From positions 434,001 to 498,000 of the forward strand of contig NZ_CP054491.1 of the NCBI RefSeq assembly GCF_013343005.1: 64,000 nucleotides of DNA, read 5' to 3'. Positions 1 to 64,000 of this stretch are shown piece after piece (position 1 is the first letter of the stretch; every line of letters starts with the position of its first letter). The translations under genes were made by a program, and so were the position numbers. The stretch is from Candidatus Reidiella endopervernicosa (GTDB lineage: Bacteria; Pseudomonadota; Gammaproteobacteria; GCF-013343005). Below the pieces are notes generated by a model. The model saw only the letters and a list, made by a program, of their open reading frames with translations. It was not told where the DNA came from and searched no databases.

Positions 1-2
1 AT

Positions 3-128
3 CCCAGCTGGCCAGCACCGGTATGGGGCAAACACCCGGCAAAGCCATACAACGATCGGCTGCGTGACGAACGGATTGAACAGCTACTTGATCAACTCCA
101 ACGCCCCCTTTACCCCGTTGATTGCTAG
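3..128 (+). CDS. C-terminal end of an unidentified protein (partial)
   Basis: An open frame runs from the window edge to a TAG stop and would encode about 41 residues rich in Arg, Asp, Glu and Gln, ending LYPVDC. The composition looks protein-like (a charged helix around DERIEQLLDQL), but a second forward frame is also open here, so the reading is not secure. I do not recognise the family. About 107 bases separate it from the cyclophilin gene downstream. Confidence 0.3.
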   Translation, partial: PSWPAPVWGKHPAKPYNDRLRDERIEQLLDQLQRPLYPVDC

Positions 129-235
129 GGGAATAGAGGTAATTTTTCCGATAAAGCGCTAGAATTTGCCGCTTCTGGAATTTTCACCGCGACGATCGCG
201 GTCCAAACCGATTTAGAGAGATCAGGAGCATACCC

Positions 236-2198
<1,963 letters not shown>

Positions 2199-2202
<4 letters not shown>

Positions 2203-2714
2203 CCCCTCACCGGGGAAGAACCATTAGCCTCAGTAGAACAATCTGTCGTACAGCCACTACCACAGCTATCCTTAGCTGCCTCCGGCACATGGGCTGGATA
2301 GATCTTCGCTGCCGGCACTATTAGCGTCAGCAGACCGGTCACCACCGCAGTGATTATTGCCGCGATTGGCCTCACCACCATCATGAACGGACCAAGCAGC
2401 GCATAGGAGAGTGCTACCGAGTCGACCCCTGTCTCCGGAGTAGCAATAAGAAATGAGAGGGTTGAACCACGTGAGGCACCACCACGGCGTACCGCTAGTG
2501 CCGCCGGCAACACTCCACATGAACAGAGTGGTAACGGTGCGCCAATCAGCGCTGCCTTGGTCACAGGCCATGGGCCACGTCCACCAAGCCATCTCGCCAC
2601 CAGACCCTCGGGCAGCCACACCTTAATGACCGCTGCCGTGATCAGGCCAAACAGCAGCCATGGGGCTGCCTCCAGACAGATATTGAGCAGATTTTGGAGA
2701 AAGAGCGTCATCAA
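2199..2714 (-). CDS. Permease of the SO_0444/ArsP (PF03773) type, N-terminal half
   Basis: This 171-residue protein carries the family hallmark GAPLPLCSCGVLPAALAVRR around residues 59-78 and STLSFLIATPETGVDSVALS further on. Several transmembrane helices follow and the C-terminus holds the cysteine-rich segment CGSGCTTDC, probably a metal or metalloid ligand site. A GAGG ribosome binding site precedes the ATG. The next gene, 1 kb upstream in the same direction, is the arsenosugar radical SAM gene arsS, so metalloid export is a reasonable guess; Cu/Zn export is the alternative suggested by SO_0444. It ends where the downstream half begins, in a different frame. Confidence 0.8.
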
Positions 2715-2790
2715 TGACCTCTGTAATTACGCGGCTAAAACAGCTGCCAGATCTAACTGTTAGATTGTAATTGGTACCATTGGTGCCTGC

Positions 2791-3331
2791 TTAGCCAATC
2801 GTATCGATCGATTCCCGTTTAGGCACCTCGGCAGTACAGCCACCCATACGCTGAATCACCGCTGCCTCAGTCAGCAGGGCATCAAGGCCAAGTGGCTCAG
2901 AGGCTTGTGGGGATGTTGGTAGACAGGCGAGCTGTTCAAGACGCTTCAGCACCTCGAAATATCCAGCAGCATCGAGATGGTTGCTCGCCGCATAAAGGCC
3001 GAATTGAGCCGTTGATGAGCACCCGCCAGCTTGCGGCTCATCAACAGCTGACCCTGTAGCAGTTCAATCAGCGCCTTTTCATACTCACTGCTGGCAAGCT
3101 GTGATAGCTGCAGCCACTCACTCTCATCGTAACTCTCAATCCAGAAGCTGGCGGCCAGTGCACAGAGCATGGGCATAAAGGAGGAGTTAGCGTGAATCAG
3201 TGCTGTCCGTTGCACCCGGAGTGCATCTTTGTGCAGCGCCTCTGCCGTCTCGCGCAACATCGGCTCGGCGTACCATCCCGCCTGTGAGGGTATCCCTTGA
3301 GTAACAACTCAGCACTGCCAACAGCGGCCAC
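2791..3331 (-). pseudogene. Broken gene of unknown family directly after arsS
   Basis: Three consecutive frames together read as one protein of about 180 residues. It begins at a GTG three bases after the arsS stop (AAVGSAELLLKGYPHR). It then shifts to a frame containing AGWYAEPMLRETAEALHKD and ALIELLQGQLLMSRKLAGA, and shifts again near position 2990 to one containing FGLYAASNHLDAAGYFEVL and ending ESIDTIG. The predicted protein would be mostly helical and without cysteine clusters. I do not recognise it. Its three-base spacing from arsS suggests translational coupling and a related job. Either the gene has decayed through two indels or the sequence has two errors here. Confidence 0.55.
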
Positions 3332-3334
3332 GGC

Positions 3335-4297
3335 TCAATCGAGCTGCCCACCGCAGCTACTCCCCTGACCGGCGGTACAGCCGTAGCAGTGGTCGGCCAC
3401 AGCAATTGGTTGCCCCTCGATCTGCTGATCCTGCAGATCACTGATATGGGTCCGCTCACGGCCACCGGCCTGCAGTGACATCTCCAGCATCTGGTTAAAG
3501 TCGCAGTCGTAGAGGTAACCCTGCCAGTCAACACTGATCAAAGTGCGGCACATCACCGCTTCGAGATTATCGGCACAGTAGGAACCACGCAGCAGCGCCA
3601 TGTAGTCATCAAAGCCCCCCTTGGAGACCAGGGTGCTGCCAAATCGTTTGATCGGCATGTTGGTCAGGGTGTGCAGGTGACTGAAGCGGATACCGTACTG
3701 TTCACCCAGAATCTTTCGATAGTCGGCCTCAAGCGCCGTCTGCGGCGGTGGCAGAGAAGGGCCTATGGGGTTGAACATTAGGTTAAGAACCAGATCACTT
3801 CCCGCCTCACCGTAACCGAGTGCGTTGAGCTGCTTCAGCCCTTCAATACTGCGTTCATAGACACCACGCCCCCGCTGCGACTCAACATTCTCTTTCAGGT
3901 AGCAGGGGAGCGAGGCGGTGATCTCCACCTGATGGTCGGCGAGGAACTGTGCCAGATCCTCCTGCCCCGGCTCCTGCAGGATGGTGAGATTGCAGCGGTC
4001 GATCACATGCACGTCCATATTGCGCATCGTGGTGACTAGCTGGCGGAAGTGTTGATTTAGTTCGGGGGCACCGCCCGTCAGATCGAGGCGTTTGATCCGG
4101 TTCGCCTTAATGAAGGTAATGATCTGTTCGATCGTCTCCGCCGACATCTCCTCGGTGCGTTTCGGCCCGGCGTTGACGTGGCAGTGCAGACACTGCTGGT
4201 TGCAGCGGTAGCCGAGATTGACCTGCAGTGTTTCGAGTTTGGCGCGGCTCAGCGCCGGGAAGTCGCTCTTCTCAAGCAGCGGAAGGGTTGCGTGCAT
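3335..4297 (-). CDS. arsS: Arsenosugar biosynthesis radical SAM protein ArsS
   Basis: ArsS is the radical SAM enzyme proposed to join a 5'-deoxyadenosyl group to dimethylated arsenic when arsenosugars are made. The 320-residue protein has the iron-sulfur motif CNQQCLHCHVNAGPKR at about residues 32-47, then DLTGGAPELN, VIDRCNLTILQEPG and LVLNLMFNPIGPSLPPPQ. A second cysteine-rich region (CYGCTAGQGSSCGG) at the C-terminus fits the DUF3641 domain. Its length is normal for the family. No arsM methyltransferase is visible in the window, so any pathway partner lies elsewhere. It lies 66 bases after an SQR-like flavoprotein and just before a broken gene and a DUF318 permease, probably as one transcript. 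Confidence 0.88.
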   Translation of the reverse strand: MHATLPLLEKSDFPALSRAKLETLQVNLGYRCNQQCLHCHVNAGPKRTEEMSAETIEQIITFIKANRIKRLDLTGGAPELNQHFRQLVTTMRNMDVHVIDRCNLTILQEPGQEDLAQFLADHQVEITASLPCYLKENVESQRGRGVYERSIEGLKQLNALGYGEAGSDLVLNLMFNPIGPSLPPPQTALEADYRKILGEQYGIRFSHLHTLTNMPIKRFGSTLVSKGGFDDYMALLRGSYCADNLEAVMCRTLISVDWQGYLYDCDFNQMLEMSLQAGGRERTHISDLQDQQIEGQPIAVADHCYGCTAGQGSSCGGQLD

Positions 4298-4363
4298 TAC
4301 TGTTCCAATTCAGACCTGTTCACTCGGATAATAGCCGATTCGACACCATCCGTCCGTTAATGG

Positions 4364-5494
4364 CTAGCGCAGGCCGCGTAGATACCACCACTCGAAGATC
4401 CGCTTGGCCCAATGGCCGATACGAAGCGGCGGCAGCATCAGATTGCGCTTGGGCGTACGGGTGACCAGCATGCCGCTATTAAGAGAGTCGACGATACACA
4501 TCAGCTCCACCTTGAAGCCGGTGTTCGATGTTCGACCCGCCAGCTCATCGACGATGTTGGCAGCCGCCGCCTTCGCCTGCAGATCAGCCATGTGTGCCTG
4601 CTTCGGCATCCACTCGGGACCGGGGAAACTACCGGAATCACCCGCCACATAGATCCGCTCACTCCCCTCGACACGACAGAGCGCATCGGCCTTGAGCATG
4701 CCACCTTCGGAGCGTGCCAGCTCGGTATTATCAAACCACTGGTTGCCAGTCATCCCCGGCATGAAGAGGATCAGGTTCGCATCGAACTCACCACCCTCGG
4801 TGATCACCTTGCTCTCGGTGAACTGCTTCATCTTGTGGCCGAGATGGGTCTCGATGCCGCGCTTGGCCATCGCATCGAGTAGCCCCTTGACTGCCTTCGG
4901 CCCGAGGCGCTTACCTGGCTCAGGTGCCGGGGTGAAGAAGACCAGCTTGAACTGATCTCGTCGCCCCTGCTGGCGAAGCAGGGTATCGATACCAAACAGG
5001 AACTCAAACATCGGCCCACCGCGCATCGCCGAAGGCTCCTTAGGATTACCACTGAAGCCGATGGCGATGGTGCCGCCCTGCATCTCCGCGATACGGTCGC
5101 GAATCTTCTCCGCTGCCGCGATCCCCTCACAGGGGGTGATGGCATTCTCGATACCGGGCAGTTTCTTGATGAAACGACCACCGGAGGCAATCAGTAGCGC
5201 ATCGTTCTCCACCTCACCGTTCTCGGTCACCACCGTACGACCGCCATCCTTGAGGCCAGTCGCCTCACCGGCGTGGAAATTAACACGCATGCGGCGAAAG
5301 AAGTTATCGAGGCCGACCACTAGATCACTCCCCTGACGCATGCCCGAGGGGATCCAGATCAGACTCGGCAGGAAGACGAACTCTGCCTTGCGACCGATCA
5401 CCGTGATCTCCGCCGAACTGTCACGATTACGCAGCTCACGCACCGCCGTGACGGCCGCAAAGCCGGTTCCAATGACTGTAATCCGTTTACTCAT
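4364..5494 (-). CDS. SQR-like FAD/NAD(P)-dependent oxidoreductase
   Basis: This 376-residue flavoprotein has the N-terminal dinucleotide-binding loop VIGTGFAAVTAVRELR, a second glycine-rich region (GGTIAIGFSGNP) and the FAD-binding IYVAGDSGSFPGPEWMPKQ. The overall plan is that of sulfide:quinone oxidoreductase and its relatives, monotopic enzymes that pass electrons from sulfide to quinone. A basic aromatic C-terminal tail (WAKRIFEWWYLRGLR) could anchor it to the membrane. Only scattered cysteines are seen (ITPCEG, LCRVEG, LMCIVDS), so whether the sulfide-oxidising Cys set is complete is unclear. It is separated by 45 bases from a small conserved protein upstream and is followed by arsS. Confidence 0.75.
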   Translation of the reverse strand: MSKRITVIGTGFAAVTAVRELRNRDSSAEITVIGRKAEFVFLPSLIWIPSGMRQGSDLVVGLDNFFRRMRVNFHAGEATGLKDGGRTVVTENGEVENDALLIASGGRFIKKLPGIENAITPCEGIAAAEKIRDRIAEMQGGTIAIGFSGNPKEPSAMRGGPMFEFLFGIDTLLRQQGRRDQFKLVFFTPAPEPGKRLGPKAVKGLLDAMAKRGIETHLGHKMKQFTESKVITEGGEFDANLILFMPGMTGNQWFDNTELARSEGGMLKADALCRVEGSERIYVAGDSGSFPGPEWMPKQAHMADLQAKAAAANIVDELAGRTSNTGFKVELMCIVDSLNSGMLVTRTPKRNLMLPPLRIGHWAKRIFEWWYLRGLR

Positions 5495-5539
5495 CTCAAT
5501 ACTCTCTTGTGAACTGAACGCTACTCAAACCGAAAATTA

Positions 5540-7082
<1,543 letters not shown>

Positions 7083-7151
7083 ACCTCCAACCACCGGCGT
7101 ATTCGACACCTTCGGGTACGCCGGCCTCATCCTCTCTGGAATCATCTGACC

Positions 7152-7982
7152 ATGACTGATCACTACGCCGTGATGGGCAACCCTATCGCACACAGCAAAT
7201 CACCTCGAATACACACCCTCTTTGCTGAACAGACCGAACAGGCGCTCGATTACCGCGCGATCAGAGTCGATGAAGGGAGTTTTCCCCAGGCGGTGTCCGA
7301 GTTCCGCAACGAGGGCGGCAAGGGGCTCAATATCACTGTCCCCTTCAAACTCGAGGCGTGGCAGCTGGCCACCGAGCTGAGCGAGCGTGCCCGGCTCGCC
7401 AATGCGGTCAACACTCTGCTGCTGCGCGATGACAATACCCTGCTGGGGGATAATACCGACGGTGTCGGCCTGCTCGCCGACCTGCGCGATAACTATCAGA
7501 TCGAACTAAAGGGCGCGCGTATCCTGGTACTTGGCGCCGGTGGCGCGGTGCGTGGCGTACTCGCTCCTCTGCTCTCTGCCAATCCCGCCGCGATTGTGGT
7601 CGCCAACCGCACCGCCTCACGTGCCATAGAACTGGCCGAGGGCTTTGCCCAATTGGGAACTATTTCGGGCTGCGGCTTCGACCAGATCGACGAACGCCCC
7701 TTCGATCTGATCATCAACGGTACCTCTGCCAGTCTGCAGGGCGATGTACCGCCTATTCCAGCCAGCGCTATTGCCAAAGAGGGCTGGTGTTACGACATGA
7801 TGTACGGCGCAGAACCGACCGCCTTTATCCAGTGGGCCACTGAACAGGGCGCAACCCACTGCGCCGATGGCCTGGGCATGCTGGTAGAGCAGGCAGCCGA
7901 GTCATTCCTGCTCTGGCGCGGCGTAAAACCCGCCACCCAGCCCATCATCGAACTGCTGCGTCACGAACTCAGCAATAGCTAA
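7152..7982 (+). CDS. aroE: Shikimate dehydrogenase (NADP+)
   Basis: AroE reduces 3-dehydroshikimate to shikimate in aromatic amino acid synthesis. The 276-residue protein has the shikimate-binding NPIAHSKSPRIH at residues 10-21, the catalytic lysine in NITVPFK near residue 66, DNTDGVG near residue 98, the NADPH loop LGAGGAVRGV near residue 126, and the adenosine-phosphate-recognising VANRTASRA. The closing GLGMLVEQAAESF is also typical. It lies 69 bases after hemB on the same strand, and a PhnA-like gene follows 21 bases later, so the three may form one operon. Confidence 0.96.
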   Translation: MTDHYAVMGNPIAHSKSPRIHTLFAEQTEQALDYRAIRVDEGSFPQAVSEFRNEGGKGLNITVPFKLEAWQLATELSERARLANAVNTLLLRDDNTLLGDNTDGVGLLADLRDNYQIELKGARILVLGAGGAVRGVLAPLLSANPAAIVVANRTASRAIELAEGFAQLGTISGCGFDQIDERPFDLIINGTSASLQGDVPPIPASAIAKEGWCYDMMYGAEPTAFIQWATEQGATHCADGLGMLVEQAAESFLLWRGVKPATQPIIELLRHELSNS

Positions 7983-8003
7983 CCGAACCAGAGACCATCG
8001 ACC

Positions 8004-8585
8004 ATGAGCGTTGAATCCGAACTGCAGAGTCGCAGCGAATCGAAGTGCGAACTCTGTTGCGCTACTGAGGGACTGGGGATCTATGAGGTGCCACCCAGCT
8101 CTGACGGTATTGCTGATCAGTGCCTGATGATCTGCACAACCTGCAACGATCAGCTCAACAACCCAGACAAGGCCGACCCCAACCACTGGCGTTGTCTCAA
8201 TGAGAGCATGTGGAGTCAGGTGCCCGCTGTACAGGTCGTCGCCTGGCGTATGCTGACACGCCTCCGCAGTGAGGGGTGGCCCCAGGATCTGCTCGATATG
8301 CTCTACCTCGAACCAGATATGCAGAGCTGGGCCGAGGCGACCGGTGAGGGCGTAGGTGATGAGAGTGGTATCAAACACCTCGACAGCAACGGTGCACAGC
8401 TTGAGGCGGGCGATACCGTCACCCTGATCAAGGATCTCAACGTCAAGGGCGCCAACTTCACCGCAAAACGTGGCACAGCCGTACGTGGTATCTCACTGGT
8501 TGCTGATAATGCAGAACATATCGAGGGGAGGGTAAACGGTCAGCAGATCGTGATTTTGACCAAATTTGTTAAGAAGTCGAACTGA
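8004..8585 (+). CDS. PhnA-family zinc-ribbon protein
   Basis: This 193-residue protein is a longer PhnA-type protein. The N-terminal half carries two CxxC-type pairs (CELCC and CTTCND) that would form a zinc ribbon. The C-terminal half has the characteristic PhnA beta-barrel (LEAGDTVTLIKDLNVKG ... TAKRGTAVRGISLV ... VILTKFVKKSN). The family's biochemical role is unsettled in spite of its name from phosphonate operons, and no phosphonate genes are nearby. It starts 21 bases after aroE with an ATG and probably shares its transcript. Confidence 0.85.
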   Translation: MSVESELQSRSESKCELCCATEGLGIYEVPPSSDGIADQCLMICTTCNDQLNNPDKADPNHWRCLNESMWSQVPAVQVVAWRMLTRLRSEGWPQDLLDMLYLEPDMQSWAEATGEGVGDESGIKHLDSNGAQLEAGDTVTLIKDLNVKGANFTAKRGTAVRGISLVADNAEHIEGRVNGQQIVILTKFVKKSN

Positions 8586-8664
8586 TATCTTTTGCCACGC
8601 CGATGTATTGCTACTGAGATCAAACACTAAAACTTTCTAGCGTGCTGTCGGAAACCTTCAACCT

Positions 8665-9060
8665 CTACCTTCCCGTCGGCACTCTGTTTTCACTCTCTTC
8701 TAACCACTCATCAAAACTATCAATCGGTTTCTTGGTGTCGCTGAAACGGCGCTCATGTCGTCTCCGCTCCTCTCCAGGCCACTTTCTGTTCCGCCATCCC
8801 AACGTACGACGCTCATTGCCGTAACTACGCGCAATAAATTCTCTAAGAATCACTGGCTGTCCATGCAATGGTTTCCCATCAAGCTGTTTAATCGCACTTT
8901 GTGCGTGTCGTTTTGAGTGAAAAAGAGCCAATCCGTACCGACATGAGGCACCCTTTGCAGCCTTTGCCACCAACGTGATATCCGCTTTTTTTCGAAACGC
9001 CTTAAACAGCGTCTCCAACTCCGACTCCGTCACCCGCTCATGCAGATTACGAACGATCAC
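8665..9060 (-). CDS. RRM-domain RNA-binding protein
   Basis: This 131-residue protein has one RNA recognition motif at its N-terminus, with an RNP2-like IVRNL at residues 2-6 and an RNP1-like CRYGLALFHS near residues 40-49. A basic, tryptophan-containing tail follows (RRTLGWRNRKWPGEERRRHERR). Bacterial RRM proteins of this size are thought to bind single-stranded RNA, often as stress or ribosome-associated factors. The likely start is GTG. The right end of a dispersed repeat lies only 14 bases upstream, so the native promoter and perhaps the original start have been displaced. Confidence 0.8.
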   Translation of the reverse strand: MIVRNLHERVTESELETLFKAFRKKADITLVAKAAKGASCRYGLALFHSKRHAQSAIKQLDGKPLHGQPVILREFIARSYGNERRTLGWRNRKWPGEERRRHERRFSDTKKPIDSFDEWLEESENRVPTGR

Positions 9061-9073
9061 TTCAACAACCGTC

Positions 9074-9354
9074 CGCTGACCGCCATGGATAGCGAAGCGA
9101 AGGCGGTTAGTCCCCGATAGTCGACGCCGTCTGCCTATTCGTAGTTGAGAGCGCGAGCGAACGACGAAGAAGATGCAGCAGCGGCTTTATGTCGGCGTAG
9201 AGTCACTGAGGAGTTGTGTAGAGCCGCGAAGAGGTGATTACGCAACGTACGCAGGACGTCGGGGCGCCGTAGGCATAAACGGTCGCGTTAGTATTTGCCG
9301 CTTGCTTGGGCTTGGAGGCCCAAAACAAGCTTCCGCAAAATAGCGACTCCCCGG
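9074..9354 (-). repeat. Dispersed ~280-bp hairpin-ended element, copy 1 (reverse orientation)
   Basis: Read on the minus strand, it begins CCGGGGAGTCGC and ends ATGGCGGTCAGCG, as in the six other copies. This copy has the GC-rich version of the left-hairpin arms (GCTTG paired with CAAGC) and a few private indels. It fills most of the 346-base gap between the RRM gene and the gamma-carbonic anhydrase gene; nothing else is visible in that gap. It carries no open reading frame of note. Its right end points into the start of the RRM gene. Confidence 0.92.
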
Positions 9355-9406
9355 TCTTCGCCTCGACTGGAAATAAAGAACATTGCCACACGCCCCACAT
9401 CAGACC

Positions 9407-9940
9407 CTATTCCTCAGTAATATAGTCCTCTTTCAGCTTTCTATAGTGCTCAGCCGAGTAACTGAACCAGGCCAGCTCTTTTTCTGTGAGCACTCTGACT
9501 CGCTTAACCGGAGAGCCGAGCCAGAGATAGCCCCCCTCCAGCCGCTTGTTGGGAGCGACCAGACTACCGGCACCGAGCAGTACCCCCTCCTCTAATACTG
9601 CGCCATCGAGAATGGTCGATCCCATACCGATCAGGCAGCCGTTACCAATGGTGCATCCGTGCAGGGTGACGTTGTGTCCGATAGTCACATCGTCACCGAT
9701 GATCAGTGGATTACCCTCTGGGTTTGCGGGGTGGCGGTGGGTGACGTGGCAGACCGTGCCATCCTGAATATTGCTACGTCTGCCGATACGAATCTTGTTC
9801 ACATCACCACGCAGCACCGCCATCGGCCAGACCGAACTCTGCTCACCGAGTACCACATCACCGATAACAGCGGCCTGCTCATCGACATAGCTACCCGCCT
9901 CGAGGGTCGGCGTGATGCCCTTGTAACTGCGAACAGCCAC
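9407..9940 (-). CDS. Gamma-class carbonic anhydrase family protein (YrdA/PaaY-like)
   Basis: This 177-residue protein is a left-handed beta-helix built from hexapeptide turns (VIGDVVLGEQSSVWPMAVLR ... IRIGRRSNIQDGTVCHV ... IGDDVTIGHNVTLHGC). The histidines in CHVTHRHP and GHNVTLHGC are placed as the trimer-interface zinc ligands of gamma-carbonic anhydrases. Many family members show little measured activity, so carbon dioxide hydration is not certain. The GTG start overlaps the stop of glutathione reductase by one base (TAGTG), indicating translational coupling. Confidence 0.9.
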   Translation of the reverse strand: MAVRSYKGITPTLEAGSYVDEQAAVIGDVVLGEQSSVWPMAVLRGDVNKIRIGRRSNIQDGTVCHVTHRHPANPEGNPLIIGDDVTIGHNVTLHGCTIGNGCLIGMGSTILDGAVLEEGVLLGAGSLVAPNKRLEGGYLWLGSPVKRVRVLTEKELAWFSYSAEHYRKLKEDYITEE

Positions 9941-11292
9941 TAGCGAAGTGTCACCAGCTCCTCGGAGCTGGTCGGGTGAATCGCCACGGTATTATCGAAG
10001 TCCTCCTTGGTCGCGCCCATCTTCACCGCCACGGCAAAGCCCTGCAGCATCTCATCGGCACCGGGGCCGATGATGTGCACCCCTACAACCTTCTCCTGCG
10101 CACCGACGCAGACCAGCTTCATCGCGGTGCTCACCTTATGCTCTGTGAAGGCGTGTGACATCGGGGTAAAACGAGTCTGGTAACACTTCACAGCCGCCGT
10201 ACCGTGCTCCTCCTGCGCCTGCGTCTCGCTAAGCCCCACAGTGCCGATCGGTGGATGGCTAAAGACCACGGTAGCGATGTTTTCGTAGTCGAGCTTTCGC
10301 TCTGGCTGGTTATTGAAGAGACGGTCGGAGAGGCGGCGTGCTGCGGCTATCGCGACGGGGGTGAGCTGCGCACGCCCAGTCACATCACCGACCGCGTAGA
10401 CGTTTTCAACGTTGGTGTTCTGAAACTCATCGGTGGGAATATAACTCTGCTCGTTATGTTCGACCCCAGCCGCATCGAGGTTTAGCGGGCCACTCAACGG
10501 CTCACGACCAATCGCCCAGATCAAACTGTCGACGCCGGTCAGCTCAACGCCACTCTGGCAGTGGATATGGAGCTTGCCATCATCCTGCTTTTCAATGCGT
10601 TCGATCTGAGTCTGCGACATGATATTCACGCCACTGTTGACCATATCCTCCATCAGCGTCTCCCGCAGCATGCAGTCAAAGCTGGAGAGGAAATGATCAC
10701 GACGCAGCAGCAGAGAAACCTCAGTACCGAGTCCATTAAGCAGTCCCGCAAGTTCAACGGCGATGTAACCCGCACCGACGATTACAGCGCGCTTTGGCTG
10801 CTCGGTGAGCTCAAAAAATCCGTTGGAATCAATGCCATGCTCAGCGCCGGGAATGTCAGGCACTACCGGCGTACCACCCGGTGCGATGACGATATGATCG
10901 GCGGTGTACTGCTCTCCCCCAACCTCAAGGGTGTGGGCATCTACAAAGCTCGCCGTACCGACAATCTCATCGATGTTCGAGTCCTTCAGGTAGGTGTGGA
11001 ACCAGTCGTTGATACCGCCGATGTAACCCTCACGTTTCTTGACCAGCTCGCCCCAGTCGAAACCCTTCACATCGACATCAAAACCGTAGTCCTTGGCATC
11101 ATGCAGGGCGTGGGCAATGCCAGCACCGAACCACATCACCTTCTTCGGCACACAACCAACATTGACGCAGGTACCACCGAGTCGTGCCTGTTCGACCACA
11201 GCCGTCTTTTTACCGTATAGCGCTGCCCGCTCTGCTGCCGAAAGACCGCCGCTGCCGCCACCAATGGCGATCAGATCGTAGTGCTTACCCAT
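9940..11292 (-). CDS. gor: Glutathione-disulfide reductase
   Basis: This enzyme reduces oxidised glutathione with NADPH. With the ATG at 11292 (AGGGGAT ribosome binding site) the protein is 450 residues, the size of E. coli Gor; the longer upstream frame is not needed. The FAD loop [14 protein letters not shown] is at residues 11-24 and the redox-active pair lies in [13 protein letters not shown] (Cys42, Cys47). The NADPH loop is [18 protein letters not shown], and the C-terminal HPTSSEE supplies the catalytic histidine-glutamate. It is followed without a gap by the gamma-carbonic anhydrase gene. Confidence 0.93.
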
Positions 11293-11384
11293 GAAAATCC
11301 CCTGTCTGGACCGTTTATCTGAAGCGGCCATTCTAGCAACATGCGCCCGGTGCGCCATCTTTCAGGAGACGATTTGCAATATAC

Positions 11385-11413
11385 TTGACAGAATAGGTAG
11401 GGAATACTACAGT
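11385..11413 (+). promoter_or_regulatory. Sigma-70 type promoter for the candidate small RNA
   Basis: A perfect -35 box TTGACA is followed after exactly 17 bases by TACAGT, a 4/6 match to the -10 consensus. Predicted transcription would begin near 11420. No protein-coding frame follows before a strong terminator about 65 bases later. Confidence 0.6.
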
Positions 11414-11419
11414 GGGTTT

Positions 11420-11486
11420 CAAGACATGTTTTTCCTCCCTTAATGTCTAATTTGTTGGAAGGCTCCCCCAGCCTTCCATTTTTTTT
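11420..11486 (+). ncRNA. Candidate C/U-rich small RNA, about 67 nt
   Basis: A promoter-like sequence and a textbook intrinsic terminator bracket about 67 bases in a 379-base gap between gor and the first chemoreceptor gene, where no gene on this strand needs terminating. The body contains TTTTTCCTCCCTT, which could pair with Shine-Dalgarno sequences, and the terminator loop is CCCCC. Exposed C-rich loops of this kind are the contact sites of several trans-acting RNAs that bind G-rich ribosome binding sites. The longest ATG frame inside is five codons (MFFLP), so a peptide is unlikely. Identity to a known RNA family cannot be stated. Confidence 0.55.
11456..11486 (+). terminator. Strong intrinsic terminator of the candidate small RNA
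   Basis: A 9-bp perfect stem (TGGAAGGCT with AGCCTTCCA) closes a CCCCC loop and is followed immediately by eight T residues. It belongs to the plus strand, and the only upstream plus-strand gene is phnA-like, 2.9 kb away. Confidence 0.85.
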
Positions 11487-11578
11487 GCCCCGCACATACC
11501 CATTCGTCCAGTAGTGTTATTGTGAGTTCGTAGTAAGAGAGTGTGGTATACCTTGTCTAAATCAGGCTCATTTCTGAC

Positions 11579-11605
11579 TCAAGATGTGATGCAATCCACC
11601 GATAT
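11579..11605 (+). promoter_or_regulatory. Sigma-28 (FliA)-like promoter of chemoreceptor gene 1
   Basis: TCAAGATG, an 11-base spacer and ACCGATAT match the flagellar sigma-28 consensus TAAAGTTT-N11-GCCGATAA, with the core CCGATA intact. It lies 67 bases before the receptor ATG. The same element precedes the two downstream paralogues, which supports a real promoter. Confidence 0.65.
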
Positions 11606-11671
11606 ATAGGCTTAAACAACTAATCATAATACCGGGAGATAGGAAGCTCCGGAGAACTGGGAGAGATCCAG

Positions 11672-13237
11672 ATGCGTAAGAACCTGCCTGTAACCGGTAA
11701 TAACGTCGATTTTTCAGACGATGCAAATATCCTCTCGACGACCAACCTCAAGGGTCAAATCAGCTACATCAACGAAGACTTCATCGAGATCAGCGGCTTT
11801 GAAGAGTCAGAACTGATGGATCAGCCGCACAATATTGTGCGCCACCCCGATATGCCACCGGCCGCATTTGATGACCTATGGAAGACCATCAAGGGTGGTG
11901 AATCGTGGATGGGTATGGTGAAGAACCGCTGTAAAAACGGTGATCACTACTGGGTTGATGCCTTTGCCACCCCAATACGCGATGGCGGCAGCACCATCGA
12001 GTACCAGTCGGTACGCATGAAGCCGGAAGCCGAGTATGTCGAGCGTGCCGATAAACTCTACGCTCAACTCAACGCCGGCAAGACCCCCAGCTCCATCAAG
12101 CCCTCAGCCCTGGGGCTCAAGGGGAGCCTTATCCTCATCGTCCTCGCTGCACTGCTTCCACTTCTGATTGCTGCACTGATGGAGAGCTCGCTCATTGGTA
12201 CCGTACTGGCGCTGCTCGTATCCGCTGCCATTGGCATTGTCGGCATTCAGCTGGTGATGCGTCCGATGCAGCATGCAATCGAGGAGGCACGCAGCATCGT
12301 CTCAAATCCCGTTGCTCAGCAGGTCTATACCGGCCAGCGCGGAGAAGGTGGCGAGGTGCGTCTGGCGATCAAACTGGTTCGTTCACAACTCAAAGCGGTA
12401 CTGGGTCGTATCAGCGATGCAGTCAAACAGCTCGAGACCACCTCACAGAGCCTCTCCGGCAACGTCACCCTGACCAAGGCGGGTGTCTCCCATCAGGAGA
12501 GCGAGACCAATCTGGTCGCCACCGCCGTGACCGAGCTGGCCGCCTCAGCGCTCGAGGTGGCACGCAACGCACAGAATGCTGCCGAGGGGACCCAAGTTGC
12601 CAGTCAGGATGCTGACAACGGCCGTCGCGTGGTCTCTGAGACGATCGACACTATCAGTGAGCTGGCCAAGGAGGTGGAACGCTCCTCCGAGGTGATCCAG
12701 AAGCTGCAGTCCGACAGCGAGGAGATCGGTACCGTGCTCGATGTGATTCGTGGCATCGCTGAGCAGACCAACCTGCTGGCACTCAATGCCGCCATTGAGG
12801 CGGCTCGTGCCGGTGAGCAGGGGCGTGGTTTTGCGGTGGTTGCCGACGAGGTGCGCAATCTCGCCTCACGCACCTCCTCAGCCACACTCGAGATCCAGGA
12901 AATGATCGAACGGCTGCAGACTGGGACCGGTGAAGCCGTAACGGTGATGAATAGCGGGCGCGAGAAGGCACAGCGCGGAGTAGAGCGTGCGGCCGAGGCG
13001 GGTGCCTCACTCGATACCATTACCCAGGCGGTCAGCAACATCAACGACATGAACGCCCAGATCGCCAACGCCGCCAATGAGCAGAGCACCGTGGTCGAGG
13101 AGATCAATGAGCACGTCAACACCATCAGTGAGGTCAACGAACTCACAGTCGACAGCATGGAGAGTACCGCCCAGACCAGTGATCAGATCGAACAGATGGC
13201 GAAAAACCTGCAGCTGCTCTCCAAACAGTTCAACTAA
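11672..13237 (+). CDS. Aer-like PAS-containing methyl-accepting chemotaxis protein 1
   Basis: This 521-residue receptor has an N-terminal PAS domain very like the FAD-binding PAS of the aerotaxis receptor Aer ([20 protein letters not shown] ... [19 protein letters not shown] ... [20 protein letters not shown]). Two membrane helices follow around residues 150-195 with no periplasmic domain between them, as in Aer, then a HAMP-like region and a signalling domain with the conserved tip ([20 protein letters not shown]) near residue 370. It should sense redox or oxygen changes and signal to CheA/CheW. No CheR-binding pentapeptide is seen at the C-terminus. A sigma-28-like promoter lies upstream. 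It is the first of three tandem paralogues; a 9-bp hairpin (13244-13279) follows it. Confidence 0.93.
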
Positions 13238-13346
13238 CCCTCTCCGGTGCGAAATACCGCCCCTACCTGCTCGCACCGGTTACACAGTCGTGTGCGGACA
13301 GCACATCGTATAAACCACAATATTTGTACCCATTCCAAAACCATAC

Positions 13347-13374
13347 TAAAGTTACGGCCATCGCTTACCGATAG
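13347..13374 (+). promoter_or_regulatory. Sigma-28 (FliA)-like promoter of chemoreceptor gene 2
   Basis: TAAAGTTA is followed after 12 bases by ACCGATAG. The -35 half is almost the exact sigma-28 consensus; the spacer is one base longer than usual. It lies 59 bases before the second receptor gene. Confidence 0.6.
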
Positions 13375-13432
13375 TTAATCACAACAACTCGAATACACGT
13401 GGTACGCATAAGGAATCTACAGGAGGTAGATA

Positions 13433-15019
13433 ATGCGCAAAAATCATCCCGTCACCGGTCAAGAGATCCTCTTCCCCAGTGAGGCCAACATCCTCTCTAC
13501 TACCGATCTGAAGGGCCAGATCACCTACTGCAACGACGATTTCATCAACATCAGCGGCTACACCGAAGAGGAGCTGCTGGGAAAAGCCCACAATCTAGTA
13601 CGCCATCCCGATATGCCATCCCCCGCCTTCCAGGATCTCTGGGATACCCTGTCGAAGCGACAATCGTGGATGGGCATCGTAAAAAACCGCTGCAAAAATG
13701 GCGATCACTACTGGGTTGACGCCTTTGCCACCCCGATCACCCGCAACGGCGAGGTAACCGAGTATCAATCGGTGCGCAGCAAGCCATCACGCTCACTGGT
13801 TGAGCGCGCTGAAAAACTCTACCAGAACCTCAACGCAGGCAAGGTTCCCACCGCGCTGAAACGACGTAATCTTCCAATCCACTACCGCCTCTTCCTCATC
13901 ACCTTACTCTCACTGCTTCCCCCTGTGCTCTACACCCTGATAGCCGATCAACCCGCCACCACTGGCATGCTGGGCGCGCTGCTTATCTCACTCGTTATCG
14001 GCGTCAGCGGAACATTACTTGCCACCCGCAAGCTACGTCAGGTCTCTCGTCAGGCACGTGGAGTCATCGACAACAAGATCATGCAGCACGTCTACACCGG
14101 CGATATGAGCGAGAGCGGTGAACTGACGTTGGCCATGAAGGTATTGCAGTCGGAGAAGGCCGCCATCCTAGGCCGTATGTCCAACGCGGTAGAGCAGATG
14201 AAGACGATGTCTGGGCAACTCTCCGACACCTCCAGTACCACTCACGGCGAGATCCAGAACCAGGAGCAACAGACCACCCAGATAGCCACCGCGATCAGTG
14301 AGCTCTCTGCCTCGGCACAGGAGGTCGCCGAGAGCGCCACTCAAGCCGCCGAAGCCGCGCAGCACGCCAACAGCAGCGCTAGCGAGGGGCGTCAGGTCGT
14401 CGAACAGAACATCACCTCAATCCGTGAACTCGCCGCCGAGGTCGAACGCTCTGCCGAGGTAATCGACCAGCTCGCCAAGGATAGTGATGGTATTGGCGGG
14501 GTACTGGATGTCATCCAAGGCATTGCCGAACAGACCAACCTTCTAGCACTCAACGCCGCCATTGAGGCCGCCCGCGCCGGTGAACAGGGTCGTGGCTTTG
14601 CCGTGGTGGCCGATGAGGTGCGCACCCTCGCCTCACGTACTCAGGAGTCGACTCAAGAGATCCAGAGCATGATCGAGCGATTACAGAGCGGGGCACGCAG
14701 CGCCGTCACCGCCATGGAGAAGGGTCGTGAGAAGGGCCAGGAGGGCGTTGAACAGGCGGGGCGTGCGGGGCAGGCACTTAACGAGATCAGCGACTCGGTG
14801 ATCACCATCTCCGATATGAACAGTCAGATCGCCAGTGCTGCCAGCGAGCAGAGCACCGTCTCCGAGGAGATCAATCGTAGTATCCACGCGATTATCGAGA
14901 TCAACGATCAGATCTCCGTCTATATGAGCGAGACGATCTCCGCCTGCGGTGAGAACTCCGATATCGCCGAAGAGATGAGCCTGCTCTCGACTCACTTCAG
15001 AAACCAACTCCAGTCATAA
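13433..15019 (+). CDS. Aer-like PAS-containing methyl-accepting chemotaxis protein 2
   Basis: This 528-residue protein is the second of three paralogues, with the same plan: an Aer-type PAS domain ([39 protein letters not shown]), two adjacent membrane helices around residues 148-200, and a signalling domain with [20 protein letters not shown]. Its signalling domain differs in the repeats flanking the tip ([14 protein letters not shown] rather than [33 protein letters not shown]), so it diverged earlier than copies 1 and 3. An excellent AGGAGG ribosome binding site precedes the ATG. It has its own sigma-28-like promoter, so the three genes are probably transcribed separately within one regulon. 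Confidence 0.93.
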
Positions 15020-15149
15020 CAGATAACCCGCCCCATCTGGGGTGGGACCATCGCCTACCTTTAGAATCATTCTCAATAAAAACCGCAAATCTCAAATGGT
15101 TGCCTCCTATCGACAACCGGCGCATCATCGTCAGTAACCCTATAAATCC

Positions 15150-15176
15150 TCAAGTATGTCGTTTAGCTACCGATGA
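15150..15176 (+). promoter_or_regulatory. Sigma-28 (FliA)-like promoter of chemoreceptor gene 3
   Basis: TCAAGTAT, an 11-base spacer and ACCGATGA repeat the pattern seen before receptors 1 and 2. It lies 48 bases upstream of the ATG at 15224. Confidence 0.55.
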
Positions 15177-15223
15177 AGATGGTTAAGCGACCGAATAGAT
15201 AAAAATAATTAGCGAGGAAGTCG

Positions 15224-16801
15224 ATGCGTAATAACCAGCCTGTCACAGAGCAGGAAGTCCCAGTATCTGATGAGAGTTACATACTCTCCACCACCAATCT
15301 AAAGGGCCAGATTACCTATTGTAATGACGGTTTTGTGCAGATCAGTGGGTTTGAGAAAAGTGAGCTACTCAACGAGCCACACAATGTGGTGCGCCACCCC
15401 GATATGCCACCCGCCGCCTTCGATGATCTCTGGACGACATTGAAAAACGGTGACTCCTGGAAAGGTATCGTCAAGAATCGTTGCAAAAATGGTGACTACT
15501 ACTGGGTCGACGCCTTTGCCACGCCAATCTTTGAAGATAGTAAGACGGTCGAATACCAATCGGTCCGCCGCCATGCTGATGAAGCGGATGTTGCACGCGC
15601 CGAGAAACTCTATTCACAGCTCAGTGCTGGCAAGAGTCCCAACGTACTTAAACGCGCCAAGCTCTGTCTCGGTGTCAAACTCGGCATGCTCTGCGGTATC
15701 GGCATGCTGCCGTTGCTGCTCGCTGCGCTCGATGAGAGCGAAACCGCTGTGGTGCTGATGGCACTCGCTATTGCTGTTGCAATCATCGGTGGCGGTATCT
15801 ACTGGCTACTGACGCCACTACGCAAGCTGATCGCTGAATCGCGTAAAACGATCGACAATCCAATTGCCCAGTGGGTCTATACCGGTCGTCGTGATGAGGT
15901 GGGCCAGTTACAGCTGGCAATGAAGATGCAGCGCTCTGAGATCAGTGCGGTACTCGACCGTATCGATGACTCGGTGAAACAGATCGAAGAGACCGCTGAA
16001 CAACTCTCCGCCTCGATCACCCTGACCAAGATGGGCGTTGGTCACCAGGATGAGCAGACCGATCAGGTCGCCACCGCCGTTACCCAGCTCTCCGCCTCAG
16101 CCCAGGAGGTGGCACGCAACACCCAGCAGGCCGCCGAGCAGACTCAGACCGCCACCAATGAGGCCAACCACGGTAGCGAAGTTGTCACCAACACCGTCAG
16201 CTCTATCAATGCCATCGCCAACGAGGTCGGTGAAGCAAGCGATGTAATCAACCGCCTCAAGAACGAGAGCGAGGATATCGGTACCGTGCTTGATGTCATT
16301 CGCGGTATCGCCGAGCAGACCAACCTGCTCGCCCTCAACGCCGCCATCGAGGCGGCACGCGCCGGTGAGCAGGGACGCGGTTTTGCGGTGGTCGCCGACG
16401 AGGTTCGCACCCTCGCCTCACGCACCTCATCGGCCACACTTGAGATACAGACGATGATCGAGCGACTCCAGGATGGCGCAACCAAAGCGGTGACGGTGAT
16501 GGATACCAGCCGCAAACGCACTCAAGAGGGCGTCGATCAATCCTCTGAGGCGGGTGAGGCACTCGATACGATAACCCGCGCCATCTCCACCATCAGCGAC
16601 ATGAATGCACAGATCGCCAACGCCGCCAATGAACAGAGCAGCGTGGTAACCAATATCGAAGAGAACGTCTCGACCATCACCGAGGTAAATGAGCTGACGG
16701 TTGATGGCATGCAGCAGACTGCCGATGCGAGTGAATCACTCAGCAAGATGGCACGCAGTCTGGAGTTGATGGCGAAGATGTTTAGCGGTCGCGCCGCCTA
16801 G
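15224..16801 (+). CDS. Aer-like PAS-containing methyl-accepting chemotaxis protein 3
   Basis: The third tandem paralogue (525 residues) has the Aer-type PAS domain ([39 protein letters not shown]), two membrane helices around residues 150-195 and the signalling tip [20 protein letters not shown]. Its signalling domain is closest to copy 1, including the shared [13 protein letters not shown] segment. The PAS sequences differ in loop residues near the presumed flavin pocket ([18 protein letters not shown] here versus [18 protein letters not shown]), so the receptors may respond to different redox potentials. It converges with srkA, leaving only four bases between the two stop codons. Confidence 0.93.
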
Positions 16802-16805
16802 AGAG

Positions 16806-17801
16806 CTACGCTCCGAGTGTTAATGGCGGTGCGTCCAGGCGCAGTAACTGTTCGCGCAGCGCCACCAGCTGCTCCTCCCAGTAACGTTCGCTATTGAACC
16901 AGGGAAAGGCCATCGGGAAGGCGGGATCAGACCAACGGCGCGCCAGCCAGCCCGCATAGTAGATCATGCGCAAGGCACGCAGTGGCTCGATCAGCGTCAG
17001 TTCACGCAGATCGAACTCGAAGAACTCCTCATATCCCATCAATAGTGCATCAAGCTGCATTACCATCTCGTGGCGCTCGCCCGAGAGTAGCATCCAGAGA
17101 TCCTGAATCGCAGGCCCAGTCATACAGTCATCGAGATCGACAAAGTGCGGCCCCTCACGCCACAGCACGTTGCCGACGTGGCCATCACCGTGGATACGCA
17201 GCATCTGCAAATTGGGAAGTTCGGCAAAGGCCGCATCGACTCGTTGCAGCATCTGCTCAGCCAGCGACTGATACTCAGACGCCAAATAGCTCGGAAGAAA
17301 GTCGTTCTCTAGCAGGTAATCCAATGCGGGTCTGCCGTAAAAGGCGACACCCAGCGTGGGTCGATGTTCGAATTCACCACTGGCACCCACCGCATGAATG
17401 CGCGCCATGAAGCGCCCCAACCACTCAAGATGATCGAAATCGCTCAGCTCCGGGGCATGGCCACCACGGCGAGGAAAGAGTGCAAACCGGAAACCAGCAT
17501 GCTCAAAGAGAGACTCACCATTCTCTCCCTTGAGCGGCGCCACCACCGGAATTTCGTGCTCCTGCAGGGCGTGACTGAAGGCGTGCTCCTCAAGGATCGC
17601 CTCGCTGCTCCAGCGTCCCGGCCGGTAGAACTTTGCGATCAACGGTTCACCCTCATCGAGCCCCACCTGATAGACGCGATTTTCATAGCTATTAAGCGCC
17701 AGCAGCGAACCGCTCGCCACCACGCCGAAGCTATCAACCGCATCGAGTACCACCTCGGGGGTCAGCGCATCGTAAGGGTGTGTTGTAATCTCCTCACTCA
17801 C
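16806..17801 (-). CDS. srkA: Stress response kinase A (RdoA/YihE family)
   Basis: SrkA is a Ser/Thr protein kinase with an APH-like fold that counters stress-induced death downstream of the Cpx response in enterobacteria. The family motifs are LNSYENRVYQVG (N-lobe), the ATP-contacting IAKFYRPGRW, LRIHGDGHVGNVLW (catalytic loop) and FVDLDDCMTGPAIQDLW (metal-binding aspartate). The frame extends upstream to 17864, but the GTG at 17801 gives the usual N-terminus (SEEITTHPYDALTPEVVLDAV) and about 331 residues, near E. coli's 328; another GTG lies eight codons further upstream. In many gammaproteobacteria srkA is followed by dsbA; here dsbA is 15 kb away. Confidence 0.88.
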   Translation of the reverse strand: MSEEITTHPYDALTPEVVLDAVDSFGVVASGSLLALNSYENRVYQVGLDEGEPLIAKFYRPGRWSSEAILEEHAFSHALQEHEIPVVAPLKGENGESLFEHAGFRFALFPRRGGHAPELSDFDHLEWLGRFMARIHAVGASGEFEHRPTLGVAFYGRPALDYLLENDFLPSYLASEYQSLAEQMLQRVDAAFAELPNLQMLRIHGDGHVGNVLWREGPHFVDLDDCMTGPAIQDLWMLLSGERHEMVMQLDALLMGYEEFFEFDLRELTLIEPLRALRMIYYAGWLARRWSDPAFPMAFPWFNSERYWEEQLVALREQLLRLDAPPLTLGA

Positions 17802-17891
17802 TGTTTGGGATTCTTTGTTGGCCACTGTGCACTCTGCTAGATTTAGAGCGCCATTTAACCACAACCCGCTGTACTTTATTGAGGATAGAGC

Positions 17892-19931
17892 ATGTCCAAC
17901 CCGCTACTCGAGATGACCGGTCTACCCCCCTTCTCAGCCATCCAACCGGAGCACGTTGAATCGGCCATCGATGCGCTGTTGAAGGAGAATCGCGACCGGG
18001 TCACAGCACTGCTCGCCACCACCGAACACTGCAGCTGGGAGAATCTGGTCGAACCACTCGAGTATCTGGAGGATCGTCTCAACCGCGCCTGGTCACCGGT
18101 CAGCCACATGAACTCGGTGGTCAACTCCGATGCACTGCGCAACGCCTACAACGCCTGTCTCACCAAACTGAGCGACTATGCCACCGAGATGGGGCAGAAC
18201 CGCGACCTCTTCGAGGCGTTCCAGCAGGTCGCCGATGGTGAGGAGTACCCGCAGCTGAGTGGTCCACAGCAGAAGATCGTCGATAACGCCCTGCGTGATT
18301 TCCGCCTCTCCGGTATCGATCTGCCCGAGGCACAGCAGCAGCGCTACAAGGAGATCATGCAGGAGCTCTCCAGGCTGACCAATAAGTTCAGCGAAAACCT
18401 GCTCGATGCGACCAACGCCTGGAAACGTGAAGTAAGTGATGAGAGTGAACTCGCTGGTCTGCCCGAGAGCGCGGTCCAGATGGCAAAACAGAATGCCGAG
18501 GCCGAGGCGTTCGAAGGCTGGCTCTTTAATCTACAGTTCCCCTCCTACTTCCCAATCATCACCTACGCCGACAACCGCGATCTGCGCCGTGAGCTCTACA
18601 CCGCCTACGTCACCCGCGCCTCCGACGAGGGACCACATGCCGGTCAGTGGGATAACAGCGAGCTGATGGAACAGATCCTGGCACTGCGCCACGAAGCAGC
18701 GCAACTACTCGGTTTTGCCAACTACGCCGAGCGTTCGCTCGCCACCAAGATGGCGACCAATCCGGAACAGGTTCTGCAGTTTCTCAACGACCTCGCCGAA
18801 CGTTCACTGCCGATGGCACGCCACGACCTCGATGAGGTGCGCATCTTCGCACGCAACCAGCACGGCATGGAGGGGCTTGAGGCGTGGGACATCCCCTACT
18901 ACTCGGAGAAGCTGCGCCAGCATAAATACGCCGTCAGCCAGGAGGAGCTCAAGCCTTACTTCCCGGAGGATCGGGTCTTGAAGGGCATGTTCTTTGTTAT
19001 CGAACGCCTCTACGGCCTCAGTGTCGAGGAGCAGCACGATATAGAAACCTGGCACAAGGATGTACGTTTTTTCGATATCCGTAGCGAACAGGGTGAGCTG
19101 CGTGGCCAGTTCTACCTCGATCTCTATGCGCGCACTAATAAACGCGGTGGTGCCTGGATGGATGAGTGCATCAGTCGGCACCTCACCGCAGACGGCCTGC
19201 AGACTCCAGTTGCCTACCTTACCTGCAACTTCACCGCCCCGATCGGTGACAAACCGGCGCTTTTCACCCACGACGAGGTGCAGACCCTGTTCCACGAGTT
19301 CGGCCACGGTCTGCACCATATGCTGACCCGCATCGACCACCCAAGCGTCTCGGGCATCAGCGGCGTACCGTGGGACGTGGTCGAGCTGCCGAGTCAGTTC
19401 ATGGAGAACTGGTGCTGGGAGCGCGATGCACTCAACGAGATCTCCGGCCACGTCGAGAGCGGCGAAGCATTACCCGACGATCTCTACGAAAAGATGATCG
19501 CCGCACGCAACTTCCAGTCAGCAATGCAGATGGTGCGTCAGCTCGAATTCTCCCTGTTCGATTTCCGCATGCACATGGAGTTCGACCCGGAGCGTGGCGG
19601 TCGTATCTACGAACTGCTCAATGAGGTGCGCGAAGAGGTGTCCGTAATCGAGCCCCCCTCCTTCAACCGATTCCCACACAGCTTCTCACACATTTTCTCC
19701 GGTGGTTACGCCGCAGGTTATTACAGCTACAAGTGGGCCGAGGTACTCTCAGCCGATGCCTTCAGCGCCTTCGAGGAGAGTCACATCTTCGATCGCGAGA
19801 CCGGGCTACGCTTTCTAAGCGCCATTCTCGAGCAGGGCGGTTCACGCGAGCCGATGGAGCTGTTTGTTGAGTTCCGTGGCCGTGAACCGACCATCGACGC
19901 ACTGCTGCGTCACAGTGGCCTGGCTGCCTAA
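17892..19931 (+). CDS. prlC: Oligopeptidase A (M3 metallopeptidase)
   Basis: This cytoplasmic zinc endopeptidase degrades short peptides, including cleaved signal peptides. The 679-residue length equals that of E. coli PrlC (680). The zinc motif HEFGHGLHHM lies at about residue 468, the same place as in the family, and the third ligand region follows (SGVPWDVVELPSQFMENW). Other family blocks are the C-terminal FSHIFSGGYAAGYYSYKWAE and LFVEFRGREPTIDALLRHSG. It is divergent from srkA, and the intervening bases must hold both promoters. Confidence 0.96.
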   Translation: MSNPLLEMTGLPPFSAIQPEHVESAIDALLKENRDRVTALLATTEHCSWENLVEPLEYLEDRLNRAWSPVSHMNSVVNSDALRNAYNACLTKLSDYATEMGQNRDLFEAFQQVADGEEYPQLSGPQQKIVDNALRDFRLSGIDLPEAQQQRYKEIMQELSRLTNKFSENLLDATNAWKREVSDESELAGLPESAVQMAKQNAEAEAFEGWLFNLQFPSYFPIITYADNRDLRRELYTAYVTRASDEGPHAGQWDNSELMEQILALRHEAAQLLGFANYAERSLATKMATNPEQVLQFLNDLAERSLPMARHDLDEVRIFARNQHGMEGLEAWDIPYYSEKLRQHKYAVSQEELKPYFPEDRVLKGMFFVIERLYGLSVEEQHDIETWHKDVRFFDIRSEQGELRGQFYLDLYARTNKRGGAWMDECISRHLTADGLQTPVAYLTCNFTAPIGDKPALFTHDEVQTLFHEFGHGLHHMLTRIDHPSVSGISGVPWDVVELPSQFMENWCWERDALNEISGHVESGEALPDDLYEKMIAARNFQSAMQMVRQLEFSLFDFRMHMEFDPERGGRIYELLNEVREEVSVIEPPSFNRFPHSFSHIFSGGYAAGYYSYKWAEVLSADAFSAFEESHIFDRETGLRFLSAILEQGGSREPMELFVEFRGREPTIDALLRHSGLAA

Positions 19932-20084
19932 TCGAATCCCCACATCGTGGGGGATGATGCTGCGCCGAAGTACTGAATGATGGTCGCAGCGTTTAAAACT
20001 ATTTCTCGCGACATCACTTCCTGACTATACGTTTATAATCGATTCAGCTTACCCCTGAATTACATCGGATTACTCGAGCAACAA

Positions 20085-20852
20085 ATGAAAATCGCCACCT
20101 GGAACGTCAACTCCATCAATGTCCGCCTATCTCATGTCCTGACTTGGCTGGAGAGCGCCCAGCCCGATGTGTTGGTGCTGCAGGAGACCAAATGTGTCGA
20201 CGAGAAGTTTCCGCGTGATAAGCTGGAGGCGGCGGGTTATCAGGCCGCCTTCTCCGGACAGAAGACCTATAACGGCGTGGCGATCATCAGCAAACATGCC
20301 ATCGAAGATGTAATAACCGATGTGGCCGATCTCGACGACCCGCAGCGGCGCATCCTTGGTGCAACCATCAATGGGGTGCGTATTCTCGATCTCTATGTAG
20401 TGAATGGCTCCGAGGTTGGGTCAGATAAGTTTGACTACAAACTCAACTGGCTCGAGAAAGTATCCATCCATATTAAAAATGAACTGACCGACCATTCCGA
20501 CTATGTGGTGCTGGGGGATTTTAATATTGCACCAGCCGATGCCGATGTGAACGATCCCAAGGCGTGGCATGAACGCATTCTCTGCAGCACGCCCGAGCGT
20601 GATGCACTAAAGCGGATACTAGATCTTGGCTTTACCGACACCTTCCGTCTCTTCAAGCAGGAGGAGAATAGCTTTAGCTGGTGGGACTACCGGATGAACG
20701 GTTTTCGTCGTAACCGAGGTTTGCGCATCGATCTGATCCTCGCCTCTTCATCACTTGCTAAAAAGTGCACAGCATCTGAGATTGATAAGGAGCCACGTGG
20801 CTGGGAACGCCCCTCGGACCACGCACCTGTCATGGCCAGCTTTGAGCCCTAA
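20085..20852 (+). CDS. xthA: Exodeoxyribonuclease III
   Basis: This 255-residue protein is an exonuclease III family AP endonuclease that repairs abasic sites and 3' blocking groups. All catalytic blocks are present: WNVNSINVR at the N-terminus, the metal ligand glutamate in LQETKC, YNGVAIISK, GDFNIAPADADV, and the terminal SDHAPVMASF with the catalytic Asp-His. A dispersed repeat begins 24 bases after its stop, so any original terminator was displaced or absent. Confidence 0.95.
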   Translation: MKIATWNVNSINVRLSHVLTWLESAQPDVLVLQETKCVDEKFPRDKLEAAGYQAAFSGQKTYNGVAIISKHAIEDVITDVADLDDPQRRILGATINGVRILDLYVVNGSEVGSDKFDYKLNWLEKVSIHIKNELTDHSDYVVLGDFNIAPADADVNDPKAWHERILCSTPERDALKRILDLGFTDTFRLFKQEENSFSWWDYRMNGFRRNRGLRIDLILASSSLAKKCTASEIDKEPRGWERPSDHAPVMASFEP

Positions 20853-20875
20853 GCTCAACGGTATAAAAGAGATGT

Positions 20876-21142
20876 CGGGGGTCGCTATTTTTGCGAAGCA
20901 TGTTTGGGCATCCAAGCCCAAGCAAGCGGCAAATACTTAACGCGACCGTTTATGCCTACGGCCCCGACCGTCCTGCGTACGTGCGAATCACCTCTTCGCG
21001 GCTCTACACAACTCCCTCAGTGACTCTACGCCGACATAGCCTTGCTGCATCTTCTCCGTCGTTCGCTCACGCCTCAACTACGAATATGCAGACGTCGACT
21101 ATCGGGGACAACCGCCCTCACTCGCCTCCATGGCGGTCAGCG
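20876..21142 (+). repeat. Dispersed hairpin-ended element, copy 2
   Basis: This is a 267-base copy with several deletions relative to copies at 21577 and 45297. It fills the xthA-glycosyltransferase gap. Its right end, ATGGCGGTCAGCG, runs in frame into the glycosyltransferase fragment and provides that fragment's only nearby ATG. Copy 3 follows 434 bases later in the same orientation. Confidence 0.92.
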
Positions 21143-22290
21143 GACTCACACCACCCAGAATCGATATTGTCACTACCTGCATGGGACGCCTGTCCCATCT
21201 ACAGCAGTCACTGCCACTGGCACTCGCCCAGCCAAACGTGAACTGTATCGTGGTCGACTACTCCTGCCCAAACAATAGTGGCGACTGGGTGAGGGCACAC
21301 CATCCCGAGGTAACCGTTGTCGATGTACCAGACCAGATGCATTTCAGTGCCGCAACTGCACGAAATCTAGGTGCAGGGCACAGCGATACAGAGTGGCTTC
21401 TCTTTCTTGATGCCGACATTCTTCTGCCTGCAGATTTTCTACAAATGACAAACATCGAGCTGATGCCTGATACGGTCTATCGTGCCGATACATCAGCAGG
21501 TGGTTATGACAAGTACGGCTCCTTCCTCGTGCAGCGCGCCCATTTCGAGAAGGTCGGCGGATTCGACGAAACTTTTCCGGGGAGTCGCTATTTTTGCGAA
21601 AGTTTGTTTTGGGCATCCAAGCCCAAGCAAACAGCAAAAACTTCACGCGACCGTTTATGCCTGCGGCGCCCCGACCGTCCTGCGTACGTTGCGTAATCAC
21701 CTCTTCGCGGCTCTACACAACTCCCTCAGTGACTCTACGCCGACATAAAGCCGCTGCTGCATCTTCTCCGTCGTTCGCTCGCGCTCTCAACTACGAATAG
21801 GCAGACGGCGTCGACTATCGGGGACTAACCGCCCTCACTTCGCTCTCCATGGCGGTCAGCGAAGGCTGGGGATGTGAAGACCGAGATCTCTATCAGCGAC
21901 TGGAAGAGATCGGTGTCTCCCACTCTCTTTCCTAATCATTGGTTAAATTCAATCACTCACGGTGATGATTACCGCAGCGCCAACTACCCGCTAAGTAAAT
22001 ATGTAAGCATGTTCATCAATCGAAACTATCTTCGAATAAAACAGGAAATGACAGACATTCAGGGTGGGTCGCTGAGTACAAGCGTGAGAACGCTGATCTA
22101 TCAATCGGTCATGCACACCGTAATTCGTGCCCAAGAGACCCACTTTATTGGCAAGACTCTGGTTGAGTTCACAATAAACAAGGAGCAGTCACAAGTGGAC
22201 GCTCTGAAATTCCACCTGGATACGCTACCACGACCACGTCGATTCCTATCACGCAAGATATGGAAATTCAGAAAACAGATGAGTGATTAA
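21130..22290 (+). pseudogene. Glycosyltransferase family 2 gene interrupted by a repeat
   Basis: The first part encodes a GT-A fold: IDIVTTCMGRLSHLQQSLP, CIVVDYSCP, AATARNLGAG and the DxD-type LFLDADILLP, reaching VGGFDETF. Repeat copy 3 then intervenes. The gene resumes with EGWGCEDRDLYQRLEEIGV, exactly the continuation expected of galactosyltransferase-type GT2 enzymes (FDETF-x-GWG-x-ED). A single-base frameshift follows at about 21935, after which FPNHWLNSITHGDDYR continues to a C-terminal domain of about 110 residues. The start of the reading frame lies inside repeat copy 2. Two lesions plus a lost native start make function unlikely. Confidence 0.85.
21577..21861 (+). repeat. Dispersed hairpin-ended element, copy 3 (inside the glycosyltransferase gene)
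   Basis: This 285-base copy is among the least degraded. The left hairpin has the arms TTTTTGC/GCAAAAA, GTTTG/CAAAC and TTGGGC/GCCCAA around an ATCCAA loop. The right hairpin pairs CTAACCGCC with GGCGGTCAG (one mismatch). The insertion falls between codons for F and E of the FDETF-EGWG motif. No direct repeat of the flanks is visible at the junctions. Confidence 0.95.
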
Positions 22291-22510
22291 CACGTAAGAC
22301 AAGACGCATTCATTTAAGACACTTTTCATCAACAACTATCAGATCAAATAGAACCTTAAACCTATTGTCACCCTATGCGGCAATAACCTGCAGTCAACAT
22401 CCGGCAATCCCTTGCCGCTTTTTGCAGCCTTGCGCTGCTTGTTCAAACATAGATTCAATTATTCTCTTACATAACAGGGCAGTAACAATCCGCAGACCAT
22501 AATCCAACTC

Positions 22511-22527
22511 TTGGCCCCGTACTTGCC
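22511..22527 (+). promoter_or_regulatory. Sigma-54 (-24/-12) like promoter
   Basis: TTGGCCCCGTACTTGCC has the invariant GG and GC dinucleotides 12 bases apart and good agreement with TGGCACG-N4-TTGC. Transcription would start near 22538, 29 bases before the next gene. I did not identify an upstream activator site in the roughly 220 bases before it; the rest of that gap (from 22291) shows nothing else. Confidence 0.55.
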
Positions 22528-22566
22528 ATCTATCTCACCGGATCAATCTGTGAGTGGAAAGTGTGA

Positions 22567-23076
22567 ATGGCAATCTCGATCAACAGTTACAACCCGATGC
22601 GTGCAGCGGTGACGCCACGCGTGGGTCGTAACGAGCCAGGACCGCATCAGGTGCAACGTAGAGGTGAAGACACCGTCACGATCAGTCACGCCGCACAGGC
22701 CGCCTATCGTTCAACACCGCAACCGGTGACTGACCACAAAGTCGCGCTGCGTAGTCGTATCGATAACGATCCAGAATTTGCGGCACGTATGGCGCGCAGT
22801 ACGGCCTACGGCACTGACCTACTTGCCATTGAGCCCGACTCGCTCAAACCAGGTCGAAGTGCACGCTTTCTCGATGGAACGCCCACCAGCAACATAACCT
22901 ACCGCGAACAGTATCAGGAGCTGATCGGCAAGGTGCGTGAAAAACGCATTGAATTCTATGAAGGTGAAAAGGCGAAGGGAACGCCACCTAAGCAGCTCTA
23001 CGAGAAGTTAGAGGCGTTTAACCAGGCGTTACCTGAACCCTATCGTCGTGCAGTTGGCTTCCTCAATAAGACTTAA
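22567..23076 (+). CDS. Unknown protein behind a sigma-54-like promoter
   Basis: This 169-residue soluble protein has an unstructured, basic N-terminus followed by GEDTVTISHAAQAAYRS, a motif style found in FlgM and other secreted or flagella-linked proteins. The C-terminal half is helical and charged (YQELIGKVREKRIEFYEGEK). There is no signal peptide or membrane segment. I do not recognise the family. The motif and a sigma-54-type promoter together hint at the flagellar hierarchy, but no flagellar gene is adjacent. Its stop directly abuts the stop of the convergent gene. Confidence 0.6.
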   Translation: MAISINSYNPMRAAVTPRVGRNEPGPHQVQRRGEDTVTISHAAQAAYRSTPQPVTDHKVALRSRIDNDPEFAARMARSTAYGTDLLAIEPDSLKPGRSARFLDGTPTSNITYREQYQELIGKVREKRIEFYEGEKAKGTPPKQLYEKLEAFNQALPEPYRRAVGFLNKT

Positions 23077-23691
23077 CTACTTGGGCTGCCGAGGTTCAGC
23101 ACTGCCAACCATCAACGTTAAATCGCTCGTTAGTGTGTGCGGCACCACCGTGAGGCCACTTAATTCTGTTATCTGCTCACCCACTCTTACCGGCTTCGCA
23201 TATCGCCTACCGGATAGGTTGAAGTAGGCATCTTCACAGGGACTATAAAAACCACCTAACCAGTGTTCGGGTGATAGGTAGTCAGGCGCCTCTGCTCTAC
23301 GCTTTACAAGACAGCCGGTACGATTCGCAGTCAGGACTATAAACTCATCCGGTAAATCACCTGAATGGTCATCAGCGTCACGCTCTAAAAGATTCTGCTC
23401 ATAGAGACCCGGCACTGCAGACAACGCTCGTAGCAATGCCAACTGCTCTGCTGATCGTCGAGAGATATAAAGCTGTTTACCTTGCCATGCTGCAGACACC
23501 GTTGTGCCTACGGCAAAGTAGCGGGTGTCGATCTCCAGCCACTGATTATCGGTACCCCCCTTATCAGAGCCACCGAGACTTGAGATAAAGACATAGAGAA
23601 CCACAGCGATCGCGATTAGAAACATTAATGAAACCAGGCCCGAGAGCTGCTTTCTACGTTCAACACTCTTTTGAGAAATATTGTTACTCAT
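23077..23691 (-). CDS. Single-pass membrane protein with a possible Rieske-like fold lacking cluster ligands
   Basis: This 204-residue protein has one N-terminal transmembrane helix (VSLMFLIAIAVVLYVFISSL) that should leave the rest in the periplasm. The C-terminal half (TGCLVKRR, then GGFYSPCEDAYFNLSGRRY, then ELSGLTVVP) resembles the layout of Rieske domains, where a box 'CPCHGSxFDxxGRxxxxP' follows. The histidine ligands are missing, so a 2Fe-2S cluster is unlikely. This resemblance is a visual impression and may be wrong. It lies 32 bases after a small lipoprotein-like gene on the same strand. Confidence 0.5.
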   Translation of the reverse strand: MSNNISQKSVERRKQLSGLVSLMFLIAIAVVLYVFISSLGGSDKGGTDNQWLEIDTRYFAVGTTVSAAWQGKQLYISRRSAEQLALLRALSAVPGLYEQNLLERDADDHSGDLPDEFIVLTANRTGCLVKRRAEAPDYLSPEHWLGGFYSPCEDAYFNLSGRRYAKPVRVGEQITELSGLTVVPHTLTSDLTLMVGSAEPRQPK

Positions 23692-23723
23692 GCTTTGTAA
23701 TATCTACCGTAACCAGTAACAAG

Positions 23724-24206
23724 CTAATCCTTCTCGGCCCACTCACGAATCTTTCGTTTTAATTTCTTCTCAACCTTCTCACCAATCTCATCCCACCCAG
23801 CACTGGCTTCAGTGCCATCTTCATCTTCTGACCACCTCTTTAATTTGCGCATCACCTTCGCCTCGACCTTATCGCCAATCTCTTCCCACTCCTTCTCGCG
23901 CCGTTTTGTCGCGGCCGTCTTGCAGCTGACGTGGCAACCGCCACCCCATATAGAGATCACGCCAAGCAGAAAGCCGAAGTCGTACCACCCACCTGAGTTG
24001 TTAATTTCATAGACGCTGACACTCTCGTTGAAAAGATGAATTACCAGTGTGATGAATGAGATAACGCCGTGCCAGAGGCCATACCAAAAACCGGCAGGTG
24101 TATCTTGTGAGAACCGGACATCTCCTGCCGCACATGAGACAAGAAGCAGTGATGTAGCAAGAAGCATGAACAGCTTAAACGGTCTTATATTAATAGAGCC
24201 CATCAT
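23724..24206 (-). CDS. Lipoprotein-like small membrane protein with a duplicated amphipathic helix
   Basis: This 160-residue protein begins with a lipoprotein-type signal (LFMLLATSLLLVSCAAGD; lipobox LVSC), then has two hydrophobic segments (FWYGLWHGVISFITLVIHLF and FGFLLGVISIWGGGC). The C-terminal third holds a direct duplication: WEEIGDKVEAKVMRKLKRW, then WDEIGEKVEKKLKRKIREW. Each copy is a charged amphipathic helix starting with W-x-E-I-G-x-K-V. It probably shares a transcript with the membrane protein gene 32 bases downstream. The function is unknown. Confidence 0.65.
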   Translation of the reverse strand: MMGSINIRPFKLFMLLATSLLLVSCAAGDVRFSQDTPAGFWYGLWHGVISFITLVIHLFNESVSVYEINNSGGWYDFGFLLGVISIWGGGCHVSCKTAATKRREKEWEEIGDKVEAKVMRKLKRWSEDEDGTEASAGWDEIGEKVEKKLKRKIREWAEKD

Positions 24207-24235
24207 TACCTCCTATCTAATCTACCAACTATCTT

Positions 24236-24865
24236 TTATCTGGCTCTCTCTAACGCCAATGCACCACCAAAACCGATCAACAACACGCCAACAACGCGAT
24301 CGATCGTGACCTGGAATTTTTGGATCACACCTGGCACCAGCCGCGTACGGACAAATGATACAAACAGATTCCAGACAACGAAGACCTCAAGCGTGAGAAA
24401 GGCACCATAGAGTGCCTTATCAAACGTGGGCGTTGCCAGCTCGATGAGCTGCGAAAATATCGCCATGATGAATATCGTCACCTTCGGATTGAGAACGTTA
24501 CAGAGCAGACCATCACGAAAGGGAGTTGCACGGTTTTTATCACCATTTGCCTCGGTCGCATCGAACTGAAAGCCGCCGCCAGATAGGAGTGATTTCACTC
24601 CTATATAGACAAGGTACGCGGCACCAGCCAACTTCAGTGCAGAGAAGAGCGTAGCGTTCGCTGCAATCACTGCTGCAATCCCCAAGATCGAAAATGCAAC
24701 ATGGACTGATACTCCACAGCATATTCCCACAATACAGAGCAACGCAGGCCAGCGGGTTCGTGCACCGCTATGCTTCACAACTATCATCATGTCAGGACCT
24801 GGACTCATCATTGCGACAAAGGTTACAGACGCCAAAATCAGGTAGGTACTAATCATTTGATTCAC
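24236..24865 (-). CDS. LysE/RhtB family amino acid exporter
   Basis: This 209-residue inner-membrane protein has six hydrophobic segments and the family N-terminus (YLILASVTFVAMMSPGPDMM), where SPGPD is the LysE signature. The motifs GAAYLVYIGVKSL and GLLCNVLNPKVTIFIMAIF follow as in RhtB/RhtC-type transporters. It would export an amino acid such as a homoserine or threonine analogue; the substrate cannot be told. A minus-strand methyltransferase gene lies 80 bases upstream. Confidence 0.9.
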   Translation of the reverse strand: MNQMISTYLILASVTFVAMMSPGPDMMIVVKHSGARTRWPALLCIVGICCGVSVHVAFSILGIAAVIAANATLFSALKLAGAAYLVYIGVKSLLSGGGFQFDATEANGDKNRATPFRDGLLCNVLNPKVTIFIMAIFSQLIELATPTFDKALYGAFLTLEVFVVWNLFVSFVRTRLVPGVIQKFQVTIDRVVGVLLIGFGGALALERAR

Positions 24866-24945
24866 TAGGTTGATAAGTCATTTAGCTGGCCCTTGCCACT
24901 TAACTCAAAGCCTTTAGCACACACAACACTTTGCACAACATATTG

Positions 24946-25617
24946 TTACTTCTCGCCAATCATTATCAGTGAAGCCGGACGCTTATTCTGCGTGCTAAAT
25001 GGCTCGACAATTTCACAAGCACTGTATCCGTTACTCAGATACAAGCTCTCCCATGACTCAACGGTCCTGAAGTACCAGGGAGCGGGCGCCGAAAAATCAC
25101 CCCCTATGCCCTCCCATGAACCATCGCGCCAACCATCGACATACTCCCTGTCACCACAGACAACGATCGGATGTAGCGTCTGCACAATCAATGCCCCACC
25201 TTCGGTCAACAGCGCAGACACTTCTGCAAACAGCCGCGACACAGACTCTTTACCGATCAGTGAAAAGTTACAGACCACCGCATCGAAACGCTGTTCAAAG
25301 TCATCTGCTGAGAGATCTTCGTAACTGAGCACTCTGAATTTTCCAACACCCTCTGCAGATGCCAGCTCAACCAACTCGGGGATCGCATCGATACCCAACG
25401 CTGTCACGCCCTGCTGTTCCAGCGCTCTGACAAGCCATCCTTCACCACAGCCCGCGTCCAGCGCACAATTAGGCGATCGCTCTAAAACCGCATCAATAAT
25501 TGCGCTATTGGTGATCAACTCACGACTTTCGATCCTTCCCTCACGAACAGCCTCACACCACGGCCCAGCGTTTGCTCGCCATGAATCCACTATTTCCTCA
25601 TCAGCGTACCGACTCAT
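24946..25617 (-). CDS. Class I SAM-dependent methyltransferase
   Basis: The Rossmann methyltransferase core is clear: motif I in CALDAGCGEGWLVRALEQQG near residues 52-71, the acidic motif II residue in ALGIDAIPELVELA, and motif IV in FDAVVCNFSLIG, then VQTLHPIV. The ATG at 25617 was chosen over one three codons upstream because it gives the start MSRYADEEIVDSWR. At 223 residues it is a small-molecule methyltransferase of the YafE/UbiE style; the substrate is unknown. The 276 bases upstream, to the next gene, show no further feature. Confidence 0.85.
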   Translation of the reverse strand: MSRYADEEIVDSWRANAGPWCEAVREGRIESRELITNSAIIDAVLERSPNCALDAGCGEGWLVRALEQQGVTALGIDAIPELVELASAEGVGKFRVLSYEDLSADDFEQRFDAVVCNFSLIGKESVSRLFAEVSALLTEGGALIVQTLHPIVVCGDREYVDGWRDGSWEGIGGDFSAPAPWYFRTVESWESLYLSNGYSACEIVEPFSTQNKRPASLIMIGEK

Positions 25618-25893
25618 AACACCCAAACCACTCGTTCAAAAGATAGTGGCAGCCTGATCCCAGTCTCAATCCACTCTGCTTCAGACACAGCACCCGCCTC
25701 GCTCTCTATCCAGAGATTTCATCTATCACACGACAGCATCAGGGCGCCATCAATAGAAGTTAATGAACGATGGATAATGGATTAAACGCACAATAAATAC
25801 TCATCCCGGTTATCCGTAAAACACCATCGCTTGTAATAACCAAATGATGACTTCAAACCAAAGGTGAGTTTGATTATCTAATCTGATCTAGCG

Positions 25894-26472
25894 CTATTTA
25901 TCCGCCTTCTCTGCCAAACTCGCTTTGCTGGGTGTTTTCCGATCATAGAAGATGCTTTTACCACTGATGCTGATTGGAATACCCATCGCCACTTCACACT
26001 CGATGTAGCCCAATGCACGGACAGCCGCGCCTACTCTCTGCTGCACTCGGTTATCGATATTCAACATGCTGGCGGCCTTGGCCGCCGATGAAAGCGCCAC
26101 ACCGATATCCATCATTCGCATAATGCAGTGTGGTCCCGAATAGCCCATCTCAAAATCTTTTAACTCGCGCTCTTTTTCAAATTCGACACAGGTTCGATAA
26201 CCACAACCGCCACAATCGTAACCCGCCGTCACCGCACCATTTAAACCAATGAGTAGCAGCCCCTGAGCGCCTTCGGTATTGGTCGCATCACGATGCCAAT
26301 AGTTCTCCTTGGAACTGTTGTGAGCATATTGTCGCATCTCATCGGCAATACGCTTCAGATCATCGCCACCGGTTATCGCCACAATATTCAGGCAATCCTT
26401 ACCTCCGGCCTTGGGCGCGGCAATAGCTGAGGCCGCCATCAAATTGATCACGGTTTCTATTGTTTGCTCCAT
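25894..26472 (-). CDS. DUF2148 ferredoxin-like domain protein
   Basis: This 192-residue protein matches the DUF2148 family, small cytoplasmic proteins with a CGGCGYxxC cluster motif (YDCGGCGYRTCVEF at about residues 85-98) and another cysteine in GPHCIMRMMDIGVALSSAAK. The N-terminus LMAASAIAAPKAGGKDCLN is also typical. The cysteines suggest an iron-sulfur centre. Members are found in anaerobes and facultative organisms; no biochemical role is established that I know of. It appears to be a single-gene unit with gaps of more than 170 bases on both sides. Confidence 0.8.
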   Translation of the reverse strand: MEQTIETVINLMAASAIAAPKAGGKDCLNIVAITGGDDLKRIADEMRQYAHNSSKENYWHRDATNTEGAQGLLLIGLNGAVTAGYDCGGCGYRTCVEFEKERELKDFEMGYSGPHCIMRMMDIGVALSSAAKAASMLNIDNRVQQRVGAAVRALGYIECEVAMGIPISISGKSIFYDRKTPSKASLAEKADK

Positions 26473-26645
26473 ATTTATTTACTCATTAATGTATAAATAA
26501 AACTGATCAAAAACTATTGGAGAAACATCTTTGACTTTTTCATCCACCAATCAATCCATTGTTACACCGATCAATAATATCTAGGCCTTCTAAAACATTA
26601 TTACACTAACCCAAAACATCCAAATCTCACCAAACCCACATTAAA

Positions 26646-27227
26646 TCAGTCACGGTAGTAGCTTATAATTTTAATAGCTTCGGAGTACTCACCTGGTTGA
26701 TTTGATTCCAACCACTCTAGCAATTCAGTCGAACTCTTATCGTGCCACTCCCTTTCAATATTATTCGTTCTAACCGTTAGGTCAGCTCCATTTTCCAACA
26801 AAATCTCCAAGTACTTATTGTTTTTGTAGAGAATTGACTCATGCAGCGGTGCCAACCCATGATTCGAGAGAACGTTCACTGGCTCTCCTCTCTTAATAAA
26901 ATGATCAATTAACTTATATGCGGCATCCTGATCCACATCAAAATCAGACATCCCTCCAACATAAGCCACAAGAGATTCACCACACACCTTATCTAATAGA
27001 TCTGAACAATCTCCATAATAGTGAAAATCCGTATTTTCAATTAACCACATCGCCCATGCTGGGGTAATAAAATAGCTCTCTTTTGTATATGGATACAGAG
27101 TAGTTTGATCATCCCTTTGAATTGCTAGAACAGCCAAACCGTATGTATTATTAACGAATCGCCATGTTTGGATCACTGTAGGTATCAATGATGCGAAAAT
27201 AATTATTATAATTAATTTACGAATCAT
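26646..27227 (-). CDS. Membrane-anchored ankyrin-repeat protein
   Basis: The 193-residue product (ATG at 27227; the frame extends further upstream) has an N-terminal membrane helix (LIIIIIFASLIPTVIQTW) and, near residue 125, an ankyrin repeat: NHGLAPLHESILYKN, then YLEILLENGADLTVRT, with a partial repeat before it. It probably mediates protein-protein contacts outside the cytoplasm. The gene and its flanks are clearly more A+T-rich than the neighbours, with codons such as AAA, ATT and TTA dominating, which suggests horizontal acquisition. No partner gene is obvious. Confidence 0.7.
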   Translation of the reverse strand: MIRKLIIIIIFASLIPTVIQTWRFVNNTYGLAVLAIQRDDQTTLYPYTKESYFITPAWAMWLIENTDFHYYGDCSDLLDKVCGESLVAYVGGMSDFDVDQDAAYKLIDHFIKRGEPVNVLSNHGLAPLHESILYKNNKYLEILLENGADLTVRTNNIEREWHDKSSTELLEWLESNQPGEYSEAIKIISYYRD

Positions 27228-27271
27228 AATTTCGAGCGTGGTATTTCGCCCTATCCACATTGCCCTTAATA

Positions 27272-29269
27272 TTACTTGCCTATCTCACAACGATTACGCC
27301 CATTCTCCTTCGCTTTATAGAGTGCGGCGTCGGCTCGCTCAAACACCTTTTCGGGATCATCACCGGAGTGGAATTGGCTAATTCCGCAGGATATGGTGAT
27401 GGTGACGTGTTTGTCCTGGTAGTGGAATCCACACTTTTCAATTGCCATGCGTAATTTGTCGGCAACCTCGAAGGCGGCCTCGGCATCGGCGCCTGGCATA
27501 ATGACGACAAACTTCTCACCGCCGTAGCGAGCGAGAAAATCTGTTTCGCGAATATTCTTGCCGAGCAGTCCGGCGATGGTCATCAGTACCTTGTCGCCCG
27601 CCTTGTGTCCGTAGGTATCATTTACCTTTTTAAAGAAGTCGACATCGACCACAGTGAGTGAGAGCGGTTCTTTGAAACGTTTCCAGCGTGAGAACTCCTG
27701 CTCGATGCGCTCATCGAAGGCCATGCGATTATTAATACCAGTGAGTGCATCGGTGATCGCCTGGCTACGCTCCTGCTCCATGCGTGTACGCAGTTCACCG
27801 CTCTCCTGTTCGAGATCCTGCAGGCTTGCCTGCATCGTCTTCACCTGTTCTTCGAGCTGTTCGTTGCGTGACACCTCATCGTCGTGATGGCGGTCGACAT
27901 GGCGCAGGATGGTATCGATGCGCTCCTGCACATCCTGCTTCAGCACATCGATATCACTCGCTTCCTCAACACTGTTTGAGATGCCTGCAACCTGTGCCTG
28001 CACCTGGCTACGCATCTCGCCGGCGCTCTTCATAGAGGCCTCGCGAACCTCACTGCTTCCCTGCAGGTGCTCATCGAGTTCATCAAGTCGGGCGGTAATC
28101 TGTTCGAGGAATTTTTCGAGGTCGTGGCGCTCACGTTGGATCTTTGCACGCAGCTCTGAGATCAGGTCGGCTATCGCCTCCAGCACCGCCTTCCACTCGG
28201 CCATATCACTGGCGCTTAGAATCTGGTCTTTTACCAGTTCGGCACGCTCAGCCAGCTCCTCGGGCAGCGCCAGGCGCTCCATCAGCTGCAACAGCACCTC
28301 GGCGGCGTGTGGTGCACTCTCGAGTGGCTCCTCTTCTGCAACCGTTTCGCTAACCACCTCGCCCTCTGTGGTTACGGCTTCACTGGCGACAACCACTGCT
28401 GGTGATCGATTAAGAAGTGCCAGCAACTCATCGGTAAGACGCTGTAACTCCATTTCGGTCGCCTGTTGGGCACGCTGCTGCAGTCCCTGAGCAACCTCAT
28501 CGCCATCATCGAGCTGCACGCCGCTGATAATGCGTGTTAATACGCCACGCGCGGCCTCAACAGGTTCAGCCTGTGGTGTGGAGGGTTGGGATGGCGCGGC
28601 CTCAGTTTCTGGTGTCGGTGGCGCTTCATTGGGGGTTGGCACCTCATCCAGAGCGGGTGGCTCCGGCAGCGAATCATCCACCTCTTCTTCAACGCTCTCC
28701 TCTTCGCTCTTTTTGTCGCGACCGAAGAGTCGGCCAAACAGACCGCCCTTTTCTTCGCTCTCACCCTCCTCGCCCGCTTCGTGCTTCTCCTCAGCGATCT
28801 TCTCCCCCGCCTCCAGCAGCAGCCCGGCAAATTCGCGAATGATCGGCGGCAGACCCGTCTCATCATTGAGACGCTCCATATCGTGACGAAGGGTTTTGAG
28901 CTTGCGGGCCACACCGGATGGCCACTCGATGACATCGAAGAGTTCGATCAGCAGGTCGGCGGGTTTGGCGGCGGCCTCTTTTTCGCGCTGTGTATCAAGG
29001 CGCGTCAGTGTGGCTGAAATGGCATCGATTATGGTGGTGAGGGTGTCGTGGTCTACGCCGTCGCGGATCGACTTTCGCAGCGCCTTGAGTTGATCGTCGA
29101 GGCTCTCGTCGAGGCTCTCGTCGAGGCCATCGGCGGCGAGTGAGATGCGACTGAGTGAGCGGCGCAGCAGATTCTCTACATGCACTGCCTGCTTGTCGTT
29201 TTGCTCCAGCTGCTCCAACAGTGCGTAGTACTTGTACTGCCAGTTACCGCCTGATGCGTCTTCTGCCAT
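27272..29269 (-). CDS. Diguanylate cyclase homologue with a GGEKF motif
   Basis: This 665-residue cytoplasmic protein has a long N-terminal region of helices and coiled coil with an acidic, Pro-rich linker (SEEESVEEEVDDSLPEPP) around residue 200, a second coiled coil around residues 360-490, and a C-terminal GGDEF domain from about residue 500. The domain has DALTGINNRMAFDE, VVDVDFFKKVNDTYGHKAGD and a well-placed inhibitory-site motif (RETD five residues before the signature). The signature itself reads YGGEKF: lysine replaces the catalytic glutamate. It may therefore be inactive as a cyclase and act as a c-di-GMP sensor. Alternatively the AAG codon is a sequence error for GAG. Confidence 0.88.
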   Translation of the reverse strand: MAEDASGGNWQYKYYALLEQLEQNDKQAVHVENLLRRSLSRISLAADGLDESLDESLDDQLKALRKSIRDGVDHDTLTTIIDAISATLTRLDTQREKEAAAKPADLLIELFDVIEWPSGVARKLKTLRHDMERLNDETGLPPIIREFAGLLLEAGEKIAEEKHEAGEEGESEEKGGLFGRLFGRDKKSEEESVEEEVDDSLPEPPALDEVPTPNEAPPTPETEAAPSQPSTPQAEPVEAARGVLTRIISGVQLDDGDEVAQGLQQRAQQATEMELQRLTDELLALLNRSPAVVVASEAVTTEGEVVSETVAEEEPLESAPHAAEVLLQLMERLALPEELAERAELVKDQILSASDMAEWKAVLEAIADLISELRAKIQRERHDLEKFLEQITARLDELDEHLQGSSEVREASMKSAGEMRSQVQAQVAGISNSVEEASDIDVLKQDVQERIDTILRHVDRHHDDEVSRNEQLEEQVKTMQASLQDLEQESGELRTRMEQERSQAITDALTGINNRMAFDERIEQEFSRWKRFKEPLSLTVVDVDFFKKVNDTYGHKAGDKVLMTIAGLLGKNIRETDFLARYGGEKFVVIMPGADAEAAFEVADKLRMAIEKCGFHYQDKHVTITISCGISQFHSGDDPEKVFERADAALYKAKENGRNRCEIGK

Positions 29270-29294
29270 TACCCACTCTACCTTCTAGTGTTGT

Positions 29295-30110
29295 TCATTC
29301 GTCGATGTAGAGCCCCTTCGGCAGACGCAGCTCCATCGCGATCGGCAGGTGGTCCGAGAAGGGGTATTTCAATACCCCGATTTTACATACCTTGAGCGTC
29401 GGCGATACCAGAATATGGTCGATATTCTTCTCCGGTCGCCAGCTAGGGAAGGTGTGCAGGCCGTGCACCGGTTCATGCAGGTCGGTCTTGCTGCTCAGCA
29501 TGCGAATCTCTTCACTCTCGGAGACACAGTTCAGATCACCCATCAGGATCACATGGCGATAGCTCGAGACTAGCTCGCTGATGAAATCGAGTTGACGCAT
29601 TCGTGCGCGTTTACCGAGCGCAAGGTGGATGATAATCACTACCAGCGGATCATCCTTACCGCCGAACTCGACCTTCAACACACCCCGACCCGGTATCACT
29701 CCGGGCAGCTTATGTTCACTAACATGGGTTGGTTTGATCTGGCTCAGCATGCCAATGCTGTGTTGCGCCAGCTTGCCGAGATTACGGTTGGTCTTGTCGT
29801 ACCAGTGGGGAATGTGGCCACGGTGGGCGATGTACTCGGTCTGGTTGATAAATCCGCTGCGCAGACTGCCAGAATCGACCTCCTGCAGGCCAGCAATATC
29901 GAACTCGCTGGCCAGCTGGGCAACACGCGCCAGGTTATCCATCCGCTCCGAGTGGGGCAGCAGGTGTTTCCAGCTATGGGTGATGTAGTTGTGGTAGTTG
30001 CGGGTAGTGATACCCGCCTGGATGTTATAGCTGAGCAGACGTAACGGGCGATCGTGTCCGATCCGTTCGACTGGCTGCTGCGCTACAGCGACACTGCCAC
30101 TGTTCATCAA
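29295..30110 (-). CDS. Endonuclease/exonuclease/phosphatase (EEP) family hydrolase
   Basis: This 271-residue protein has the EEP fold signatures: LRLLSYNIQAGI at the N-terminus, the metal-binding glutamate in IAGLQEVDSG, IIHLALGKRARMRQLDF, ILMGDLNC and the terminal KYPFSDHLPIAMEL. The family includes nucleases, sphingomyelinases and phosphoinositide phosphatases, and the substrate cannot be told. There is no signal peptide, so it is probably cytoplasmic. It starts five bases after the acetolactate synthase gene ends, which suggests co-transcription before that gene was broken. Confidence 0.82.
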   Translation of the reverse strand: MMNSGSVAVAQQPVERIGHDRPLRLLSYNIQAGITTRNYHNYITHSWKHLLPHSERMDNLARVAQLASEFDIAGLQEVDSGSLRSGFINQTEYIAHRGHIPHWYDKTNRNLGKLAQHSIGMLSQIKPTHVSEHKLPGVIPGRGVLKVEFGGKDDPLVVIIIHLALGKRARMRQLDFISELVSSYRHVILMGDLNCVSESEEIRMLSSKTDLHEPVHGLHTFPSWRPEKNIDHILVSPTLKVCKIGVLKYPFSDHLPIAMELRLPKGLYIDE

Positions 30111-30115
30111 TCCCC

Positions 30116-32028
30116 CTAGATTGGACAGACCATCTCACCGAGCTGCTCGGTAAGCTTCAGGTTCTCCCGATAGTCGACCGGGCAGTCGATGATACAGACC
30201 TCACCGCTCTCGAACGCCGCCCTGAGTGTCGGCAGCAGCTCATCGATACGTTCAATTCTATACCCTTTGGCACCAAACGCCTCGGCGTATTTCACAAAAT
30301 CGGGATTGGTGAAATCAACATTGGAAGTGCGACCGAAGGCGTTCATCTGCTTCCAGCCGATCAGCCCGTAGCTGCTGTCGTTCCAGACCAGAATCACACC
30401 GGGGAGTCGCTATTTTTGCGAAAGTTTGTTTTGGGCATCCAAGCCCAAGCAAACAGCAAAACTTCACGCGACCGTTTATGCCTTCGGCGCCCGACCGTCC
30501 TGCGTACGTTGCGTAATCACCTCTTCGCGGCTCTACACAACTCCCTCAGTGACTCTACGCCGACATAAAGCCGCTGCGCATCTTCTCCGTCGTTCGCTCG
30601 CGCTCTCAACTACGAATAGGCAGACGGCGTCGACTATCGGGACTAACCGCCCTCACTTCGCTCTCCATGGCGGTCAGCGATCGCTGTTTGAGTCTGATCG
30701 CCGTCTCAATCTCCTGCGAGTTCATCATAAATCCGGCATCGCCGGTCACCGCCACGATATTGCGCTCCGGGTAGCGCAGCTTGGCCGCGATCGCCCCCGG
30801 TACTGCAATGCCCATGCTGGCAAAGCCGTTGGAGATGATGCAGGTGTTGGGCTCTTCGCAGCGGAACATGCGTGCCATCCACATCTTGTGTGCGCCGACA
30901 TCGCAGATGGCGATATCCTCCAGCGCCATCGCGGTACGCAGATCCCAGATAATCTTCTGCGGCTTGACCGGGAAACTCAGATCTTCGCTCTTCTCCGCCA
31001 TCTCGCGCGCTAGCGCCTCACGCAGTGGCCGCATGTGGTGGCCCTGATGGGGCGTGGTCAACTCAGCGATGCGGTTCAGGCTGTGTTTGAGATCACCCAC
31101 CACACCCACTTCAACGCCGTACCAACCATCGACCTCAGCGGCGTTCATATCGATATGCAGGATGTTGCGATCACGGGTGGGGTGCCAGAGGTAGGGGTGA
31201 TACTCGACCAGATCGTAGCCGATGCAGATAATCAGGTCGGCGCTGTCAAAACCACAGCTGATGTAGTCATTCGCCTGCAGACCCGCGCTGCCAAGCGCCA
31301 TCGGATGTTTAAAGGGGATCACACCCTTGGCCATGAAGGTATTGGCGACCGGGATATTGAGCTTCTCGGCAAAGTCCGCCAGCTGCTGCCACGCCTTGGC
31401 GCGAATCACACCGTTACCCGCCAGGATCAACGGATTACGCGCGTCGCTGATCATCTGCGCCGCCGCCTCGACCCGCTCCAGTGGTGGCTCAGGGGGATGG
31501 GGCTGACGCACCAGCAGTGGCTCGTCCTCCACCTCCATCTCGGCGATATTCTCGGGGAATTCGATAAAGCAGGCGCCGGTCTTCTCCGACTGCGACACCT
31601 TGAACGCCTTGCGCACCACCTCGGGTGGTGATGTTGGGGCTTAGCAGGGTTGAGGCGTACTTGGTGATCGGGTCGAACATGCCCTTCAGGTCGAGCACCT
31701 GATGCGACTCCTTGTGCAGCCGCGTGGTACCCGCCTGACCGGCGATTGCTACCAGCGGGGCGTGGTCCATATTAGCATCAGCGACGCCGGTGACCAGATT
31801 GGTCGCCCCCGGACCGAGGGTGGCGAGACAGACACCGGCACTGCCACTGAGTCGTCCCCAGAGATCGGCCATGAAGGCCGCGCCCTGTTCGTGTCGGGTG
31901 GTGACGAACTCGATCTTCGAATCGAGCAGCGCATCCATGACATCGAGGTTCTCTTCGCCCGGAATACCGAAGATGTACTCAACACCCTCGTTCTCCAGGC
32001 ACTTCACCATCAGCTCCGCTGCCTTCAT
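30116..32028 (-). pseudogene. Acetolactate synthase (AlsS/IlvB type), broken by a frameshift and a repeat insertion
   Basis: The ThDP enzyme joins two pyruvates to 2-acetolactate. The N-terminal part has FGIPGEENLDVMDALLDS with the catalytic glutamate region (TRHEQGAAFMADLWGR) and the stretch from CLATLGPGATNLVTG to NMDHAPLVAI. A one-base shift near 31625 (after LLSPNIT) moves the reading to VRKAFKVSQSEKTGACFIEF. The ThDP region ITGDAG-type (AVTGDAGFMMNSQEIETAI) runs to RLKQRS, where a repeat (30399-30679, opposite orientation) is inserted. The rest begins VILVWNDSSYGLIGWKQ, so removing the repeat restores the expected RLKQRS-VILVWNDS. Total length would be about 545 residues. Since the repeat is antisense here, RNA splicing in the gene's transcript would need the other strand. 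Confidence 0.88.
30399..30679 (+). repeat. Dispersed hairpin-ended element, copy 4 (antisense inside acetolactate synthase)
   Basis: The 281-base copy has the same ends as the others (CCGGGGAGTCGC left, GCGGTCAGCG right). It lies opposite to the gene it interrupts, while copies 3 and 7 lie in the same direction as theirs. Reconstruction of the empty site from the protein alignment fits a simple join without target duplication. A few internal single-base deletions are present. Confidence 0.95.
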
Positions 32029-32068
32029 CAACCACACCCCCGTTGGTAAGTGTGAACGGGCAGCTCAG

Positions 32069-32698
32069 TTACTGCTTGACGACTGCACGCTCCATTGCGA
32101 CCAGGTAATCAACCGTCTTCAGCATCTGATCGAAGCCGCCAACCCCAGCGACGCGATATTTGCCGTTAACGATGATGGCGGGAACACCCGTAATCTCGTA
32201 GCGCTGCACCATCAGTTTCGCCTGACGCGACTTGGTGACCGCTGAGAAGGAGTTGAATGCCTTACGGAACTGCTCACTGCTCACGCCACCATGCTCGGTA
32301 AATATAGCTTCAACGGCGGCGGGTGAATCGAGACGCTGATTGTCACGGTGAATCGCGTGGAACATCGGCTCATGGATCTTGTCGACGACACCGAGCAGTT
32401 CAGCGGCGTAGTAGACACGGGCGTGGAACTCCCAGATCGGACGGAAGGTGGCAGGGACACGGACAAAGGCGACATCGTCAGACTTCTTCGCTTCCCAATC
32501 CTTAACAAACGGCTCGAACTTGTCACAGTGTGGACAGCCGTACCAGAACAGTTCAACCACCTCGACCTTGTCGGGGGCGGTGGTCGGCTGCTGCTGGATC
32601 AGCTCAAAATAGTGAACACCCTCTTCAATAGGGGTCTCAGCGTGGAGCGCAAAGGGGAGCACCAGCAGGCTCAACCACAACCAATTCAACTTTTTCAT
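32069..32698 (-). CDS. dsbA: Thiol:disulfide interchange protein DsbA
   Basis: This periplasmic oxidase introduces disulfide bonds into exported proteins. The ATG at 32698 has a GGAGAG ribosome binding site five bases upstream and begins a standard signal peptide (KKLNWLWLSLLVLPFALHA). The mature thioredoxin-like domain has the active site FWYGCPHCDKFEP near residue 58 (CPHC, as in E. coli DsbA) and the cis-proline loop TGVPAIIVNGKY near residue 180. Its length of about 209 residues is normal. A tandem ATG lies one codon upstream. Confidence 0.93.
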   Translation of the reverse strand: MKKLNWLWLSLLVLPFALHAETPIEEGVHYFELIQQQPTTAPDKVEVVELFWYGCPHCDKFEPFVKDWEAKKSDDVAFVRVPATFRPIWEFHARVYYAAELLGVVDKIHEPMFHAIHRDNQRLDSPAAVEAIFTEHGGVSSEQFRKAFNSFSAVTKSRQAKLMVQRYEITGVPAIIVNGKYRVAGVGGFDQMLKTVDYLVAMERAVVKQ

Positions 32699-32890
32699 CA
32701 TCTCTCCAGTTCTTTTCATCGTTTATTGTTGCAACGGAGTGTTTAGAACGCGCTTTACGCATTCCGTTCCCCAGCGCAGATCAGGTAATGGCGCTAACCC
32801 TATCGTGCCCCATCGGGTGGGGCAACAGCTAGCCACAGCATGCCCGCCTTGAATAGGCATTTTGTGCAGGGATTCATCCTTTCAGACACA

Positions 32891-32920
32891 AAAAAGGGGT
32901 GGCCGAGGCCACCCCTTTTT
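32891..32920 (-). terminator. Strong bidirectional intrinsic terminator after cytochrome c4
   Basis: A 14-bp perfect stem (AAAAAGGGGTGGCC with GGCCACCCCTTTTT) around a GA turn lies 18 bases after the cytochrome c4 stop. The T-run is part of the stem on both strands, so it can stop transcription from either side. The 150 bases between it and dsbA probably hold the dsbA promoter. Confidence 0.9.
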
Positions 32921-32938
32921 CACAAGCTTGCTGCTCGC

Positions 32939-33547
32939 TTAGTGCAGACCGGACATGTAGGCCGCGACTGCGTCGATCTCAGCATCGCTCATCTTGGCTG
33001 CAACATCGCTCATCATGTTGTTCATATCGTTACTGCGAGCACCGCTGCGGAATGCCTTCAGCTGGTTAGCAGCATATACACTGTGCTGACCGCTTAGTGA
33101 AGGGAACTTGGCCGCTGCGTTACCGGCACCGCTAGGGCCGTGGCACGCCATGCAGGCGGGTACACCTGTGTCGCTGTTACCACTGCGGTAGAGCTTCTCG
33201 CCCAGCGCGAGTTTCTCCTGATCGGCAGAGCCAATTGAGGTGGTCTGGGTAGCGAAGTAGTCACCGATGTCCTGCATATCCTTCTCGGAGAGCGCAGCAA
33301 CCTGGCTGGTCATCAGTACGTTATTACGTGTAGTGCCTGCCTTGAAGTCAGCAAGCTGCTTAGCGATGTAGCTGGCGTGCTGACCCGCGAGTTTCGGCCA
33401 CTCAGGATTGATGGCACTGTTACCATCGGCGCTGTGACAGGCGGCACAGGCGGCTGCTTTGGTCTTTCCTGCGGCGGCATCGGCGGCTGCGTGACCTGCG
33501 GTTCCCAACATTACGAGCGCGGCGCTCATCGCAATAAACTTCTTCAT
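32939..33547 (-). CDS. Diheme cytochrome c4
   Basis: This periplasmic electron carrier usually links the bc1 complex to terminal oxidases. The 202-residue protein begins with a signal peptide (FIAMSAALVMLGTAGHAAADA) and has two heme-binding sites, CAACHSADGNSA in the first half and CMACHGPSGAGN in the second. Each is followed by the family's methionine-ligand region (TRNNVLMTSQVAALSEKDMQ and ARSNDMNNMMSDVAAKMSD). The two halves are visibly duplicated, as expected of c4. AGGAGC precedes the ATG. It is divergent from engB, an arrangement seen in other gammaproteobacteria. Confidence 0.93.
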   Translation of the reverse strand: MKKFIAMSAALVMLGTAGHAAADAAAGKTKAAACAACHSADGNSAINPEWPKLAGQHASYIAKQLADFKAGTTRNNVLMTSQVAALSEKDMQDIGDYFATQTTSIGSADQEKLALGEKLYRSGNSDTGVPACMACHGPSGAGNAAAKFPSLSGQHSVYAANQLKAFRSGARSNDMNNMMSDVAAKMSDAEIDAVAAYMSGLH

Positions 33548-33722
33548 CTAACTAGCTCCTGTCGCCCCGTGGGCGTGGGTTTGGCTCACCATATTCGCTC
33601 CGCAAAGGTGCACAAGCACAAAATCAGAAGACCTTGACGCAGTGATAAGCATTTGGTCAAATTCTAAACTCCACTTTCAGCTATAATCGCCCTCCTTTAT
33701 CGAGTGCAAAACGAAGAGAAAA

Positions 33723-34343
33723 ATGGCCATCAATTTCCAACCCGCTCACTACACTATTAGCGCTGTCGAACTCAGCGGCTGTCCCGAGGACAGCGGTGCC
33801 GAGATCGCATTTGCCGGACGCTCTAACGCTGGTAAATCGAGTGCACTCAATGCGATAACCAACCAGAAGAGCCTTGCACGGGTGAGCAAAACACCCGGTA
33901 GAACCCAGGCGATCAACTATTTTGATATCGACTCGGAACACCGTCTGGTCGACCTGCCCGGCTACGGCTATGCCAAGGTGCCGGAGAAGATGAAGAAGAA
34001 GTGGCAGAAGCTGATGGGCGACTATCTGGGACAGCGTAAATGCCTACGCGGCGTAGTGTTAATGATGGATATCCGCCACCCACTGACCGATTTTGACCAG
34101 CAGATGATCGATTTTTGTGCCGAGACCAACCTGCCGCTGCACATCCTGCTGACCAAAACGGACAAGCTCAAAAGGGGTGCGGCGCAGAATACACTGCTCA
34201 AGGTGACGCGCGATCTGGAGACGGTCGATGCCGATATCTCGATCCAGCTCTTCTCGGCAACGAAAAAGACCGGTGTCGACCAGGCCCGTGCACATCTCTC
34301 TGAATGGCTGCTTTCGGACTCGCTGATTGAGGAGGACGAATAA
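33723..34343 (+). CDS. engB: Ribosome biogenesis GTPase EngB (YihA/YsxC)
   Basis: EngB is a small TrmE-Era type GTPase needed for 50S ribosome assembly. In the 206 residues, G1 is GRSNAGKSSALNAI near residue 33, G2 contains the TPGRTQ stretch, G3 is DLPGYGYAKVP near residue 80, G4 is TKTDKL near residue 146 and G5 is QLFSATKKTG. It faces polA as in E. coli, where the Spot 42 RNA lies between them. Here that gap holds a dispersed repeat and a hairpin-rich segment that may encode an equivalent RNA. Confidence 0.96.
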   Translation: MAINFQPAHYTISAVELSGCPEDSGAEIAFAGRSNAGKSSALNAITNQKSLARVSKTPGRTQAINYFDIDSEHRLVDLPGYGYAKVPEKMKKKWQKLMGDYLGQRKCLRGVVLMMDIRHPLTDFDQQMIDFCAETNLPLHILLTKTDKLKRGAAQNTLLKVTRDLETVDADISIQLFSATKKTGVDQARAHLSEWLLSDSLIEEDE

Positions 34344-34377
34344 TCTGGCTCGATTGGAAGAGCCACAGTAGTTGAGG

Positions 34378-34659
34378 CGGGAGTCGCTATTTTTGCGAAA
34401 GTTTGTTCGGGCATCCAAGCCTCTAAGCAAACGCAAAACTTCACGCGACGTTTATGCCGCGGCGCCCCGACAGTTCCTGCGTTCGTTGCGTAATCACACT
34501 CTTCGCGGCCTCTACACAGCTCCCTCAGTGACTCTACGCCGACATAAAGCCGCTGCTGCATCTTCTCCGTCGTTCGCTCGCGCTCTCAAGCTACGAATAG
34601 GCGCGGCGTCGACTATCGGGGACTAACCGCCCTCACTTCGCTCTCCATGGCGGTCAGCG
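34378..34659 (+). repeat. Dispersed hairpin-ended element, copy 5 (engB-polA gap)
   Basis: This is the most divergent copy, with several indels in the left half (for example AAGCCTCTAAGC where others have AAGCCCAAGC). Both ends are recognisable: CGGGAGTCGCTATTTTTGCG and CCATGGCGGTCAGCG. It starts 35 bases after engB and ends 24 bases before the terminator of the candidate RNA on the other strand. It is the only intergenic copy here not placed just before a gene start. Confidence 0.9.
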
Positions 34660-34682
34660 CAGGCACAGGACAAATTTCAGAC

Positions 34683-34724
34683 AAAAAAAACCCGGTTCAA
34701 GGGGGGGGGGGATATGAACCGGGT
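34683..34724 (-). terminator. Intrinsic terminator with a C11 loop on the polA strand
   Basis: On the minus strand a 10-bp stem (ACCCGGTTCA with TGAACCGGGT) encloses a loop of about 15 bases made mainly of 11 consecutive C, followed by eight T. It would end the polA transcript or a small RNA. The exact C count may be uncertain, being a long homopolymer. Confidence 0.85.
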
Positions 34725-34824
34725 ATCAATATCCCGACCGCTCAGGGCCGGGTACAGGGATGCCCCCCATCGGGGGATTCAATATGGTGCCAGCCCGTTG
34801 GCACCGTTCTCGCTCACAACTTGA
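34683..34824 (-). ncRNA. Candidate small RNA downstream of polA (Spot 42/ErsA locus)
   Basis: The 240 bases between repeat copy 5 and polA hold no reading frame, but on the minus strand have three hairpins: GGTGCCA/TGGCACC, a CCCCC/GGGGG stem, and a terminator with a C-rich loop and T-tract. E. coli carries the Spot 42 RNA and Pseudomonas the ErsA RNA in this same polA-engB position. The size (about 140 nt if transcription begins near 34824) and the C-rich loop resemble ErsA more than Spot 42, but I did not align sequences. It could also be only the 3' untranslated part of polA mRNA. Confidence 0.5.
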
Positions 34825-34830
34825 GAATCA

Positions 34831-34858
34831 AGTCTAGTTGCTAATTGGCAGCCAACAA
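34831..34858 (-). promoter_or_regulatory. Possible promoter of the polA-downstream RNA
   Basis: On the minus strand TTGTTG and TAGACT are separated by 16 bases; TAGACT matches the -10 consensus at 4/6, and the -35 match is weak. It lies just after the polA stop. The evidence is position plus a modest match. Confidence 0.3.
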
Positions 34859-34898
34859 GGTGAATTGTCAGGTTGTGACACTGTTTAACATTCGTCGC

Positions 34899-37616
34899 CT
34901 AATGCGCCTCTTCCCAGTTACTACCGATACCAATATCGACCACTAGCGGAACGGCGAGTTCCGCTGCCCCCATCATTTCGCTACGCACACCCTCGCTGAC
35001 ACGCTCAACAGCACCCTCCTCCACCTCGAAGACCAGCTCATCGTGGACCTGCATGACGATGCGCGCCCCACCCTGCTCGGCGAGCCACGCCTGCACGTCG
35101 ATCATCGCCCGCTTGATGATGTCGGCCGCACTGCCCTGCATCGGGGCGTTGATGGCGGTACGCTCGGCGTACTGACGGCGCTGGCCGTTACGCGCATTGA
35201 TGTCAGGGAGGTAGAGGCGGCGACCGAAGATCGTCTCGACATAGCCCTGTTCGTGCGCCTGCTCCCGTGTCTCCTCCATGTAGTTGTGCACACCGGGATA
35301 ACGTTCGAAGTAGCGGTCGATATAACCCTGTGCCGAGCCACGATCGATACCGAGCTGCTTGGCCAGGCCAAAGGCAGACATGCCGTAGATCAGACCGAAG
35401 TTGATCGCCTTGGCGCTGCGACGTGCATCGCTGGTGACATCCTCAGGCGCCACGCCGAAGACCTCAGCGGCGGTGGCGCGGTGCACATCTTCACCACTGG
35501 CAAAGGCCTTCAACAGCCCCTCATCCTGTGAGAGGTGCGCCATGATGCGCAGCTCGATCTGCGAGTAGTCAGCTGCGACGATAATCTGCCCCTCAGGCGC
35601 GATAAACGCCTTACGGATGCGTCGCCCCTCCTCGGTGCGTACCGGGATGTTCTGCAGATTGGGATCGGAGGATGAGAGTCGCCCGGTCGCTGCCACCGCC
35701 TGATGGTAGGAGGTGTGAACCCGTCCGCTGCGCTCGCTGATCTGCTTAGGTAGCTTATCGGTGTAGGTCGATTTGAGCTTGGAGAGGCTGCGGTACTCGA
35801 GAATCAGCTTCGGCAGCGCATAATCGTAGGCAAGCTCCTGCAACACCTCCTCTGCCGTTGAGGGTGCCCCCTTGGGGGTCTTTTTCAGTACCGGCAGGCC
35901 GAGCTGTCCGAAGAGGATCTCCTGGACCTGCTTTGGTGAGGAGAGGTTGAACTCTCCACCCGCCTCCGCATGGGCCTGCTCAACGATCTCAGCCATGCGA
36001 ATCGCCAGCTCGCCGCTCTGCTGTTGCAACATCTTACGATCGACCAGCACGCCGGTACGCTCGATATCGGAGAGCAGCGGCACCAGCGGCATCTCTACCG
36101 TCTCGAACAGCTGCTTCAACCCCTCCTCCCTCTCTAGCCGTGGCCAGAGGGTCTGGTGCAGTTGCAGGGTGATATCGGCATCCTCGGCGGCGTAGGGGGC
36201 CGCCTCCTCCAGTGCGATCTGGTTGAAGGTGAGCTGCTTGGCACCCTTGCCGGCAATGTCTTCGAAGTGAATCGTCTTTCTATTCAGATACTTGAGCGCC
36301 AGGGAGTCCATATCGTGGCGGGTGGCGGTGGAGTCGAGCACATAGGACTCGAGCATGGTGTCGAAGACGATACCGTTGAGGGTGATACCGTGGTTGGCGA
36401 GCACGCTACGATCATATTTAAGGTTCTGCCCCACCTTGGCACGCTGCGGGTCCTCCAGCAGTGGACGCAGCTGTTCGAGCACGTCTTTGCGATCGAGCTG
36501 ATCGGGGGCGCCAGGATAGTCGTGGCTGAGCGGTACGTAGGCCGCCCTGCCCGCCTCAACCGCAAATGAGAGCCCGACCACCTCTGCCTCCATATAGTCG
36601 AGGCTGGTGGTCTCAGTATCGAAGGCGAAGACCTCGGCCGTTTCCAGTTCAGCGATCCAGCGATCGAGATGGGCCTGATCGAGTACCGTCTCGTACTCCG
36701 CCTCAACCTGTGGTGGAGCGGCCTCCTCCGCCACCGCGGCAGCGGCAGACTCACCCTCCCCCAGCAGCTCGGCGAGCCAGCTCTTGAACTCAAGTCGACC
36801 GTAGAGGGTTTTCAGTGCCTCATTATCGGGCTCCTGCGGCTGCAGATCCTGCGGCCCCTGCTCCAGCTCAACGTCACACTTGAGGGTGACCAGATCGCGC
36901 GCGAGTGGCAGCTGCTCGAGACTGTTACGCAGGTTCTCACCGATCTTGCCCTTGATCTCATCGGCCTTACTGATGATCTCATCGAGTGATCCATAGGCAG
37001 TGAGCCACTTCACCGCCGTTTTTGGCCCCACCTTCGGCACACCGGGAATGTTGTCGGCGCTATCGCCGACCAGCGTGAGGTAGTCGATGATCTGACCCGG
37101 CTGCACGCCGAACTTCTCCACCACCCCTTCCACATCAAGCACCGAGTTGTTCATGGTGTTGATCAGCATTACCCGCTCATTGACCAGCTGCGCGAGATCC
37201 TTGTCACCGGTTGAGATCACCACCGGCATATCGAGCGCATCGGCCTGCCTGGCCAGGGTGCCGATCACATCATCCGCCTCGACCCCCTCGATCACCAGCA
37301 TCGGCAGTCCCATCGCCTCGATGGTGCGGTGCAGCGGCTCAATCTGGCCGCGCAGCTCATCGGGCATCGGTGGGCGGTGTGCCTTGTACTCGGCGTACAT
37401 CTCGTTACGGAAGGTCTTGCCCTTGGCATCGAAGATCACCGCGACACGGTCGGTCGGGTAGGCCTTGAGCAGACTGCGCAACATGTTGAGCACCCCGTAG
37501 ACGGCACCGGTCGGCTCGCCGTGGGAGTTGGTCAGTGGTGGCATGGCGTGGAAGGCGCGGAATAGATAGGAGGAGCCATCCACCAGTACGAGGGGGTTTT
37601 GATCATTTTTTTGCAT
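34899..37616 (-). CDS. polA: DNA polymerase I
   Basis: This 905-residue protein has all three domains. The 5'-3' exonuclease lies at residues 1-290 ([47 protein letters not shown]). The 3'-5' proofreading domain follows near residue 330, with an intact first motif ([11 protein letters not shown]). The polymerase domain has motif A ([18 protein letters not shown]), motif B ([19 protein letters not shown]) and motif C ([11 protein letters not shown]). It serves Okazaki fragment processing and repair. An Ala/Glu-rich linker near residue 290 is a little longer than in E. coli PolA (928 residues overall there). Confidence 0.97.
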
Positions 37617-37747
37617 GGTGTGGAGTATACCGATAACTTTCCCGGCAATGACTCACAACAGCGATAAAAGTAGAATCCTCTTATCACCTCAACAAAAACG
37701 AGCACTAACCCACAAGATGAACGCTAATAGCGACAAAGAATAGACAA

Positions 37748-38773
37748 TTGAAAACATTTAGAGACATATTCGTCATTGCGCTTCTGGCTACGGCCGTCGC
37801 AAGCTACTTCTATCTGCGCGATGACAACGGACAATCACCTGCGACTGAAAGCGCTGAGACGAACTGGCGCATGCTCAATACCTTCGGTGTGGGGCAGGGG
37901 GTCGACGTGCACGCGATGCAGGCGGATGGCGAAGCGGGTGTAATGTGGATCGGCACCAGCGTCGGCGTGGTCGGCGTCGACCTGCAGGGTGCCACGCCAC
38001 GCCACACCTTTACCCGAGCCGACGGCCTGCCCGACGAGGATGTTCTCTCAATCCATATCGACGGACAGGGTTACAAATGGTTCGGCTGCAGCCGTGGCCT
38101 GACCCGCTACAAGGCGGGAGAGTGGCGACAGTTTCCCGATGCCAACGGTCTGGAGCAGAGCCGGGTATACAGCTTCAAGACACTTACCGATGGCAAACTG
38201 CTGATCGGCGCCAAGGCGGGGCTCTACCAGTTCGACCCCGAAACAGATCGCATCTCACCCTTTGCACACCCGCTAAAAGCGGGCACCTTGCCCTACGCCA
38301 TCGAACTCGACCGTGAGGGGCGCATCTGGCTCGGCACCAACCACGGCGCACTGACTCTCCGCGGCGACACATGGCAAGACCCACTGCAGCCATCTGCAGG
38401 AGAGGCCACAGCAACACCACCACAACTGTTCGACATTCACCGCGATCCAGCCGATAACATCTGGATCGGTAGCAGCGGTTCGGGAGCAGGGCGCTTCAAC
38501 GGCATCAACTGGCAAGGCTACTCGACCCAGAACGGCCTCTCAGGCAACAACGTCTACACTATCGTTGAAGATGAGAAGCAAAATCTCTGGTTTGGCACCG
38601 AAGGTGGCATCAGCCGTTTCGATAGTCGCGGACGCTGGCGCAGCCTCGACCACAGCAGCGGACTCCCGAGCGATGAGATCTACACTCTGGCCGCCGCACC
38701 CGATGGCACCATTTGGGCCGGCGTTAAGGGCGCCGTTGCTCGGATCGGACAACCGACACTCAGCCACCACTAA
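37748..38773 (+). CDS. Membrane-anchored two-component-regulator-type beta-propeller protein
   Basis: This 341-residue protein has an N-terminal signal anchor (FIVIALLATAVASYFYL-like) and then repeated propeller blades recognisable as MWIGTSVGVVGV, YKWFGCSRGLTRY, IWLGTNHGALTL, IWIGSSGSGAGRF, LWFGTEGGISRF and IWAGVKGAVARI. Blades of the form 'W-x-G-T-x-x-G-[IVL]' are those of the periplasmic sensor part of hybrid two-component systems, but here no kinase part follows, so it is a stand-alone propeller. The start is TTG. It is the first of a same-strand run through LOG, DUF2782 and thrB. Confidence 0.8.
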   Translation: MKTFRDIFVIALLATAVASYFYLRDDNGQSPATESAETNWRMLNTFGVGQGVDVHAMQADGEAGVMWIGTSVGVVGVDLQGATPRHTFTRADGLPDEDVLSIHIDGQGYKWFGCSRGLTRYKAGEWRQFPDANGLEQSRVYSFKTLTDGKLLIGAKAGLYQFDPETDRISPFAHPLKAGTLPYAIELDREGRIWLGTNHGALTLRGDTWQDPLQPSAGEATATPPQLFDIHRDPADNIWIGSSGSGAGRFNGINWQGYSTQNGLSGNNVYTIVEDEKQNLWFGTEGGISRFDSRGRWRSLDHSSGLPSDEIYTLAAAPDGTIWAGVKGAVARIGQPTLSHH

Positions 38774-38807
38774 CCACGATTTCTAACCAAAAAATAAAGA
38801 CCACATC

Positions 38808-39533
38808 ATGGATAAAACAGATAAGTCGCACCATCTTGGCATGTCAGGGGCCACCGACACCCAACTCACCCGTGAGTCGTGGAAGATCTTCCAGATCATG
38901 GCGGAGTTTGTGGAGGGCTTTGAACGATTGGCGATGATCCACCCCTCGGTGAGCATCTTCGGCTCGGCACGCACGCCGGTCGACCACCCCTACTACAAAC
39001 TGACCGAGGATATTGCACGACTGCTCTCCGACTCCGGTTTTTCGGTGGTCAGCGGTGGCGGTCCCGGCATCATGGAGGCAGCCAACAAGGGTGCCTACGA
39101 GGGCAAATCACCCTCAGTGGGACTCAACATTCAACTACCCCATGAGCAGACCGGTAACGGCTATCAAGATATATCACTCAGCTTCCGCCACTTCTTTTCG
39201 CGCAAAGTGATGTTCGTAAAATATGCCGCCGCCTACGTGGTCATGCCGGGTGGATTTGGCACCCTGGACGAACTGGCTGAGATCCTCACCCTGGTGCAGA
39301 CCGGCAAATCGCGCCGTATTCCGATCATTCTGGTCCATACGCCATTCTGGGAGGGATTGATCGACTGGTTCCGAGAGAGCCTGGTGGAGGAGGGGACCAT
39401 CAGCCCCGAGGATATGGATATGTTCCAGCTTCTGGACAAACCTCAGGATGTGGTTGATGCTATCTTCAACTTCTATGAAAATCGCGGGATTGAACCCTCG
39501 GCCAAGGAGCAGGAGACCCTGCTTGAACTCTAA
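38808..39533 (+). CDS. LOG family (TIGR00730) Rossmann-fold protein
   Basis: LOG proteins hydrolyse nucleoside 5'-monophosphates to free bases, as in cytokinin activation; bacterial ones are nucleotide hydrolases such as PpnN relatives. The 241-residue protein has the nucleotide-binding VSGGGPGIMEAANKGAYEG near residue 81 and the catalytic PGGFGTLDELAEILTLVQTG near residue 146, with FSRKVMFVKYA just before it. It is preceded by the propeller gene and followed 13 bases later by a DUF2782 gene. Its precise substrate is open. Confidence 0.9.
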   Translation: MDKTDKSHHLGMSGATDTQLTRESWKIFQIMAEFVEGFERLAMIHPSVSIFGSARTPVDHPYYKLTEDIARLLSDSGFSVVSGGGPGIMEAANKGAYEGKSPSVGLNIQLPHEQTGNGYQDISLSFRHFFSRKVMFVKYAAAYVVMPGGFGTLDELAEILTLVQTGKSRRIPIILVHTPFWEGLIDWFRESLVEEGTISPEDMDMFQLLDKPQDVVDAIFNFYENRGIEPSAKEQETLLEL

Positions 39534-39546
39534 CGGAATTCTAATA

Positions 39547-39885
39547 ATGACCACGCGCCTGCTACCCCTGATCGCTCTACTTGCACTCTCCACCTCCGTC
39601 ACAGCCCAGCCCCCTGAGCTTGAGCCCGTACCGGAGCCACCCGCACTGCCTTCCAGTGTTGAGAGCGGCGAGACACTTGAACCCGAGATCACCATTCGCA
39701 CCCGCGGCGATGAGACGGTTAAGGAGTATCGCGTCAACGGCCACCTCTACATGGTCAAGATCACTCCGATGAAGGGCGTCACCTACTACCTGGTCGATAC
39801 CGATGGCGATGGTCGACTCGACCGCCGTAGCGAGGGTCTCGAGAACGACATGGTTATCCCCGGTTGGGTGTTGATGCGCTGGTAG
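39547..39885 (+). CDS. DUF2782 family exported protein
   Basis: The 112-residue protein starts at the ATG at 39547; the frame is open upstream inside the LOG gene, but the signal peptide (RLLPLIALLALSTSVTAQ) fixes this start. The mature part is Pro-rich and then has the family's core TVKEYRVNGHLYMVKITP and a DTDGDGRLDRR loop that looks like a calcium-binding acidic turn, ending PGWVLMRW. Family members are small gammaproteobacterial periplasmic proteins beside thrB or polA, of unknown role. It lies 58 bases before thrB. Confidence 0.85.
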   Translation: MTTRLLPLIALLALSTSVTAQPPELEPVPEPPALPSSVESGETLEPEITIRTRGDETVKEYRVNGHLYMVKITPMKGVTYYLVDTDGDGRLDRRSEGLENDMVIPGWVLMRW

Positions 39886-39943
39886 GCGGGAAACCTGTTA
39901 GAATTCGGCGCTTCATAGCCACAACAATAAACGCCGCCGCCCC

Positions 39944-40894
39944 ATGTCAGTCTATACACCTGTTGAGCAGCCAGAACTCAACCAATTTCTCGAACACTAC
40001 GACCTCGGTACGCTGGTCAGCCATACCGGCATCAGCGCCGGCATCGAGAACACCAACTACTTCGTCACCACCACACAGGGTGAGTATGTGCTCACCCTGT
40101 TTGAGTCGTTGAGTGCCGACGAACTCCCCTATTTCCTCGACATGATGGCCTTTCTGGCCGAACACGAGGTGCCGAGCGCCCATCCGATGGCCGATCGGGA
40201 GGGGCACTACCTGCGAGAACTGAACGGCAAACCGGCGGCACTGGTACAGCGACTCAGCGGTGCCAATGTCGAACTACCCAACGAGCAGCAGTGCGCCGCG
40301 CTCGGCAAGTCACTCGGTCATATGCATAGCTGCGGTGTTGAGTTTCCCCACCAACGCGACAACGGTCGTGGTCCCCACTGGTGGGCCGTCACCACCGAAC
40401 GCATGCTGCCAGCCCTCGATGAAGATTCGCGTGAGCTGCTCAAGGCGGAGCTGGCGTTTCAGGAACAGTATCGCCACAGCGACCTGCCACGCGGCATCAT
40501 CCACGCCGATCTGTTTCGCGACAATGCGATGTTCGAGGGCGACACCCTCACCGGCATTATCGACTTCTACTACGCCTGTAACGACATCCTGCTCTATGAT
40601 CTCGCCGTCACAGTTAATGACTGGTGTGGTAATGAGGACGGTTCACTCAATGAATTGAAGCTGCGTGCCATGCTCAGCGCCTACCACAGCGAACGACCGC
40701 TGAGCAGCGATGAGCATGCCGTCTGGCCGGTGATGCTGCGTGCCGCTGCACTGCGTTTCTGGCTCTCTCGCCTGCAGGATAAACACTTTCCACGTGAGGG
40801 CGAGATCACCCACATCAAAGACCCCGACGTGTTCAAGAACATCCTCATCGATCGCATCGAACATCGCGATGCAATCCACGCCATCTGGCTCTAG
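39944..40894 (+). CDS. thrB: Homoserine kinase (type II, APH-like fold)
   Basis: This enzyme phosphorylates homoserine in threonine synthesis. The 316-residue protein is of the choline-kinase/APH-like ThrB type, not the GHMP type: GISAGIENTNYFVTT at residues 27-41, GKPAALVQRLSG, the catalytic loop LPRGIIHADLFRDNAMFEG near residue 185, and the metal-binding GIIDFYYACNDILLYDLA. The family's usual length is 310-320. It sits about 2.3 kb from polA, as in pseudomonads. Confidence 0.93.
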   Translation: MSVYTPVEQPELNQFLEHYDLGTLVSHTGISAGIENTNYFVTTTQGEYVLTLFESLSADELPYFLDMMAFLAEHEVPSAHPMADREGHYLRELNGKPAALVQRLSGANVELPNEQQCAALGKSLGHMHSCGVEFPHQRDNGRGPHWWAVTTERMLPALDEDSRELLKAELAFQEQYRHSDLPRGIIHADLFRDNAMFEGDTLTGIIDFYYACNDILLYDLAVTVNDWCGNEDGSLNELKLRAMLSAYHSERPLSSDEHAVWPVMLRAAALRFWLSRLQDKHFPREGEITHIKDPDVFKNILIDRIEHRDAIHAIWL

Positions 40895-40932
40895 GGCCTT
40901 ATCACGATGTCAGGGCCTGAGGGGTAGGGCGC

Positions 40933-41484
40933 GTGAACTGGATCGCCACCGCTAAACGCACCAAGGCCGGCCTCGAATCGATTAACGAGTGGAGCGGCCG
41001 CTGCGTCGCATGGCTCACCCTCGGCATGGTAATCACCACCTTCTCAGTCGTACTGCTGCGCTATCTGTTCGATATCGGCTGGATTGCGATGCAGGAGTCG
41101 ATCACCTACATGCATGCATTGGTGTTCCTAATCGGTGCCGGTTACACCCTGCGCCACAACGGTCATGTTCGAGTCGATATCTTCTATCGAAAAATGGGCG
41201 AACGGAGTCGATCATGGGTAGATCTACTCGGAACACTACTTCTTCTTCTGCCGCTTTCCGGATTTATCCTCTGGTATAGCTGGGAGTATGTCACTGCCTC
41301 GTGGTCACTATTAGAGGGTTCTCGTGGCGCAGGCGGCATTCCCGCCACCTACCTGTTAAAGAGCGCCATTCTGATCATGGGTCTGCTGCTGATTGTGGAG
41401 GGCGCAGCCAAAATCCTTCACTGCCTGCTAGTACTGGCTGGCGCAGATGAGGAGAGCGATAGCGAAGGGGAGGGCGTACTCTAG
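40933..41484 (+). CDS. TRAP transporter small permease (DctQ-like)
   Basis: This 183-residue membrane protein has four hydrophobic helices (around residues 28-48, 57-77, 98-118 and 140-160) and the family features WIAMQESITYMHALVFLIGAG and LRHNGHVRVDIFYRK. The GTG start is preceded by a GAGGGG-like element. Its stop overlaps the start of the large permease (TAGTG), as is usual for TRAP pairs. The solute-binding partner in the window is encoded 4.7 kb away on the other strand. Confidence 0.9.
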   Translation: MNWIATAKRTKAGLESINEWSGRCVAWLTLGMVITTFSVVLLRYLFDIGWIAMQESITYMHALVFLIGAGYTLRHNGHVRVDIFYRKMGERSRSWVDLLGTLLLLLPLSGFILWYSWEYVTASWSLLEGSRGAGGIPATYLLKSAILIMGLLLIVEGAAKILHCLLVLAGADEESDSEGEGVL

Positions 41485-42872
41485 TGGAGCTGCTCGACCT
41501 GATACCCCTGCTGCTCTTTCTCGCCGTCTGCCTGGTGTTAATGCTCGGCTTCCCAGTCGCCTTCACCCTCGGTGGCACTGCGTTGGCGGCGGCACTCATT
41601 GGTAGCCAGAGCGGCCACTTTGATGGCGCCTTCCTGGAGGCAATTCCCAACCGTCTGTTTGGCATTATGACCAACGAAACGTTGATCGCCGTGCCGCTAT
41701 TTGTCTTTATGGGCGTGATGCTGGAACGATCCCGTGTTGCTGAGAACCTGCTCGACACCATGGCCGATCTATTTGGTCCACTTCGCGGCGGTCTCGGCAT
41801 CTCGGTCACCCTAGTTGGCATGCTGCTCGCCGCCAGTACCGGCATCGTCGGCGCTACCGTGGTCACCATGGGGCTGCTCTCGCTGCCTACCATGCTCAAA
41901 CGCGGTTACGCCCCGTCACTCGCCTGTGGCACCATCTGTGCCTCCGGCACCCTCGGGCAGATCATCCCCCCCTCGATCATTCTGGTACTGCTCGGTGATG
42001 TACTCTCCAGCGCCTATCAACAGGCGCAGCTCGATCAGGGTATCTGGTCACCTGAGACTGTTTCAGTCGGTGACCTTTTTGCCGGTGCGCTACTACCAGG
42101 ACTACTGCTGGTAGCGCTCTATGTCGGCTATCTACTCTTTATCTCACTGGTCAAACCCGACCTGATGCCAAACCTCTCTAACGATGAGCGCTCCTCTCGC
42201 CGTGAAGGGCTGTTGAAACGGGTGGTGCTGGTACTGCTGCCACCGCTGCTGCTGATATTCGCTGTGCTCGGTTCTATCATCGGCGGTCTCGCCACCCCAA
42301 CCGAGGCGGCCTCAGTCGGCGCAGTCGGCGCAATGCTACTGGCACTTAGTCAGCGACAGCTAACCCTACAGCGACTGCAGGAGGTGATGCGCAGCACCAC
42401 CATCGTCACCAGCATGGTCTTCATGATCTTCATTGGCGCCTCAGTCTTCTCACTGGTCTTCCGCGGCTTTGGCGGCGATGAGGTGGTTGAAAGACTACTC
42501 ACCGGCCTGCCGGGTGGCACCTTCGGCGCGGTGCTGGTGGTGATGATCATCATGTTCCTGCTCGGCTTCGTGCTCGACTTCATCGAGATCACCTTTGTGG
42601 TGGTACCGATCGTCGGCCCAATCCTGCTGGCGATGGGCCTCGATCCGGTCTGGCTAGGGGTCATGATCGCCCTCAACCTGCAGACCTCCTTCCTCACACC
42701 CCCATTCGGTTTTGCACTCTTCTACCTACGCGGCGTAGCACCCAAGAGCGTCACCACTGGCGCGATCTACCGCGGCGTCGCACCCTTTATCGTGATCCAG
42801 CTAATCGCCATGGGTGTCATCGCCTACTGGCCACAGATCGCCACCTGGCTGCCAGACACCATCTACGGCTAG
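41484..42872 (+). CDS. TRAP transporter large permease (DctM-like)
   Basis: This 462-residue integral membrane protein of about 12 helices is the transport subunit of a sodium-driven TRAP system. Family blocks include VPLFVFMGVMLERS, LLAASTGIVGATVVTMGLLS, CGTICASGTLGQIIPPSI, ATPTEAASVGAVGAM and LQTSFLTPPFGFALFYLRG. The start GTG overlaps the small permease stop. Its pairing with the TakP-like binding protein (46171-47250) suggests transport of a 2-oxo or similar carboxylic acid, by inference. Confidence 0.93.
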   Translation: MELLDLIPLLLFLAVCLVLMLGFPVAFTLGGTALAAALIGSQSGHFDGAFLEAIPNRLFGIMTNETLIAVPLFVFMGVMLERSRVAENLLDTMADLFGPLRGGLGISVTLVGMLLAASTGIVGATVVTMGLLSLPTMLKRGYAPSLACGTICASGTLGQIIPPSIILVLLGDVLSSAYQQAQLDQGIWSPETVSVGDLFAGALLPGLLLVALYVGYLLFISLVKPDLMPNLSNDERSSRREGLLKRVVLVLLPPLLLIFAVLGSIIGGLATPTEAASVGAVGAMLLALSQRQLTLQRLQEVMRSTTIVTSMVFMIFIGASVFSLVFRGFGGDEVVERLLTGLPGGTFGAVLVVMIIMFLLGFVLDFIEITFVVVPIVGPILLAMGLDPVWLGVMIALNLQTSFLTPPFGFALFYLRGVAPKSVTTGAIYRGVAPFIVIQLIAMGVIAYWPQIATWLPDTIYG

Positions 42873-42950
42873 ACACCAGGTCTTGCGCCTAAATGTTTTA
42901 AACTGCCATCAATCCGACAACAATGAGCTAGAGATAGCAAGGAACGTGTT

Positions 42951-43649
42951 GTGACATACAAATCTATCATGCGACAGCTCAAGAGACTGGGAGATAGCGA
43001 CAAGGCCGCCCACGCACAGCGCTTTTTCAAGACAGGGCCTGGCGAGTACGGCGAGGGGGATCGTTTTCTCGGTATCCGCGTACCACCACTGCGCCAGCTG
43101 GCTCGGCAACACCGCAGCCTGGCAATCGATGAGTGTGAACAGCTACTCCACTCCGAGTGGCACGAGGCGCGACTGCTGGCGCTGCTCATTCTGGTTGGAC
43201 AGTTTCAACACGCCGAGCCCGCTGAACAGCGGCTGATCTATCGCTTCTATCTTGCCAATACCAAACACATCAATAGCTGGGATCTAGTCGACACCAGCGC
43301 TCACCCCATCATCGGCGGCTGGCTCTCTGAGCGCAGCCGCAAGCCACTCCATAAGCTGGCACGCTCCAAGCTGCTCTGGGAGCGGCGTATCGCCATGATG
43401 GCGACCTACCATTTCATCAAACGGAACGACTTCGATGAAACCCTGCAACTCGCGGAAAAACTCTTGGCTGACCCTGAAGATCTGATCCACAAGGTAGTCG
43501 GCTGGATGCTGCGCGAAATCGGCAAGCGCGATCAGCAGACAGAACTGCGTTTTTTACGCAAACACCACCTTCAGATGCCTCGCACCATGCTGCGGTACGC
43601 CATCGAGAAATTCCCACCCACTGAGCGAAAACAGATACTGGCCGGATAA
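42951..43649 (+). CDS. AlkD-like DNA alkylation repair protein
   Basis: This 232-residue, all-helical protein belongs to the ALK/HEAT-repeat DNA glycosylase family that removes alkylated purines. The N-terminal YKSIMRQLKRLGDSDKAAH, then RFLGIRVPPLRQLARQH, ALLILVGQFQHA, NSWDLVDTSAHPIIGGWL (with the family's aspartate) and the C-terminal VGWMLREIGKRD...LRYAIEKFPPTERKQ fit the fold. The GTG start is the most upstream sensible one. Activity is not certain because many relatives are uncharacterised. Confidence 0.88.
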   Translation: MTYKSIMRQLKRLGDSDKAAHAQRFFKTGPGEYGEGDRFLGIRVPPLRQLARQHRSLAIDECEQLLHSEWHEARLLALLILVGQFQHAEPAEQRLIYRFYLANTKHINSWDLVDTSAHPIIGGWLSERSRKPLHKLARSKLLWERRIAMMATYHFIKRNDFDETLQLAEKLLADPEDLIHKVVGWMLREIGKRDQQTELRFLRKHHLQMPRTMLRYAIEKFPPTERKQILAG

Positions 43650-43803
43650 TTCTAGTCGACTCGACACCCTCTCAAACCGACATATTCTTCATGCTGTAAG
43701 CAAATGCGTACATCACAAACCCCTCCGCCCTACAGAGCTACCCAGCTAATCATCACATATAACCGACTAAATCAGTCATATACTTGTGCAGGCTCTATTC
43801 TGC

Positions 43804-44382
43804 ATGGACAGCGCAATGAAAGATTTAAAAGATCGACGCATCATGGTGGTGGATGATGACCATTCGATCCTCGACCTGTTCGACGCAATTTTGTCCGGAT
43901 TCAAGCTCCCCTACGAGCTCTACTCCGATCCCCTCAAGGCGCTAAACAGCTTCAGTGTCTCACCAGATCGCTATTTCATCGCCTTTCTCGACGTCATCAT
44001 GCCAGGGCTTTCCGGCACCGAGCTGGCCAAGGCACTGCAACAGGACACCATCCACCCCGCCGTCGTCTTTCTCAATGCACTGGATGAACACACAGACCCC
44101 TACAACGTGCAGAAACAGTACGAACTCGGCTCCCGTATCGCCAAGCCATTCAACACCACACTGCTACCCGACATGCTCTGCTACCACATCATCAATGCGC
44201 TCAAAATCAACCAGGCGCGTGAGATCATGGAGCATCTGAAGACGTTTCAGGATCACGTTCCATTCAAGGTACTTGATCAAGTAGAAGGGTTCCTGCTCGC
44301 TACCAATGACGCCCCATACACCCAGAAGCCTCATAAGGTCGCTTCACTGCTTGGCATCAAGACCTTCAATGGCGATAAATAA
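43804..44382 (+). CDS. Response regulator receiver protein
   Basis: The product, about 192 residues, has one receiver domain: MVVDDDHS (acidic pocket), the phospho-acceptor in FLDVIMPG near residue 63, VVFLNALDE (N in the place usually taken by Ser/Thr) and the conserved lysine in IAKPFNTT. About 70 residues of helical tail follow without a DNA-binding or output domain. The frame is open to a GTG at 43786; ATG 43804 or 43816 are other starts, and none has a strong ribosome binding site. A repeat-interrupted GGDEF gene comes next and may have been its partner. Confidence 0.82.
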   Translation: MDSAMKDLKDRRIMVVDDDHSILDLFDAILSGFKLPYELYSDPLKALNSFSVSPDRYFIAFLDVIMPGLSGTELAKALQQDTIHPAVVFLNALDEHTDPYNVQKQYELGSRIAKPFNTTLLPDMLCYHIINALKINQAREIMEHLKTFQDHVPFKVLDQVEGFLLATNDAPYTQKPHKVASLLGIKTFNGDK

Positions 44383-44512
44383 GTCATAGGCATAACCCTA
44401 GAACCTCTGTAGCCACCCTCGTCTCACCCGGTTTCCTGGCATCGCGCACGCCGTGAAGTACCCTGCCTGTGCTACTATCTTCAATGTTGCAGTTATCACC
44501 GGCAAACACTGC

Positions 44513-44797
44513 CCGGGGAGTCGCTATTTTTGCGAAAGTTTGTTTTGGGCATCCAAGCCCAAGCAAACAGCAAAAACTTAACGCGACCGTTTATGCCTAC
44601 GGCGCCCCGACCGTCCTGCGTTCGTTGCGTAATCACCTCTTCGCGGCTCTACACAACTCCCTCAGTGACTCTACGCCGACATAAAGCCGCTGCTGCATCT
44701 TCTTCGTCGTCCGCTCGCGCTCTCAACTACGAATAGGCAGACGGCGTCGACTATCGGGACTAACCGCCTCACTCCTTGCTCTCCATGGCGGTCAGCG
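44513..44797 (+). repeat. Dispersed hairpin-ended element, copy 6 (before the GGDEF gene)
   Basis: A 285-base, well preserved copy ends only ten bases before the ATG of the GGDEF gene, so the gene's original promoter and ribosome binding site have been separated or replaced. The 425-base gap between the response regulator and the GGDEF gene contains nothing else recognisable. Copy 7 follows 499 bases later in the same direction. Confidence 0.95.
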
Positions 44798-44807
44798 CAA
44801 GCAGGCT

Positions 44808-46064
44808 ATGAACAACCTTAATGCCAAACAGGCCTTTGAGTTATCAGCCACATTTCTGGCTCATAAGACCTACCAATCCCTGACCCACGCCATGATCCAC
44901 TTCTTCAGCTCGCTCGATGGCGTAACGGGAGTCGCACCCTATGAGGTGTTCGGTGACCCACTCGTACCCGTAGATCTCCTGATCAGACGATTCCCTCTAT
45001 CGCTCGATGATCACCATCGCGACAACAACACCGATCTTCTGATGCGTTTTCTACCAAAGAGTAAGGGGGGAGTTGAACATATCCAGGAGGATGGCAAACA
45101 CTGGATCGTTTTCGACGTCACCAACAACGTGAAACCTCGCCGAGTGATGCTCATCTGTGGCGATCTTAGCAACAGGGATACCACCATTGTTGAGGGTCTT
45201 TATCACATCTACGCCAATCAGGTTGCACTGCTCGATTCAAAGGAGCGAGACACGCTCACGCGCCTACCGAACCGACAGACACTCGATACAACACTCCCGG
45301 GGAGTCGCTATTTTTGCGAAAGTTTGTTTTGGGCATCCAAGCCCAAGCAAGCGGCAAATACTTAACGCGACCGTTTATGCCTGCGGCGCCCCGACCGTCC
45401 TGCGTACGTTGCGTAATCACCTCTTCGCGGCTCTACACAACTCCCTCAGTGACTCTACGCCGACATAAAGCCGCTGCTGCATCTTCTTCGTCGTTCGCTC
45501 GCGCTCTCAACTACGAATAGGCAGACGGCGTCGACTATCGCGGACTAACCGCCTTCGCTTCGCTATCCATGGCGGTCAGCGGATGATGTCGTAAGTTTTT
45601 ACCGTAGCAATTACGACAAGACGAGAACTGATTTCTCCTGGTTGGCCATACTCGATATCGACCACTTCAAGATGATCAACGATCAGTATGGGCATCTCTA
45701 TGGCGACGAGGTGCTACTCCACTTTGCCACACTGATGGAGAAGATTTTCCGTAACTCTGACTTCCTGTTCCGCTACGGAGGAGAGGAGTTTGTCGTGGTG
45801 GTAAACAGTTGTGATGCCGTTGGCGCCATCGACGCCCTGGAACGCTTCCGCGAGGCCGTCGAGCAGTACACTTTCCCCTCTGGACACGTCACCGTCAGTA
45901 TCGGCTATACCCTGATCGACCCCATCGCACCACCCGCCCTGCTACTTGAGCATGCCGATAACGCGCTCTACCACGCAAAATCGAGCGGCAGAAATCGTAC
46001 CGTTAACTTCAGTGATCTCAACGATAACGATCACCATACCGAAGGGAGCGTCGAGCTCTTCTAA
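44808..46064 (+). pseudogene. Diguanylate cyclase (GGDEF) gene interrupted by a repeat
   Basis: The first segment encodes about 163 residues: a GAF-like sensory region (ending YANQVALLDSKERD) and the start of the GGDEF domain (LTRLPNRQTLDTTL). Repeat copy 7 intervenes. The second segment restores the domain: [53 protein letters not shown] and [16 protein letters not shown]. The signature GGEEF is intact, with an RNSD motif close to the inhibitory-site position. Both halves are undamaged and lie in the same frame (the insert is a multiple of three bases), but the repeat contains stop codons, so a full-length product is not expected. The intact halves suggest a recent insertion. Confidence 0.88.
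45297..45581 (+). repeat. Dispersed hairpin-ended element, copy 7 (inside the GGDEF gene)
   Basis: This copy is important because its left-hairpin arms are GTTTG and CAAGC, the G-T wobble intermediate between the GC-type (copy 1) and AT-type (copies 3, 4, 6). Right-hairpin stem bases are conserved, while the loop (TTCGCTTCGCTATCCAT) matches copy 1. The insertion lies between the codons for LDTTL and DDVVSFY of the host protein. Confidence 0.95.
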
Positions 46065-46120
46065 CCACCACTGTGCGAGGAAGCCTGGATCAATCGACTA
46101 CGGCACCCACACCTATCTAC

Positions 46121-46145
46121 AAAAAAAGGGCGGCATAAGCCGCCC
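46121..46145 (-). terminator. Intrinsic terminator of the TRAP binding-protein gene
   Basis: On the minus strand a 7-bp GC stem (GGGCGGC with GCCGCCC) around a four-base loop is followed directly by seven T. It lies 26 bases after the stop of the TRAP solute-binding protein gene. Confidence 0.88.
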
Positions 46146-46170
46146 CTTCATCAAGCACCGAACCTCTAAA

Positions 46171-47250
46171 TTAGAGTGCGCGCGCGTTCAGATAGGCCCG
46201 CTCCGAGACGTCGTGCCAGGCCACTACCTGATCACGGAAGGCGAGGTAGGAGTCGTAGACCTTCTGTGACATAGGGTCCTTCGCCGCCACCTCAGCCACC
46301 ACCTCATCGGAGACCTTCTTCAGCTGCACCAACACTTCATCGGGGAATTTACGCAGGTCGACCTTGTGTTCGTTGACCAGCGTATGCAGCGCCTTGTTAT
46401 TCCGTGCAGTGAACTCAGAGAGGCCGTCAAGATTGGCCACCTTACTGGCGTTGAGCACGATCACCTGCAGATCCTTGGGCAGCGCATCAAAGGCCTCCTT
46501 ATTAACAAAACACTCCAGGGTAGTACCTGGCTCATGCCAGCCGGGGTAGTAGTAGTGCTTGGCCGCCTTGTAGAGACCGAAGGCTAGGTCATTGTAGGGT
46601 CCAACCCACTCGGTGGCATCTATCGCTCCCGATTTAAGCGAGGTAAAGATCTCACCACCCGGCAGGCTGACGGGAGTGCCGCCAAGGCGACGCAGCACCT
46701 CACCGCCAAGACCCGGAATACGCATCTTCAATCCCTTCAGATCCTCGAGTTTTTCAATCTTCTTGTTGAACCAACCGCCCATCTGCACCCCAGTGTTGAG
46801 TGCAGCGGTCGGTACTAGACCAAAAGGTTTGTAGACCTCCTGCCAGAGCTCCATTCCGCCACCGTGATAGAGCCAGCTATTCATCTCCTGCGCAGTGAGA
46901 CCGAAGGGAACGGCGGCGAAGAACTGTGCCGCCTCACTCTTACCCTTCCAGTAGTAGGCAGCGCCATGGCCCATCTGAGCAGTACCGCGCGATACGGCAT
47001 CGAAGATCTCGAAGGCGGGAACCAGCTCTTTGGCACCGTAGACCTTCACCTCAATTCGACCACCCGACATCTCTGTGATCAGCTTGGCCAGATTGTTGGC
47101 GCCTGTGCCAAGACCGGGGAAGTTCTTCGGCCATGTAGTCACCATCTTCCATTTGATCTTGGTTTTAGCATGCACGGCCGGTGCAGCGATGGCGGCACCC
47201 GCCACTACGGCCCCTGCTCCCACCTTGCCGATAAATTCACGACGCTTCAT
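46171..47250 (-). CDS. TRAP transporter solute-binding protein (DctP family, TakP-like)
   Basis: This 359-residue protein starts with a twin-arginine type signal (MKRREFIGKVGAGAVVAGAAIAAPAVHA), so it is exported folded. The mature part matches the 2-oxoacid-binding TakP group: MVTTWPKNFPGLGTGANNLA, GGRIEVKVYGA, GHGAAYYWKGK, then GLKMRIPGLGGEVLRRLGG with the substrate-contacting arginine, and DATEWVGPYNDLAFGLY. An AGGAGA element seven bases before the ATG fixes the start. A terminator follows. The matching permeases are 3.3 kb away on the other strand. Confidence 0.92.
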   Translation of the reverse strand: MKRREFIGKVGAGAVVAGAAIAAPAVHAKTKIKWKMVTTWPKNFPGLGTGANNLAKLITEMSGGRIEVKVYGAKELVPAFEIFDAVSRGTAQMGHGAAYYWKGKSEAAQFFAAVPFGLTAQEMNSWLYHGGGMELWQEVYKPFGLVPTAALNTGVQMGGWFNKKIEKLEDLKGLKMRIPGLGGEVLRRLGGTPVSLPGGEIFTSLKSGAIDATEWVGPYNDLAFGLYKAAKHYYYPGWHEPGTTLECFVNKEAFDALPKDLQVIVLNASKVANLDGLSEFTARNNKALHTLVNEHKVDLRKFPDEVLVQLKKVSDEVVAEVAAKDPMSQKVYDSYLAFRDQVVAWHDVSERAYLNARAL

Positions 47251-47318
47251 CAACGATCTCCTTTGTTGTTATCGGATTGCCCTGCTGCTAACACTCAGGG
47301 CTATTAATTTGGGATTAA

Positions 47319-49294
47319 CTATAGCCCCGAATAGAACTTCATACTGTTTTTACCACCATGTTTGACGGCGTAGAGTGCAGCATCTGCATTTTTAAGCAAC
47401 TTATCAGCATCATCCCCATCGCCAGGGAATACCGAAATACCGATGCTGACACCCACCTGGCAGCGCTGCCCATCGATGGTTATGGAATCACCAATACTGC
47501 TCAGAATCTCCTCTGCGACCCGGCTTGCCTGAGACTCCTGCTGCAAGCCATCAAGTACCACCACAAACTCATCACCACCGTAGCGCGCCACGGTATCGGC
47601 ATCCCGCACGCAGGCCAGCAGACGCTCAGCCACCACCTTCAACACCTCATCCCCTGCGGCATGACCCATTGCATCATTGATCGGTTTGAAACCATCCAGA
47701 TCGAGGAAGAGGATAGCCACCAGGTTCTTGTCGCGTATCGCATGCGCGATCGCCTGCTCACAGCGATCCTGCAGCAGGTTGCGGTTCGGTAGGCGGGTGA
47801 TCGCGGATCGGTATTGGCCAGTTCACGCAGGTAGATCTCAGCGGTCTTGTGCACGGTAAAATCGGTGAAAATCCCGATATAGTTTACCAACCGACCGTGA
47901 CGGTCGTGAATTGCCTTGATCGATAGCAGCTCAGGATAGATCGAGCCCTCCTTGTTACGATTCCAGATCTCACCCTGCCACTAACCTTTATGTTCAATCG
48001 CATCCCACATCCCTTTGTAGAAATCCTTATCGTGCCGACCTGATGCAAGCAGTGATGGCTCCTTGCCCATGATCTCACGCCTGCTGTAGCCGGTGATGGT
48101 GGAGAAGGCCTCATTGAGGTCGATTATTCGCAGCTCGGGATCGGTAATCACAACGCCGTTGGTGGCCGACTCCATCACCCGTGCATGGAGCTGTAAACGG
48201 TTCATGATCTGATCTTTATCGAGATTGAGCAGCGCGACATACCAGCCCCCCGTTGCGATGACACTGAATGCCAGCACAAAGGTGAGCAGATAGAGTCCCG
48301 TATGTTCGTTGTAAAGTAGGGCGATCGCCTCTTTCGGATAGTGCGAAACCACAAACCACTTATCGACCAGATGGTGTTCATCGTCATGATGAACCTGCTG
48401 ATAACGCTCCGGCAAGCCAACCCGCAGTGCATAGTCGGCCACATGGATGGTATTAAAACTAAATAGACCCTCGTTCGACTCAACCTGCCCCTGGCTCGAT
48501 TCACGCATCCGCGACCACTCTGCTGCAAAACGGTTAGCGAAATTCTCCTCGCCACCAAACATAAAGCTCCACTCATGTTTATGCTGGGAGTTGTATAGCC
48601 AAAAACCCTCGGCATTGAGCAGCGCCAGGTGGTTAACCTCACTACTCTTTATTCTGGCGAAGTTATCGATCAGCCGCTCGGCCAGATAGTTAAACACCAA
48701 CACACCATTAACCTTGCCGCGGCTATCGCTGGTGGGTGTCGCAAAGCGAATGATCGGACGGTGCGGCTCTTCAATCACACCCTGTTCAACATTGAGATCG
48801 AGGGATGAGACATAGATCTCACCGGGTGCCAGCTTAATCGATTCACGGAAGTAGTAACGCCCTGACTTATCCTGAAGCGCACCCTCAGCAACCGCCTTGG
48901 CTCTTCCACCGCGGTACTCGATTCGTAGCTGCTCCCTTCCATTCCGATCAAGCCAGCGAATCTGATCGTAACGGCGCATATCCTGCGCGAAACGCTCCAA
49001 TTCACCGACAACCCGGCTACGCCCCCACTGATCCTCACTAGCGATATAGGCCTGTAATGTACGACTTCCCGCAATGTATTCGAGATCAGGAATGATCCCT
49101 TCGATATCACGTTGTAATGAGTTGGTGGCCAGACGCACCTGCATCGCCTCACCGCTCTTGATCAACTTTAACTCGTGTCGGAGATCGACCACGTAGTAAG
49201 CGACAAAGGCACCGATCAGCGCGACCAGCAACGGCCAGAAGATCTTCAGGAAATAGGGAAGCACAACTCTAAATGGGTGTTTGGAGAACTCCAC
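47319..49294 (-). pseudogene. Cache-PAS-GGDEF diguanylate cyclase, broken by an in-frame TAG and a frameshift
   Basis: The N-terminal segment has a membrane helix (IFWPLLVALIGAFVAYYVV), a large periplasmic Cache-like sensor domain, a second helix near residue 345 (LLTFVLAFSVIATGGWYVAL) and a PAS domain (VMESATNGVVITDPELRIID). After DAIEHKG an in-frame TAG stands where relatives have tyrosine before WQGEIWNRNKEG. Reading through reaches FTDFTVHKTAEIYLRELANT, where an indel near 47807 shifts to TRLPNRNLLQ and the GGDEF domain with VARYGGDEFVVVLDG. The catalytic motif is intact. Two separate lesions suggest a pseudogene unless the sequence is wrong. The protein would have been about 650 residues. 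Confidence 0.85.
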
Positions 49295-49355
49295 AGCGCC
49301 ACCTCAAATTATTAGTCGCTCGAGCTGCCGCTCAAATCCATATGAGAGGTTATAC

Positions 49356-51521
49356 CTAACACTGTACGAGATTTGCGTAGGCGAGTACCAGCCACTTACT
49401 ACCAGCCGCTTCGAAATTAACCTGTACCCGTGCCTGTGCGCCAGAGCCCTCACAGTTAACCACCGTTCCCTCGCCAAACTTGGGATGCTCAACGCGCTGA
49501 CCGACACTCATCCCGGTCTCATTCATCGAACTCGAGACCATGCTGGATCGCTGCTCAGAGCCATAGTGGGGACGCGTGACCGCCGCCCTCGGCCTCACTT
49601 CCGTAATCAATTCGGAAGGAATTTCACCGATAAAGCGTGACGGCATCGGATAGGTGTCGGAGCCGTGAATTCGACGCCGCTCGGCGTGACAGAGGTAGAG
49701 GATCTGCCGTGCGCGGGTGATACCGACATAACAGAGGCGGCGCTCCTCCTCGAGCCCTTCAGGATTCTCGCTGGAACGCGAGTGAGGGAAGAGCCCCTCT
49801 TCCATGCCACACATAAAGACCAGCGGAAACTCGAGCCCCTTGGCGGAGTGGAGCGTCATCAGCTGCACCGCATCTTCATGCGCGCCCGCCTGCTGCTCAC
49901 CCGCCTCAAGTGCAGCGTGCGAAAGGAAGGCGTCGAGCTGACTCATCTGCTCATCCTCTTCGTAACGGAAACTGCGCGCGGCAGTGACCAGCTCCTCGAG
50001 GTTCTCAATGCGTGCCTCCCCCTTCTCACCCTTCTCTTTGCGGTAGAACTCAATCAGGCCGGTAAGGCCGATCACATGTTCCACCTGCTGCTCCAGCGCC
50101 ATGCCGTCGCACTCACCTGCCAGCGTCTCGATCAGTTCAACAAAGCGCTGCAGTGCAGTCGATGCACGTGCCGGTAACCGCTTCTCATCAATCACCGCCA
50201 GTAGTGCCTGCCACAGCGTCATCTCACGATCACGCGCCAGATCACGAACTGCCTGTACCGTGCGCTCGCCGATACCGCGCGTCGGGGTGTTGATCACCCG
50301 CTCGAAGGAGGGGTCGTCTGCACGATTACTGATAATGCGCAGGTAGGCGAGTGCATTTTTAATCTCAGCACGTTCGAAGAAGCGCAATCCGCCATAAACA
50401 CGGTAGGGGATACCGGCGACGATCAACGCCTCCTCAAGTACACGCGACTGTGCGTTGGAGCGGTAGAGCAGCGCTGCCTCTTCACGGCGCCCACCCTGCT
50501 CAATCCACTGCCCAATTCGCTCGGCAATGATGCGTGCCTCATCGAGATCGTTGTAGGCGCTGTAGAGGTAGATCGGGTCGCCCTCGGCATCCTCGGTCCA
50601 GAGCTTCTTACCGAGTCGGCCGCTATTGCGTGAGATCAGTGCATTGGCGGCGGCAAGGATATTGCCGGTGGAGCGGTAGTTCTGCTCCAGCCGCACCGTC
50701 TGCACCTGTGGTAGTTCACGGCCGAAACGGTGAATATTCTCGATCTGCGCCCCGCGCCAGCCGTAGATCGACTGGTCATCATCACCCACCGCAAAGAGAG
50801 TAATCTTGTCACCCGCCAACACCCGCAACCAGGCGTACTGGATGGTGTTGGTGTCCTGAAACTCATCGACCAGAATATGGCGGAAACGCTGCTGATAGTG
50901 CACCAGCACCTCGGGGCTCTTTAACCACAGCTCGTGTGAACGCAGTAGCAGTTCGGCAAAGTCGATCACCCCGGCGCGCTCGCAGGCGACCTCGTAGGCG
51001 GTGTAGAGCCGGATCATCTGCCGCAGATAGGGGTCACTGTGATCCTCAATATGCTGAGGACGCAGCCCCTCATCCTTACGTGCATTGATAAACCACTGCA
51101 CCTGTTTCGGCGGCCAGTGCGCCTCATCGATATCGAGTGAACGCAGTACCCGCTTAATCAGCCGATGCTGATCATCAGAGTCGAGTATCTGGAAGGTCTC
51201 TTTCAGCCCCGCCTCGCGCCAGTGGGTGCGTAGCAGTCGATGGGCAATGCCGTGGAAGGTGCCAACCCACATGCCGGAACCGGGCATGTTGAGCAGTGCC
51301 TCGGTGCGGCCTCGCATCTCTGAGGCGGCCTTATTGGTGAAGGTAACGGCCAACACGCCGAAGGGGAGGTACCCTCCACCTCCAACAGCCAGGCGATGCG
51401 GTGCACCAGCACACGGGTCTTACCGCTGCCGGCACCAGCCAGCACCAGGGTATGGTTGGGGGCGCACTGACGGCTTCGCGCTGAGCATCGTTGAGGGATC
51501 GAGAATATAGGAGACATCCAT
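49356..51521 (-). CDS. uvrD: DNA helicase II (UvrD), 5' end frameshifted
   Basis: UvrD is the superfamily 1 helicase of mismatch and nucleotide excision repair. From LAVTFTNKAASEMRGR onward the frame is open for 666 residues with the motifs GTFHGIAHRLLR (Ic region), LVDEFQDTN (Walker B), AVGDDDQSIYGWRGA (III), QNYRSTGNIL (IV), LMTLHSAKGLEFPLVF (V) and YVGITRARQ (VI). The N-terminal 55 codons, including LNDAQREAVSAP and the Walker A LAGAGSGKTRVLVHRIAW, are all present but in three different frames. The shifts occur next to short C or T runs near 51497, 51460 and 51370. The ATG at 51521 (MDVSYILD) matches the UvrD N-terminus. Three indels in 150 bases of an otherwise perfect gene point to sequencing error as much as to decay. 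Confidence 0.9.
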
Positions 51522-51592
51522 CGCGCCATTTTACCAGATGGCGCCGCCGCATATTCTATCTATACTGTGCGCTCTTTAGCCGGGAGCGAGTG

Positions 51593-52182
51593 ATGAAACC
51601 CTACGCCGAATCGTGCGATCAGAACCGTGACGTGATCTTTGAAGTGATCCGCGAACACTTTGCTGCAGCTGAGCAGCTGCTGGAGATCGGCAGTGGTACC
51701 GGCCAGCACGCCATCTACTTCGCTGAGCGGTTGCCACATCTAAGCTGGCAAACCAGTGATCGACTTGAGAACCACGCTGGCATCCTGCCTGGCGAGAAGA
51801 GGCGGGGCTTACCAATGTGTTACCGCCGCTCGATCTCGATGTCACCGGAAACTGGCCAAACGACCGCTATGATGCGGCCTTCAGCGCCAATACTGCACAC
51901 ATTATGCATCTGAACATGGTCGAATCTATGTTTACGGGAGTTGCCGAGGTTCTGAAGCGGGGTGGACGATTCTGTCTCTACGGGCCGTTTAACTACGAGG
52001 GGCGTTATACCAGCGAGAGCAATGCGCAGTTCGATCTCTGGCTCAAAGCGCGCGACCCGGGCAGTGCGATACGCGACTTCGAGGCACTCAATACGATGGC
52101 GGAGCAGGGCGGCATGACACTGTTAAACGATCACGCCATGCCGGCCAACAATCGGATTCTGGTCTGGGAAAAGGTGGGGTAG
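51593..52182 (+). pseudogene. DUF938 SAM-dependent methyltransferase with one frameshift
   Basis: The first part (from ATG 51593 with GGGAG upstream) encodes MKPYAESCDQNRDVI and the SAM-binding LLEIGSGTGQHAIYFAERLP. Near 51785 a missing base moves the reading by one; the second part continues WREEAGLTN then VLPPLDLDVTGNWP, AAFSANTAHIMHL, GGRFCLYGPFNYEGRYTS and ILVWEKVG. Together they would make about 196 residues, the normal length of DUF938 proteins. The conserved parts are intact, so a sequencing error is as plausible as a pseudogene. It is divergent from uvrD. Confidence 0.8.
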
Positions 52183-52188
52183 GGCGGA

Positions 52189-53571
52189 CTACCAGTTCTG
52201 TCCGCTGGCCTTCTGCTGCATCTCATCGTACTCGGCCTGGTAGAAGAACTGTTCATCACCCAGCGCCGGTTCGAGCTGCTCAAGCCAGGTCGCCTGCTCA
52301 CTATATTTGGCAAAGAAGGGACGCTGCACCCAGTCGGGATTACGCGCCTGAATGAAGCGCAGTACAAACAGCTCTTCACCATTTACTTCAGTCACACCCT
52401 GCACCTCAACCTTGCCCGGTCCGGCACTCATTGAGGGGCCGCGCACGGTACGCGCCACACCCGAAACGCGCTTCACCGCTTCACGGTAGATCTCCCAGGC
52501 ACGCGATAGCGGTACCTCGAAGTAGCGCTTGGCGCCGGTATCGCGCTCCACGAACATGTAGTAGGGGATGATGCCGAGCTTCACCTGGGTGCGCCACATA
52601 CGCGCCCACACCTCAGGATCGTCGTTGATATGTGCCACCAGTGGCGACTGACTACGGATGATCGCGCCGGTGGCACGGATACGGCGAACCGCCTCACGAG
52701 CAATCGGAGTCTCCAGCTCACGCCAGTGATTGAAGTGCGACATCACCGCGACGTGTTTGCCACCGTCGACCAGCTCCTTCAGCAGCGCCATCAACTCAGA
52801 GGCATCGGCGTCAGAGACAAAGCGCTGCGGCCAGAAGGAGAGCGCCTTGGTGCCGATGCGGATGGTCTGAATATGGTCGAACTCCGGCTCCAGCAGTGGG
52901 CGCAGATAGTCGGCCAGGTGTTTGGTCTTCATCACCATCGGGTCGCCACCGGTAATCAGCAGGTCGGTCACCTCTTGATGGTGTTTCAGATAGTGGTGCA
53001 GTGATTTCGCCTCGTGTGAGGAGATGCGTAGCGACTTGTCACCAACAAACTGCGCCCAGCGGAAGCAGAAGGTGCAGTAGCTGTGGCAGGTCTGCCCCTG
53101 GCTGGGGAAGAAGAGTACCGTCTCGCGGTACTTGTGCTGCATCCCCTCAAGCGCCTCACCATGCAGCTTCGGTACATTGAGCTCCTGCTGACCAGCAGGA
53201 TGGGGATTGAGTTCCTGACGTAGCTCCGCCGCCAGTGCCTTGAGCTCCGCCTTCTCGGCACCGCTGCGCAGCAGCTCCGCCATCTGATCATACTGGCTGG
53301 GGTCGAGCATTCCGCGCTGCGGGAAGGTGAGCTGGAAGATCGGATCGTTGGGAATATCGCTCCAGTCGATCAGCTCATCAACCACGTAGCGGTTGACGCG
53401 GAACGGCAGCACATTGGCCACAACTCGCATCTCAAACCGCTGCGCCTCACTGAGCGTGGCAAGCTGGGGGATATCCTCCAGATGCCGCTCGGTGTAGACC
53501 TGAAACTTCTCGGTCTGAAAATGCTCGTTCCCTGATGCCTGAGTTGAATCCAGGTTAGCGCTTTGACTCAT
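52189..53571 (-). CDS. KamA-family radical SAM protein (lysine 2,3-aminomutase-like)
   Basis: This 460-residue protein has the radical SAM motif CHSYCTFCFRWAQFVG near residue 160, then LLITGGDPMVMKTKHLADYL and IRIGTKALSFWPQRFVSD, as in lysine 2,3-aminomutases. PLP-dependent family members have a conserved lysine in a glycine-rich C-terminal loop (here in VRGPSMSAGPGKVEVQGV). It is longer at the N-terminus than EpmB, which beta-lysylates EF-P, and no epmA or efp lies nearby. It could make beta-lysine as an osmolyte, but no ablB-like acetyltransferase is adjacent. The start ATG opens MSQSANLDSTQASGNEHF. Confidence 0.85.
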   Translation of the reverse strand: MSQSANLDSTQASGNEHFQTEKFQVYTERHLEDIPQLATLSEAQRFEMRVVANVLPFRVNRYVVDELIDWSDIPNDPIFQLTFPQRGMLDPSQYDQMAELLRSGAEKAELKALAAELRQELNPHPAGQQELNVPKLHGEALEGMQHKYRETVLFFPSQGQTCHSYCTFCFRWAQFVGDKSLRISSHEAKSLHHYLKHHQEVTDLLITGGDPMVMKTKHLADYLRPLLEPEFDHIQTIRIGTKALSFWPQRFVSDADASELMALLKELVDGGKHVAVMSHFNHWRELETPIAREAVRRIRATGAIIRSQSPLVAHINDDPEVWARMWRTQVKLGIIPYYMFVERDTGAKRYFEVPLSRAWEIYREAVKRVSGVARTVRGPSMSAGPGKVEVQGVTEVNGEELFVLRFIQARNPDWVQRPFFAKYSEQATWLEQLEPALGDEQFFYQAEYDEMQQKASGQNW

Positions 53572-53602
53572 CGGCTACTCACACAGTTGTTGAGGGGGGG
53601 TG

Positions 53603-53860
53603 TTACGCCGGTACTGCTTCGGCGCGCGCTGCTGAGGCAAGCGCCTGCTTACTGGCTGGTTTTGGGCGGCTACCTGAGAGGTATGAGGCCATGCTGACGG
53701 TCGGGACCTTGGCGGAGTCGACCAATCCATGCATCTCACACTTCTCGCAGGCGCGTAGCTTAGTCTGGCCGCCTGCTGGCGCCTTACCAACCGGGCGTTT
53801 ACGCAACTTCTGACAGTTGCTCACACCCATATAGGCGCCTTGAGGAATACAGAAAAACAT
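53603..53860 (-). CDS. Small cysteine-containing protein of unknown function
   Basis: The frame is open further upstream, but the ATG at 53860 has an AAGGAG element and gives 85 residues starting MFFCIPQGAYMGVSNCQKL. A CxxC pair (ACEKCEMHG) sits mid-protein, and the tail is basic and Ala/Ser/Pro-rich (SGSRPKPASKQALASAARAE). It lies 31 bases before the KamA-like gene, probably on one transcript. I do not recognise the family. The 330 bases upstream of it, up to glmS, show no other convincing gene or RNA. Confidence 0.5.
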   Translation of the reverse strand: MFFCIPQGAYMGVSNCQKLRKRPVGKAPAGGQTKLRACEKCEMHGLVDSAKVPTVSMASYLSGSRPKPASKQALASAARAEAVPA

Positions 53861-54190
53861 TAGCTCCTTAGACACTACAAACTCCTTAATAAACGATTCA
53901 TTACAATAACAATCGAGATAAAAACAGCCCGCCTCCGCAAACCTGGCGGAAACCTCACGCATATCAGGGGGGTCACATCTTCGGTAGCAGCTCTACTGCT
54001 GTGCTCCGATTTGGCACTCGATTGTCGTCCAGAGGCTCTCCGGCCCTACACCACGCCCCACTCGGCGCTCAATACTTCTCGGCTCCCTCTTCACAGCGCA
54101 ACATTCCAAATCGCGCCATCTCCTATCGAAAAGGGCCGGACACCTTACCATTTGCGGCAAAAACAATCAAATCAATGAGTTAGTGAAGGG

Positions 54191-56020
54191 TTACTCGACT
54201 GTGACCGATTTGGCCAAATTACGTGGCTGGTCGACATCGGTCCCCTTAAGGACGGCGACATGGTAGGCGAGCAGTTGTAACGGAACGGTGAAGATTATTG
54301 GCGCGACATGATCGCCAGCCGGCGGCACGACGGTAACGTGAACACGCTCCGACTTGCTCATACCGCTAGCATGATCGGCAAAGACGTAGAGCTCGCCTCC
54401 GCGTGCACGCACCTCTTCGAGGTTCGCCTTGAGTTTCTCCAGCAGTGCATCGTTGGGCGCCACGGCGATGACCGGCATCTCCTCATCGACCAGCGCCAGC
54501 GGCCCATGTTTTAGCTCTCCTGCCGGGTAGGCCTCGGCGTGGATATAGGAGATCTCCTTGAGCTTCAGTGCACCCTCCATCGCCACTGGGTACTGCACAC
54601 CACGTCCGAGGAAGAGGGCGTGCTGCTTGTCGGTAAAGCGTTCGGCAAGCTGATGAATCTCATCATCCAGTGAGAGCAGATCCTCGATATGGCTCGGCAG
54701 TGCGAGCAGCTGCTCGACGATCTTAGCCTCACGCTCACTATCGATCCGGTAGCGCCGACCGAGCGAGACCACCAGTAACAGTAACGCTACCAACTGGGTG
54801 GTAAACGCCTTGGTCGAGGCGACACCGATCTCTGGACCGGCTCGTGTCATCAGCGACAGATCGGCCTCACGCACCAGAGAACTCTCGGGTACATTACAGA
54901 CCGCCAATGATGCGCCATATCCCCACTCCTTGGCCGCACGCAGCGCTGCCAATGTATCGGCGGTCTCACCCGACTGAGAGATGGTGACAATCAACGCCTC
55001 GGGATCAGGAACAGGATGTCGATAGCGAAACTCGCTCGCCACCTCGACTCGACAGGGGATACCCGCCAGACCCTCGAACCAGTTTCGCGCTACCTGTCCG
55101 GCATGGAAGCTGGTGCCACAGGCGATAATCTGTATCCGTTTGATGCGGTCGAAGATAGCCTCCGCCTGCGGACCAAATGCCGCCTCCAACACCTTGCCTC
55201 CCGCCAGTCGGCCCTCCAGCGTCTCGGAAATCGCCATCGGCTGCTCATAGATCTCTTTGAGCATGTAGTGACGGAACTCACCACGATCAGCCACATCAGG
55301 CGCAAGATCGCTCTCTTTGATCGCGCGTTCGACGACGTTACCCGCTGCGTCGTAGATGGTAACACTCTCGCGTGTCAGCTCGGCGACATCACCCTCTTCG
55401 AGGAAGATGAAGCGTCGGGTAATCGGTAGCAGTGCCGAGATATCAGAGGCGATCAGATGTTCACCAATTCCGATACCGATTACCAGTGGACTACCGCGGC
55501 GCGCCACCACCATCCGGTCATCCTCACCGGGTGTGATCACGGCCAGTGCATAGGCACCTTCGAGATCTCTTGAGGCCGACTGTACTGCGGAGAGCATGCT
55601 CTCACCCTGGTCGAGATAGTGGTGCAGCTGGTGTGCAACGACCTCTGTATCGGTCTCTGAGGTGAACTCGTAACCGCTGGCCAACTGCTCAGCCCTTAGT
55701 CGTTCGTGATTTTCGATAATGCCGTTGTGAACCAGTGCGACACGATTGCGACACTGATGGGGGTGAGCATTTTGCGAAGCGGGACGGCCATGGGTAGCCC
55801 AGCGGGTGTGGGCGATACCGATGGTGCCACTGATCGGCCTTGCCTTCAGTTCAGTAGCAAGTACCTCAACCTTACCCACGGTACGACAGCGCTGCAGCCC
55901 TTCACGATCAACCACTGCAAGTCCAGCCGAGTCATAACCACGATACTCAAGGCGCCGCAGCCCCTCCAGCAACAGAGGTACAACATCCCGTTCAGCTATG
56001 GCACCAACAATTCCGCACAT
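54191..56020 (-). CDS. glmS: Glutamine-fructose-6-phosphate aminotransferase
   Basis: GlmS makes glucosamine 6-phosphate from fructose 6-phosphate and glutamine, the first step to UDP-GlcNAc. The 609-residue length equals that of E. coli GlmS. The N-terminal glutaminase has the catalytic Cys next to Met1 ([20 protein letters not shown]), [18 protein letters not shown] and HNGIIENH. Two SIS sugar-isomerase domains follow, with [19 protein letters not shown] and [15 protein letters not shown], then [20 protein letters not shown] and the terminal [13 protein letters not shown]. It follows glmU by 68 bases on the same strand. No glmS ribozyme-like leader is expected or seen. Confidence 0.97.
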
Positions 56021-56088
56021 TTCACTCTAATCCTGACAGGCGATAGACCTATGAAATTGAATCTCAGAAGGGAGCTCGCTTACAGCGA

Positions 56089-57453
56089 CTACTTCTCTTT
56101 TTTCGGCCGTTTCCAGCCACTGACAATCTTCTGTTTGCTCCGAGTCAGACTCAGTTCACCCGGAGGGGTGTCACGGGTAATGGTCGAACCTGCACCAATG
56201 GTGGCACCCGCACCGATCTCGACCGGCGCAACCAACTGCGAATCTGAGCCGACAAAGACATCGTCACCGATGATGGTGCGATGTTTGTAGGCGCCATCGT
56301 AGTTGCAGGTGATGGTACCGGCACCGATGTTGACCCGACTACCGATAGTGGTGTCGCCCACGTAACTGAGGTGATTCACCTTACTGCCACTGCCAATCAC
56401 CGATTTTTTGATCTCAACAAAGTTGCCGATATGGGTGTGGTCTGCGAGATGCGCCTCGGGTCGGAGGCGAGCAAAGGGGCCGATACGACTCTGCTCACCG
56501 ATAGTGGCGTCCTCAAGCACGCAGTTGGCCTGAATTTCGACCCCATCGGCGATATTACAGTTTCGAATCACGCAGCTTGGTCCAATGGTGACACCATCAC
56601 CTAAGGTGACTGTTCCTTCGATGACCGCATTCACATCGATAACCACATCGCTACCAAAACTCAGTTCGCCACGCAGATCGAAACGCGCCGGATCTCTCAG
56701 CCCCAGACCCTCACGCATCAGTCGCTGCGCTTCACTCAGCTGGTAGTGGCGCTCGAGCGTAGCGAGCTGTGCTCGATCGTTCACACCCTGCACCTCTTCG
56801 ATAGAAGCTGGGGCGAATGTCTCGATTTCAACCTTGTCTCGAACAGCAAGGGCGATGATATCGGTCAGATAGAACTCGCCCTGCGCATTGTTGTTCTCGA
56901 GCTCAGCCAACCAGCCACGCAACGCCTTCGCATTGGCGGCAAGAATGCCGGTATTGATCTCATCGATCTGCTGCTCCGCCTCACTGGCATCCTTCTGCTC
57001 AACAATGCGCAGCACCTTATCGTCAGCATCTCGCACAATGCGGCCATAACCGTGCGGATTATCCAGTCGGGTGGTGAGCAGTGACATTACAGAGCTTGAA
57101 ACCGGCTCACACATTGCTTGCAGGGTAGCGCTCTCAATCAGGGGTACATCGCCGTAGAGCACCAGCACACTATCTTCATCGGCAATGCCCGGCATCGCAT
57201 GCTCAACCGCATGGCCGGTACCGAGCTGCTCGGCCTGCTCCACCCACTCGAGTGTTTCATCGGCCAGTGCCTCACGCACCGATTCACCACCGTGACCGTA
57301 GACCACAACGGTCATATGCGGATTAAGCGACTGGGCGGCGCGGGTAACAAACTTGAGCAGCGGCCTTCCGGCCAGGTCGTGCAATACCTTGGGGAGCTTG
57401 GAGCGCATCCGCGAACCCTTACCTGCGGCGAGCACAATGACACTGAGATTCAT
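56089..57453 (-). CDS. glmU: Bifunctional UDP-GlcNAc pyrophosphorylase / GlcN-1-P acetyltransferase
   Basis: GlmU acetylates glucosamine 1-phosphate and then uridylylates it. The 454 residues have the pyrophosphorylase signature LAAGKGSRMRSKLPKVLH at residues 8-25 and LYGDVPLIE near residue 103, followed from about residue 250 by a left-handed beta-helix of hexapeptide repeats (VIEGTVTLGDGVTIGPSCVI ... SYVGDTTIGSRVNIGAGTIT) with CNYDGAYKHRTIIGDDVFVG. It lies between atpC and glmS, the classical gammaproteobacterial order. A strong terminator separates it from atpC. Confidence 0.97.
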   Translation of the reverse strand: MNLSVIVLAAGKGSRMRSKLPKVLHDLAGRPLLKFVTRAAQSLNPHMTVVVYGHGGESVREALADETLEWVEQAEQLGTGHAVEHAMPGIADEDSVLVLYGDVPLIESATLQAMCEPVSSSVMSLLTTRLDNPHGYGRIVRDADDKVLRIVEQKDASEAEQQIDEINTGILAANAKALRGWLAELENNNAQGEFYLTDIIALAVRDKVEIETFAPASIEEVQGVNDRAQLATLERHYQLSEAQRLMREGLGLRDPARFDLRGELSFGSDVVIDVNAVIEGTVTLGDGVTIGPSCVIRNCNIADGVEIQANCVLEDATIGEQSRIGPFARLRPEAHLADHTHIGNFVEIKKSVIGSGSKVNHLSYVGDTTIGSRVNIGAGTITCNYDGAYKHRTIIGDDVFVGSDSQLVAPVEIGAGATIGAGSTITRDTPPGELSLTRSKQKIVSGWKRPKKEK

Positions 57454-57528
57454 GGTTATAGATCAGCTCTTCTCTAACGAAACGCTATTGTAACGTTGCT
57501 GGCACTCGTAAACATACCTGCAGAAACA

Positions 57529-57562
57529 GAAACGGCGCGCAGTGTTGGCTGCGCGCCGTTTC
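57529..57562 (-). terminator. Intrinsic terminator at the end of the atp operon
   Basis: A 14-bp perfect stem (GAAACGGCGCGCAG with CTGCGCGCCGTTTC) around a six-base loop lies 26 bases after atpC. On the minus strand it is followed by a U-rich stretch (TGTTTCTG). It should end the ATP synthase transcript before glmU. Confidence 0.88.
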
Positions 57563-57587
57563 AATAGGAACTACCAACACTCAAAGA

Positions 57588-58013
57588 CTATCGGCGAGAA
57601 CCCTTACGCAGATGTTCAATGGTACGCAGCTGCGCCACGGCTTCGGCCAGTTCGGCCTGGGCGCGAGCGTAGTCGATATCGCTCTCACGACTCTTCATCG
57701 CCTCTTCGGCACGCTGCTTGGCCTCAATCGCGGCGGCCTCGTCGACATCCTTGGCGCGCAGCGCGGTATCGGCAAGTACCGTTACCACATGCGGCTGGAC
57801 CTCGAGCATTCCACCGGAGACGTAGAAGAACTCATCCTCACCACCGTCGGTAACAATACGAACCTCACCCGGCTTGAGCTGGGTCATCATCGGCGTGTGG
57901 CGTGGATAGATACCCACCTCACCCATAATCGCAGGTGCGTGGACCTGCGCGACGGTGCCGGAGTAGATCTCCGCCTCGGCGCTGACGATGTTGACATGCA
58001 TGGTCATGGACAT
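57588..58013 (-). CDS. atpC: ATP synthase epsilon subunit
   Basis: This 141-residue central-stalk subunit couples rotation to catalysis and inhibits ATP hydrolysis. The N-terminal beta-sandwich has [36 protein letters not shown] and [20 protein letters not shown]; the C-terminal helical hairpin follows ([20 protein letters not shown]). The last gene of the operon, 27 bases after atpD and followed by a terminator. Confidence 0.96.
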
Positions 58014-58040
58014 TTTATTCCACCCCCTTGAAGTACTGAT

Positions 58041-59438
<1,398 letters not shown>

Positions 59439-59466
59439 CTAAATTCTTTATGCAACAGAGCCGTCA

Positions 59467-60330
59467 TTAAACAGCGGCCGCGCCGGCTACAATCTCTGAA
59501 AGCTCTTGGGTGATCGCTGCCTGACGGGCCTTGTTATAGGCCAGCTGCAGTTCACCGATCAGGTCACCGGCGTTATCGGAAGCAGCCTTCATGGCCACCA
59601 TCCGCGCCGCCTGCTCACAAGCGATATTCTCAACCACACCCTGATAAACGATCGATTCGACGTAGCGCATCAACAACTGGTCGAGTACATCCTTGGCATC
59701 GGGCTCATAGATATAATCCCAGTGGTGCTTCAACCCCTCTTGCAACTCCTCGGCCTTGATCGGCAGCAGCTGCTCGACCTGGGCATCCTGAGACATGGTG
59801 TTGACGAACCGGTTGTAGACCACATGCAGCTGATCGATCTCACCCTTGTTGAACGCATCGAGCATCACCTTAACGGTGCCGATCAGCTCTTCGAGCCGGG
59901 GTGAATCACCCAGCTGGCTGACCTCTGAAACAATGTTGCCACCCACGCGCTTGAAGAAACCGAAGCCCTTGGAACCGATAGTGCAGAGATCAACCTCAAC
60001 ACCCTGCTCCTGCCAATCCTTCAGTGCCGTCACACCCGCCTTGAAAAGGTTGGTGTTCAGACCGCCACACAGACCACGATCGGTGGAGACGATAATCACG
60101 CCTACACGCTTAACCTCGCGAGCCACCATGTAGCTATGGCTGTACTCCGGGTGTGCCTGTGCCAGATGGCCGATTACTCGGCGAATGTTCTCCGCATAGG
60201 GACGGGTCGCAGTCATGCGATCCTGTGCCTTGCGCATCTTGCTGGCGGCCACCATCTCCATCGCACGGGTGATCTTCTGAGTGTTCTGGACACTCTTGAT
60301 CTTCGTACGTATCTCTTTACCGCTTGCCAT
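59467..60330 (-). CDS. atpG: ATP synthase gamma subunit
   Basis: This 287-residue rotor shaft subunit has the standard N-terminus ([20 protein letters not shown]), the central [16 protein letters not shown] and the C-terminal signature [20 protein letters not shown] followed by [20 protein letters not shown]. It lies 15 bases after atpA in the operon. Confidence 0.97.
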
Positions 60331-60345
60331 CGAGAGACTCCCCGT

Positions 60346-61887
60346 CTACCAGGTGTTGCTTGCCTTGAACTGCTCAAGGGCAGCGCGCAGTGCATTTTCG
60401 ATCTCGTCGTTGTAATCACCGCTCTCATTGATCTTGTCCATCAGATCGGCGTGTGATGACTTCATGAAACCCTGCATGGCCGCTTCGAAATCGACAATCT
60501 TCTCCACCTCGACGTCATCCAGGAAACCCTGGTTGGCGGCGAACAGTGATACGGCATTCTGCGCAACACTCATGGTGCTGTACTGGTTCTGCTTCATCAG
60601 CTCGGTAACACGCTGACCACGCTCAATCTGCTTACGGGTCTGCTCATCGAGATCGGAAGCGAACTGGGCGAAGGCCGCCAGCTCACGATACTGTGCGAGG
60701 TCGAGACGAATACCGCCACCAAGCTTCTTGATGACCTTGGTCTGCGCCGCACCACCGACTCGTGATACCGACAGACCGGCGTTGATCGCAGGACGAATAC
60801 CGGCGTTGAACAGATCGGACTCAAGGAAGATCTGGCCGTCGGTGATCGAGATAACGTTGGTCGGTACGAAGGCCGATACGTCACCTGCCTGGGTTTCAAT
60901 GATAGGCAGAGCGGTGAGTGAACCGGTCTTACCGGTTACGGCGCCGTTGGTCGCCTTCTCAACGAAATCAGCATTTACACGAGCAGCACGCTCGAGCAGA
61001 CGTGAATGGAGGTAGAAGACATCACCCGGATAGGCCTCACGACCTGGTGGACGACGCAGCAGCAGCGATACCTGACGGTAGGCCCACGCCTGCTTGGTCA
61101 GATCATCATAAACAATCAGTGCATCTTCACCCTTGTCGCGGAAGTACTCGCCCATCGCACAACCGGAGTAGGGTGCGATGTACTGCAGTGCCGCAGAATC
61201 GGATGCGGTCGCCGCAACCACGATGGTGTGCTCCATCGCGCCGTGCTCTTCGAGCTTGCGAACCACGCTGGCGATAGAGGAGGCCTTCTGGCCAACCGCT
61301 ACGTAGATACATTTAACGCCGGTACCCTTCTGGTTGATGATCGCATCGATCGCAACCGCAGTCTTACCGGTCTGGCGATCACCGATGATCAGCTCACGCT
61401 GGCCACGGCCGATCGGCACCATGGAGTCGACCGACTTGAGACCGGTCTGCAGTGGCTGGTCTACCGACTGACGCCAGAGTACGCCGGGGGCGATCTTCTC
61501 GATGCTAGAGCTGCCCTCTGCATCAAAAGCACCCTTGCCATCAATCGGATTACCGAGTGAGTCAACAACGCGACCCAGCAGTGCCTCACCAACCGGCACC
61601 TCCATGATGCGACCAGTACAGGTGACCTTGTCACCCTCGGTGATGTGCTCGTATGAGCCAAGGATTACCGCACCGACCGAGTCACGCTCAAGGTTGAGCG
61701 CCATACCGAAGGTGTTATTGGGGAATTCCAGCATTTCGCCGGACATTACGTCGGAGAGGCCGTGGATACGCGCGATACCGTCGGTCAGGCTGACCACGGT
61801 ACCCTCGTTACGGGCCTCGGTGACTGTCTCAAAATTCGCAATGCGCTTTTTGATCAGTTCACTGATTTCAGATGGATTCAATTGCAT
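60346..61887 (-). CDS. atpA: ATP synthase alpha subunit
   Basis: This 513-residue non-catalytic nucleotide-binding subunit of F1 matches E. coli in length. The P-loop is in [17 protein letters not shown] near residue 170; [20 protein letters not shown] and the alpha signature [17 protein letters not shown] are present, as is the N-terminal [14 protein letters not shown] that contacts delta. It lies 27 bases after atpH. Confidence 0.98.
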
Positions 61888-61914
61888 GTCTTGTGTCCTC
61901 TAAACAGGTTCGGT

Positions 61915-62451
61915 TCAGTTCGTCAGATTTGCCGCAAGCTTTTCGAGCTTGCCGACAACCGAACCATCGATGACTACGTCACCGGCACGAATAATTGCAC
62001 CGCCCAGCAGGGTCTCGTCGATACGGCAGTCCAGAGTCACTTCGCGTCCCAGACGCTTCTTCAGTGACTCGGTAATGCCCTGCTTCTGTGCATCGGTCAT
62101 CTCCTTGGCGGAGATCACTTCAGCCTCGACGGTACCCTCAGCCGTAGCGCGTTCAATTTCGAACAGCGCCGCGATTTCGGGCAGCAGTTTCAGACGATCG
62201 TTTTCGAGCAGAACATGCACCATGTTCTGACCAAACTCGTTCAGCTGATCACCACAGATATCGAGAAACAGCTTGCCCAGCTCAGTTGCGTCGAGCTGGG
62301 GGCTATCGATCAGGGCGGCCATATCCGTATCTGCAGCAACGGCGCTAGCCAGCTGCAGCATCTCGGACCACCCATTAAGATTATCCTGCTCCTGGGCCAG
62401 TGCGAAGATGGCCTGGGCGTAGGGGCGTGCGATCGTTATATTTTCAGCCAT
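61915..62451 (-). CDS. atpH: ATP synthase delta subunit
   Basis: This 178-residue subunit joins the peripheral stalk to the top of F1. The N-terminal helical domain (TIARPYAQAIFALAQEQDNL) and the C-terminal RLGREVTLDCRIDETLLGGA and IRAGDVVIDGSVVGKLEKL are the family's conserved parts. It lies 12 bases after atpF. Confidence 0.96.
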   Translation of the reverse strand: MAENITIARPYAQAIFALAQEQDNLNGWSEMLQLASAVAADTDMAALIDSPQLDATELGKLFLDICGDQLNEFGQNMVHVLLENDRLKLLPEIAALFEIERATAEGTVEAEVISAKEMTDAQKQGITESLKKRLGREVTLDCRIDETLLGGAIIRAGDVVIDGSVVGKLEKLAANLTN

Positions 62452-62463
62452 GGCTATACGACC

Positions 62464-62934
62464 TTAAATCTCAGCGACCAGGTCTTGCAGCAGGGCGTCG
62501 TGAGATGAGTCGTCAATCTCCTTGTTCAGCACCTTGGCTGCACCAGCTACAGCGATTGAAACAACCTGACCACGCAGATGTTCACGTGCGCGGTTAACCT
62601 CTTGTTCAATCTCAGCGTTAGCTGCGGTGATCAGACGCTCACCTTCGCCACGTGCATTGTCTTTGGCCTCGTCAACAATCTCACTGGCGCGCTTCTGCGC
62701 CTGTGCGATGATGCCGGAAGCCTCTTCTTTGGCCTCCTTGAGAAGATCCTTTGCACGCTGCTCAGCCAACTCCTGCTCATGCTTGCCACGTTCGGCGGCG
62801 GCCAGACCATCAGCGATCTTACCGGTACGCTCCTGCAGTGCGGCCATGATCGGCGGCCACACAAACTTCATGCAGAACCAGACAAAGATGACGAAAACGA
62901 TCATCTGTCCAATCAGGGTTGCATTGATATTCAT
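62464..62934 (-). CDS. atpF: ATP synthase b subunit
   Basis: This 156-residue peripheral stalk subunit has one N-terminal membrane helix (IGQMIVFVIFVWFCMKFVWP) followed by a long charged helix (KIADGLAAAERGKHEQELAE, then AKDLLKEAKEEASGIIAQAQ) and the delta-contacting C-terminus. Same length as the E. coli b subunit. It lies 52 bases after atpE. Confidence 0.96.
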   Translation of the reverse strand: MNINATLIGQMIVFVIFVWFCMKFVWPPIMAALQERTGKIADGLAAAERGKHEQELAEQRAKDLLKEAKEEASGIIAQAQKRASEIVDEAKDNARGEGERLITAANAEIEQEVNRAREHLRGQVVSIAVAGAAKVLNKEIDDSSHDALLQDLVAEI

Positions 62935-62986
62935 GCCTATACCTCGTGTTTACGGCGGGATAATTTAAGTTCGAAAGAGTTCGTAC

Positions 62987-63229
<243 letters not shown>

Positions 63230-63268
63230 CTAAATTTACTTAAAGTTTAAAAGTTGAAGTTAATAAAA

Positions 63269-64000
<732 letters not shown>

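Follow-up and report, generated by a model that had tools for sequence, protein, structure and literature searches.

A sequence-predicted small RNA gene in the polA-engB interval, a probable ErsA/sX13-type superfamily member divergent in promoter and loops

The polA-engB gap and its predicted RNA

The window (the whole 64-kb stretch of DNA analysed here) carries polA, encoding DNA polymerase I, at 34899–37616 on the minus strand and engB/yihA, encoding a GTPase, at 33723–34343 on the plus strand. The two genes converge, and the gap between them holds a predicted small RNA (sRNA) on the polA strand, with polA as its same-strand upstream neighbor and engB facing it from downstream. The body of the predicted sRNA (34683–34805, minus strand, with an uncertain 5′ end) comprises three hairpins and an intrinsic terminator, in agreement with the original prediction of three hairpins and a terminator with an 11-C loop on this strand, which the fold confirmed. 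Reading from the 5′ end, all on the minus strand, these are a hairpin found by folding, GGUGCC-AACGGGCU-GGCACC (34786–34805); a hairpin with a CCCCC/GGGGG stem and a GAUG loop (34763–34776); a CCCGGCC-CUGAGC-GGUCGGG hairpin (34733–34752), similar to the ErsA hairpin CCCCGCCCUAGCGGUCC; and the terminator hairpin (34690–34724), followed by a terminal U run read from the sequence (34683–34690). The second and third of these are hairpins 1 and 2 of the family model described below. The 15-nt terminator loop reads UAU-C11-U, and its C11 homopolymer (34701–34711), the proposed mRNA-pairing site, compares with an expectation of 0.17 runs of 10 or more C per window. One more small hairpin is found farther upstream, around 34834–34818, and the minus strand from 34858 to 34683 folds at −65.4 kcal/mol (z −2.4), with 2 of 200 shuffles folding equally well.

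A mobile repeat had also been proposed 24 bases from the 3′ end of the RNA, and it proved to be real: a dispersed repeat of about 282 bp (34378–34659) lies outside the RNA, ends 24 nt from its 3′ end and has at least 41 other copies in the genome at 90–94% identity. Another copy within the window lies near 21580–21866. The surroundings of the repeat (34344–34700) contained no inverted repeat with a length of at least 14 nt.

Comparison with known RNA families

At curated Rfam cut-offs, no RNA family matched anywhere in the 64-kb window. At relaxed thresholds, the ErsA model (RF01719) matched the gap over its full length (model positions 1–116; window 34675–34793) with 33.9 bits and an E value of 8e-5, and this was its best match in the whole 3.45-Mb genome, the next having an E value of 3.7. 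The Rfam gathering scores are 50 bits for RF01719, 50 for RF02232 (sX13) and 49.5 for RF02837 (anti-hemB); at 33.9 against 50, the window RNA is therefore not filed as ErsA proper. The anti-hemB model matched the gap with 24 bits (E 0.0026), again under its gathering score, and the sX13 model had no match in the window at its gathering score and none in the genome at E 0.001. The Spot 42 model (RF00021) was unmatched in the window at its gathering score and in the gap up to E 10. The Infernal-type search proposed with the original prediction gave a match to the ErsA model, below its cut-off, and nothing for Spot 42. Matches of RF00122 (GadY) and cHP in the gap (E 3–8) were set aside as chance.

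Among the named relatives, ErsA/Pseudomon-1 (RF01719, Pseudomonas) resembles the window RNA in lying in the polA-engB interval on the polA strand and in having a GCCCU(g)AGCGGUC hairpin and a C-rich terminator loop. By contrast, the ErsA-bearing locus (L111) has an AlgU-type promoter, GAACTT-N-GTCATA, which is absent from the window copy, and the window RNA has extra GC hairpins and C11 in place of CCCCCUCCCC. sX13 (RF02232, Xanthomonadaceae) likewise lies downstream of polA and has three stable hairpins with C-rich loops, whereas in the window RNA such a loop is present in a single model hairpin. Anti-hemB (RF02837, Burkholderia RNA 7) shares the terminator and the preceding hairpin. Spot 42 (spf, RF00021; enterics and vibrios) shares the chromosomal interval and orientation, but no sequence or structure match to the window RNA was found, and it has no C-rich loops.

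A family model recovers the window RNA

For comparison across the class, we used 369 Gammaproteobacteria genomes, all from outside the order and family of the window organism. A DNA similarity search of the gap against other genomes of the class returned chance matches only, and RF01719 gave 49 weak matches in the 369 genomes, 1 of them above the cut-off. Of the 30 best RF01719 matches, about two thirds adjoin polA and/or engB and share the strand of polA, and these gaps follow a common plan, in which a GGAACTT-N-GTCTNA-like promoter is followed by two hairpins (CCCGCU-CCUCCCU-AGCGGG, then CCCGG-UUUCCCC-CCGGG) and then by a terminator whose loop is of the CUCCCCC type. We trained a covariance model, R1, on ten other gammaproteobacterial polA-engB RNAs, among them neither the window nor any Pseudomonas sequence. 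Searched against the whole 3.45-Mb window genome, R1 gave its top match at 34683–34777 on the minus strand (37.9 bits, E 4.4e-6; runner-up 21.8 bits), where the broader model R2, described below, scores 41.6 bits. The match covers model positions 1–103 of 103, with hairpin 1, hairpin 2 and the terminator in order. R1 also detects an ErsA-bearing Pseudomonas-type locus (34.4 bits) without such sequence in its training set.

Covariation and breadth of the family

We aligned 39 members, with the window excluded (A3), and built R2 from this alignment. The fraction of paired cells in A3 is 93.2%, falling to 65.8% on shuffling; both-side changes occur in 23 of 24 pairs, and sliding the partners by one column lowers pairing to ~50%. 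In a 36-member alignment that includes the window and the sX13, ErsA and anti-hemB loci, 24 of 24 pairs have double changes and 93.6% of cells are paired (67% shuffled), all these counts being biased towards the model since the alignments are model-fitted. A covariation artefact is made less likely by the size of the pairing difference and by the slid controls.

At E ≤0.01, R2 has matches class-wide in 182 of the 369 genomes and 139 of the 272 genera, about two dozen of the 182 genomes having contributed training sequences. We inspected 110 of the best R2 matches, including loci from the class-wide search, and found that 92, oriented as expected, adjoin polA and/or engB and that 4 more adjoin them inverted, on the engB strand (L160, L216, L239 and L241; 96 of 110 in total). 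All but two of the 110 (108) contain CUCCC or CCUCC. A strict sigma-E/AlgU-type motif lies upstream of 59 (against a mean of 0.7 and a maximum of 3 in shuffles, 1 on the opposite strand and 0 far upstream), almost invariably with a 17-nt gap and mostly 50–58 nt ahead of hairpin 1. Scored with a position weight matrix (PWM), 86 of the 110 have a sigma-E-type promoter above the 99% shuffle level, partly by construction, as the matrix comes from 56 members. Such a conserved sigma-E/AlgU-type promoter fits the family, because ErsA is established to be under AlgU (sigma-22) control (PMC8395346). That a regulatory RNA has been kept in the polA-engB interval, as the original prediction held, is strongly supported at the sequence level by the sub-threshold ErsA match, the genome-best R1 match and the covarying structure that many genera have at this locus.

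Several loci depart from the usual arrangement. Tandem copies, from two to five or more, occur in or near the polA-engB gap at L112, L124, L053, L060, L039 and L186. Four members lie away from polA and engB (L191, L228, L220 and L194), most of them retaining a sigma-E-like promoter; their neighbors are an M48 peptidase gene (two), a RimO/MiaB-like radical SAM-TRAM gene (one) and a nearby ResB gene (one). In Alteromonas and relatives (L091, L100, L104 and L107), the polA-engB gap has weak family-model matches of 19–27 bits, which are possibly intermediate or degenerate family members.

ErsA, sX13 and anti-hemB as proposed branches of one superfamily

ErsA, sX13 and anti-hemB have been described separately and are in no Rfam clan. 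R2, whose training included no Xanthomonas-type sX13 sequence, matches three loci that pass the sX13 cut-off with 38–44 bits, at the same coordinates, directly after polA. The anti-hemB model is above its cut-off in 20 of the 369 genomes and matches 168 genomes at E 0.001, mostly at R2 coordinates. Because R2 recovers the sX13 loci and anti-hemB shares the R2 coordinates, we take the unannotated members to form a single superfamily with ErsA, sX13 and anti-hemB, and by sequence and structure models the window RNA looks like part of it. Our literature search, which reached few subscription papers, found no paper uniting sX13 with ErsA. The Rfam cut-offs of the three families combined flag ~24 of the 369 genomes, whereas the joint model R2 reaches 182; most family members are therefore unannotated by Rfam.

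Divergence of the window copy

Between polA and hairpin 1 of the window copy, we found no sigma-E-type promoter (score −1.1 with the PWM from 56 sites, shuffle P 0.125). A promoter of this type ~54 nt upstream of hairpin 1 is common (86 of 110) and not strictly defining, so its absence from the window is not disqualifying. The window genome encodes an RpoE-type sigma factor and Hfq. A sigma-70 promoter scan at 9 of 12 consensus bases returned nothing in the window gap; a weak candidate recognized by eye, TTGTTG-N16-TAGACT (34831–34858, minus strand), has 7 of 12. Other members have no sigma-E-like site, as in the window (L157, L168, L184, L247 and L250), and the TGG-TAGACT-like extended −10 of L250 suggests repeated promoter switching.

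The loops of the window RNA differ as well. CUCCC/CCUCC, a motif outside the modeled structure that is present in nearly all inspected relatives, is missing from the window copy. Its hairpin 1 loop (GAUG, where relatives have CUCCCU-type loops) and hairpin 2 loop (CUGAGC) are both non-C-rich, and C-richness is confined to the terminator loop. There, the longest C run reaches 11, against 4–8 across the 110 relatives, making C11 extreme within the family. We call the window copy divergent because it has the C11 loop instead of CUCCC/CCUCC. The window's 5′ hairpin sits where the family has an extra 5′ hairpin (GAGCGC..GCGCUC), relatives having a hairpin immediately ahead of hairpin 1 in the matching place.

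Discussion

The position, structure and family match of the window RNA were demonstrated above, as was covariation within its family, whose plan, as judged from sequence, is two or three hairpins and a terminator with C-rich loops. We consider it likely that the region encodes a trans-acting sRNA of ~95–125 nt, a divergent member of the widespread polA-engB C-rich-loop family (the ErsA/sX13/anti-hemB superfamily). With somewhat less assurance, we also favor a common history, in which ErsA, sX13 and anti-hemB would be branches of one ancestral polA-engB C-rich-loop sRNA, found in roughly half of the genera of Gammaproteobacteria, driven in its ancestral state by a sigma-E-type factor, sometimes amplified in tandem, and lost or displaced in lineages that carry Spot 42; the window copy would be a branch that left sigma-E control and had its pairing sites cut to one poly-C loop.

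The gap might instead hold merely the polA 3′ UTR and its transcription terminator, with no separate sRNA or at most a minor 3′-UTR processing product, an explanation that we regard as unlikely. It would suit an RNA that follows polA on the same strand and has, after the polA stop codon, no persuasive promoter ahead of hairpin 1, but relatives have a conserved sigma-E promoter of their own at a fixed distance (by the strict motif and by PWM alike), covarying conservation extends beyond the terminator to all hairpins, some members lie wholly away from polA or on the engB strand, and ErsA and sX13 are independent RNAs. We think it rather improbable that the window copy is decaying, with selection relaxed after loss of the sigma-E promoter and CUCCC loops and with C11 arising by slippage. 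While the missing promoter and motif, a C run exceeding those of all 110 relatives and the mobile repeat inserted nearby are what decay could produce, the family stems are all wholly or almost wholly preserved, the terminator is perfect, and R1 scores this place best in the genome by a wide margin.

Two further readings seem to us scarcely credible. Chance hairpins in a GC-rich intergenic gap would be compatible with a fold z-score of just −2.4, but two independent models (RF01719 and R1) are both genome-best exactly here, and this reading is refuted as far as sequence can refute it. Orthology with Spot 42, which in E. coli occupies the same interval and strand as the window RNA, fares no better: beyond the lack of any RF00021 match, the family model gives the Spot 42 loci of Serratia at best 15.1 bits (E 0.49) and does not recognize them, and C-rich loops are absent from the terminators that Serratia has here. 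Of the original designation as a "Spot 42/ErsA-position RNA", the ErsA part thus stands as a relationship below the Rfam cut-off, whereas the Spot 42 part does not.

In 2013, the sX13 authors raised the question of whether other bacteria also have sRNAs at the polA locus (PMC3771888). From the present data, the answer would be yes for about half of Gammaproteobacteria, with a shared structure and an envelope-stress promoter that most members have in common. Three separately named sRNAs would thereby be tied to one origin, making their regulons comparable, and we consider a family this large and unified at the polA-engB locus a more interesting result than the single window RNA. The window copy would offer a natural test of losing the stress promoter and most anti-Shine-Dalgarno loops.

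For the window sRNA itself, transcription would probably start from a weak sigma-70-type promoter, or the RNA would be processed out of the polA 3′ UTR, because there is no recognizable sigma-E promoter; the product is predicted to end at the terminator. Experiments on sX13, an sRNA with three C-loops downstream of polA, showed that it represses mRNAs carrying G-rich motifs close to their start codons and is Hfq-independent (PMC3771888), and the pairing of ErsA with mRNAs takes place largely with Hfq (PMC8575079). By analogy with these two RNAs, it is plausible that the C11 loop pairs with G-rich ribosome-binding sites, and such pairing with the Shine-Dalgarno regions of mRNAs would, following the sX13 precedent, mostly repress translation of the targets. 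With CUCCC lost from two loops, the terminator loop would be the main pairing site. A scan of the genome for G6-N-ATG gave 69 sites against 45 for a reversed-pattern control, a modest excess in which 5 of the 69 come from the sRNA locus itself, and we inspected the first 30 loci. G6 runs lie 3–8 nt ahead of the start codons of rpoH (GGGGGGCGCATG) and napH (GGGGGGAGTGACTGATG), which are possible candidate targets, to be taken as a lead only.
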